The position numbers and the translations under genes were made by a program. Shown here piece after piece: positions 1 to 35,196 of a DNA stretch of 35,196 nucleotides (position 1 is its first letter; every line of letters starts with the position of its first letter). Under the pieces are notes generated by a model, which did no database searches, was not told the origin of the DNA, and saw nothing but the letters and a program-made list of their open reading frames with translations. The DNA comes from a virus. The stretch covers positions 1 to 35,196 of the IMG/VR virus record IMGVR_UViG_3300035659_000065. One strand, 5' to 3'.

Positions 1-143
1 CCGACAAGGTCCTCGTGGGAGGCGCGGCGGTCAGCCCCTTCTCGGGCGACTTCGCCACGGACAACATCATGTACCGGGTCCGCCACGTCTTCGGCGGGAC
101 CCAGATGGATCCCCGGTTCACGTACTACCAGGCCGGCGCCTGA
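1..143 (+). CDS. Probable major capsid protein, C-terminal end (5' truncated)
   Basis: Only the last 46 codons are present, read in the frame starting at base 3 and ending at TGA 141-143. The tail of the protein (RHVFGGTQMDPRFTYYQ) resembles the C-termini of phage major capsid proteins. That fits the position directly before a head-tail connector gene and, if the genome is circular, directly after the prohead protease gene at the other end of the window. The protein would form the icosahedral shell. The visible part holds no diagnostic motif, so the assignment is mostly from gene order. Confidence 0.6.
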   Translation, partial: DKVLVGGAAVSPFSGDFATDNIMYRVRHVFGGTQMDPRFTYYQAGA

Positions 144-150
144 AGACCCC

Positions 151-171
151 CATCACTTTTTTGGAGTGATG
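151..171 (+). promoter_or_regulatory. Hairpin enclosing the ribosome binding site of the connector gene
   Basis: CATCACT (151-157) and AGTGATG (165-171) are perfect 7-base inverted repeats around a 7-base loop TTTTTGG. The 3' arm overlaps GGAGTGAT, the only Shine-Dalgarno-like sequence before the ATG at 176. Folding of the RNA would hide the ribosome binding site, so the connector could be translated far less than the capsid protein upstream. A role as a weak T-rich terminator or processing site is the alternative. Confidence 0.5.
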
Positions 172-175
172 CGGG

Positions 176-508
176 ATGGTCTTCACGTACGACGTCACCA
201 CGGATATCGGCAAAGTCCGGATGCTCTGCCGGGACACCGTAGCAGCCAAGGCGATCCTCACGGACGAGGAGATCGCGGTCTACCTCGAGATGGAGGGGAA
301 TGTCGTCAAGCTCGCGGCCGCCCAGGCCCTCGAGGACAAGGCCACCCAGCTCACGCTCACCTACAAGGAGGAGACGGAGGGCGACCACTCCATCTCGGGC
401 CCCAGGATGGCTGCCGATCTACGGGTAAGGGCCGCCGAACTCCGCAGGCAGGTCGAGCAGGACGGCTCTTTTGATGTCACGGAGACCGACTGGGAAACCC
501 TCGTATGA
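176..508 (+). CDS. Head-tail connector (gp6/gp15-like adaptor)
   Basis: A 110-residue mostly helical protein following the capsid gene, the usual place for the adaptor that docks under the portal ring. The N-terminal part (TDIGKVRMLCRDTVAAKAIL, then DEEIAVYLEME) has the layout of phage head-tail connector proteins: a short N-terminal helix, then LTDEEI and a long helix rich in alanine (VKLAAAQALEDKATQ). The ATG at 176 follows GGAGTGATGCGGG. An ATG at 505 overlaps its stop as ATGA, so it is probably coupled to the stopper gene. Assignment comes from size, pattern and synteny. Confidence 0.65.
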   Translation: MVFTYDVTTDIGKVRMLCRDTVAAKAILTDEEIAVYLEMEGNVVKLAAAQALEDKATQLTLTYKEETEGDHSISGPRMAADLRVRAAELRRQVEQDGSFDVTETDWETLV

Positions 509-1500
509 TGCCCCTGGATGAGGACTCCCTCCCGCACACCTGCACAATCCAGATCCGGTCGACGCTCGCCCTGAATGACTACCGGGAGAAGCTCAGGGTG
601 TGGGCGGACGACCAGGTGGACCTCATGTGCAGGTTCTACCGCAAGGAGGGCCAGCTTAGCACGATGGTCCCAGGGGAGATCCTCCCTTACGCCGTGAAGG
701 TGTTCCTGCCCCCCACGGTGGAGCTCCTCGAGGAGCAGGAGTACCGGATCGTCACTCTCACTCCCGGATACGCGGGCACCTTCCAGGTCCTCCGGGCGAG
801 CGCCATCTACGATGGGGGTGAGATCTCTCACTACGAGGCATACCTGCAGGTGATCAAGCCCACCGTGACGGAGATTACCCTCATCGAGGGAGGTGCCTCC
901 GACACCGTGTACCACCTCCACCTCGAGGGAGTCCATGCCGTGGACCCCACGGTGCAGATCCACCTCAGGAGCGACACCGCCGCGAACTGGACCGCCAACA
1001 ACCCCGTCCTGGGGATGGCCGAGATGGGATATGAGTCCGACACCGAGAAGCTCAAGATCGGAGATGGAGTGACGGCGTGGAACGCCCTCGCGTACTGGGC
1101 AGTCGGCTCGGGGGACGTCGTGGGTCCCGCAGGGGCCACCGACCATGCCGTGGCGAGGTTCGACACCGCAACCGGGAAGCTCATCCAGAACTCCCTCATG
1201 ACACTCTCCGATGCGGGGACCCCTGATATCCCTGCCGGGCAGACCTATAACCTCAACGGGGTCCCTCATGGACACTCCCTGACGAGTCTTGGCATCAAAG
1301 GATGGACCGCCATCCACTCCGACGGGGACCTCATCGCGCACGGGTTCGCGGGCAAACCCCATGTGGGAATCCGTGGCAGTGATCCCCAGGAGATCACGAC
1401 CTGTACCGTGGACGCTACGAACATCACAATCTCCATCAAGACCCCCATCGGGGAACCTGGGACCCCTCAGGAGATCTCCGTGGTGGCGGTGTACCCATGA
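505..1500 (+). CDS. Head-tail stopper fused to fibre-type (Mtd-like) domains
   Basis: A 331-residue protein of two dissimilar halves. Residues 1-117 (LPHTCTIQI, then a beta-rich stretch ending HYEAYLQVI) have the size and character of a head-completion or stopper protein, about 110 residues in most siphoviruses. Residues 150-198 (LRSDTAANWTANNP, GYESDTEKLKIGDG, TAWNALAYW) match the short fibre module shared with phage tropism-determinant and hyaluronidase N-termini. Residues 203-230 (GDVVGPAGATDHAVARFD, TGKLIQNS) match another module common in tail-fibre shafts. The fusion would place a fibre or decoration at the neck. It starts in an ATGA overlap and ends in an ATGA overlap with the next gene. 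The fibre modules are recognised from memory of recurring phage motifs. Confidence 0.6.
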   Translation: MMPLDEDSLPHTCTIQIRSTLALNDYREKLRVWADDQVDLMCRFYRKEGQLSTMVPGEILPYAVKVFLPPTVELLEEQEYRIVTLTPGYAGTFQVLRASAIYDGGEISHYEAYLQVIKPTVTEITLIEGGASDTVYHLHLEGVHAVDPTVQIHLRSDTAANWTANNPVLGMAEMGYESDTEKLKIGDGVTAWNALAYWAVGSGDVVGPAGATDHAVARFDTATGKLIQNSLMTLSDAGTPDIPAGQTYNLNGVPHGHSLTSLGIKGWTAIHSDGDLIAHGFAGKPHVGIRGSDPQEITTCTVDATNITISIKTPIGEPGTPQEISVVAVYP

Positions 1501-2921
1501 AAATAAAGAAGATTCTCGGGGCGATCCTGGTCATCCTCCTTGTGGGAGCGATGCTTCCGGGGCTCGCCATGGGGGTATCCTGGCAGGATCCCGCCATCAG
1601 GACAATCACGAAGCTTAACTGGCTCGACATGGTGAGCAACCAGACCCTCCAAGGGGTCTTCATTAACCAGAACGCATCCCGGATCCTCAAGGAGGCCGAC
1701 GACCACATCACGCTCAATCTGACGGGCACCACGGCTCTCTTCACGGGCCCAGGGGATCCCGCGCCCGGACTGGGACTCACCGACGACTACTGGCTGGACA
1801 CCCTCACGGGGTCCCTCTACAATAAGACCATCGCGGGCTGGACTCTCCAGTACACGGTCCCCACAGGGGTCACCCTTGGGGCCGTGGGGCAGCAGCAGAA
1901 TCCCCTGGATCTCTCCAATCAGAGCGCCGCGAGGAGCGGGGCCATTCTTGAGTCCGTGAATCAAGCGAACACCAACATCACGGAGGCTATGCCTCTCGCG
2001 GGGAACACGACTTTCCCGGCGACCTCCAACCCAGGCGGGATCCTGACATTCCTCGATACCCTCGGGCACTCCGTCCAGGATTCCCTCTGGACGATCGCGG
2101 GTCTCCTCCTGGAGGTCGATAACCGGAACGTCGCCAATAACACGCACTGGTTCAACGAGGGGATCCTCGCGCACCTCTTCAACGACACCTCCCTGGAGAA
2201 CAGGATCTACTTCTCCACGTGGAAGAACGGAACCTTCTTCGGGAACTGGAGCTTCCTCGCACCCTGGACGTTGGAGATGGAGACTCAGCAGGCCGCCAAC
2301 GATACCCTCACGAAGGGAGCCTCCGTGAAGCTCTGCACGGACCGCCTTGAGGAGAACCAGACCTTCATTAAGGGAGCCGCCGTGCGAGTCTGCGATGACC
2401 ACATCGGGACTAACGTCACCACGACCGCGACGATCTCCCCGATGGCGTACCAGTTTGTGGTTCCCGCCTCCGGGGGGGCCGTGTACTCTGCGCCCATTGA
2501 GGGAGCCTCCGGGAATATCTGGATCCCCATCGACTTCGATGGCACCGCCTCAGAGGCGGCGATCGTGGACGTCCCCCTCCCTGGGGACTACTCTGCGGGT
2601 TTCACGGAGACCTACTCGTGGACGGCAACATCAGCCGGGGGCGGGGGAGTCGTGTGGGGGACGGAGCTCGCGTGCATCGGGGACAACGTTGCCCTGGATG
2701 CCTCCTGGGGGACGCAGGTCCTCGTGACGGACACCTTCCAGACCTCGGGGGCCCTGCACATCTCGGGGGCCTCCGCGAGTACCACCCCCTCCGGGAGCTG
2801 CGCCGCCGGGAGGACCCTGGCGGTCCGCGTGAAGCGGATGCCCGCCGAGGCCGGGGACACCATGAGCGATGATGCAAGGTTCCTGGGGCTCCAGCTCACG
2901 TACACCAAGGCGGGGGCCTGA
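1497..2921 (+). CDS. Secreted, sequon-rich protein with beta-sandwich-like C-terminus
   Basis: A 474-residue protein with an apparent Sec signal peptide: basic start MKIKK, hydrophobic core ILGAILVILLVGAML, cleavage region LAMG near residue 26. Residues 48-308 contain fourteen N-X-S/T sequons (N48, 59, 74, 109, 141, 160, 170, 214, 229, 244, 250, 268, 287, 306), typical of an archaeal surface glycoprotein. From about residue 315 the sequence turns into glycine, serine and threonine-rich beta strands like those at the tips of virion fibres. The gene overlaps its upstream neighbour by ATGA and has ordinary codon use for this genome. Its target is unknown; a virion glycoprotein or a protein displayed on the infected cell both fit. 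Confidence 0.6.
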   Translation: MKIKKILGAILVILLVGAMLPGLAMGVSWQDPAIRTITKLNWLDMVSNQTLQGVFINQNASRILKEADDHITLNLTGTTALFTGPGDPAPGLGLTDDYWLDTLTGSLYNKTIAGWTLQYTVPTGVTLGAVGQQQNPLDLSNQSAARSGAILESVNQANTNITEAMPLAGNTTFPATSNPGGILTFLDTLGHSVQDSLWTIAGLLLEVDNRNVANNTHWFNEGILAHLFNDTSLENRIYFSTWKNGTFFGNWSFLAPWTLEMETQQAANDTLTKGASVKLCTDRLEENQTFIKGAAVRVCDDHIGTNVTTTATISPMAYQFVVPASGGAVYSAPIEGASGNIWIPIDFDGTASEAAIVDVPLPGDYSAGFTETYSWTATSAGGGGVVWGTELACIGDNVALDASWGTQVLVTDTFQTSGALHISGASASTTPSGSCAAGRTLAVRVKRMPAEAGDTMSDDARFLGLQLTYTKAGA

Positions 2922-2924
2922 GGG

Positions 2925-3074
2925 ATGAATCTCTGCACCTGGTTCGGGCTCGAGCGGAGCACACATGAAAACGAGTTCCTTAGGAAGTGCGATCATCCCG
3001 TGGGGGTCACCGAGTGTCCCATCCGGGGGGATCCCATAAACACCTGCCCCCTCGGGGGGGTGAGTGCGGGATGA
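2925..3074 (+). CDS. Small cysteine-containing protein (49 aa)
   Basis: A short gene starting at the ATG three bases after the upstream stop, with GAGGG as ribosome binding site, and ending in an ATGA overlap with the following signal-peptide gene. Cysteines lie at residues 4, 22, 31 and 41, with histidines at 14 and 24, so zinc binding or disulphides are possible. It has no signal peptide. The tight packing on both sides is the best evidence that it is real. I do not recognise the family. Confidence 0.55.
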   Translation: MNLCTWFGLERSTHENEFLRKCDHPVGVTECPIRGDPINTCPLGGVSAG

Positions 3075-4066
3075 GGAGACTCCTCAGGGTCCTCCTCCTT
3101 GTGGGGCTCCTCGCGGGGATCGCCTCTGCGGACGTGACGTTCACGAACTTCACCGCGAGCGGGAACTTCACGATCACCTCCGCCTGCATGGCCTTCGATG
3201 TCTTCGAGGCCGGCAGCGGAGGCTCCGGGTTCGAGGCCGGAGGGGGTGGGGGATATACTCTCACCACCTCTGGGATCTCTGCGGTCCTGGGGGACACCTG
3301 GATAGTAACCATCAACCCGGGAGGTACGTACCCCGCCCCCTTGAATGGTGGTCGTACCCGCATCGAGAATCTCACAATCACCCTGGACGCCCAGGGGGGC
3401 CTTGGGGCCTCCGGGGATGGTAAGGGTGGCAATGGTGGATCCGGCGGGGGCGGGTTCGGGAACCCCCTTGGGGGCCATGGAGGCACCGATGGTACCGGCG
3501 GGGAGGCCAAGAGCTACGCGGGTGGCACCGGACAGGGTACCACCACCACAGAGTTCGCGGCGGGTGGCCGCAAGTACAGCGGCGGTGGGGGCGCCATGAA
3601 TGGAGGCGCCGCCGGTGACGACACCGCAGGTGCCGGGGGCACCCAGGCTCCCCCCGTTGCGGGAGGCAATGGCGTGAATGGCCGTGGCGGTGGAGGAGGC
3701 GGTGGGTACAGTGTGGGTTACGATCCCGGTGACGGGGGGACGGGCTTTGTGAGCTTCAGGTGCACCGAGGGCGCGGCCCCCACGCCCCCTGGGGCGGCCT
3801 TCCATGCGAGTCCCCTCGTGGTGTGGCGGAACGGCACGATCCAACTTACCGACGACACCACGGGATCCCCCCTGACCTGGGACTGGTACGACCCCAACAC
3901 CGCGAATCCCTTCTTCAGTGGAAACCTCACCAACCAGAACCCGAAGGTCTTCCCGCGGACCTGGGGGTACCACTCCGTGAACCTCATCGCGTGCAACGGG
4001 GCCGGGTGCAGCACGAAGGCCTCAGGGGCCCGATACCTCTATGTGCTCCCGCCGGGAGTGATCTGA
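3071..4066 (+). CDS. Secreted glycine-rich protein with C-terminal PKD-like domain
   Basis: The start is placed at ATG 3071, which overlaps the upstream stop as ATGA and opens a clear signal peptide (MRRLLRVLLLVGLLAGIASA, cut after about residue 20). An upstream in-frame ATG at 2987 would bury that signal. The 331-residue product continues with sequons (NFT, NFT, NLT), then a long glycine-rich region over about residues 50-235 containing many GG and GGG runs. Residues 240-325 read like a PKD domain: PGAAFHASPLVVWRNG, LTWDWYDPN, NPKVFPRTWGYHSVNLIACN. PKD domains are common in surface proteins of methanogenic archaea. Likely role: an adhesive or structural protein at the cell or virion surface (inference). 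Confidence 0.65.
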   Translation: MRRLLRVLLLVGLLAGIASADVTFTNFTASGNFTITSACMAFDVFEAGSGGSGFEAGGGGGYTLTTSGISAVLGDTWIVTINPGGTYPAPLNGGRTRIENLTITLDAQGGLGASGDGKGGNGGSGGGGFGNPLGGHGGTDGTGGEAKSYAGGTGQGTTTTEFAAGGRKYSGGGGAMNGGAAGDDTAGAGGTQAPPVAGGNGVNGRGGGGGGGYSVGYDPGDGGTGFVSFRCTEGAAPTPPGAAFHASPLVVWRNGTIQLTDDTTGSPLTWDWYDPNTANPFFSGNLTNQNPKVFPRTWGYHSVNLIACNGAGCSTKASGARYLYVLPPGVI

Positions 4067-4067
4067 T

Positions 4068-4382
4068 ATGGATGGCGTGACGAGCAGCGAGTGCTACCAG
4101 CGCATGGACGATCTCCGGGGGGAGATACAGAAGTTCTGCGACTCCATCGGGGGCAAGATCGACGAGCTCAAGGACGAGGTCCACTGCCGGGAACTCCAGG
4201 CGGCCCATGAGAAGGGCGAAGCCGCCGTGGAGGTCGTCAAGGAGAAGGTCGAACGAACTCGCCAGGAATGGCTTCTGGATCACTGGAGGGACGTGGCGAT
4301 CATCGTGATCCTGGTCTTCACGGGATCCGGGAGGGTCATTGACACCCTCCCGACGATCTTAAAACTCCTCGGGAGGGGCTGA
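4068..4382 (+). CDS. Coiled-coil protein with one C-terminal membrane segment (XhlA-like layout)
   Basis: A 104-residue protein. Residues 10-70 are charged heptad-like helix (MDDLRGEIQKFCDSIGGKID, then EKGEAAVEVVKEKVERTRQE), followed by a hydrophobic stretch at about 76-88 (VAIIVILVFTGSG) and a short basic tail. This resembles XhlA/haemolysin-type phage membrane proteins that assist holins. Here it lies among secreted proteins, not next to the lysis genes, so it could instead anchor or assemble the cassette products at the membrane. The ATG comes one base after the previous stop; its own stop overlaps the next start as TGATG. Confidence 0.5.
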   Translation: MDGVTSSECYQRMDDLRGEIQKFCDSIGGKIDELKDEVHCRELQAAHEKGEAAVEVVKEKVERTRQEWLLDHWRDVAIIVILVFTGSGRVIDTLPTILKLLGRG

Positions 4383-4828
4383 TGGAGGTCTCCCTCGAGG
4401 AGCTCCAGGAGAAGTTCCAACACCTCCAGGAGGACCTCATCCCGAAGATGGCGAAGCGGATGGAGCTCCTCGCGGGAGCCGTGGAGACTGAGGCCAAGAA
4501 GAATTGCACCCTGGGGATCTCCCCCTACGACTGGATGGACTTTCCCTCCAAGCTGGGTGCCCCCGGGGCCCCATACTCGGTCGACAAGAACCCCAAGCGG
4601 GAAGTCGAGCACATGCGGGACGAGATGTACTCGGGCGTCACCGTAGACGGGAACAAGGTCGAGGGGTACGTCGGAAATCCCAAGGCGTACGCGCTCGCCG
4701 TGCATGACGGGACGGGCGTTATGCGGAAGAGACCCTTCATCTTTGACGCCATCGTCGCGAAGCGGGACGCCACCTGGGACGGGATCGCGGCAGTTATCAT
4801 CCAGAACTGCCAGGACCAGTGCGTATGA
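4382..4828 (+). CDS. HK97 gp10-like head-tail joining (neck) protein
   Basis: A 148-residue protein with the typical gp10 family layout: an N-terminal helix (LEELQEKFQHLQEDLIPKMA), a helix ending in VETEAKKN, and a C-terminal half with NPKAYALAVHDGTG followed by RKRPFIFDAIVAKRD. The family motif is tyrosine, then H-x-GT, then a basic R-x-PFI/L segment. Family members sit between the stopper and the tail terminator, the position found here. ATGA overlap with the downstream gene. Confidence 0.75.
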   Translation: MEVSLEELQEKFQHLQEDLIPKMAKRMELLAGAVETEAKKNCTLGISPYDWMDFPSKLGAPGAPYSVDKNPKREVEHMRDEMYSGVTVDGNKVEGYVGNPKAYALAVHDGTGVMRKRPFIFDAIVAKRDATWDGIAAVIIQNCQDQCV

Positions 4829-5238
4829 TCCTCGATGACCTTATCACGTTCCTCGAAGCGAACACCTCCCTGAGGACACTCCTCGGGGGCCCCGGGCGGG
4901 TCGTCGCGGGACACATCAAGCAGGGACAGGCCCTCCCGTGTGTGACCGTCGAGGATGGTGGGGGGGACTCCACGAAGCGCCCCGGGTACAGGTATTACCA
5001 GAACCGGGACCAGATGGACGTCGTCACGGTGGATGTCTGGACCCAGCAGAGCAACCAGCACCGGGCGGAGATCTGCGAGCTCCTGGACGAGCTCCTTATC
5101 CCGGGCCCCACGGGGGGCACCCTGGATGACACCTGGGGATGGGACCGGATCTCCAGGTCGATGCCCTGGGACGAGTCCCTCCGGGCGTACCATGCGGTCC
5201 TCAGGTACGCGTGCAACTACGGGATTCATGATGCGTAA
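4825..5238 (+). CDS. Tail completion/terminator protein (gp17/gpU-like)
   Basis: A 137-residue protein if started at the ATG that overlaps the previous stop as ATGA; a GTG two codons upstream is the alternative. The order is an N-terminal helix (LDDLITFLEANTSLRTLLGG), a strand with the PCVTVEDGG turn, strands around MDVVTVDVWTQQ, a helix HRAEICELLDELL and a final strand AYHAVLRYACNYG. This helix-strand order and size match tail terminator proteins, which cap the tail tube at the head side. The location between neck and tail tube genes agrees. Confidence 0.65.
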   Translation: MILDDLITFLEANTSLRTLLGGPGRVVAGHIKQGQALPCVTVEDGGGDSTKRPGYRYYQNRDQMDVVTVDVWTQQSNQHRAEICELLDELLIPGPTGGTLDDTWGWDRISRSMPWDESLRAYHAVLRYACNYGIHDA

Positions 5239-5278
5239 AACCCTTATGCGGGGAGAGAAGAGAATCTGGTGACAAAAC

Positions 5279-6058
5279 ATGGCAACATCTGAGTTTGGAA
5301 AGTTCACGGGCGTCCATGGGCTGCTCACGATCGGCGGGCCCCCCCTCGCGGACGTCCTGTTTGACATTGAGTGGAACACGGAGACCATCGTGCAGGAGAT
5401 CTCCGGCGACTACGGGGGAGAGGAGCACATCCCCGGGAAGAGGACCATTAAGACCTTTAAGGTCACGGGAGCCCTCCAGAAGGCCGAGATGCTCAGGATG
5501 ATCGGGTACGGCCTCAACGAGACCCCCATCACGGGCACAGCCGCGGTCCTGCAGGCCGCCGCGACCTTTACGGCCGGGATTCCCATCACGATCGGGACCC
5601 CCATCACGACTCCCTCGAGGGGACGGATCGCGCTCTCCGTGGCCCCTATCACGACCGGCGGGTTGGTCATCCTCTATGGAACGGACATTAACGACAACCC
5701 CGTCACGGAGATCATCGTGATCCCCAACGGATCCGTCGCGGGAACGAACTTCGACGGGTCCCAGATCTTCAAGACCGCCCCGACTGCGCTTCCCATAGGG
5801 GTCGTGGGTGCCGGGGCAAAGTTCCAGTTTGAGTCCTTGGCAGGTTCGAGCTCCTATGTATTCGGACCCCTGAAGGTATTTGACCTGATCGGGAAGGCCG
5901 AGGACGACGAGGGGAACATCTTCCAGGTCACGGCCCCCGACTGCTGGTTCAAGAACGGGGGGCTTGTCTGGAAGGGCGCCGGGACTCTTGTTCCGTGCGA
6001 CCTGGACGTGGACATGCACAAGGTCTCGGAGCTCGAAGTGGAGCTCGTGGTGGCCTGA
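5279..6058 (+). CDS. Major tail tube protein with an Ig-like insertion
   Basis: A 259-residue beta-rich protein after the tail terminator and before the chaperone pair, the position of the tail tube protein. Residues 1-95 and about 200-259 (including the final HKVSELEVELVVA) would form the tube fold. The middle, about 118-195 (GRIALSVAPITTGGLVILYG, PVTEIIVIPNGSVAG, TALPIGVVGAGAKFQFES), looks like an Ig-type decoration of the kind inserted in many tail tubes. The ATG follows GGTGAC; 40 untranslated bases precede it, the longest gap in the tail module, but I see no TATA box there. Confidence 0.7.
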   Translation: MATSEFGKFTGVHGLLTIGGPPLADVLFDIEWNTETIVQEISGDYGGEEHIPGKRTIKTFKVTGALQKAEMLRMIGYGLNETPITGTAAVLQAAATFTAGIPITIGTPITTPSRGRIALSVAPITTGGLVILYGTDINDNPVTEIIVIPNGSVAGTNFDGSQIFKTAPTALPIGVVGAGAKFQFESLAGSSSYVFGPLKVFDLIGKAEDDEGNIFQVTAPDCWFKNGGLVWKGAGTLVPCDLDVDMHKVSELEVELVVA

Positions 6059-6067
6059 GGGATCCGC

Positions 6068-6592
6068 GTGCCTCCCCTGTCCCCAGAGAAGAAGGCCACC
6101 CTCCTCAGGCAGCTCGCGGAGGATGAGCGAGAGGGGATCTTCAAGTCCCTCGAGGGCCTCAGTGAGGCAGAAGCCCTCAAGTGGGTGAACGAGATCGAGA
6201 TGCTCGAGCGCCGCACCCACAAAAGCGACGGAGCCCATGAGTTCCTGGATCTCGGACAGGGAGACCAGGTGGCGATCCGGGTGGCCCTCCCCGAGACGGA
6301 TCTCATCCTCCTCAGGACCCTTGATGCCGAGAAGGTCACCCTGACTCCGGGCGTGGACGGTGCCCGCCTGGACGAGATCGCGTGCGAACTGCTGGGGATC
6401 GTGACCGCGAACCCCATCCTCACGAAGGAATACTGGATGCGGCACCGCCAGGACGGGTACTCCCCCTCGGATGGGGCGGAGGTGATCATTGGCTTCTACG
6501 AGAGGCGGGCCCTCCGGAACCGGGAACGGAACCAGCGGCTCGCCGCTCTGGGGGCCTTTCGCGAGAAGCCCCCAGGGGCAGAACTACGCTAA
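6068..6592 (+). CDS. Tail assembly chaperone, short product (gpG-like)
   Basis: A 174-residue acidic, helical protein starting at GTG with GAGGG upstream, between tail tube and tape measure genes where siphoviruses encode their tail assembly chaperones. Its C-terminus overlaps a +1-frame reading frame that lacks a usable start (next entry). The N-terminal half is charged helix (EKKATLLRQLAEDEREGIF, EAEALKWVNEIEMLERR). The middle (ETDLILLRTLDAEKVTL, ARLDEIACELLGIVTANP, KEYWMRHRQDG) resembles domains that read tape-measure length. A small part of translation probably shifts frame near residue 168 to give a longer gpGT-like form of about 219 residues. Confidence 0.6.
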   Translation: MPPLSPEKKATLLRQLAEDEREGIFKSLEGLSEAEALKWVNEIEMLERRTHKSDGAHEFLDLGQGDQVAIRVALPETDLILLRTLDAEKVTLTPGVDGARLDEIACELLGIVTANPILTKEYWMRHRQDGYSPSDGAEVIIGFYERRALRNRERNQRLAALGAFREKPPGAELR

Positions 6593-6728
6593 CTTTCTCC
6601 ACTATTGGAGGATCAAGGATCCCCGCGAGTGGGGGGACCTCCCACCCGAGATCAAGGAGTTCATGATGGAAGCCTACAACGAAAAGATGAGTCAGATCGC
6701 GGCGATCCTCGCCCAGAAGGGACACTGA
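6573..6728 (+). CDS. gpT-like extension of the tail chaperone, made by +1 frameshift
   Basis: After base 6572 the frame +1 to the chaperone gene stays open to TGA 6726-6728 and encodes a helical tail (NYANFLHYWRIKDPREW, then PPEIKEFMMEAYNEKMSQIA). No good start codon with a ribosome binding site serves this frame; the only ATGs (from 6664) are far inside. The chaperone frame holds AAG CCC CCA GGG at 6566-6577, with a run of five C (6569-6573) where a tRNA on CCC could slip forward by one base. The join would give ...KP then QGQNYANF. This is the standard G/GT recoding layout, with +1 (or -2) in place of the -1 shift of lambda. Confidence 0.6.
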   Translation, partial: QGQNYANFLHYWRIKDPREWGDLPPEIKEFMMEAYNEKMSQIAAILAQKGH

Positions 6729-6729
6729 C

Positions 6730-7746
6730 ATGGGCCTCTTTGGGACCCTCGGGGACCTCGTGTACGGGATCACCGCCGAGGATAAGACCAAGGCCGGCGT
6801 GGACTCCGCCTCCAAGGGGGCCGGGAAGCTGAACGCCTCCTGGGGAGAGGTCGCCACGACCGGCCTCGGGGTCGCGGGGATCGCGGTCGGGGTGGGCGCG
6901 GCCCTCTGGGCGAACGCCGGGAAGGCCGCCGAGTACGCGGACCGCCTGAACGACCTCACCAGGACCACGGGGATGTCCACGGACTCCCTCCAGGAGCTCA
7001 GGTACATCGTGGGCCAGACTGGGGGGGACTTCGACGCCGTCGCGACTGCCGTGGAGATGATGGTGAAGAACATCGGGGAAGTCTCCCCAGGGGCTGACAA
7101 GGATGCGGAAGCTATGACGCAGCTCGGGGTGGCCTGGCAGGACACCTCCGGGAAGATGCTCCCCACGGAGACCGTCTTCGCGAACGTCGTCGAGGCCCTG
7201 GGGAGCATCGAGGATCCCGCGAAACGGAACGCCCTTGCGTTCGACATCTTCGGGAGGGGCTATAAGGGTGTCATGGAGCTCGTGGGGACCAGCACTCCCC
7301 AGTGGAACGCCATGGCGGATGCCGCTCACAAGGCGGGGCTGGTTATCTCCCAGGAGGACCTTGCGGCCGCGGAGTCCTTCAAGGCCACCCAGGATGAGGT
7401 GAACGCGACCATGGCGGTGTTCTCGAACGAGCTCGGGGTGGCGATCATGCCCCTCCTGAAGGAGCTCCCGGGGCTCCTCGAGGCCGTGAAGCCCGCCATA
7501 GATGGAATCGCCTGGGTCCTCAAGAACGCCGTTGCCTTTACGCACCTCGTGGGGGCGGGGGTGGCTCTCCTCACCGGGGGGGGTCTTGAGGGAGCCGGGG
7601 CGGAGTTCGAGAAGGGGAGGCAGATCTCCCAGGGAACCGGGACCCAGATTAATGTCGCCGCTGTCAATCTCGCCAAGGGGGATACCCTCCAGGAGTACCT
7701 CGACCGGGAGGGCCGTGTCCAGAAGGGGGTGCCTACACTTCCATGA
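6730..7746 (+). CDS. Tape measure protein (short)
   Basis: A 338-residue alanine and glycine-rich protein after the chaperone pair. The N-terminus (GLFGTLGDLVYGITAEDKTK) and the section ADRLNDLTRTTGMSTDSLQE are typical of tape measure proteins: the TGM/STDSLQEL pattern recurs in the TP901/lambda-H group. A hydrophobic segment at about 42-58 (TGLGVAGIAVGVGAALW) and another at about 277-288 could enter the membrane at DNA ejection. Since tail length scales with this protein at about 1.5 angstrom per residue, the tail would be only around 50 nm. No peptidase domain is seen. Confidence 0.75.
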   Translation: MGLFGTLGDLVYGITAEDKTKAGVDSASKGAGKLNASWGEVATTGLGVAGIAVGVGAALWANAGKAAEYADRLNDLTRTTGMSTDSLQELRYIVGQTGGDFDAVATAVEMMVKNIGEVSPGADKDAEAMTQLGVAWQDTSGKMLPTETVFANVVEALGSIEDPAKRNALAFDIFGRGYKGVMELVGTSTPQWNAMADAAHKAGLVISQEDLAAAESFKATQDEVNATMAVFSNELGVAIMPLLKELPGLLEAVKPAIDGIAWVLKNAVAFTHLVGAGVALLTGGGLEGAGAEFEKGRQISQGTGTQINVAAVNLAKGDTLQEYLDREGRVQKGVPTLP

Positions 7747-8087
7747 CGACCATCATAACCTTCGACACCACCCCCCTCAGGAGTCCCTCCCCGGTGAACC
7801 CTAAACTCCTCGGGGATGCCGGGATGGAGGTCACCCTGGACTGCATGACCAACGACTACGATGATATCGACGACCTCATGGCGAAGGCGGGGATCGCGAC
7901 CAAGTTTTCCCTCCTGAACGGGAAGACCGTCATCCAGACCACGGGGACCCTCGGGGATCTTGCGATCGGCGGCGACACCTACTCGAACTGCGCGATCATC
8001 GGGGGCGTCAGAGTCACGGAGCTCCCTGGGACGGGGGGTCTGTGGTGGAAGTACCGGGTGACATTCGCGCAGGACACGGGGAGCTGA
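7743..8087 (+). CDS. Small tail protein, probable distal tail component
   Basis: A 114-residue protein overlapping the tape measure stop by ATGA. It is rich in beta strand (MTTIITFDTTP, KFSLLNGKTVIQTTGTLG, LWWKYRVTFAQDTG), a common profile for small proteins between tape measure and hub. I do not recognise a specific family; a baseplate or tail-tip role is inferred from position only. Confidence 0.5.
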   Translation: MTTIITFDTTPLRSPSPVNPKLLGDAGMEVTLDCMTNDYDDIDDLMAKAGIATKFSLLNGKTVIQTTGTLGDLAIGGDTYSNCAIIGGVRVTELPGTGGLWWKYRVTFAQDTGS

Positions 8088-8088
8088 C

Positions 8089-8214
8089 ATGGACGAGAGC
8101 ACGCACAGGGAGAGAAGGATCCACGTGAGAACCACCATCAGGAGGCCCGATGGGTCCATCAGGGAGGAGTTCGTGGAACCCCTCCAGGAGGAGAAGCATG
8201 GCAACACTCACTGA
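8089..8214 (+). CDS. Very small basic protein (41 aa)
   Basis: A 41-codon frame opening one base after the previous stop and running 17 bases into the next gene. It is arginine and glutamate-rich (HRERRIHVRTTIRRPDG). Its ribosome binding site would be GGGGAG before the ATG. It fills an otherwise empty 110-base stretch and fits the packed pattern of the operon, so it is probably translated. No function can be proposed. Confidence 0.4.
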   Translation: MDESTHRERRIHVRTTIRRPDGSIREEFVEPLQEEKHGNTH

Positions 8215-8578
8215 TATCGGACTGGAGTTCGGGAGTAAACTCTTCAACGGGGTCTCGGTGGCTCCGTTTAAGTACCTCGCGAATGGCTCCGGAGATGCTG
8301 TCGAGGATCCCGGGGATACCATCCTGGATTCCGAGAACTCCGGGGACGGAAGCGATCGCAAGACCGCGACCTGCTCGTACGTCGCCGACTACACCGCGCA
8401 CATCACCGCGACCTGGACAGCGAGCGGCGCGGGCTTCACCGTCAGGGAAATCGGAGTATTTGATACGGCCGTCACCGGGGGGAACCTCGGGATCCGACAC
8501 GTCTACGCGGGGGATCATGTCATCCTCTCGGGTGAGCTTGTCACGGTCACCCTGGAGCTCGTGGATGCCCGGGTATGA
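8198..8578 (+). CDS. Tail tip / fibre-base protein
   Basis: 126 residues starting at ATG 8198 (MATLTDIG), which follows AGGAGGAGAAGC; a longer in-frame start at 8150 lacks this site. The segment GAGFTVREIGVFDTA followed by LGIRHVYAGDHVILSGE resembles the EIGLFD module of phage tail-collar and baseplate fibre-attachment proteins. It lies between the tape measure and hub genes and ends in an ATGA overlap with the hub gene. A structural tail-tip role is likely; the exact part is not known. Confidence 0.55.
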   Translation: MATLTDIGLEFGSKLFNGVSVAPFKYLANGSGDAVEDPGDTILDSENSGDGSDRKTATCSYVADYTAHITATWTASGAGFTVREIGVFDTAVTGGNLGIRHVYAGDHVILSGELVTVTLELVDARV

Positions 8579-10500
8579 CCGACCACGACCTCGGGATCGC
8601 GAGCTGTAGCCGCGAGAGGGGACCCACGTGGGGTCTTCTCCTGGATCTCTCGGGGGTTGTCCCCGTGGTCCCCAACGGGGACTTTGAAACCGGGGATACC
8701 TCGGGATGGAGCTTGACGGGGTCCGGGACGCACACGGAGGTTGTTGACGGGACCGCCAAGAGATCTGGATCCTACGGGTTACATGTGACCGCCGAAGCAG
8801 ACTCCGTGTCCCAGCAGTCCGTGACGCTCGGGATGGTGCGCCCCGGACAGGCTCTCGGGGGCTTTATCAAGTGCGTCCAGGAGGATCCCGGGGCCCTCTA
8901 CCTCATGATGATCTACGACGGTGTGACCTGGGTGGACTACACCGTGGTCGATGTGAGTACTCCCGGGGACTTCGTCGAATACGGGTACCTCGCAACCCAG
9001 TACTTCGAGAACATGATCGTCCAGCTCTTCCTCCAGACAGATAGCGCGACCGTTGAGGTTTACCTGGATGACTTCACCATCTCTGGGGGGGAATGCATAA
9101 CTGCTCGCGGAAGGGATCCCACGAGCACCCCTGATACCATCGAGCGCACGCTCCCCGTGGGCTCCGAGGACCGCACCCGGGACGCCCGCAGTCTCCCGCC
9201 CATTTTTGTCCTCTCCTCCCTGAATGATTATCAGGTGGGCGCAGAGGGGATCGCGGTCAAGAAGAAAGTCGGGGACGCCCTCTGGCAGCTCAGAGCATCC
9301 ATCGTGGGCACCAACACTCCGGAGCACTTCCGGCACCTCATTGTGGAGATGGATGATCATATCCCGGTCACCCACACGGTCTTTTATGGTTTCATCCCTG
9401 GGGACCTGAAGAGGGCTCGGACCGCCAAGAGAACCGCGACCTTCACGGGGTACGACTATGGATGGTACCTGACCCGCCAGCGGGGATTCTGGAGACACCT
9501 CATGCCGTGGGTGGGTTTCGCGGGGGTCGACTATCCCGAGGTCTCCGAGGATACGAACCCTGGGGAGCTCCTGAGGAGGCTCCTCGGGGGGAATCCCCTC
9601 GGGACGTCTTGGCTCGTGGAGACCGGGATCGAACCCCACGTGATCACGGATGTCGCCGACTGGGGGACCACCACCCCTAAGAGGATGTTCCGGGTGGACG
9701 AGAAGACCCCCCTCCTGCAGACGATCCAGGATATCGCAGACCATTGTGGGTACATCTTTGAGGTGAAGTGGCTCGCGTCCGGGGGGATGTTCCATCCCGT
9801 GGCGTACTTCATCCCATACTCTGCGATTGACACCGACCTTGACCTCCCGGGCCCGCAGACCATTGACCATGAGGATGGGTTCGACCTCGAGATCAACGTC
9901 ACCGGGCACTCCGACGAGAGGGTGAACGAGGTCCGCGTCGCGGGGATGACCGTCGACGGGGGCACCGGGGTCTATGTGGTCGCGACCGCCCAGAGCGCCG
10001 CAAGGGCCGCCGGGGACGAGCTCGCCATCCAGTACTGCGTGAATCGTCCCGATCTCGAGACCTCCGGGGAGTGCCTCGCGGTCGCGGAGGCCATCCTGGC
10101 CATCCTGGAGGATCCTGCGGCCGTCTACACGGTGGCCCTCCATAGCCGGGCGGACCTCGTCCTGTACCAGCAGATTAAGTTCACGGGCTTCCCGGAGATC
10201 CCCGAGGAGTGGATGCGGATCACGGGCATCGAGTACGCCCTCAAGAAGTCCGAGGGTGAGGCGCAGGTGACGGTCACCGTGGACTGCGTCAAGGACAATA
10301 ATTTCTCCTCCTCGGCGCTCCTGAAGATGCTCACTCAGGACAGGACCTCCGAGATGAAGGCGGTCGCGAGATCCATCGTGCGGGAGATGGTTCTGGAGAA
10401 CCTCACGGGGACCATCGTGGGGACTCCCGATGAGGAGGCCACCGTGATGCTCGACAAGGATGGCCGGACGATCATCGCGAGGAACCTGAATCCACCATGA
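8575..10500 (+). CDS. Tail hub / baseplate protein with N-terminal carbohydrate-binding-like domain
   Basis: A 641-residue protein. Residues 30-172 begin with NGDFETGDTSGWSLTG, the hallmark start of CBM4/9-type jelly-roll domains, and end with VEVYLDDFTISGG. Residues 185 to about 560 resemble tail hub (gp44/gpD/XkdQ-like) proteins: HVFYGFI-type strands, ATFTGYDYGWYL, a helix LLQTIQDIADHCGYIFEVKW and a closing segment EWMRITGIEYALKKSEGE. The last 60 residues are a helix plus VMLDKDGRTIIARNLNPP. Such hubs close the tail tube and carry host-binding elements. The jelly roll could bind cell-surface glycans (inference). No lytic domain is seen. Confidence 0.65.
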   Translation: MTDHDLGIASCSRERGPTWGLLLDLSGVVPVVPNGDFETGDTSGWSLTGSGTHTEVVDGTAKRSGSYGLHVTAEADSVSQQSVTLGMVRPGQALGGFIKCVQEDPGALYLMMIYDGVTWVDYTVVDVSTPGDFVEYGYLATQYFENMIVQLFLQTDSATVEVYLDDFTISGGECITARGRDPTSTPDTIERTLPVGSEDRTRDARSLPPIFVLSSLNDYQVGAEGIAVKKKVGDALWQLRASIVGTNTPEHFRHLIVEMDDHIPVTHTVFYGFIPGDLKRARTAKRTATFTGYDYGWYLTRQRGFWRHLMPWVGFAGVDYPEVSEDTNPGELLRRLLGGNPLGTSWLVETGIEPHVITDVADWGTTTPKRMFRVDEKTPLLQTIQDIADHCGYIFEVKWLASGGMFHPVAYFIPYSAIDTDLDLPGPQTIDHEDGFDLEINVTGHSDERVNEVRVAGMTVDGGTGVYVVATAQSAARAAGDELAIQYCVNRPDLETSGECLAVAEAILAILEDPAAVYTVALHSRADLVLYQQIKFTGFPEIPEEWMRITGIEYALKKSEGEAQVTVTVDCVKDNNFSSSALLKMLTQDRTSEMKAVARSIVREMVLENLTGTIVGTPDEEATVMLDKDGRTIIARNLNPP

Positions 10501-11150
10501 CCCTCGAGGATGGCGATGAGATCTTCCTGCTCGCGCACGGCTTCGGGGGAAAGCAGATCGTGGCCCTCAAGGGGGCGACTCCCGCAGAGGGAGACGAGGT
10601 CCTCCTGCTCCCCGAGGGGGATAAATACGTCGCGATCAAGCCCGGGGCCCTCCATGAGGGGGACCGGATCGCCCTTATCCCTATTGGGGGCCAGGAGCTG
10701 TACGTGACGGTCGGGCGCGGGGACCTCCCCTGCACGAACATCCTCCTCAACCCCTGCTTGAGCAGCTCCGCGAACTGGGTCATCACGCAGTACTTGGGGA
10801 CCGTGGCCTTCGGGATCAGCGGAGGGATCGGGGGCTGCACCACCCACGCGACTTTCGATATCCCCTCGAACCCCTACGGGGGCTTCAAGGTCGCGATGAT
10901 CCAGCAGAACTTTACCCCCCAGGCGACCTCCCGGGTCTCCTTCTGGTATAAGTTCTCCAGGCAGGCAGGTAGCGATTACCAGTTCCAGATGATCCCGGGG
11001 CCCGGGCCGCTCTCCCTCCCGGAGGTCGCGAACTGGACGCGGATCCAGCGGCTTGTCCCGGGGAGCCATGCCTTCATGAACTTCACCCTCGGGGGGTACA
11101 CCCCCAATAAGATCGCCCACGCCGAAGTCACCGCGGTCTGCATCTGCTGA
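10497..11150 (+). CDS. Tail tip protein with internal repeats and a lectin-like C-terminus
   Basis: A 217-residue protein coupled to the hub gene by an ATGA overlap. Residues 1-75 contain three similar short units around the pattern EGDEI/V-LL-P/HG (LEDGDEIFLLAHGFGGKQIV, AEGDEVLLLPEGDKYVAIK, HEGDRIALIPIGGQELYV), suggesting repeated SH3-like hairpins. Residues 83-217 (NPCLSSSANWV, then SRVSFWYKFSRQAG, ANWTRIQRLVPG and AHAEVTAVCIC) look like a jelly-roll ligand-binding domain. It is the last gene of the tail operon before a promoter, a common place for a receptor-binding accessory protein. Confidence 0.55.
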   Translation: MTLEDGDEIFLLAHGFGGKQIVALKGATPAEGDEVLLLPEGDKYVAIKPGALHEGDRIALIPIGGQELYVTVGRGDLPCTNILLNPCLSSSANWVITQYLGTVAFGISGGIGGCTTHATFDIPSNPYGGFKVAMIQQNFTPQATSRVSFWYKFSRQAGSDYQFQMIPGPGPLSLPEVANWTRIQRLVPGSHAFMNFTLGGYTPNKIAHAEVTAVCIC

Positions 11151-11160
11151 ACGGATGGGA

Positions 11161-11182
11161 AGATATTTATACCCATATATCC
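11161..11182 (+). promoter_or_regulatory. Archaeal TATA-box promoter for the cysteine-rich secreted protein gene
   Basis: An AT-rich island, GATATTTATACCCATATATC, follows the end of the tail operon in otherwise GC-rich DNA. Expected transcription start is about 25 bases downstream, near 11190-11200, leaving a leader of about 100 bases before the ATG at 11302. No clear terminator precedes it, so the upstream operon may read through. Confidence 0.65.
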
Positions 11183-11209
11183 TTATTAACTCTTATTAAG
11201 TGGGGGTGA

Positions 11210-11332
11210 ATGCAAAGAAGAGAGAACGTGCCCTTTCTGGAGGGTCCCCAGCGGGATCCGTGTATCGAGAGAAGAAGAACCTACCAAGAACCGAGGAGAC
11301 TATGCGAAGAATCCTTATCGGAATTGCCATGA
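11210..11332 (+). CDS. Possible 40-aa leader ORF overlapping the secreted protein start
   Basis: The first ATG after the TATA box, right behind GGGGGTGA, opens a 40-codon frame that overlaps the signal-peptide gene by 31 bases. The product is arginine and glutamate-rich (MQRRENVPFLEG, then IERRRTYQEPRRL). The Shine-Dalgarno sequence touches the ATG, which is tighter than usual, so translation is uncertain. If used, it would couple to or attenuate the gene at 11302. Confidence 0.25.
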   Translation: MQRRENVPFLEGPQRDPCIERRRTYQEPRRLCEESLSELP

Positions 11333-12363
11333 TTGTCATCGTGGCCTTCCTCATTGGGCCGGCGGCTGCTCACTTTCCGTCGCCGCCCTGTGCGTGCGAT
11401 AACGAACATCACTCGGGGACCTGCCCCGAGGGAGAGACCTGCGGAGTCACCGGGACCCACGAAATCTACGGCTCCTGTCAGTCATGCCCGAGCGAACAGG
11501 TCTGCACCGGCGGGTATGCGAATCAACCCCACTGGAAGACAGCGGGATACCATGATGCGGATGACTGCCGCAACCACCACTCGTCGAGCTGGTGCAACGC
11601 CGTGGATCACAATGTCTGTCAGGGATGGGAGACCATCTATACTTGTCATGAGACAGGATATGTCCCCTGCGACGGGGCGCATCACGAGAAGAAGGTCACT
11701 GTCGTGAGTGACTATGGGTGCATCGCGACCTCATGTCCCGCGATCCCCTGTGAGGAGGGCTTCCACTGCACAGATGAAACGTGTGTGCCCGATGTATGTG
11801 GGGTGGATTTCACATGCCCATCGGGATCCCATTGTGAGGGAAATACCTGCGTCCAGGATCCGCAGTCCGGGTACTGGCCGGCACCCTTCACGACCAACGA
11901 GTGCGGGGCCTTCCTGGGTGTGAACCGACCCATGGATGACCTTGACCCCGCGACGCTCCCGATGTTGAACCTCAAGAACACCCTCGTGAGGCTCGAGGCG
12001 GTCGTCCCCCAGGGGATGAATGACTGCGTCGGGATCGCGTGGTACGGGAACGGCGAAACCTCCTACTTCGGGGACACTCCCCACGTGGAGTACTACAACC
12101 TCCAGCAGCTCAAAGAAGTTGGATACGGGCAGGATGTGATCGTGCAGGCGAAGCTTCCTGTCCAAGCAGTTTGCCTCCTCGTCGTGAAGGACGAGATCTG
12201 CGATTCCGCCACCATGGAGCACATCATCGTAACGGATTCCCACGGGACCATCGGGCTTGATCTCCATACAACCCAGAGAGTCTACCATGAATGCTTCCAG
12301 CTCCCGAAGGACTTCCAGGGGTGGAGACCCACCACAGATACCATGCTCTTCTCGATCTTCTGA
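11302..12363 (+). CDS. Secreted cysteine-rich protein
   Basis: 353 residues from ATG 11302, preceded by GAGGAG; a GTG at 11200 would put 34 residues before the signal peptide and is less likely. The signal peptide is RRILIGIAMIVIVAFLIG then PAAA, cut near residue 23. Residues 29-200 contain some thirty cysteines in short spaced pairs (CACDNEHHSGTC, CPEGETCG, CPSEQVC, CEEGFHC, CGVDFTCPSGSHC), like small disulphide-knotted repeats. The rest (about 205-353) is less cysteine-rich and ends without an anchor. DNA of the first half is less GC-rich than the tail genes. Function unknown; exported protein acting at the cell surface is inferred. Confidence 0.6.
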   Translation: MRRILIGIAMIVIVAFLIGPAAAHFPSPPCACDNEHHSGTCPEGETCGVTGTHEIYGSCQSCPSEQVCTGGYANQPHWKTAGYHDADDCRNHHSSSWCNAVDHNVCQGWETIYTCHETGYVPCDGAHHEKKVTVVSDYGCIATSCPAIPCEEGFHCTDETCVPDVCGVDFTCPSGSHCEGNTCVQDPQSGYWPAPFTTNECGAFLGVNRPMDDLDPATLPMLNLKNTLVRLEAVVPQGMNDCVGIAWYGNGETSYFGDTPHVEYYNLQQLKEVGYGQDVIVQAKLPVQAVCLLVVKDEICDSATMEHIIVTDSHGTIGLDLHTTQRVYHECFQLPKDFQGWRPTTDTMLFSIF

Positions 12364-12377
12364 TCGGAGGAGTTGAG

Positions 12378-12404
12378 ATGCCAGTACAGTGGGGATCGCC
12401 ATGA
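12378..12404 (+). promoter_or_regulatory. Eight-codon leader ORF coupled to the RHH gene
   Basis: A strong ribosome binding site (GGAGGAGTTGAG, 12367-12377) serves ATG 12378, which opens an eight-residue frame MPVQWGSP ending at TGA 12402-12404. That stop overlaps the ATG (12401) of the ribbon-helix-helix gene as ATGA. The RHH gene itself has no ribosome binding site of its own, so its translation should depend on ribosomes finishing the mini-frame. Confidence 0.5.
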
Positions 12405-12595
12405 AGAAGACCGAGAAGAAGACCTGGGGGGCCTCGGAGAGTGCATCGTTCCCTCCCCACCTCTCCAGGGTCATCGACGTAGCTCTCCGGAGGGAGCTCG
12501 TCCACTCGAGATCCGAGGTCCTCCGGGAGGGGATCAAGCTCTTCGCGGAGAAGTATGGGATCCCCATCGTGAAACCCACAGAGGAAACGACATGA
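12401..12595 (+). CDS. Ribbon-helix-helix DNA-binding protein
   Basis: A 64-residue protein from ATG 12401; an in-frame GTG at 12389 is a possible longer start. The central part (SASFPPHLSRVIDVALRREL, then SRSEVLREGIKLFAEKYG) has the strand-helix-helix pattern and the R-S-E-V-L-R-E-G signature of CopG/Arc-type repressors. These bind operator DNA as dimers with the N-terminal strand. It may control this accessory operon or act as an antitoxin-like protein, though no partner toxin is visible. Stop overlaps the following ATG in an ATGA. Confidence 0.7.
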   Translation: MKKTEKKTWGASESASFPPHLSRVIDVALRRELVHSRSEVLREGIKLFAEKYGIPIVKPTEETT

Positions 12596-12645
12596 GAGTA
12601 ACCGTAAAGGCCACAGAGGAAACGACATGAGAGTAACCGTAAAGG
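12576..12645 (+). repeat. 35-bp perfect tandem duplication across a start codon
   Basis: Bases 12576-12610 and 12611-12645 are identical (each begins CCACAGAGGAAACGACATGA). Each copy holds the end of a frame and an ATGA start. The duplication length is not a multiple of three. In the first copy the ATG at 12592 therefore opens a 12-codon frame ending at TGA 12628-12630, which overlaps the true start of the next gene at 12627. The result is an extra mini-frame between two coupled genes. Confidence 0.9.
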
Positions 12646-13070
12646 GAAAGATCACCCAGGATGGAGAGGGGGAACCCTGGACCATTAAGTGCCCAGCCCT
12701 CGACATCGACGCCCAGAACGACCACCAAGAGACCGCCCAGAACCAGCTCAAGAGGGCCGCCAAGTCGAGTGTCCTCGCGGGACTCGGGCCAGGGATGGAG
12801 ATCGTCATCACGCAGACCGTCATCACGTACACGTTCACGATCTCCAAGAGGAAGGACCAGTCCCTCGACGACTTCCGCACGGGGGACCAGATCACCGGAG
12901 GAGAGATCCCCACGGAGGGAGAGAGGAAGGCCCTTGAGGAGGTCGCAGCAAGGCAGGCCGAAGCGGACGCCGCCGAGGCCGAGAAGAGCAAAGGGAGCGA
13001 GACTCCCGTGGATCACAGAGGGAAGGGTCCCCGCGACGAGAAGGGACACTTCAGGCGGAAGGACGCCTAA
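12627..13070 (+). CDS. HicB-like protein with charged C-terminal tail
   Basis: 147 residues. Residues 1-50 (VTVKGKITQDGEGEPWTIKC, PALDIDAQNDHQETAQNQLK) resemble the HicB fold: strand, turn, CPALDI strand, then a helix with regularly spaced alanines. HicB proteins are partially RNase H-like antitoxins, but here no HicA toxin gene is adjacent and the family's usual C-terminal DNA-binding part is replaced by an acidic, alanine-rich helix (about 95-128) and a basic tail (HRGKGPRDEKGHFRRKDA). The preceding RHH gene may supply DNA binding. The start is the second copy of a duplicated ATGA junction. Confidence 0.45.
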   Translation: MRVTVKGKITQDGEGEPWTIKCPALDIDAQNDHQETAQNQLKRAAKSSVLAGLGPGMEIVITQTVITYTFTISKRKDQSLDDFRTGDQITGGEIPTEGERKALEEVAARQAEADAAEAEKSKGSETPVDHRGKGPRDEKGHFRRKDA

Positions 13071-13097
13071 CCTCTTTTTGAGCACAAGGGGAAACGT

Positions 13098-13367
13098 ATG
13101 GGCGAATCACCAGAGGCCGAGCCGCCGACGATCTTCGGGAAGTATCTTTTACCTTCTCTGATCGTGAAGCACGTTCATACCCAGGAGGGGCCCCAGTTCA
13201 GGGACTCCATCGAGATTGGGACCGAGAAGTTCGGGAAGATAAAGGTCTACGGGGACGCCGGCGACCCCGAGGGCTTCACGGAACGTATTAAGACCATGAT
13301 CACCCTGCGGGAGCGCGCTCAGCTCCTCATGGTGGGATCATCACCCGAGGAGGTGAAAAAGGGATGA
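13098..13367 (+). CDS. Hypothetical protein (89 aa)
   Basis: Opens after AAGGGG with an ATG 27 bases past the previous stop; that gap contains CTCTTTTTGAG, a short T tract. The middle reads as beta strands (YLLPSLIVKHVHT, RDSIEIGTEKFGKIKVYGD) and the end as a helix (ERIKTMITLRERAQLLM). It is coupled by ATGA to an OB-like protein gene, so it may belong to the same nucleic-acid-binding set. Family not recognised. Confidence 0.55.
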   Translation: MGESPEAEPPTIFGKYLLPSLIVKHVHTQEGPQFRDSIEIGTEKFGKIKVYGDAGDPEGFTERIKTMITLRERAQLLMVGSSPEEVKKG

Positions 13368-13852
13368 GCGAGATAACGGGAATCGTCGAGAACATCGATG
13401 GGAACAACCTCTACCTGAAAGGGCACGAGAGACCCTACTTTGCCCTGGAGACCGCGAGGTTCCACCTCAAGGAGTACCAGCCCGGAGATGGGGCCCGGAT
13501 CGTCCTCCCTAAGAAGGGGGAGTTCTCCGCGATCTTTCCCTGGACGCCTCCAGAGGGATGGGAGCCACCCACATCGACCGTATCTCCCCCCCGGGCGGGC
13601 AAGGTAGGGGCGCCAGCAGCCGCAGGGGGGTCTGTGGGGACATCCCCCCAGGGAGGCCCCGGGAAGGCCGAAACGGGTCCTCTTAGGGAGGCCCCGGGGA
13701 AACCCCTAATGCCACCCAACAAAGATCAGCTTAGCGTCCGCCAGACTTGCCTGACGGCGGCGGTCGAACTCGTCATCAATGGGAAGGTGCCCATCGATGA
13801 TCTCTATGCGAAGGCTGGCTCTCTGGAGAACTGGGTTTGGAGGTCCTCATGA
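13364..13852 (+). CDS. Possible OB-fold / ssDNA-binding accessory protein
   Basis: A 162-residue protein in three parts. Residues 1-65 are short strands (ITGIVENIDGNNLYLKGHER, ARFHLKEYQPGDGARIVLP) like a small OB-type barrel. Residues 66-120 are a flexible proline/glycine linker. Residues 121-160 (KDQLSVRQTCLTAAVELVIN, then LYAKAGSLENWVW) match a C-terminal helical motif that recurs in viral and plasmid proteins of archaea and bacteria, often next to single-strand binding domains. A role in binding single-stranded DNA during replication is suggested but not proven. Confidence 0.45.
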   Translation: MSEITGIVENIDGNNLYLKGHERPYFALETARFHLKEYQPGDGARIVLPKKGEFSAIFPWTPPEGWEPPTSTVSPPRAGKVGAPAAAGGSVGTSPQGGPGKAETGPLREAPGKPLMPPNKDQLSVRQTCLTAAVELVINGKVPIDDLYAKAGSLENWVWRSS

Positions 13853-13995
13853 CCGAACGCATAATCTCTGGGTTGATTGAGGATCTCCGCAACTCCGGGC
13901 AGTACTTTGTCATCAGCGTCAAGGTGCCTGTGACGATGAGTGCGGATCTGCCTTTGCATCTTGGTATGTGCGATATCCATCAGGGAGAACCATGA
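13849..13995 (+). CDS. Small hypothetical protein (48 aa)
   Basis: A 48-residue frame linked by ATGA overlaps to both neighbours. The pattern is an N-terminal helix (ERIISGLIEDLRNSGQYF) and a hydrophobic strand (VISVKVPVTMSADLPLHLG). The codon use is a little less GC-rich than the flanks. No family recognised; the reality of the gene rests on its double overlaps. Confidence 0.5.
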   Translation: MTERIISGLIEDLRNSGQYFVISVKVPVTMSADLPLHLGMCDIHQGEP

Positions 13996-14168
13996 GCGAG
14001 GGATGGCACCGAAGGTGGGGCTGGACCGTCGCCCACTATATCCGGAACGGGACGGCCCTCTGCGGGAGGCAGAAGTACACGGGGGAACCTAATGGGACCC
14101 GCCAGGGGGATCGCGAGTGTGCGAGCTGCCTGAGGGCCCTCAAGAGGGAAGGGGAGGCGAGATCATGA
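13992..14168 (+). CDS. Small zinc-finger protein (58 aa)
   Basis: Started at ATG 13992, which overlaps the upstream stop; an earlier in-frame start at 13968 is unlikely. Potential zinc ligands are H15, C24, C43 and C46 (H-x8-C-x18-C-x2-C), a layout seen in many small phage zinc proteins of unknown role. The C-terminus is basic and helical. It probably binds nucleic acid or protein partners (inference). Confidence 0.55.
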   Translation: MSEGWHRRWGWTVAHYIRNGTALCGRQKYTGEPNGTRQGDRECASCLRALKREGEARS

Positions 14169-14344
14169 CACCCGAAGAGAAGACCCAGCAGAAGAAAGCC
14201 TGGAAGGAGCGAAACCGTCACGTCCTCTCCATGATGGGCAAGGCCCAGGGGATCGCGGAGAAGATGATCACCGAGGGGCATCCCAAGCAGGACATCATCC
14301 TCCTCGGGGAGCTCCTCCTGGACATTGGGAGGAGGTTCGATTGA
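14165..14344 (+). CDS. Small helical protein (59 aa)
   Basis: Begins at an ATGA overlap. The sequence is almost entirely helical and charged at the start (TPEEKTQQKKAWKERNRHV), then amphipathic (KAQGIAEKMITEGHPKQDII). No motif recognised. It lies between a zinc-finger gene and a MazG-like gene in one coupled operon. Confidence 0.5.
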   Translation: MTPEEKTQQKKAWKERNRHVLSMMGKAQGIAEKMITEGHPKQDIILLGELLLDIGRRFD

Positions 14345-14345
14345 C

Positions 14346-14603
14346 ATGTCTAACAGAACCGAGGAGATCTCCGTGATCGGGATCGCCGCTTGCCATGAGG
14401 CTCTCAGGGCGCGGCAGCTCCATCCTCCCTTTAACAGTGTCCACGAGGGGTACGCGGTCCTTCTGGAGGAGATGGATGAGCTCTGGGAGGAGATCAAGAA
14501 GCGGAAGGCCGTCCGGAACTACGACAAGATCCACCGGGAGGCCCTCCAGGTGGCGGCGATGGCGATGTGCCTGATCAATGAGTGCCCGGGGAGGCTTCCA
14601 TGA
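14346..14603 (+). CDS. MazG-like nucleotide pyrophosphohydrolase (phage type)
   Basis: 85 residues from ATG 14346, one base after the previous stop. It carries the all-alpha NTP-pyrophosphatase pattern: HEGYAVLLEEMDELWEEIKK (a metal-binding EE-x-x-E type helix) followed by HREALQVAAMAMCLINE. The family hydrolyses NTPs or dNTPs to monophosphates and pyrophosphate. In viruses it may tune the nucleotide pool or lower (p)ppGpp-like signals. The protein is short for MazG but close to the size of phage DUF550-like members. Confidence 0.6.
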   Translation: MSNRTEEISVIGIAACHEALRARQLHPPFNSVHEGYAVLLEEMDELWEEIKKRKAVRNYDKIHREALQVAAMAMCLINECPGRLP

Positions 14604-15088
14604 AGCATCCCGACACCATGACTCCCGGGGAGGAGAGGAGGTCCCTCGAGGAGTTCCCCCTCCCGGTGATCGTCACCGAGGACGACACGTACCTCCCGAC
14701 GCGGATCGCGCAGATCGATATCCATATCCTCGCCCTCGAGGCGTCCCTGAAGGCCCTCAGGGGGACCCGCAAGGAGTTCCTTGAGCGGGCTCTCCAGGTG
14801 GGGGCCCTTGAGGATGAGTACTGCCGGATTGAGTTCAGGGAAAGGATGGACCGCGTCCTCAACGTGCCCCTCTTCAGGGAGCGGTACCCGCACGACTTCA
14901 TGACGATCTGCGACCAGCAGCGCCGGGACCTCATGAGGGAAATCGACCAGATCGGGAGCCGGATCCCCCTGGGGGTCGCGGACGCCCTCACCGGGAAGGA
15001 CTCCGTAACGGCCCTCTGCGAGGTCGCCATCACCAGGACCCCCCATGTGGTCCGGAGACGGGATCCCATCATCGTCATGGAGGGCTGA
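14600..15088 (+). CDS. Hypothetical helical protein (162 aa)
   Basis: The ATG at 14600 overlaps the MazG-like gene stop as ATGA. The N-terminus (GEERRSLEEFPLPVIVTEDD) contains a short strand. Residues 38-70 (IAQIDIHILALEASLKALRG, TRKEFLERALQ) and 105-125 (FMTICDQQRRDLMREIDQI) are strongly helical and probably coiled-coil. No catalytic motif seen and no family recognised. Confidence 0.55.
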   Translation: MKHPDTMTPGEERRSLEEFPLPVIVTEDDTYLPTRIAQIDIHILALEASLKALRGTRKEFLERALQVGALEDEYCRIEFRERMDRVLNVPLFRERYPHDFMTICDQQRRDLMREIDQIGSRIPLGVADALTGKDSVTALCEVAITRTPHVVRRRDPIIVMEG

Positions 15089-15109
15089 CATGGACCTGGG
15101 GGTCTCTCA

Positions 15110-15388
15110 ATGATTAACGCCGGTGAGAAACGAGACCTTGGGGACTGCCCTAAATGCGGGAGTCCACTGACGAATAGGTATGGTGTCGTGCGATGCACTA
15201 AATGGGCTTGCGACTTCATCGAAGGACTCCGTGAGTTCGTCGAGGGAAAACATATCGCACGAGTCGCAGAGGAGTCGGAGGTCGAAAGGAATCTCGTTAA
15301 TATCACGAAGGAAGAGCAGAAGCGAGAAAAACAGTATCGTGCCGATGGACGAACCGGGTTACTGGCCCGCCTCGGCTTCAGAAGGTGA
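15110..15388 (+). CDS. Zinc-ribbon protein (92 aa)
   Basis: The ribbon is C13-P-K-C16 ... C29-x4-C34 in the first 35 residues (DCPKCGSPL, RCTKWACDF), followed by a charged helix. The frame is visibly less GC-rich than its neighbours, for example in its many AA-ending codons, which suggests a separate origin. A 21-base gap precedes the ATG, with GGGGGT as possible ribosome binding site. Probable nucleic-acid-binding accessory protein. Confidence 0.6.
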   Translation: MINAGEKRDLGDCPKCGSPLTNRYGVVRCTKWACDFIEGLREFVEGKHIARVAEESEVERNLVNITKEEQKREKQYRADGRTGLLARLGFRR

Positions 15389-15394
15389 ATAAAA

Positions 15395-15697
15395 ATGCTC
15401 ACGGGGAGATATGATGCCCTTACAGGCGCGAAGAGGTATGAAGTCTATATCATCCTCCTGATGTTCATTGGAGGCATAGCGGGAGCCTTCTACTTGGGGG
15501 CCCGGGTCACCACCGATAATACCGTTATCGCGGTTAAGCAGATCTATGATCAAGGTTTCACCGCCGGGGAAACCACCGGGATCCAGCAGGCCAACGCCCA
15601 GCGGGACCAGCTCGTCCGGTCCATCGCCGCGAACTGCAAGGAGTGGGAAACCCCGGGCCTCAACTTTGGTATTAACCTCACGGGGAGCATGGTATGA
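15395..15697 (+). CDS. Membrane-anchored small protein
   Basis: A 100-residue protein with one hydrophobic segment at about 18-36 (VYIILLMFIGGIAGAFYLG) and a hydrophilic C-terminal domain (about 40-100) that would lie outside if the basic N-terminus (GRYDALTGAKRYE) stays in the cytoplasm. The C-terminal part is alanine and glutamine-rich. This single-anchor layout is like spanins or phage membrane accessory proteins; no lysis gene is adjacent. Its stop overlaps the next ATG. Confidence 0.5.
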   Translation: MLTGRYDALTGAKRYEVYIILLMFIGGIAGAFYLGARVTTDNTVIAVKQIYDQGFTAGETTGIQQANAQRDQLVRSIAANCKEWETPGLNFGINLTGSMV

Positions 15698-16023
15698 TGC
15701 GTTGTCAGACCCCCGCGTACCGGGCCCAGTACAGACTCCGGAGGAGACCCATCACGAGGATCCGCCTCGGTCCCTGGGAGGTCCACTATGACGCCCGGGA
15801 GATGTGGTTCTACTACGAGGGGCAGCTCGTGGGGGAGAAGATCATGGTATCCCGGGAACAACTTCCCAATGCGGGCTCCAGCAAGGCCGCCAAATACCTC
15901 ATCGGGCGGATCGCGCAGGCTGCGATCGTGAAGTGCGTGGACCTCCACGAGAGAATCCCCTTCGACCCGACCAGGTTCCCGGATGTGTTCGCCTGGAGGG
16001 CCACCGCGGGGAGCTCAGTGTGA
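15694..16023 (+). CDS. Hypothetical basic protein (109 aa)
   Basis: Coupled to the upstream gene by ATGA. The first 30 residues are arginine-rich (YRAQYRLRRRPITRIRLG), then strands (WEVHYDAREMWFYYEGQLVG) and a helix (SKAAKYLIGRIAQAAIVK). It is the last gene before a long non-coding region with a hairpin. Nucleic acid binding is plausible from charge, but no family is recognised. Confidence 0.5.
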   Translation: MMRCQTPAYRAQYRLRRRPITRIRLGPWEVHYDAREMWFYYEGQLVGEKIMVSREQLPNAGSSKAAKYLIGRIAQAAIVKCVDLHERIPFDPTRFPDVFAWRATAGSSV

Positions 16024-16042
16024 CCCCCCACCTGAAAGGGGG
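16024..16042 (+). terminator. Candidate hairpin after the early accessory operon
   Basis: Immediately after the TGA at 16021-16023, CCCCC and GGGGG arms (within 16024-16029 and 16038-16042) enclose an eight-base loop ACCTGAAA. A long pyrimidine tract follows 135 bases later. Archaeal termination depends mainly on T-rich runs, so the hairpin may act in RNA stability. Confidence 0.35.
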
Positions 16043-16249
16043 ACCCCATCCGGGTGCATGGAGATGGCCCCACAGAGATGGAGATCTCCTTGGGGCGAAG
16101 ACTCAAAGAGAAGCATTTATTATCACATTCACCTGCAGAAAAGAAAGAATTAATACTACTACTACTAAGTACGGATCTCTTTCTTCTCTCTCTCTCTCTC
16201 TCTCCAGTTCCATGAGCGCGGATGGGGTCCCCAATCCAATTAGGGGGGG
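16043..16249. other. Non-coding spacer with simple repeats
   Basis: About 200 bases without a supported gene. It contains a 10-base palindrome GGAGATCTCC (16080-16089), four TAC units in a row ending near 16167, and a CT-rich tract with about ten CT repeats (about 16179-16205). Composition is much more AT-rich and less coding-like than the flanks. It separates two operons and ends at a TATA box, so terminator, promoter and perhaps replication or packaging functions may lie here. Confidence 0.6.
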
Positions 16250-16260
16250 TTTAAATATTT
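16249..16260 (+). promoter_or_regulatory. TATA-box promoter of the nuclease operon
   Basis: TTTAAATATTT stands out in a G-rich surround (preceded by a run of G). The ATG at 16280 lies about 25 bases from the box centre, so transcription should begin at or just before the start codon. GGGAG at 16270-16274 would then be at the very edge of the message or not transcribed, suggesting a nearly leaderless mRNA. Confidence 0.65.
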
Positions 16261-16279
16261 CCTCCCCAAAGGGAGATCT

Positions 16280-16687
16280 ATGAAACGAGGGACCCCTGAG
16301 CGGGAGAAGAGCCTCAAGGAGTTCCAGATGGAACTCCTCCAGCAAGGGTACCGGGTGATCCTCCTGAGGGGGATGAGCCCCGACGGGATCGCGATCTCCC
16401 CGGAGGGTAAGATCTACGCGATCGAGGTCCTCGGGCAGCACTGGAGGCGGAAGGGAGGCTGGCACCAGGGCGGCCCCACCGTGAGCGAGAAGCGCCGGCA
16501 GTACGCGATGTTCGATGACCTTCTCATAAGGTTCTTCCGGTACCCGAAATCCGAGGATCCCATCGTGACCTGCTCCTGCGGGAAGCAACTCCACGCCTCC
16601 CGGGGGAACCCCATCTTCAGGGACGGCCACTATGCGATTCTCTGTAAGAGGTGCCTCAGGAAGCACCAGGGGGGCGGGGATGCGTGA
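16280..16687 (+). CDS. Putative PD-(D/E)XK-type nuclease with C-terminal zinc ribbon
   Basis: 135 residues. The N-terminal half has the restriction/resolvase-like order: helix (REKSLKEFQMELLQQGY), strand VILLRG, acidic turn SPDGIAIS with D35, and strand KIYAIEVLGQHW with E49. The usual lysine two residues after the glutamate is a leucine here, so activity may need K44 or another basic residue, or be lost. The C-terminus forms a zinc ribbon: CSCG at about 99-102 and CKRC near 122-125. First gene after a promoter. Possible roles are Holliday junction resolution or repair; exact family is not certain. Confidence 0.5.
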   Translation: MKRGTPEREKSLKEFQMELLQQGYRVILLRGMSPDGIAISPEGKIYAIEVLGQHWRRKGGWHQGGPTVSEKRRQYAMFDDLLIRFFRYPKSEDPIVTCSCGKQLHASRGNPIFRDGHYAILCKRCLRKHQGGGDA

Positions 16688-16925
16688 AGAGCAGCCGTAC
16701 AGGACAGGAGGCATAGATTACATCCTCCCGCGCCCAGGCCAGCGTCCCCTGCGGCCCTGGAGGGTATTCAAGTACAGATGGAGAGACCTCGAGACCCGCA
16801 GGGATGGGACCAGTACGGTCTTCTGCCTCAACGAGATGGACGCCCGGCAGCTCATCCTGGAGTGGGACCAGAAAAACCCCTTCATGAAGAGATACGAGTT
16901 CATTCAGGAGGTCAAGTATGGGTGA
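16680..16925 (+). CDS. Hypothetical protein (81 aa)
   Basis: The ATG at 16680 lies inside the end of the nuclease gene (8-base overlap). The product is rich in tryptophan and arginine (WRVFKYRWRDLETRRDG) and then strand-helix (TVFCLNEMDARQLILEWDQ). No family recognised. Its last bases overlap the next gene. Confidence 0.5.
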   Translation: MREEQPYRTGGIDYILPRPGQRPLRPWRVFKYRWRDLETRRDGTSTVFCLNEMDARQLILEWDQKNPFMKRYEFIQEVKYG

Positions 16926-17100
16926 GAAGATCGCACGAGTGGAAGTTCTCTGCCCCTCAAAAGAAAATCCTGTCTGGGTTAAACTCTCAGTCTGCAAAGG
17001 CTGTCAAGATTGCTTAGATATCTTCCGAAACGGAGAGGACTACGAGGTGAAGGTGATCTGCGACTACCGGGAGCGCCTTCAGAGGGAGCGGGGATCATGA
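16918..17100 (+). CDS. Small cysteine-motif protein (60 aa)
   Basis: Cysteines at 12, 26, 29, 32 and 48 (CKGCQDC in the centre) suggest a zinc or iron site of the small-ribbon type. The overlap with both neighbours (8 bases upstream, ATGA downstream) supports translation. The central region is less GC-rich than the flanking genes. Function unknown. Confidence 0.5.
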   Translation: MGEKIARVEVLCPSKENPVWVKLSVCKGCQDCLDIFRNGEDYEVKVICDYRERLQRERGS

Positions 17101-17639
17101 GCGCGGGTCATGGGATCCTTGGGATAAGGATCTCCCGGGCGGTGGCGCCTCCCTCGAGGTGGACGTTCACGATCCCCCCCATCGCGGCCCTCGTCAAGCG
17201 ATATGTCGGTGGGGGAGAGGGATGGGCCGATCCCTTCGCGGGTATGTATAGTCCGGCGGAGTTCACAAACGATATGGATCCAGCAACCTCCGCGACCTAC
17301 CACGTGGAGGCCGAGGTATTCTGCAGGATTCTTCCCGGGCCTTTCGTGGGAGTACTCTTTGATCCCCCGTACTCGAAGCGGCAGATCTCCGAGCACTACC
17401 GGGCCTGCGGAAAGAGGGCGACCTCCCTGGATACCTCGGATCGGTTCTATAACCGGGTAAAGAACGCCGTGTGCGACAAGATCGGGCCTGGTGGCCATGT
17501 GTTATCGTTTGGGTGGAACTCTCATGGATTCGGGGTCCGGCGAGGGTTCGTGCTCGAGGAGATTCTCCTCGTCTGCCATGGTCAGGGACATAATGATACC
17601 ATCTGCACCGTGGAGAGGAAGCCCGGGAGGGAAACATGA
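17097..17639 (+). CDS. DNA adenine methylase-like protein
   Basis: 180 residues from ATG 17097 (ATGA overlap); an in-frame ATG upstream at 17010 lies within the previous gene. Motif order fits an amino-methyltransferase: WADPFAG (44-49) for S-adenosylmethionine binding, NDMDP (58-62), and catalytic DPPY (89-92) followed by SKRQISEHYRACG. The family transfers a methyl group to adenine N6 or cytosine N4 in DNA. It is short, with little room for a target recognition domain, as in several phage methylases that protect viral DNA from host restriction. Confidence 0.7.
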   Translation: MSAGHGILGIRISRAVAPPSRWTFTIPPIAALVKRYVGGGEGWADPFAGMYSPAEFTNDMDPATSATYHVEAEVFCRILPGPFVGVLFDPPYSKRQISEHYRACGKRATSLDTSDRFYNRVKNAVCDKIGPGGHVLSFGWNSHGFGVRRGFVLEEILLVCHGQGHNDTICTVERKPGRET

Positions 17640-17995
17640 CTCTCACGCCCGCCGAGAGAGACCGGGTCGCCCTCCTCCGCAGGGAGGCCTGCAAGGACCG
17701 GCACGAGATCCTCCGCAGGGACGGTCACATGTGCGTCTTCTGTCACGGAAGGCGGAACCTCCAGGACCATCACATTCTCGCCCTTGAGAACGGGGGGGAC
17801 AACCGGCACGAGTGGAGGTGCACTTTGGATCCGCGATGTCACCACTTCTTCGACGCCATCGAACTCCTCCCGACTCCCCAGGTCAGGAAGTCCATCACGA
17901 TCGAGCAACAGGTCACGGCCCAGAAGATCCTCCTGGACCTCGTGCAGAAGAACATCCAGAGGGAGAGAGAACGTGAAACCGCCAAATCTTCATGA
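17636..17995 (+). CDS. HNH endonuclease
   Basis: 119 residues. The zinc knuckle C33-x2-C36 (CVFCHGRRN), the catalytic region LQDHHILALENGGDN (H45-H46, N56) and the trailing CTLDPRCHHFF (C62, C68, H69) make an HNH domain. A long basic helix follows. It is close in size to small phage HNH nucleases, which may be homing or packaging-associated. The gene overlaps the methylase by ATGA; a methylase next to a nuclease could also be a viral restriction-like pair (inference). Confidence 0.7.
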   Translation: MTLTPAERDRVALLRREACKDRHEILRRDGHMCVFCHGRRNLQDHHILALENGGDNRHEWRCTLDPRCHHFFDAIELLPTPQVRKSITIEQQVTAQKILLDLVQKNIQRERERETAKSS

Positions 17996-18137
17996 GACGT
18001 CCCCGAAGTTCTGCGGGACCTGCGGGGGCTGGCAGCCGAACATGAAGCCCAGCTGCAGGAAGTTCAAACATGAGACCAACGAATGGGACCTCTGCGATGA
18101 GCACTATCCGCAGGGACCTGACTACGTAATGAGGTGA
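17973..18137 (+). CDS. Small zinc-binding protein (54 aa)
   Basis: A GTG start (17973) after GAGGGAGAGAGAAC, inside the end of the HNH gene. C14-x2-C17 (FCGTCGGWQP), C28 and C41 with H44 form a likely zinc site. The short gene ends four bases before the radical SAM gene start, and its end provides the strong GAGGTGAT ribosome binding site for that gene. Confidence 0.5.
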   Translation: MKPPNLHETSPKFCGTCGGWQPNMKPSCRKFKHETNEWDLCDEHYPQGPDYVMR

Positions 18138-18141
18138 TGAA

Positions 18142-18882
18142 GTGCAAGCGATTTACGAACCAAGAGGGAGGGCCCGCGAGTACGCCGAGCTCGCCTTCAG
18201 CGCGTACTCGGGATGCTCCCATGGGTGCGGGTACTGCTTCAACCCGGAAGCCCTCCACAAGGATCCGGCGGACTACCTGAACTCTCTCCCCAGGGAGGGG
18301 ATCCTCGAGAAGCTTGAACGGGACCTCGCGCAGATGCAGGAGCGCCACGACCTCCGGGAGGTCCTCATGAGCTTCAGTACGGACCCCTACCAACCCATCG
18401 AGGAGGAGCTCCGCCTCACGAGGAAGTCCATTAATCTCTTCATGATCTACGGGAGGAGGTTCACGATCCTCACCAAGGGGGGTCTCCGAAGCACGCGGGA
18501 CTTTGACCTCATGAGGATCTACCGGGGGAACTGCCGGTACGGGACCACCCTCGTATTCACGGACTGGTGCCAGGAGAAGATATGGGAGCCCTGTGCGGCA
18601 CATACCGAGGAACGCATTCAGGCCCTCGTGCACGCGCACCAGCTCGGGATCCCCACGTGGGTCTCTCTGGAGCCCGTCTTCGACCCCTACCAGAGCCTTG
18701 CCCTCCTGGAGGCCACCTTGGGATTTGTGGACGAGTACCGCCTTGGGATGTTGAATCACATGGAATCCCCCGGGAGGATTGACTACCGGGAGTATCTGGG
18801 GATCGCGGTCCGCCTCCTCGAGGAGCACAAGAAGAAGTACCTCATCAAGCGGGACCTCCGGCTCGCAGCGGGGGTGGAGTGA
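18142..18882 (+). CDS. Radical SAM protein of the spore photoproduct lyase-like family
   Basis: A GTG start with an almost ideal ribosome binding site (GAGGTGAT, 18131-18138). Residues 19-36 (FSAYSGCSHGCGYCFNP) hold C25-x3-C29-x2-C32, which bind a [4Fe-4S] cluster that cleaves S-adenosylmethionine. Further matches to the SPL-like group (COG1533) are LMSFSTDPYQPIEE, RFTILTKGG and WVSLEPVFDP. At 246 residues it is somewhat shorter than SPL itself. The group includes DNA repair enzymes and many phage proteins of unknown substrate. DNA repair or modification in the virus is plausible. Confidence 0.75.
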   Translation: MQAIYEPRGRAREYAELAFSAYSGCSHGCGYCFNPEALHKDPADYLNSLPREGILEKLERDLAQMQERHDLREVLMSFSTDPYQPIEEELRLTRKSINLFMIYGRRFTILTKGGLRSTRDFDLMRIYRGNCRYGTTLVFTDWCQEKIWEPCAAHTEERIQALVHAHQLGIPTWVSLEPVFDPYQSLALLEATLGFVDEYRLGMLNHMESPGRIDYREYLGIAVRLLEEHKKKYLIKRDLRLAAGVE

Positions 18883-19349
18883 TGCACAAGGTCGTGAAGC
18901 TGAAAGTCCTCGGGAACGGGCATTACCCCTATGAGGGCACCAAGGCCACCCTTGAGATGTCCGTGGGTGAGATCAAAACCCTCCTGGGGAAGCACGGCTG
19001 CACGAGGATCGCGGAGATGACCGACCAACGCGGCAAGGACCCCCTGGTGACGCTCGCCTGGGAGCACTCGGGGATCCCCTTCATGGTGGAGTTCCCGGTG
19101 ACGTACTCCCCCCAGGGGAAGCTCAGGATGGAGATCAGCGGGAGGATCATCTTCCACCGTATCAAGGCCATGCTGATCGAGGTGGAGATTGACCTCTGGA
19201 GCTTCACACAGGCCATGAGCCCCTTCCTGGCGCTCCCCGGGGCGGACGGCCGGCCCGAACCCATGTACGACTACGTGGAGGAACACCGCGCCGAGCTCAC
19301 CGCAAGGGTACTGATATTCCCGCAGCTCACTACAGGAGAGAGAAAATGA
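18882..19349 (+). CDS. Hypothetical protein (155 aa)
   Basis: Start at ATG 18882, overlapping the radical SAM stop (TGATG); a GTG just upstream is equivalent. The sequence is alternating strands and helices (KVVKLKVLGNGHYPYEG, SVGEIKTLLGKHGC, PFMVEFPVTYSPQGKLRME, HRIKAMLIEVEIDLWSF). The product has no cysteine motif. Coupled in operon with the radical SAM and nuclease genes. No family recognised. Confidence 0.55.
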   Translation: MHKVVKLKVLGNGHYPYEGTKATLEMSVGEIKTLLGKHGCTRIAEMTDQRGKDPLVTLAWEHSGIPFMVEFPVTYSPQGKLRMEISGRIIFHRIKAMLIEVEIDLWSFTQAMSPFLALPGADGRPEPMYDYVEEHRAELTARVLIFPQLTTGERK

Positions 19350-19558
19350 AAGATATCGAAATAGAGATCCGGGACGAATGGATAAGGATCGGCCTGAAAC
19401 GGTGCAGTATTCTCATCACCCCAGAGGCAGTCGAGAACGGTGAGAAGGGCGCCCCCATGGTTACCCTTATTCACGTCGTTCCCCGGGAGGGGTACTTGGG
19501 CACCACCGCCTTGGGGCCTGGGGGAATCCTCACCGAGATAAAGAAGGTGAGGAAATGA
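19346..19558 (+). CDS. Small hypothetical protein (70 aa)
   Basis: ATGA overlap with upstream gene; CAGGAGAGAG precedes the ATG. The pattern is all beta (KDIEIEIRDEWIRIGLKRCS, APMVTLIHVVPREG). Ends in an ATGA overlap with a PD-(D/E)XK nuclease gene. No function proposed. Confidence 0.5.
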   Translation: MKDIEIEIRDEWIRIGLKRCSILITPEAVENGEKGAPMVTLIHVVPREGYLGTTALGPGGILTEIKKVRK

Positions 19559-19914
19559 CCGCGTCCACATCGAAGTCCCGGAAGGCCAAGGGGCGGATCC
19601 TCCAGAACCTCGTGCGGGAGATCCTCGTGGACCTTGGGATCCCCGAGGTGGACGTCCTCTCGACCCCCATGGGGCTCGCAGGATGCGATATCCTACTCAG
19701 TAAGAGCGCCCGGGAGCTCTTCCCGTTTGGGGTAGAGTGCAAGTCCCAGGAGGCGATCCAGATCTGGGCCGCCCTCGAGCAATGTGAGGAGAACGCCCGG
19801 AAGGAGGCTCTCATCCCGGCACTGGTCTTCAAGAGAGCCCGGACGCATCCCTGGGTGGCGATCCCCCTTGGGGACTTTGTCCAGATGGTGAAGGACCAGA
19901 GGAAAAACTCATGA
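19555..19914 (+). CDS. PD-(D/E)XK nuclease, resolvase-like
   Basis: 119 residues with a clear active-site layout: N-terminal helix (KAKGRILQNLVREILVDL), PMGLAGCDILLSK with D45, FPFGVECKSQE with E61 and K63, then helix and strand (ENARKEALIPALVFKRAR). Proteins of this pattern are common in phages and archaeal viruses and are likely to cut branched or recombining DNA. The nuclease at 16280 has a similar role but lacks the lysine. ATGA overlaps on both sides. Confidence 0.7.
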   Translation: MTASTSKSRKAKGRILQNLVREILVDLGIPEVDVLSTPMGLAGCDILLSKSARELFPFGVECKSQEAIQIWAALEQCEENARKEALIPALVFKRARTHPWVAIPLGDFVQMVKDQRKNS

Positions 19915-20132
19915 CAAACATCGGAGGTCTCTGTTGTACGGAGAAGAAGCCCAAGAAGTACCGATGCAATTATCATGGGGACCACCCGTGTCACTGGAAG
20001 GGCGGAGGGGGCCACGTCTGTCTCTTCACCACTAAGGAACCCCCCGAGGGGGAGATCTCGAGGGGATGCCTGATCTCCCTGAAGACCCTCCGGGGACATC
20101 TCTCTCCCTATGAGGAGGCCGAGGAAACGTGA
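19911..20132 (+). CDS. Small cysteine/histidine-rich protein (73 aa)
   Basis: C8, C9, C19, H22, H25, C27, H28, H35 and C37 lie in the first 40 residues (RCNYHGDHPCHWKGGGGHVC), enough for one or two zinc sites. The C-terminal half is charged. Overlapped by neighbours at both ends. Function unknown, probably binds nucleic acid or protein. Confidence 0.5.
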   Translation: MTNIGGLCCTEKKPKKYRCNYHGDHPCHWKGGGGHVCLFTTKEPPEGEISRGCLISLKTLRGHLSPYEEAEET

Positions 20133-20368
20133 TGAAGTCCCGCTGGTGGTTTCTGAGGTGGCTCTGCCCGAAGTGCGGGCAGGTCTTCATCCTCCCCAAG
20201 GTGGACGTCCAGGGAGACCTCACCCATAAGTGCTCCTGGTGCGGGGAACTTGTGAGGATCACCGGCAACGAGGACGGATCCTTCCAAGGGCTGGGACATC
20301 TCATCGAGAAATTCCCAAGGCTGGACGTCACCAGCATCCAGCAGAGGGACCAGGCGTGGCCCGAATAA
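20132..20368 (+). CDS. Zinc-ribbon protein (78 aa)
   Basis: C12-P-K-C15 and C34-S-W-C37 form a classic zinc ribbon. The ATG overlaps the preceding stop as TGATG; a GTG directly before it is possible. After the TAA stop the same frame continues for 33 bases before a second stop. No other domain is seen. Confidence 0.55.
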   Translation: MKSRWWFLRWLCPKCGQVFILPKVDVQGDLTHKCSWCGELVRITGNEDGSFQGLGHLIEKFPRLDVTSIQQRDQAWPE

Positions 20369-20470
20369 CCCCTCCGAGAACCCCCACGGGGCTCCACCTG
20401 ATCATCGGCATGGGGACGAGGTGGCCTTCCATGGCTGGGAGGGAGTCCCGAGACACTCCCGGAGGGCTGG

Positions 20471-20773
20471 ATGGAGAAGAAGTATCACCCCTGGCAGCAG
20501 AGCATCCGTGAGGCCCTCTACCTGCTGACCCTGTACGGGAAGGAGGGCGACCTCGTCCTGGACCCTTTCGTGGGCTCCGGGACCAATCTCCTCGCGGCGA
20601 AGCTGAAGGGGATGCGATTCATGGGGTACGAACTCAACGAGAAGACCTACCTAGTGGCCGTGAGGCGGATTGAGCAGACTCCCATTGGGGAATGCGTGGA
20701 CCTCGGGAGGGTCCCCCTGAGGGGGAAGGCCCCAGAGGGGAGGAGGACGCGGCAGGTGAAGCTGGGCAGATGA
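20471..20773 (+). CDS. DNA methyltransferase C-terminal half (stand-alone)
   Basis: Starts at ATG 20471 after GGAGGG. The 100-residue product has the C-terminal methylase features: YHPWQQSIREALYLLTLYG, the SAM-binding motif VLDPFVGSGTNLLAAK (about 29-44) and GYELNEKTYLVAVRR. The catalytic DPPY motif is absent. Upstream the frame is closed by stops at 20366 and 20399, and the 102 bases before the ATG hold no gene. It may be a remnant of a larger methylase or work together with the DPPY-containing protein at 17097. Confidence 0.6.
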   Translation: MEKKYHPWQQSIREALYLLTLYGKEGDLVLDPFVGSGTNLLAAKLKGMRFMGYELNEKTYLVAVRRIEQTPIGECVDLGRVPLRGKAPEGRRTRQVKLGR

Positions 20774-21687
20774 AAGTTCTCCTCGTGGATATTGACAGCC
20801 GGATCCCTAACCTTGCTCTCATGCAGATCTCCGCATGGCACAAAGCCCAGGGGGACGAGGTGGTCCTTACGAGAGCCGGTAGGGGGGACTTTGACACGGA
20901 GAGCCCCGACAAGGTTTATATCTCGTGTATCTTCGGGGAGAACCGCGCCGAGGCCCTCGGGATGACTGCCCTCTGGGGGGACCTCGGGGCCGAGGTGAGC
21001 GCGGGAGGATCCGGCATCGGTTGGGGGTGGCTGCCCGAGGAGATGCAGAAGGTGAAGCCCGACTATGACCTCTACGAGGGCATGGACCGCTCCCTGGGGT
21101 TCACGACCCGGGGCTGCCTGCGGAGCTGTCCCTGGTGCGTGGTCCCCCAGAAGGAGGGCCCCCTCCAGAGGTGGCAGCCCCTCAGGGACTTCCACGATGA
21201 CCGCTTCCGGAAGGTGGTCCTCCTGGATAACAACATCCTCGGGGATCCCGAGTGGTTCTTCCTGAACACGGATTTCCTCCTGGAGATGAATCTCAAGGTG
21301 GACATCAACCAGGGCATGGATGTCCGCCTCCTCACCCCGGAGATCTGTGCCCGCCTCAGGGAGCTCAGGTGGAGCGGTCCCCTGAGGTTCGCGTTCGACT
21401 CTCTCACCTATGAGGGCGCCGTCCGGGACGGGATCCGGATGCTCAAAGAGGCCGGGATCCGGGTCTGGCGCTCCACGATTCAGTTCTACGTCCTGGTGGG
21501 GCACCGGAGCACCCCCGAGGAGGACGTGACCCGCCTCCGGATCCTCAAGGAACTCCAGGTGCAACCCTTCGTGATGCAGTACCGGAGAACCCCCTGGACG
21601 AAGCGCCTCGCATGGTGGGCACGAGCCCCGGTATTCTGGAAGACCGACCTTGAGGATCTCGATCGCCAGCGGTACCGGAGTCGCTGA
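20770..21687 (+). CDS. Radical SAM protein with B12-binding-like N-terminus
   Basis: 305 residues from ATG 20770 (ATGA overlap); an upstream in-frame start at 20692 would lie inside the methylase gene. Residues 1-95 have the layout of a B12-binding-like domain (MKVLLVDIDS, VYISCIFGENRAEALG), without the DxHxxG cobalamin signature. Residues 112-124 (TTRGCLRSCPWCV) carry C116-x3-C120-x2-C123 for the [4Fe-4S] cluster. Later pieces (LLDNNILGDPEWF, VDINQGMDVRLL, FYVLVGHRSTPEEDV) match the radical SAM barrel. Similar proteins occur in phages; the substrate is unknown. Confidence 0.75.
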   Translation: MKVLLVDIDSRIPNLALMQISAWHKAQGDEVVLTRAGRGDFDTESPDKVYISCIFGENRAEALGMTALWGDLGAEVSAGGSGIGWGWLPEEMQKVKPDYDLYEGMDRSLGFTTRGCLRSCPWCVVPQKEGPLQRWQPLRDFHDDRFRKVVLLDNNILGDPEWFFLNTDFLLEMNLKVDINQGMDVRLLTPEICARLRELRWSGPLRFAFDSLTYEGAVRDGIRMLKEAGIRVWRSTIQFYVLVGHRSTPEEDVTRLRILKELQVQPFVMQYRRTPWTKRLAWWARAPVFWKTDLEDLDRQRYRSR

Positions 21688-22181
21688 TGGTCTACCGGGA
21701 ATATCGTCGTGACGCCTGCACTCCCCAGGAGGAGGATCGCCTCCAGCGGTGCGCGTGCCCCGTGTGCGGTCGTGAGCGGAAAGAGTTCCCGAAGTCCCAC
21801 AAGAGCGCGAAGTGCTGCTGCCGGGAGCACTCCGTGGAGTACTGGGACCATCAGCGTCCCACGGCGGCCCAGCTCAGGAAGAACATCCTCGAGGAACAAG
21901 GGGGACTCTGTGCGAGGTGCAAAGGGAAGATCGACATCTACGATCACGATCACCCTTTCATCCTGGACCACATCATCCCCCTCGCGATGGGGGGCTCGCA
22001 GTGGGACCGGGAGAACCTCCAGGATCTCTGTTATAAGTGCAACCTCTGGAAGACCAAGAAGGACCTCGGGAGGATCGCCCGCTACAAGCGCCTCAAGGAG
22101 CGGATGGCGGGGACTTTCACGGATCTCGCGCTGGACCTCACCCCTGAGGAGAAAACCCGCCAGACAACGCTCTCTCTATAA
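21687..22181 (+). CDS. HNH endonuclease with extra N-terminal cysteine cluster
   Basis: 164 residues, opening in a TGATG overlap. The C-terminal domain is a textbook HNH: C75-x2-C78 (GGLCARCKG), D94-H95 (ILDHIIPLAMGG), N110 and C115-x2-C118-N with LWKTKKD. The N-terminal 55 residues have a second cysteine group (CACPVCG, KCCCREH) that probably binds zinc. It may be a homing-type nuclease or a DNA-processing enzyme. It closes the operon: a promoter follows. Confidence 0.75.
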   Translation: MVYREYRRDACTPQEEDRLQRCACPVCGRERKEFPKSHKSAKCCCREHSVEYWDHQRPTAAQLRKNILEEQGGLCARCKGKIDIYDHDHPFILDHIIPLAMGGSQWDRENLQDLCYKCNLWKTKKDLGRIARYKRLKERMAGTFTDLALDLTPEEKTRQTTLSL

Positions 22182-22197
22182 AAATACCTTTATATCG
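22174..22197 (+). promoter_or_regulatory. TATA-box promoter of the lysis operon
   Basis: TCTATAAAAATACC followed by TTTATATC spans the HNH stop codon. Expected transcription start is about 22213-22220, at the ATG of a short frame (22216), and about 145 bases before the holin-like gene. Confidence 0.6.
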
Positions 22198-22215
22198 GGG
22201 TTCTCACTATTACAC

Positions 22216-22353
22216 ATGGGGAGCAGGATGCGGGACCCCTTGTGTGGCGGTAATCCATCAATCTCAGGCGGAAACCGTTTGCATTCACCCGCCCAAGACA
22301 CTGGATCCCTCTTTCCCCAGGGAGCCCCACCTTGCCCGCCCTGCCCCCGGTAG
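22216..22353 (+). CDS. Possible leaderless small protein (45 aa)
   Basis: The first ATG after the TATA box opens a 45-codon frame rich in proline, glycine and cysteine, ending PPCPPCPR. Its distance from the TATA element would put the message start on the ATG itself. There is no ribosome binding site. Alternatively, the segment is a 5' leader for the gene at 22362. No family recognised. Confidence 0.3.
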   Translation: MGSRMRDPLCGGNPSISGGNRLHSPAQDTGSLFPQGAPPCPPCPR

Positions 22354-22361
22354 GTTCTTGA

Positions 22362-22661
22362 ATGGTTGAAGTGATAAACGTCATCGAGCCCATCGTGCGG
22401 GCAGCCTTCACGGCGGGTATCTACGGGGGAGGCGCATATCTCGCGGGTCGACTTGACAAGCCCGGGGAGCCCTTCCAGAAGAAGAAGTTCTACGGAACAC
22501 TCGCCGTGGGCGGGGCCGTGGGACTCGGCTGCTACGCCCTGGGGATCCCCATCACGGAAGCCTCTATACTCGGGATCTTCGCTACCATCGGGGGTCTTGA
22601 GGTCGGCCAGAAGATCATCGAAGCTGCCTTGGGGTTCCTCAAGCGTATCGGCATCACCTGA
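22362..22661 (+). CDS. Holin-like membrane protein
   Basis: A 99-residue protein with three hydrophobic, glycine-rich segments: about 12-29 (RAAFTAGIYGGGAYLAG), 46-62 (LAVGGAVGLGCYALGIP) and 64-80 (TEASILGIFATIGGLEVG), joined by a basic loop (PFQKKKF) and closed by a basic amphipathic helix (FLKRIG). Small multi-span proteins placed before a wall-degrading enzyme are usually holins, which make membrane holes for lysis. It precedes a papain-like peptidase gene by 12 bases. Other membrane roles cannot be excluded. Confidence 0.55.
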   Translation: MVEVINVIEPIVRAAFTAGIYGGGAYLAGRLDKPGEPFQKKKFYGTLAVGGAVGLGCYALGIPITEASILGIFATIGGLEVGQKIIEAALGFLKRIGIT

Positions 22662-22673
22662 GAGAGGATCCCG

Positions 22674-24035
22674 ATGGACCTCAGGGACCAACTCTGGCTC
22701 CGCCTCAAGCGGGGTCCCATCTCGATCTCCAACCTAGCGCCCGAGATGGGGATCCCATACTCCGTTCTCTGGGGGGCACTCCTCGAGATCAAGCAGTACC
22801 TGATCTTCGCAGGAGATACCATGACCCTCAAGGTCGCCCTGGATCCGCTCCCGACCGTGAAGGCCACCGCGTGGCCCTTTAAGGCCCCCCCCCTGGAGGG
22901 ACTCGCCCCTCTCCCGGAGGAGTACGATAACCCCCTTGTGGTGGAGCTCGCCCCCGGGAACCAGGGTGGCGGGAGAGGGATCTGCACCGGGGCGAATCCC
23001 CGCTTTGGGGCCGACCTAGAGCACATGCGTGTCACGGGAGAACGTCCCACGGAGGAGGACCGCGCCCAGTACCGGGAGAATGTCCTGGACCCCAATGGGG
23101 TCCTGCACAGTACGGGCTTCGAGATCACGGCCTCCTCGGAGGGTCTCTACCAGGAGGGACGCCTCGAGGGACACGTTACGGCCCCCATGGGGGGGTACAC
23201 GATCGCGGTCCTGAAGAACTGGGTCAAGCGAGGGCACTGCTTCGAACGCCAGTGGGCGACCGCACAGGACTCCCGGTGCGTGAATGTCCAGCCCCCCCAG
23301 GACCACCTCCAGGACATCGAGCAGACTCGGATCCTCCACCGGCTCCATGGGTTCGCGGAGCTCCCCCCGGATGGGAACCAGATTGAGCTCATGAAGAGAG
23401 CCATCATGGAGCGTGGCTGGGTGGCGATTTCGGAGGCCGTGTACGAGAACTTTATCCAGATGGAAGGCGGGGACGGATGGTACCCGAGGCCCCTCACGGA
23501 CCTGCAGAAGATCGGCGCGCACTCGGAGATCTTCACAGGCTGGAACCGGAGGGGGTTCCGGAAGCCGATCTCCTGGGTGGGCTTCACGGGGATCCCCACG
23601 GGCCCGAAGGCCCCTAGGGTCCTCATGGGGGGTACCACGTACGAGTACTGGCTGGCGGCGCGCCTGGACTGCTTCATCCCCCTGGGGGCGGACGAGGCGA
23701 AACGGTACAGGGAGGAGAATATCAAGGTCACCCTGACCTGTAACCTGTACGCGAACCTCTATCTGACCCGGCTCTCGTATAACGGCCGGCAGTTTATCGG
23801 GACTGTAAAACCCGGAGAGTCCCTCCCGGTGTGGGTCAGGAAGAACGTCCCCTTCGAGATCTTCGCGGAGGCCATCGAGTACAACAACCTCAACGTGACC
23901 CAGAACTACCTGCTCGACAAGGAAGGTCCCCTCCCGATCACCATCATCCCACCGGAACCGACGCCCCCCCAGGAGCCCCAGAAGGGACTCCTCGAGAGTA
24001 TCTTGGAGTGGATCCGGTCTTGGTTCAGGAAGTAA
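22674..24035 (+). CDS. Papain-like (C1 type) cysteine peptidase, candidate lysis enzyme
   Basis: 453 residues. Residues 1-55 look like a winged-helix or small binding domain (QLWLRLKRGPISISNLAPEM). The peptidase covers about 85-335: GNQGGGRGICTGAN has Q97 (oxyanion hole) and C104 (nucleophile); IGAHSEIFTGWN has H283. The third residue (Asn) is not obvious. Residues 336-425 form a beta-rich, Ig-like unit (NIKVTLTCNLYANLYLTRLS, GESLPVWVRKNVPFEIFAE). A proline linker and a basic amphipathic helix (LLESILEWIRSWFRK) end the protein. The place after a holin-like gene suggests it cuts the host envelope, protein S-layer or pseudomurein peptide, at lysis. Alternative: a virion-associated peptidase. 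Confidence 0.55.
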   Translation: MDLRDQLWLRLKRGPISISNLAPEMGIPYSVLWGALLEIKQYLIFAGDTMTLKVALDPLPTVKATAWPFKAPPLEGLAPLPEEYDNPLVVELAPGNQGGGRGICTGANPRFGADLEHMRVTGERPTEEDRAQYRENVLDPNGVLHSTGFEITASSEGLYQEGRLEGHVTAPMGGYTIAVLKNWVKRGHCFERQWATAQDSRCVNVQPPQDHLQDIEQTRILHRLHGFAELPPDGNQIELMKRAIMERGWVAISEAVYENFIQMEGGDGWYPRPLTDLQKIGAHSEIFTGWNRRGFRKPISWVGFTGIPTGPKAPRVLMGGTTYEYWLAARLDCFIPLGADEAKRYREENIKVTLTCNLYANLYLTRLSYNGRQFIGTVKPGESLPVWVRKNVPFEIFAEAIEYNNLNVTQNYLLDKEGPLPITIIPPEPTPPQEPQKGLLESILEWIRSWFRK

Positions 24036-24151
24036 TCCCACCTGGGCCCCGCGCCCGAAATCATGCGGACGGCCGCGAAGGGAGACTCCCCCCGGGGGGC
24101 TCCTCCCGCGGGGCGCTGCTGCGCGTGGTTCACCCCACCCGGGGCCCGTCC
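24036..24151. other. GC-rich structured gap between lysis and packaging modules
   Basis: 116 bases without a supported gene. They contain a perfect 12-base palindrome CCCCCCGGGGGG (24088-24099) inside the weaker arms GGGAG (24080-24084) and CTCCC (24103-24107), and further CCCGCGGGG-type sequence. In tailed viruses this place, upstream of the small terminase, often holds the packaging signal or a terminator. Both are possible here; no T tract follows. Confidence 0.5.
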
Positions 24152-24358
24152 ATGAAGGAATCACCACTCATGAATGGAAATGACGGCATGAGGCACCCAG
24201 GGGCCCCCTCCACACTGGGGATCCCCTTCAGATCGGGCACCAATGACTATCAGAGAGCCTATAATATCTGCCGAAAGCACCGGAGGCCCTACAAGGAGGC
24301 CCTGGCGCTCGAGGCCGTGGAGGATCTGCGGAAGATAGTGGTCCGGGTCTCGCTATGA
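24152..24358 (+). CDS. Hypothetical protein (68 aa)
   Basis: The ATG at 24152 is the first after the structured gap; an in-frame ATG at 24170 is an alternative. The C-terminal half is helical and basic (NDYQRAYNICRKHRRPYKEA, then EAVEDLRKIVVRV). It ends in an ATGA overlap with the mosaic methylase gene. No family recognised. Confidence 0.5.
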   Translation: MKESPLMNGNDGMRHPGAPSTLGIPFRSGTNDYQRAYNICRKHRRPYKEALALEAVEDLRKIVVRVSL

Positions 24359-24900
24359 GCTGGAAGAACCGCATCATCCGGACGGGACTCGCGGATCCCA
24401 GCAAGCTCGCCCCGAACCCCCGGAATTGGCGCAAGCATCCGAAGGAGCAGGCGGAGGATCTCATGGGCGACGAATCAACCGATACTATGAAGGTGCTTTT
24501 TCCAATCCTAGTAGAAATAAAGAATAAGATTATTTTCGGTGGGAATTATTTCACTGATTTTCTTCCTCCGTCACGATGTTGGATCGTCTGGGACAAGGAG
24601 AATACAGGAAACTTCGCTGATGCTGAGCTGGCATGGACTTCCTTTGATAAAGGGGTGCGGTTGTATCATTGGCTCTGGAACGTCATCGTCAACGGAGTCC
24701 TGCATCTCGCGGACTTTCCCGACCCCATTTCCCTAAATACCTGGTACCATGTCGCAGTCGTCAGGAGCGGCACCACCCTAATCGCGTGTGAGAATCTCGG
24801 GCGGATCTGCCGAGGAATGGAGATCGCCCCGGAGTATATCGCCGTCACGCTACAGCGATACAAGGATACCTTCGGGAAGGAGCCGGAGTTGGTGCCGTGA
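24355..24900 (+). pseudogene. Mosaic ParB-methyltransferase remnant with a lectin-domain fragment
   Basis: The 181-residue frame is open, but its parts do not make a whole enzyme. Residues 1-37 match the start of ParB-like domains found before phage methylases (KLAPNPRNWRKHPKEQAE). Residues 38-109 match the centre of an N6-adenine methylase (GDESTDT, FGGNYFTDFLPPSRCWIVWD, NFADAELAWTSFDKG). Residues 110-138 (PISLNTWYHVAVVRSG) look like part of a LamG/concanavalin-type lectin domain. Residues 138-181 return to the methylase C-terminus (SGTTLIACENLGR, GMEIAPEYIAVTLQRYK). Catalytic DPPY and the DPF part of the SAM motif are missing. The middle DNA (about 24470-24680) is clearly more AT-rich. It looks like illegitimate recombination, or an assembly chimera. 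Confidence 0.6.
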
Positions 24901-25370
24901 CCTTCCAGAGCAAGTATGACGTGGAGAAGCACCCCAGGACGATCGCGGCGCTTGCCCGGAGGGGTCTCACGAACGAGCAGATCGCGCACGATCTGGGGAT
25001 CTCTACGAGGACCCTCTCCAGGTGGACGCGGGATTCTGACGCGGTGCGACTCGCCCTAAGGGAGAACAAGCTTATCGCGGACTCCGAGGTGGAGGATGCC
25101 CTCCGGAAGCGGGCCCTTGGATACACGTACACCGAGAAGAGGGTCATGAGATCGGGCAAGAAGGGCGAGGAGCGTATAGAGGTCACCGAGAAGGAGGTCG
25201 CGGCGGACGTCACCGCGTGCATCTTCTGGCTCAAGAACCGCAACCGGGAGGCATGGCGGGACGTCCAGGGCAGGGAGATCACCGGCGCAGACGGGAAACC
25301 CCTCCTGGAGATGACCGATGAGGAGGCCCTCCAGAGGGTGACCCGGATTCTCCAGAGGGCTAAGGGATGA
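24897..25370 (+). CDS. terS: Terminase small subunit
   Basis: 157 residues from GTG 24897, overlapping the upstream stop. A helix-turn-helix occupies about 14-45 (AALARRGLTNEQIAHDLGIS, then TRTLSRWTRD), the DNA-recognition part. The central part (EDALRKRALGYTYTEKRVM, then AADVTACIFWLKNRNREAWRD) is the signature of phage TerS proteins of the terminase_2/HTH class. It binds the packaging site and recruits the large subunit, whose gene overlaps by ATGA. Confidence 0.8.
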   Translation: MTFQSKYDVEKHPRTIAALARRGLTNEQIAHDLGISTRTLSRWTRDSDAVRLALRENKLIADSEVEDALRKRALGYTYTEKRVMRSGKKGEERIEVTEKEVAADVTACIFWLKNRNREAWRDVQGREITGADGKPLLEMTDEEALQRVTRILQRAKG

Positions 25371-26839
25371 GCATGGTGGCGCGTCGACCGAAACGCATCG
25401 GGATGTCCCTCCATGCCCGGGATCGGGCGGCTGCGCTGCAGTTCATCACGCGGTCCTGGACGCCCGCGGACTTCGCGGGGATCGTGAGCAGGGACCGGTG
25501 GGTGGATGCCCCCCACCTGGATCTCATCAATGAGGCCCTCATGAGGATCGCCCGCGGAGACCTCCTCAGGCTGATGGTGAACCTTCCGCCTCGTCACGGC
25601 AAGAGTATGCTCGTCTCCCAGTACTTTCCCGCGTGGTACTTAGGGACATTTCCCGAGAAGAGAATTATCCTCACCAGCTATGAGGCGGACTTCGCAGCCC
25701 AGTGGGGGCGCCGAGCCCGGGATATCCTGGAGGAGTTCGGACTCCTCTTCAGGGATCGAGTCCGGGTCGACCAGACCAGCTCCGCGGCGGATCGCTGGGA
25801 CCTCAGGGGGCACCAAGGGGGGATGGTCACCGCGGGCGTCCGGGGACCCATCACCGGGAAGGGCGCGGACGTCCTGATCATCGACGACCCCGTCAAGAAC
25901 GCCGAGGAGGCCGCGAGTCCCACCTACCGGGAGGCCGCCTGGGAGTGGTACAAGAGCACCGCCTACACGCGCCTCGAACCCGGGGGGGCGATCATCCTCA
26001 TCCAGACCCGCTGGCACGAGGAGGACCTCTCGGGGAAGCTCCTCGAGGAGATGCACCAGGAGGGCGGCGAGCAGTGGGAGATCATCAATCTCCCGGCGCT
26101 CGCGGAGACGGGGGACCCGCTGGGGCGCCAGCCCGGCGAGGCCCTCTGGCCGGTGAGGTTCCCCCAGGAGGTCCTCGAGAGGAAGAAGATCGCCGTGGGG
26201 AGCTACTTCTGGGCGGCCCTCTACCAGGGGAAGCCCGCGCCCCCCGGGGGGAATCTCTTCAAGCGGGAATGGTTCCGGATCGTGGACGACTACCCCCGGG
26301 GGCTCCTCGCGGAGCGTCGCTGGGACCTCGCGGCCTCCCAGGGAAAGGGGGACTGGACCACGGGTCTCCAGCTCGGCATCCAAGACGGGGTCGCGTACGT
26401 GATCGATGTCCGACGGGATCGCCTCTCCCCGGCGGGCGGGGAGGCCCTCGTGAGGCAGACCGCCATCCTGGACCTCCAACGGGGCCTCGGGATGCGAATC
26501 CGCATGGAGCAGGAACCCGGGGCATCCGGGAAGTACACCATCGACCACTTCCGGAAGAAGGTCCTCATGGGATTTGACTTCGCGGGGCACCCCAGCACGG
26601 GTTCCAAGGTGGAGCGGGCCCGCCCCGTGAGGGCCGCCGCGGAGGCCGGGAACGTCCTCCTCCTGAGGGGGTCCTGGAACCGGGTCTTCCTGGACGAGGT
26701 CGCAGCCTTCCCGAACGGCGCCCACGATGATATCGTCGACACCCTCAGCGGGGCCTTCTATGACCTCACCCTCGGGCAGGAGGGGCCAATGGAAGGAGTT
26801 ATCGTCTATGACAGTGACTACCAGATCAGTCCCATTTAA
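25367..26839 (+). CDS. terL: Terminase large subunit
   Basis: 490 residues. The ATPase has Walker A at 74-81 (LPPRHGKSM), an adenine/translocation segment around 100-112, Walker B at 168-175 (ADVLIIDDP) and the coupling motif ILIQTRWHEEDL (210-221). The RNase H-like nuclease domain keeps its acidic residues: D320 (RRWDLAAS), E381 (RIRMEQEPG) and D454-D455-D458 (GAHDDIVDTLSGAF). Length is typical. The enzyme docks on the portal, pumps DNA into the head and cuts it. Very high GC creates long open frames on the other strand here, which are not genes. Confidence 0.93.
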   Translation: MSMVARRPKRIGMSLHARDRAAALQFITRSWTPADFAGIVSRDRWVDAPHLDLINEALMRIARGDLLRLMVNLPPRHGKSMLVSQYFPAWYLGTFPEKRIILTSYEADFAAQWGRRARDILEEFGLLFRDRVRVDQTSSAADRWDLRGHQGGMVTAGVRGPITGKGADVLIIDDPVKNAEEAASPTYREAAWEWYKSTAYTRLEPGGAIILIQTRWHEEDLSGKLLEEMHQEGGEQWEIINLPALAETGDPLGRQPGEALWPVRFPQEVLERKKIAVGSYFWAALYQGKPAPPGGNLFKREWFRIVDDYPRGLLAERRWDLAASQGKGDWTTGLQLGIQDGVAYVIDVRRDRLSPAGGEALVRQTAILDLQRGLGMRIRMEQEPGASGKYTIDHFRKKVLMGFDFAGHPSTGSKVERARPVRAAAEAGNVLLLRGSWNRVFLDEVAAFPNGAHDDIVDTLSGAFYDLTLGQEGPMEGVIVYDSDYQISPI

Positions 26840-26848
26840 GGTGCAGAT

Positions 26849-28531
26849 ATGACAAAGAAGAAACTCACAACCCAGGAGCAGATCCAGGGTCTCCGGATCG
26901 CTCTCTCCTCGAGCCTCAACAACGAGGGGCTCCTCGAGGAGACGCTCGCCGCGCTTGAGCAGCAGCTTCACGAGCAAGGATGGATCACGATCTTCGGCGG
27001 GGAGGGAAGGGAACTCTCGAAGCAGGCCCTCAATACGCTCTACGACCTGGGGAGGATTTACTGGCTCAAGAACCCCCTCATCAGGCGGGCCGTTGAAGTG
27101 CAGGCGCTCTACGTGTTCGCACAGGGCATGACCCTCAAGGGGGACCATCCCGAGGTGGATAAGGTCGTGCAGAGGTTCCTGAAGGACCAGAAGAACCTTG
27201 CCGCGCTGACCTCGCACCAGGCGTGGATCCAGAACGAGAGAGCTCTCCATCTGAGCGGGAACCTCTTCCTGGCGTTCTTCACGAACCCCGACACGGGGAG
27301 GGTCCTTGTGAGGTCCGTTCCGTTCTCGGAGATCACGGAGATCATCACGAACCCCGACGACCGCAACGAGCCCCAGCTGTACCGGCGGGGATACATCCGG
27401 AACGACTTCAACACCACTACCGGGTACGTTGTGGGCTCCATGCAGCAGGTCTTCCACCCGGACTGGAAGTACAATCCCCAGGAGAAGCCCGAGCAGATCG
27501 GGGGGATAAAGGTGCTCTGGGACATACCCCTCTCCCACGTCAAGACGAACTGCCTTCCGGACATGCACTTCGGGGTCAGCGAGATCTACGCGGCCCTTGA
27601 CTGGGCAATGGCCTACAAGAAGTTCCTCGAGAACTGGTCGAAACTCGTGGAGGCGTACGCGAGGTTCGCGTTTTCCCTCACCACCAAGGGGGGCGCGAAG
27701 TCCGTGGCGGCCGCCAAGGCCCGTATCGAGTCTCTCCTCGCGAAGACGAATCCCAACACCGCCGAGACCGCGGAGCTCACGGAGCTCTCCACGAGGTACC
27801 GCCCCGTGGGGAGTACCCTGATCGCCTCCGAGGGTGTGAAGCTCGAAACGATCCGCACACAGGGCGCCACCACGAGTGCAGATGACAGCCGGCGCCTCCT
27901 CCTGATGGTCGCGTCCAGCTCGGGGATCCCCGAGCAGATCCTCGCGGGGGACCCAAGTACGGGAAACCTCGCGACCGCGAAGGCCATGGAGCGTCCTCTC
28001 GAGTTGCAGTTCCGGAACCGGCAGCAGCTCTGGAGGGACGTCTGGGATCAGATCCTCCAGTACGTGATCGATCAGGCCATCAAGGCCCCCAACGGGCCCC
28101 TCGAGGGGAGGGAAGAAGAGGATCCCCTCACGGGTGAAACCACCTGGGTGCTCACCATGAAGGACCCCACAGGGGACATCCCCAGGACGACCACCGTGAG
28201 GTTCCCGCCCCTCCTGGAGCACGACGTCCTCCAGACCATGCAGGCCGTCATCCTGGGGGCCACCCTGGATGCGAAGCCCCTCGCGGGGACGATGGACCTC
28301 AGGACGGTCGCCCGCCAGGTCCTGCAGGCGCTCAACGTGGAGAACCCCGAGGTGCTCCTGAAGGGGCTCTTCCCGGATGGAGAGTCCGTCCTGCAGACGC
28401 AGGCCGAGATCGCGAGGCAGCTCGCGGCATTCATGGTGGCCTCCGGGATGGACTCGATGGCGGTCGTGGAGACCCCCGAGAGGGTAAGGGCCCGCCTCCC
28501 GGTGCTCTTCCCGCCCGAGGAGGGAACATAA
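26849..28531 (+). CDS. Portal protein
   Basis: 560 residues, directly after terL with AAGGTG as ribosome binding site. The sequence has portal family features: NPLIRRAVEVQALYVFAQG near the start, the beta-rich wing with HLSGNLFLAFFTNPDTG, the long crown/stem helices (YAALDWAMAYKKFLENWSKL) and VASSSGIPEQILAGDPSTGN. The latter resembles the SGIPE-x-x-L-x-GD pattern of SPP1-like and HK97-like portals. The C-terminal 100 residues are helical with many alanines. Twelve copies would form the ring through which DNA passes. A TAATG overlap links it to the next small gene. Confidence 0.85.
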   Translation: MTKKKLTTQEQIQGLRIALSSSLNNEGLLEETLAALEQQLHEQGWITIFGGEGRELSKQALNTLYDLGRIYWLKNPLIRRAVEVQALYVFAQGMTLKGDHPEVDKVVQRFLKDQKNLAALTSHQAWIQNERALHLSGNLFLAFFTNPDTGRVLVRSVPFSEITEIITNPDDRNEPQLYRRGYIRNDFNTTTGYVVGSMQQVFHPDWKYNPQEKPEQIGGIKVLWDIPLSHVKTNCLPDMHFGVSEIYAALDWAMAYKKFLENWSKLVEAYARFAFSLTTKGGAKSVAAAKARIESLLAKTNPNTAETAELTELSTRYRPVGSTLIASEGVKLETIRTQGATTSADDSRRLLLMVASSSGIPEQILAGDPSTGNLATAKAMERPLELQFRNRQQLWRDVWDQILQYVIDQAIKAPNGPLEGREEEDPLTGETTWVLTMKDPTGDIPRTTTVRFPPLLEHDVLQTMQAVILGATLDAKPLAGTMDLRTVARQVLQALNVENPEVLLKGLFPDGESVLQTQAEIARQLAAFMVASGMDSMAVVETPERVRARLPVLFPPEEGT

Positions 28532-28743
28532 TGCACTCCCAGAACTGCCTCAATGGGTGCCAGATCCACCAGAAGAGCGAGTGCCCCGCGATCCAGTACG
28601 AGCAGACCCAGCACGTGGAGGGGATCTCCAGGATGATCGAAGGCGTCACGTCCATCATTGGCTGCGCTTCCTACGTGGAGCCCGGCGTCCCCGGGAAGGA
28701 GCCCGAGAAGAAGAAACCCGGGAAAGGAGGAAAGAATCCATGA
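28531..28743 (+). CDS. Small cysteine-containing protein (70 aa)
   Basis: Starts in a TAATG overlap with the portal gene. Cysteines at 6, 10, 18 and 45 with H13 may bind zinc (NCLNGCQIHQKSEC). The C-terminal tail is lysine, glycine and proline-rich and disordered. The end of the gene contains AGGAGG, the ribosome binding site of the next gene. Function unknown; its place suggests a head-assembly accessory or a passenger gene. Confidence 0.5.
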   Translation: MHSQNCLNGCQIHQKSECPAIQYEQTQHVEGISRMIEGVTSIIGCASYVEPGVPGKEPEKKKPGKGGKNP

Positions 28744-29339
28744 GAAATCAATGGTGCCGTGAACATATCGATGAAGCTGCTGAATATTGTGATCTCACTC
28801 CGTCGGCAGTGCGGAAAGTCAAGCAGGCCCTGAAATTCACAGATGAACACCCGGGAAACATTTCTCAATTGGCGACCGATGCGGTGCTCGTTCTTGCGAA
28901 GGAACGAGATAAAGAGGTTTTGGATCGGGCACTCGCCACGACGGAAGAGAAGATCAAATCCGGGCAGCAACTTTCCGCCCAAGAAGTTAAGGGGATTCTC
29001 TTAACTGCCCGTGGTGGAACAACTCCGGGGCCCGATCTGGTCCGGGTGGTAAAGCAGATGCAGGCGAACCCACCCACAAAACCACCCATATCAAGGGAAG
29101 AGGGGGAGATAAAACCCAAAGAGAAACCCTCCCAGACCACCTCGCAACTCTTCGATATCAAGAAACAGTTTCCCTTCCCGGGCACCCGGGAGGAGATTCT
29201 CTTCCGACAACAGGTCAAGGACATGGGACGGTGGATAAAACTCTGGCTGGGAAACCCGGATCTCGCACCTCTACATCCTATCCTTGAAGGACTGCAGAGG
29301 GCGACTCAGGAAACCTATGGGGATCTGGTCAAGTCATGA
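28740..29339 (+). CDS. Hypothetical DNA-binding-like accessory protein (moron)
   Basis: 199 residues from ATG 28740, with AGGAGG nine bases upstream; longer in-frame starts reach into the previous gene. The N-terminal region (HIDEAAEYCDLTPSAVRKVK, then QALKFTDEHPG) resembles a helix-turn-helix. Residues 55-90 are charged helices, 105-135 a proline-rich linker, and the end helical (GRWIKLWLGNPDLAPLHPIL). The DNA is visibly less GC-rich than portal and MuF genes on either side, which points to recent acquisition. No family recognised. Confidence 0.55.
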   Translation: MRNQWCREHIDEAAEYCDLTPSAVRKVKQALKFTDEHPGNISQLATDAVLVLAKERDKEVLDRALATTEEKIKSGQQLSAQEVKGILLTARGGTTPGPDLVRVVKQMQANPPTKPPISREEGEIKPKEKPSQTTSQLFDIKKQFPFPGTREEILFRQQVKDMGRWIKLWLGNPDLAPLHPILEGLQRATQETYGDLVKS

Positions 29340-30886
29340 AACTCTACAGCGAGCGCCGGAAGCGGGACCCCACTGCGGCAGAACCCCTCTACGAGAAGCT
29401 CGATAAGAAGATCACGGCCCTCTTTGAGGACTTCAAGCAGGAGGCCGTGAGGGTCCTGGACCAGCAGAGCTTCTTCACCCAGGGTGGGGAGTCCCTCAGG
29501 GAGGCCACCCCGGCCGCGTACATCATCAACACGAACGCCATCATGGGATATCTCGCGCAGGCCGCGTTCGTGAAGGTCCTCGTGCCCGGGCAGGACCATC
29601 TCTGGAAGGCCATCCCGGAGGCGTACTCGCAGGGGCAGAAGTTCGCGAACGAGGAGCTGAAGGGGAAGGGCTTCGGGATCATCCTGGGGGCGGGACCCAG
29701 AGACCAGAAGCTCATCCAGGTCCTGAAGGACCGTTCCCTTGCGGGCCTCAAGGGGATCACGGAAGCCACGAGCGCCAAGATTATGCGAACCATCACGGAC
29801 GGCGTCATCAACAATGCGAAGTTCGGGGATGTCGCCAGAGATATCGTCCGGAACGTGGATGACGTGGGGATCGTGAGGGCCTCCGCGATGGTCCGTACGG
29901 AGACCATGCGGGCCGTCAACGTGGGTGTCCGCACCCGGTATAAGGCCGCCGGGGCCGAGCTCCTCGAGAGGATCGCCGCCAACGATGAGCTCGTGTGCGA
30001 CCAGTGCCGGGAGTGGGCCGAGAGGGACAACGGATGGGGTCCGGGGATCTACACCTTTGAGCAGGCTGCGGAAGTGGATCAGGAGAGCCATCCTAACTGT
30101 AGGTGCAGCTGGGGGATCTACGTCCCCTCGAGCCCCTCAGAGTCCCTCAGGGAAGCCTTCTCGGAGGCCGGGGACTCCAGATGGAAAAAGGCATGGATGG
30201 CGTTCGGAGTGGAGAGTCCTCCCGACTCCGGAGAGGGAGATTTCTGGGCGACCGGAAATACCCTCTCATACCATACTGGCATCGACTGGCACCAGATCTT
30301 CCCCACCGGGGTCGCTGTGGGTGTCACCGGAACTCCCAGTACGGGACAGGGTGACAAGGGCGACAAGGGCGACAAGGGCGATCCGGGCGAGCCAGGGCCG
30401 GCGGGCTCCCCAGGAGAACGGGGTCTTCAGGGAGAGCACGGTCTGAAGGGGGACCCAGGGGAGGCCGGTCCCCAAGGGGTACCGGGTGAGCAGGGGGTCC
30501 CAGGAGTCCCTGGTCAGGATGGAGTCCCGGGTGCGCAGGGGATTCAAGGTGTCCCAGGGGATGAAGGTCCCCCCGGAGAGGACGGGGCTCCAGGTGCGAA
30601 GGGTGATCAGGGCAATCCCGGTCCCCAGGGATATCCGGGCGACCAGGGGATCCAAGGAGTACCGGGCTCCCCGGGCTCGAAGGGTGATCAGGGAGATCCG
30701 GGTACGCCCGGCGCGAAGGGCGATCAAGGGGACCCGGGTTCACAGGGAACCCCAGGGACCCCAGGCACGAATGCACCCCCCGGGATGTGGGAGGTTGACC
30801 AGTACGGGGACCTCATGCCCTGCATGGACGTCTATGAGGACCCGAGCTGGGAAGTGGACGCAAATGGAGATCTGATGCCGAAATGA
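29336..30886 (+). CDS. MuF-type head morphogenesis protein with collagen-like C-terminal extension
   Basis: 516 residues. Residues 1-262 are a phage Mu gpF-like minor head protein: helical body, GVRTRYKAAGAELLERIAAN, then the metal site C221-x2-C224 and HPNCRC (H252, C255, C257). Residues 339-479 are 47 uninterrupted Gly-X-Y triplets, starting GDKGDKGDKGDP and rich in GVP, GDQ and GDP units, which should fold as a trimeric collagen helix about 40 nm long. Residues 480-516 hold two copies of WEVD-x2-GDLMP. MuF proteins usually lie inside or at the neck of the head; a collagen extension would project outward as a fibre. Confidence 0.8.
   Translation: MKLYSERRKRDPTAAEPLYEKLDKKITALFEDFKQEAVRVLDQQSFFTQGGESLREATPAAYIINTNAIMGYLAQAAFVKVLVPGQDHLWKAIPEAYSQGQKFANEELKGKGFGIILGAGPRDQKLIQVLKDRSLAGLKGITEATSAKIMRTITDGVINNAKFGDVARDIVRNVDDVGIVRASAMVRTETMRAVNVGVRTRYKAAGAELLERIAANDELVCDQCREWAERDNGWGPGIYTFEQAAEVDQESHPNCRCSWGIYVPSSPSESLREAFSEAGDSRWKKAWMAFGVESPPDSGEGDFWATGNTLSYHTGIDWHQIFPTGVAVGVTGTPSTGQGDKGDKGDKGDPGEPGPAGSPGERGLQGEHGLKGDPGEAGPQGVPGEQGVPGVPGQDGVPGAQGIQGVPGDEGPPGEDGAPGAKGDQGNPGPQGYPGDQGIQGVPGSPGSKGDQGDPGTPGAKGDQGDPGSQGTPGTPGTNAPPGMWEVDQYGDLMPCMDVYEDPSWEVDANGDLMPK
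30350..30772 (+). repeat. Collagen-type Gly-X-Y coding repeat
   Basis: 47 consecutive GGN-N3-N3 codon triplets. The first three are near-identical 9-base units (GGYGACAAG), a substrate for slippage, so copy number may vary between related genomes. Several longer units (GGTGATCAGGG-type) recur at spacing of 9-54 bases. Confidence 0.85.
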
Positions 30887-32340
30887 CGACCAGGAATAAC
30901 GTCCCCCGTGGGGACCAGGAGGGGGGTCTCGGGACCACTCTCAAGAGGTGGCTGAACGCGTACGTCGTGAATGTCTTCGCGACCGTCATAGATGCCACCA
31001 CCTACAAGCAGGGAGGGATCACGAAGGGTTTCATCACGGACCATCACGAGCTCGCGGGGCTCTCGGATGACGACCACTCCCAGTACCACAATGACTCCCG
31101 GGGAGACGCCCGATATCCTCCCCTCTCAAAGGGGGTCACCAATGGGGACTCTCATGATCACGCCGGGGGAGACGGGGCCCAGGTCGACCACGGTGGCCTT
31201 GCGGGCCTCGCGGACGATGATCACTCCCAATACTTGAATACGACCCGGCATGACACGACGACCCGCCATACCCTGGGAACTGTCGTCTCCCATGACGACC
31301 ATGGAGCCCTCTCTGGACTCGGTGATGATGACCACACCCAATATATTCGCCATATTCTGGCAACTGCAGCGAATGACTTTCTGGTAGCATCAGGATCTGG
31401 GGTCTTCGTCAAGAAAACACTGGCGGAAACCTTGACCATCCTCGGCGATGCATCCACCACCACCCACGGCCTCCTCCTGGCAGCAACCGCACCCGCAGCG
31501 GGTCTCCTCAATGTTCCTGGGATTGCCAACGGGGAGACAGTCTACACGATGAAGCCGATGTTCGACTCTACGAACCCGGCGAACCTCGGGACAGCAGGAC
31601 CCGGGAGCCAGATCATCTCCGCAAGGCGTGACCACGTCCATGCCATGCCAGCACTCGACACACTGGAATCCCCAACGGATATCATAACCTTGAATGCAAG
31701 CACGACTCTGCACGGCCTCCTCCTGAAAGCTGTGGCTCCTGCCTCTGGACTTCTAAACGTCGTCGGCATTGGGAATGGGGAAACCATCTACTCAATGAAG
31801 GCAATGTTTGATACTACGAACCCAGCGAGGGAGGGGACGGCTGCACCGGGAACTCTGCTCATTGCGGCAAGAAGGGACCACGTCCACCCAACGGTGATCG
31901 CACTCGCCCGCCTGGATGCAGCAGTCACCACGACCTCCACGACCGCCGCCAACATCACGGGCCTCTCGGTGAGTGTTGCCGCCAACGAGACCATCCAGTT
32001 CGAGGCATACCTAAATAATGGGAACACCGGCACCACCGGGAACAAGTTCGCGGTGAATTTCCCCTCAGGGGGGACGCTCATGTGCCACTTCGAGGGGAGC
32101 ACCTCCGGGGTGACCGCGATGACGCAGTCCAAGGTGACCGCGGCCGCGACCCTCACGACGGAGATCTACCACACGCTCGCGACGCAGGTCGGGAGGGCGA
32201 CCCTCATGGGGACCTTCAAGAACGGCAGCACCGCGGGGACCCTGCAGATCCAGTTCGCGGCCGTCACCTCGGGGACCGTCACCATCAACGCGGGCTCCTA
32301 CTTGAAGGTGATCCGGATGAGCTCCGCAACGGCCTTCTAA
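30883..32340 (+). CDS. Fibre / receptor-binding protein with HxH-type repeats
   Basis: 485 residues. Three short repeats of H-x2-L-x-GL-x-DDDH-x-QY lie at 54-69, 103-117 and 140-154; this motif is frequent in phage fibres, where the histidines can bind metal along a trimer axis. Two 64-residue repeats (190-253 and 272-335) share HGLLL, GLLNV, NGET, MFD-x-TNPA and ARRDHVH. The C-terminal 140 residues are a beta-rich knob (ETIQFEAYLNNGNTGTTGNK, then GSYLKVIRM). The repeat DNA is less GC-rich than the ends, hinting at module exchange. Coupled by ATGA to the MuF-collagen gene, so both may form one head or neck fibre; a tail fibre is the alternative. Confidence 0.65.
   Translation: MTTRNNVPRGDQEGGLGTTLKRWLNAYVVNVFATVIDATTYKQGGITKGFITDHHELAGLSDDDHSQYHNDSRGDARYPPLSKGVTNGDSHDHAGGDGAQVDHGGLAGLADDDHSQYLNTTRHDTTTRHTLGTVVSHDDHGALSGLGDDDHTQYIRHILATAANDFLVASGSGVFVKKTLAETLTILGDASTTTHGLLLAATAPAAGLLNVPGIANGETVYTMKPMFDSTNPANLGTAGPGSQIISARRDHVHAMPALDTLESPTDIITLNASTTLHGLLLKAVAPASGLLNVVGIGNGETIYSMKAMFDTTNPAREGTAAPGTLLIAARRDHVHPTVIALARLDAAVTTTSTTAANITGLSVSVAANETIQFEAYLNNGNTGTTGNKFAVNFPSGGTLMCHFEGSTSGVTAMTQSKVTAAATLTTEIYHTLATQVGRATLMGTFKNGSTAGTLQIQFAAVTSGTVTINAGSYLKVIRMSSATAF
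31450..31887 (+). repeat. Duplicated 64-residue fibre module
   Basis: Bases 31450-31641 and 31696-31887 encode two similar 64-residue blocks, 82 residues apart. The protein similarity is much clearer than base identity, so the duplication is old. Confidence 0.75.
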
Positions 32341-32341
32341 G

Positions 32342-32953
32342 ATGCCCGGAGGACGCCCTCGGGGCACAAGGATGATGGACGTCGGAGGACGGAGAGTCCT
32401 CTGCTGGGTCCAGACGGGGCTACCCGTCAAGAAGCCCAAACCCCCGAAGGTCCCCCAGAGCGAGAAGCCCCCCTTGGGGGAGCCGTCCCTCCCGGAGAAG
32501 GTCACAATCCTCGAGGGGATCCTGAAGGAGCTCCAAGGGGAGCTCCGTACGCTGGAGAAGTCCTTTGAGGTGGATGCGAATCCCTTCACGGCCCGAGTTT
32601 CCTCACTCGAGGAGCACCTGAAGGTTCTCCAGGGGGAACTCACCCAGAAGGAGAAGGCCCTTAGGGAGAGGATGGTCTCTCTGGAGAAAACCATTGATAC
32701 CCTCAAAGGTGAGAAGACTGCCCTTCAGGGAATAGTCCTTAACCTTCAGAACGGCGCCTCGGGCCTCTGGGAGAACCTCAAGGCCCTCGAGGAGGGAGTT
32801 GCGGACTCGAAGCACGCCGACCTTCCCCTGGAGGTGCTGAAGCTCATGCACGGTGCGCTCTTTGAGACCTCCCAGAGGTACCGGGCTTTCCTGAAGGGAT
32901 ACTCGGGGAAACTCCCCAAGTGGGCGGACGACCGGGAGACTCTCGAGACATGA
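32342..32953 (+). CDS. Coiled-coil protein, possible scaffold or fibre partner
   Basis: 203 residues. The first 45 residues are basic and proline-rich (KKPKPPKVPQSEKPPLGEP). Residues 50-135 are heptad-patterned (LEGILKELQGELRTLEKSFE, LEEHLKVLQGELTQKEKALR, MVSLEKTIDTLKGEKTALQG), a strong coiled coil. The end is helical. Scaffold proteins look like this, but so do fibre-attachment and unknown viral proteins. ATG two bases after the fibre gene; ATGA overlap downstream. Confidence 0.55.
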   Translation: MPGGRPRGTRMMDVGGRRVLCWVQTGLPVKKPKPPKVPQSEKPPLGEPSLPEKVTILEGILKELQGELRTLEKSFEVDANPFTARVSSLEEHLKVLQGELTQKEKALRERMVSLEKTIDTLKGEKTALQGIVLNLQNGASGLWENLKALEEGVADSKHADLPLEVLKLMHGALFETSQRYRAFLKGYSGKLPKWADDRETLET

Positions 32954-33252
32954 GAGGACTCCCCTACTCCCCCGGGGAGATCGCCCACATCCTCGCGCAT
33001 CCCGAGGAGGACCACGGGGCCCTCGCGGACGACCTGAATGAGCTCTTCCACTCGTACAACCAGGGGACCAGGTCCCGGGATGGGGTCGCGCAGTGGACGG
33101 CCCGCAAGCGTCACGAGGTCGTCCTGCGGGTGGTGAAGATCCCCCGTCCCCTCTATGATGCCGTGGGGGGCTCCTCTCTGGATATCGAGCAGATCACGAT
33201 CGTGGCCCTCACGATCCTCAGGGAGGCCATGCAGCGGAAGGCGCAGAATTAA
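32950..33252 (+). CDS. Hypothetical protein (100 aa)
   Basis: Start chosen at the ATGA overlap (32950). The N-terminal half is helical (SPGEIAHILAHPEEDHGALA, then DLNELFHSYNQG). The C-terminal part (RHEVVLRVVKIPRPLYDAVG, then LDIEQITIVALTILREAMQR) suggests a strand followed by helices and could be a ribbon-helix-helix-like fold. It is the last gene before a promoter. Confidence 0.5.
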   Translation: MRGLPYSPGEIAHILAHPEEDHGALADDLNELFHSYNQGTRSRDGVAQWTARKRHEVVLRVVKIPRPLYDAVGGSSLDIEQITIVALTILREAMQRKAQN

Positions 33253-33269
33253 CCCCAGGTTACGGTCAG

Positions 33270-33300
33270 CCTTAAATACCCCCTTGTGGAATTATATATA
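33270..33300 (+). promoter_or_regulatory. TATA-box promoter of a leaderless small gene
   Basis: CTTAAATACC (33271-33280) lies about 28 bases before ATG 33304; a second AT element, AATTATATATAG, ends just before the ATG. The first is at the right distance for a transcript starting at the ATG. No ribosome binding site is present. Confidence 0.55.
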
Positions 33301-33303
33301 GAT

Positions 33304-33450
33304 ATGGTTCAAGTGGTCGTGGCTCACAAGAAGGGATCCAAGTGCTGGGGCGTGATCACGGAGCTCACGCACCCCCGGTACCATGAACGGGTTCGCTTCA
33401 TGGATCCCCACTGCGAGGAGGGGGAGATCGCGGACGTCCCCCTCCCGTGA
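33304..33450 (+). CDS. Small leaderless protein (48 aa)
   Basis: A 48-residue frame with coding-like composition, placed right after a TATA promoter. The sequence is strand-rich (MVQVVVAHKKGSKCWGVITE, then RVRFMDPHCEEG) and could be a small barrel. Cysteines at 14 and 37. The family is not recognised. Followed by T-rich CTTTCTCTTTTA, a possible terminator. Confidence 0.5.
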   Translation: MVQVVVAHKKGSKCWGVITELTHPRYHERVRFMDPHCEEGEIADVPLP

Positions 33451-33487
33451 TGGCCTTTCTCTTTTACCCATAAGTCTGTGAGGTAGT

Positions 33488-33535
33488 TAGTTATATATAT
33501 TTGGGAGCCTTATTAAGATACAGGGACAACGTCCC
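33488..33535 (+). promoter_or_regulatory. TATA promoter and palindromic element of the small-gene operon
   Basis: TTATATATAT (33491-33500) is a clear TATA box. Downstream, GGGAC (33523-33527) and GTCCC (33531-33535) form a perfect inverted repeat around AAC, lying at or just after the expected start and just before AGGGG, the ribosome binding site of the gene at 33548. It could be an operator or an RNA hairpin masking the ribosome binding site. Confidence 0.55.
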
Positions 33536-33547
33536 AGGGGAATAAGA

Positions 33548-33769
33548 ATGGCAGACTGCAACAATATCGCAGGGGAAGTCCTGGAGGGTCAGCGCGAAAT
33601 CCTGAAGACCCTCCGGGAGAAGACTACCAAGATGCGCGGGGAGGCCGACCTCCACCTGAGGGATGCCGTGGAACTCGCGGGTCCTGAGTCGGGGTTCGCG
33701 AAGTACCAACGGGGCGTCCTCAATACGATCCGGGAAATTGAGAAAGTCTTTGAGGAACTTGAGGTCTGA
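33548..33769 (+). CDS. Small helical protein (73 aa)
   Basis: First gene of a six-gene chain. Helical throughout (AGEVLEGQREILKTLREKTT, then NTIREIEKVFEELEV) with coiled-coil character at the end. Ribosome binding site AGGGG. No family recognised. Confidence 0.55.
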   Translation: MADCNNIAGEVLEGQREILKTLREKTTKMRGEADLHLRDAVELAGPESGFAKYQRGVLNTIREIEKVFEELEV

Positions 33770-33922
33770 ATGGATCCCTTCTTTGAGATCGATGCCATCG
33801 TCCTCTCGGAGTTCGCGAAGACCGAGGACTTCAAGACTCGCATGGACCGTTATCAGTCCTTCCTCCTCCAGGAAGTTGAGCAGACCCCGGGACCCTTCGC
33901 GCCCAGGGAGGTGCCCCGATGA
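33770..33922 (+). CDS. Small hypothetical protein (50 aa)
   Basis: The ATG directly abuts the previous stop; its stop overlaps the next ATG. Acidic and helical (DPFFEIDAIVLSEFAKTEDF, then RMDRYQSFLLQEVEQ). No motif recognised. Confidence 0.45.
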   Translation: MDPFFEIDAIVLSEFAKTEDFKTRMDRYQSFLLQEVEQTPGPFAPREVPR

Positions 33923-34026
33923 CCCTCCGGGGCCGGATCTACTGGACCCTCGCGGGGATCCTCCTCGCGTTCGGGGCCCTCTTCTGGTTCGTGGGGATGT
34001 GCGTGCAGATGGGGGCTACCCTATGA
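33919..34026 (+). CDS. Tiny single-span membrane protein (35 aa)
   Basis: A 35-residue product, of which residues 8-28 are one hydrophobic helix (YWTLAGILLAFGALFWFVG). Basic residues before it suggest the N-terminus stays inside. Coupled at both ends by ATGA. Such microproteins may regulate host membrane proteins or lysis, but that is not known here. Confidence 0.45.
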   Translation: MTLRGRIYWTLAGILLAFGALFWFVGMCVQMGATL

Positions 34027-34163
34027 TGCTCCTCGTGATCAAGTGCTTTGGGGGACTTGTGTTGTGGTCGATATTCCCACCAGGAACCCACCTTCACCTC
34101 AACCACCTCCCAGAGACGGCCCATGTCCTCGTGGTGGATCCAGATTTCGAGGGGGAAGTCTGA
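34023..34163 (+). CDS. Small hypothetical protein (46 aa)
   Basis: Begins with a double ATG overlapping the membrane microprotein stop. The N-terminus is hydrophobic (MMLLVIKCFGGLVLWSIFPP) and the rest carries histidines (HLHLNHLPETAH). May be a short membrane-associated protein. No family recognised. Confidence 0.4.
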   Translation: MMLLVIKCFGGLVLWSIFPPGTHLHLNHLPETAHVLVVDPDFEGEV

Positions 34164-34315
34164 TGGCCTTTAAGTGCTTCGCGATCATCAAGAAATACCG
34201 CGCGATGGATCTGATGGACCCCATGGAGGAAATCGAGTGGCCTCTGATGGATGATGAGTACCGGGAAGTGGCGGCATTCCTGGCACGGACATTCGGCCCC
34301 GGGAGGCGCCAATGA
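34163..34315 (+). CDS. Small hypothetical protein (50 aa)
   Basis: Start at the TGATG overlap; longer in-frame starts overlap upstream genes. Contains MDPMEEIEWPLMDDEYREV followed by a helix. No motif recognised. Ends in an ATGA overlap with a zinc-ribbon gene. Confidence 0.4.
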   Translation: MAFKCFAIIKKYRAMDLMDPMEEIEWPLMDDEYREVAAFLARTFGPGRRQ

Positions 34316-34443
34316 CGACCTGCCCCAGGTGCCACTCCACGGAGGTCACCAAGGCCGGGAAGGAGATGCTCGCCAGGGCAAAACCCGTCCAGCGCCTCCA
34401 CTGCAAGGGGTGCGGGTACACGTGGAGGAAGCCCCTGCCATAG
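34312..34443 (+). CDS. Zinc-ribbon microprotein (43 aa)
   Basis: C4-P-R-C7 and C31-K-G-C34 form a complete zinc ribbon (TTCPRCHST ... LHCKGCGYTWRK). The pattern resembles the ribbon at the N-terminus of some transposases and of transcription elongation factors. As a stand-alone protein it may bind nucleic acid or host polymerase (inference). Last gene of its operon. Confidence 0.55.
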   Translation: MTTCPRCHSTEVTKAGKEMLARAKPVQRLHCKGCGYTWRKPLP

Positions 34444-34618
34444 AAGCCCCGGGATGATGGTGGTGGACTGGGGCCATAACCCTCTGAGGAGTATGCCATA
34501 GTTATCCGTAAGACGTTTCGGGGGGCCCACCACCGGACCAGGTCCCGATCCCCCTTTTGGGAAATCACACTCTTTTTGCCTGTTAAACCTAAATAAAAGG
34601 CACGAATACATTTATATC
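34444..34618. other. Non-coding gap with terminator-like hairpin and promoter
   Basis: 175 bases. GGGGG (34521-34525) can pair with CCCCC (34550-34554, followed by TTTT); inside lies the palindrome GGACC-A-GGTCC (34535-34545). A T5 run comes shortly after (34573-34577). AACCTAAATAAAAGG (about 34586-34600) is a TATA-like box about 25 bases before ATG 34619, so the next gene may have a leaderless message. I saw no tRNA fold here. Confidence 0.5.
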
Positions 34619-35196
34619 ATGCCGGGGACGTACGAACCCCCCGAGTCTGGGGATCTTCCTGAAGAGGGTAAAAAGATCCTCGCCGACGTTTATCAATCCT
34701 GCAGAGAGAAGCACCCCGGCGAGAACCATCAGAATAAGGCCCTCTGCGCGGGATCCGCCTGGAAGGCCGTCCACAACGCGGGGTTTTCCCAGGACTCGGT
34801 GGGTCATTGGATCAAATCCGAGAGTGGTGTGAATGTGAACAACGACGCCGAACAATTCGTCGAGACGAGTCCGACGGCCCTCCCGGGGAAGTTCATCCGC
34901 GAGGACGGGAATGCACTCGTGAAGATTATCGCCCCTGGGTGGGGGAGCTCAGGGTACTATTCTAAGGAGATGCTCAAGAGGGACGCCCCCAAGGTGTACG
35001 TGCCCGCTACGCACATGCACATCGATCATCCGACGTCCTCCCAGGAGAAGGGCCGCCCCGAGAGATCCCTCACGACCCTCGCGGGGGTCATCACGGAGAA
35101 GGCGCGGTTCCTGGAGGATGGACCCAACGGTCCCGGCGTGTACGCGGAGGCCAGGGTGTTCGAGCAGTACAGGAACTTCCTCAACGAGACCGCTCC
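34619..35196 (+). CDS. ChaB domain fused to prohead protease (3' truncated)
   Basis: 192 codons are present. Residues 13-60 (LPEEGKKILADVYQSCREKH, then AGSAWKAVHNAGFSQ) match the ChaB fold, a small helical domain often attached to viral head proteases. From about residue 88 (LPGKFIREDGNALVKIIAPG) the sequence fits a caudoviral prohead protease or Mu I-like protease-scaffold. VPATHMHIDHPTS carries H132, H134 and H137, one of which may be catalytic; RSLTTLAGVITEKARF and GPGVYAEARVF are usual beta strands of the fold. The catalytic serine is not in the visible part. It would cleave scaffold and capsid protein in head maturation. Confidence 0.7.
   Translation, partial: MPGTYEPPESGDLPEEGKKILADVYQSCREKHPGENHQNKALCAGSAWKAVHNAGFSQDSVGHWIKSESGVNVNNDAEQFVETSPTALPGKFIREDGNALVKIIAPGWGSSGYYSKEMLKRDAPKVYVPATHMHIDHPTSSQEKGRPERSLTTLAGVITEKARFLEDGPNGPGVYAEARVFEQYRNFLNETA

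Follow-up and report, generated by a model that had tools for sequence, protein, structure and literature searches.

Tail assembly chaperones of the lambda G/GT type are made in two forms by −1 slippage on heptamers of the form X_XXY_YYZ. A class of +1 shift sites, UUU_CGN, groups the plant amalgaviruses with influenza PA-X and with the haloviruses of the HF1 group. The influenza A site, UCC_UUU_CGU, has been proven by mass spectrometry (PMC3498833). For the G/T overlap of the HF1-group haloviruses, TTT-CGC was proposed in 2020 as a prediction (PMC7230728). A +1 G/GT pair is also reported for HSTV-2, in accounts whose relevant passages name no site (PMC5009743, PMC8211752), and the −1 type has been published for Hardycor1, HVTV-1 and the HCTV viruses (PMC7911831, PMC8211752). 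A 2021 review of archaeal recoding gives only one programmed frameshift reported in Archaea themselves, selenocysteine and pyrrolysine aside (a −1 event in Saccharolobus), and enters programmed frameshifting in some archaeal viruses as apparent (PMC8211752).

The stretch of DNA analysed here, called the window, is the 35,196-base IMG/VR record IMGVR_UViG_3300035659_000065, which is classed as a linear fragment. It carries a candidate tail assembly chaperone gene, G, whose 3′ end is overlapped in the +1 frame by an extension, T. With a probability of roughly 0.85, this gene would be decoded in two ways, through a +1 slip at TTT_CGC, to yield G and GT. As TTT-CGC had already been proposed at a G/T junction and UUU_CGU is proven in PA-X, the window is a further member of a known site type: an in-frame UUU_C lies within the overlap and is followed by an Arg CGN codon (CGC) for the A site. 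What is new is the correct site in this virus, the presence of the site in methanogen-type siphoviruses and Haloferuviridae, and a TTT_C variant in viruses of Methanobacteriales, together with evidence that TTT_C is what every +1 case seen has in common.

The genes concerned all lie on the + strand. G (6068 to 6592) is an open reading frame of 174 aa with a GTG start, 31% identical to the G of the viral contig L002. T (6561 to 6728) encodes ARSPQGQNYANFLHYW...AQKGH, 55 aa followed by a TGA stop, and aligns with the T of L002, L003, vir524 and L103. Upstream of the pair is an open reading frame for a probable tail tube protein (5279 to 6058, 259 aa), which found no match in Pfam and PHROG searches and is assigned by position only, having tail terminator and neck genes upstream and G downstream. 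Downstream is the gene of the tail tape measure protein (6730 to 7746, 338 aa), recognized both by Pfam (PF10145, 3.2e-08) and by PHROG tape measure families (down to 1.2e-23). The order of tube, chaperone, shifted extension and tape measure described in an earlier note on this DNA is borne out in this form. Because neither G nor T matched a curated chaperone family in Pfam or PHROGs, and because such families diverge fast, membership in the G/GT group is argued from layout only. An AlphaFold model of G, built from two sequences, had a mean pLDDT of 45 and was too poor to use. The locus shares with lambda G/GT its gene order and a presumed role of both products in tail assembly, but the shift is −1 in lambda and +1 here; T lies in the +1 frame where it overlaps the 3′ end of G, and the arrangement of a −1 frame with an X_XXY_YYZ heptamer was not found.

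The host of the virus is likely an archaeon. Among named viruses, vir524, which is assigned to Methanomicrobiales, has the closest terminase (52%), and the top match among archaeal genomes is a Methanomassiliicoccales MAG (46%). The relationship to vir524 agrees with the earlier description of an archaeal virus, but an archaeal host is not thereby proven. Terminase and portal genes lie near the right end of the window, while the connector and tail genes start at its left end (1-508 and 34619-35194), an arrangement that looks like a circularly permuted genome opened within the head module. At 29336-30886, a Mu F-like head morphogenesis protein is fused to a long region of collagen-like Gly-X-Y repeats.

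The +1 frame stays open from position 6486 until the TGA at 6726-6728, which falls one base short of the tape-measure ATG at 6730. Its codon-position GC at 6594-6725 is 0.55/0.32/0.82, which is coding-like; in G the corresponding values are 0.71/0.41/0.85, and in the tape measure gene 0.67/0.46/0.88. Upstream of the proposed shift site, over the 24 codons from a TTG at 6489, the same frame gives 0.50/0.83/0.75, which is non-coding-like, and the composition becomes coding-like past TTT_CGC. Translation of the G codons at 6068-6559 followed by T would produce a GT protein of 219 residues. That T is instead a decayed or chance frame, with G the only protein made, is scarcely credible: T is short and its support comes from sequence only, but T-like +1 frames are kept between viruses at 20-57% identity, they are coding-like, and they are always found at the same place, ahead of the tape measure gene. 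The plausibility of a +1 extension after the chaperone gene, as the earlier note had it, is upheld by these data, and the frame is kept in relatives, a point that the note had named as a check. With the frame layout, the relatives and the TTT_C that they share, a +1 frameshift producing G and GT in the window is well supported.

The relatives were obtained without use of the motif, by similarity of T, by terminase, by PCNA, or by similarity of G-T. L002 and L003 were found by a T-peptide scan of viral contigs; in both, a G gene precedes a tape measure gene, T lies in the +1 frame, and the five-C run of the window is missing. The frame junction reads GCC TTT CGC in the window, TCC TTT CGT in L002 and GGG TTT CGC in L003, and the corresponding shifted products are F|ARSPQGQNYANFLHYW, F|VNTSQGRAFTQLLHWL and F|ATSNLGLWWFWLLKEF. 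In vir524, chosen by terminase, GGA TCC TTT CGG is followed by a +1 frame, F|GQSPAGVGLFQLSQSLGKF, that reaches the tape measure gene. In HFTV1, chosen by PCNA, the junction is GGG TTT CGC AAA AAG and the product F|AKSPRGLEYALVND; the two frames are entered in its record as separate hypothetical genes. HF2 has TTT CGC, matching the publication (PMC7230728), and HRTV-4, HRTV-29, HSTV-2, HRTV-25, HRTV-27, Serpecor1, HJTV-2 and HRTV-8, all reached by G-T similarity, have TTT CGN. In the Methanobacteriales viruses Drs3 (chosen by accession) and vir075 and PhiF3 (both chosen by G-T similarity), T is likewise in the +1 frame, after TTT CCT in the first two and TTT CAT in the third. As the A-site codon of PhiF3 is CAT rather than CCT, only TTT_C is kept in viruses of Methanobacteriales. 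A further contig, L103 (TCT TTT CGC, F|ARNKRGQDYGDYLRF), was found by a TTT_C search and was left out of the chance estimates below.

Altogether, TTT_C is in frame within the overlap in 18/18 of the +1 G/T pairs from archaeal tailed viruses that were examined, with TTT_CGN in 15/18, the remaining three being the TTT_CCT or TTT_CAT of the Methanobacteriales viruses. The G proteins of different virus groups are not detectably homologous, and thus the common label G rests on gene order. Profiles of G or T from the methanogen-type set did not match those of the HFTV1 set significantly in hhalign (probability about 1-2%), and for this reason no common ancestry is claimed for the two sets. A mechanical scan of related contigs for overlapping frames returned many chance pairs, and only L103, L092 and L093 (the last two being contigs of L002 and L003) and pairs of the −1 type (L099, L108 and L109 among them) looked real. 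Nothing usable came from G and tape-measure scans of viral contigs, from a T-profile scan of genome contigs, or from searching with the T profile through 293 genomes from the phylum to which the Methanomassiliicoccales MAG belongs. One contig returned by a DNA scan for PREWGDLP (L054) was rejected as a chance match on an unrelated phage-like contig, and the matches that tblastn gave between T and T5-like phage genes were weak and judged spurious.

The earlier note had placed the shift on AAG CCC CCA GGG, and its run of five C (6569-6573) is indeed present in the 3′ end of G. The evidence places the site very probably at TTT_CGC (6557-6562), just upstream of this run. Across the window's listed genes (10,286 codons), a single in-frame TTT_CG was counted, the one at 6557 in the G/T overlap, and the remaining three Phe codons of G are all TTC. 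Over the same codons, CCC_CC occurs in frame 20 times, so that the run is by comparison unremarkable. A +1 (or −2) slip of tRNA-Pro from CCC to CCC at 6566-6574 would nonetheless have precedents: the run is in frame, PMC10885494 treats CCC as one of the codons slippery in the +1 direction, and +1 shifts on proline codons are reported for Listeria phage PSA (PMC5009743). Such a slip is very unlikely here, as the run recurs at this position in none of the relatives; an in-frame C run is absent there from L002, L003, L103, vir524, HFTV1 and the other haloviruses, and the CCC_C at the overlap that would liken the window to the proline-run sites of PSA is accordingly not conserved. Similarity in the T frame, moreover, starts right after TTT_C and before the run (F|ARSPQGQNYA in the window, F|AKSPRGLEYA in HFTV1), and a shift at the run would leave the ARSP and AKSP segments untranslated in that frame. 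In the window and its relatives, similarity of T starts directly after the site, with ARSPQG, AKSPRG, VNTSQG, GQSPAG and ATSNLG. The run was thus rejected as the slip site on the grounds of its high background and lack of conservation, the latter being the observation that the earlier note had named beforehand as contrary to its proposal. In place of the KP-QGQ junction suggested there, the predicted junction peptide is GAF-ARSPQGQ.

The same note held that T has no usable start. This was too strong, as the T frame contains a TTG, at 6489, behind GGAGGTGATC (6478-6487), a strong Shine-Dalgarno-like 10-mer lying inside G on the + strand (the element with its TTG spans 6478 to 6491) and complementary to the archaeal 16S 3′ end. 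The 10-mer ends 1 nt before the TTG, with 6 nt between GGAGG and TTG, and is the sole + strand copy in 35 kb. Shine-Dalgarno-like 5-mers occur upstream of 13/42 start sites checked, and therefore the use of such sequences by the host is plausible. Even so, T as a separate protein initiated at this TTG is very unlikely, and the start is probably unused. The first 24 codons from it have a non-coding composition in the T frame (second-position GC of 0.83), and an equivalent start is absent from most relatives: L003, L103, HRTV-27 and Drs3 have no start of any kind in the T frame, and L002 and vir524 have only a GTG that falls after the shift site. Starts for T are thus not conserved, and initiation at TTG 6489 would leave the conserved TTT_C unexplained.

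TTT_C is the only codon-plus-base common to all the overlaps, and TTTC is the only 4-mer of this kind found in all 15 TTT_CGN overlap zones, which range from 16 to 68 codons. Each virus's own codon frequencies give a probability of 0.009-0.022 that such a zone, set at 35 codons, contains TTT_CG by chance. Multiplied over six lineages that were selected without the motif, this comes to ~2e-12, and with Phe taken as given, the TTT shares multiply to ~1e-4; both products treat the lineages as independent, and the number of truly independent lineages is modest. If the site was inherited, the products show conservation rather than independent origin.

The simplest model for the window is the movement of tRNA-Phe by +1 from UUU to UUC that is established for influenza PA-X (PMC3498833). 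Most ribosomes would end G at the stop at 6592. In a minority, tRNA-Phe would sit on UUU (6557-6559) in the P site while the Arg codon CGC occupies the A site, and this tRNA would slip forward by one base and re-pair with UUC. The anticodon GAA would thereby exchange a wobble pair on UUU for a standard pair on UUC while the A site awaits its tRNA, and reading would resume at GCG (6561), with GT ending at 6728. The slip itself, its rate and its +1 direction as a movement of the tRNA are what we infer from these data. A −2 move would put tRNA-Phe on CCU, with which it does not pair, and therefore +1 is favoured. CGC need not be a slow codon in the host of this virus. No consistent RNA structure 3′ of the site was found in 80-nt folds of 12 sites, the z-scores of which ran from +0.8 to −1.6. 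By analogy with lambda, from which these presumed functions in tail assembly are taken, G would form a coat on the tape measure protein, and tube subunits would be brought in by the T portion of GT, the scarcer product, which would not be expected in virions.

Among archaeal viruses, the HF1 group (Hafunaviridae: HF1, HF2, Serpecor1, Hardycor2) shares TTT-CGC at the G/T overlap with the window. These are myoviruses of haloarchaea, with a longer T (about 106 aa) and a G that has no detectable similarity to that of the window. The published proposal gives TTT-CGC for the HF1 group only (PMC7230728), whereas the site is found here also in siphoviruses and in viruses of methanogens. HSTV-2, a myovirus of Halorubrum, resembles the window in having a +1 shift between tail chaperone frames, and the site found in it here is TCC TTT CGC. 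The likeness to influenza PA-X extends to the UUU_C P-site codon, the Arg CGN in the A site, the +1 direction and the lack of an evident stimulator, and L002 and vir524 additionally share the UCC that precedes UUU in PA-X, with L002 carrying the full nonamer UCC UUU CGU. PA-X differs in belonging to an RNA virus read by a eukaryotic ribosome, and its gene and function are unrelated.

A wider reading of these findings, which on present evidence is somewhat favoured, is that UUU_C may be the site at which archaeal tailed viruses in general recode by +1. Its use would encompass siphoviruses and myoviruses with hosts among the haloarchaea, Methanomicrobiales and Methanobacteriales, and several records annotated as −1, −2 or two genes would represent this one event. 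The site would either have been inherited from an early tailed virus or been acquired repeatedly as archaeal ribosomes slip there. This reading covers tail chaperone genes with no other detectable likeness to one another. The analysis itself extends the reach of the site to viruses of methanogens, to siphoviruses, to several families and to records with those differing annotations. A single short site, present in unrelated-looking genes of viruses from three archaeal host groups, offers a +1 signal that can be tested directly with reporters in Haloferax or in methanogens. Beside influenza PA-X, the archaeal example suggests that eukaryotic and archaeal ribosomes alike slip on UUU_C when an Arg CGN codon goes with it.

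TTT_C also allows frame correction in many mis-annotated tail genes. The tail chaperone of HRTV-29 (NC_062762, positions 320-999) was deposited as a “putative −1 frameshift”. Its +1 frame after GGG TTT CGC (791) gives a T that is 57% identical to that of HFTV1, while the −1 frame is an unrelated Arg/Ser-rich stretch, and the second frame of that record is probably wrong. HRTV-25, HRTV-27 and HJTV-2 were deposited with a −2 frameshift, and all have TTT_CGN. The “−1” of HRTV-29 and the “−2” of the other three can be read as a single +1 event.

The second frame is open in the −1 direction in HATV-3, psiM2, BJ1, PhiCh1, HHTV-2 and Blf4. As both −1 and +1 pairs are seen, archaeal tailed viruses use both directions, and the +1 group is the one with TTT_C. 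In Blf4 (13007-13620), the −1 open frame is accompanied by C GAA AAA AAC (A AAA AAC) near the end of G, in a record without a frameshift annotation. BJ1 has a tRNA-Phe gene of its own (19973-20046), though its chaperone overlap is of the −1 type.
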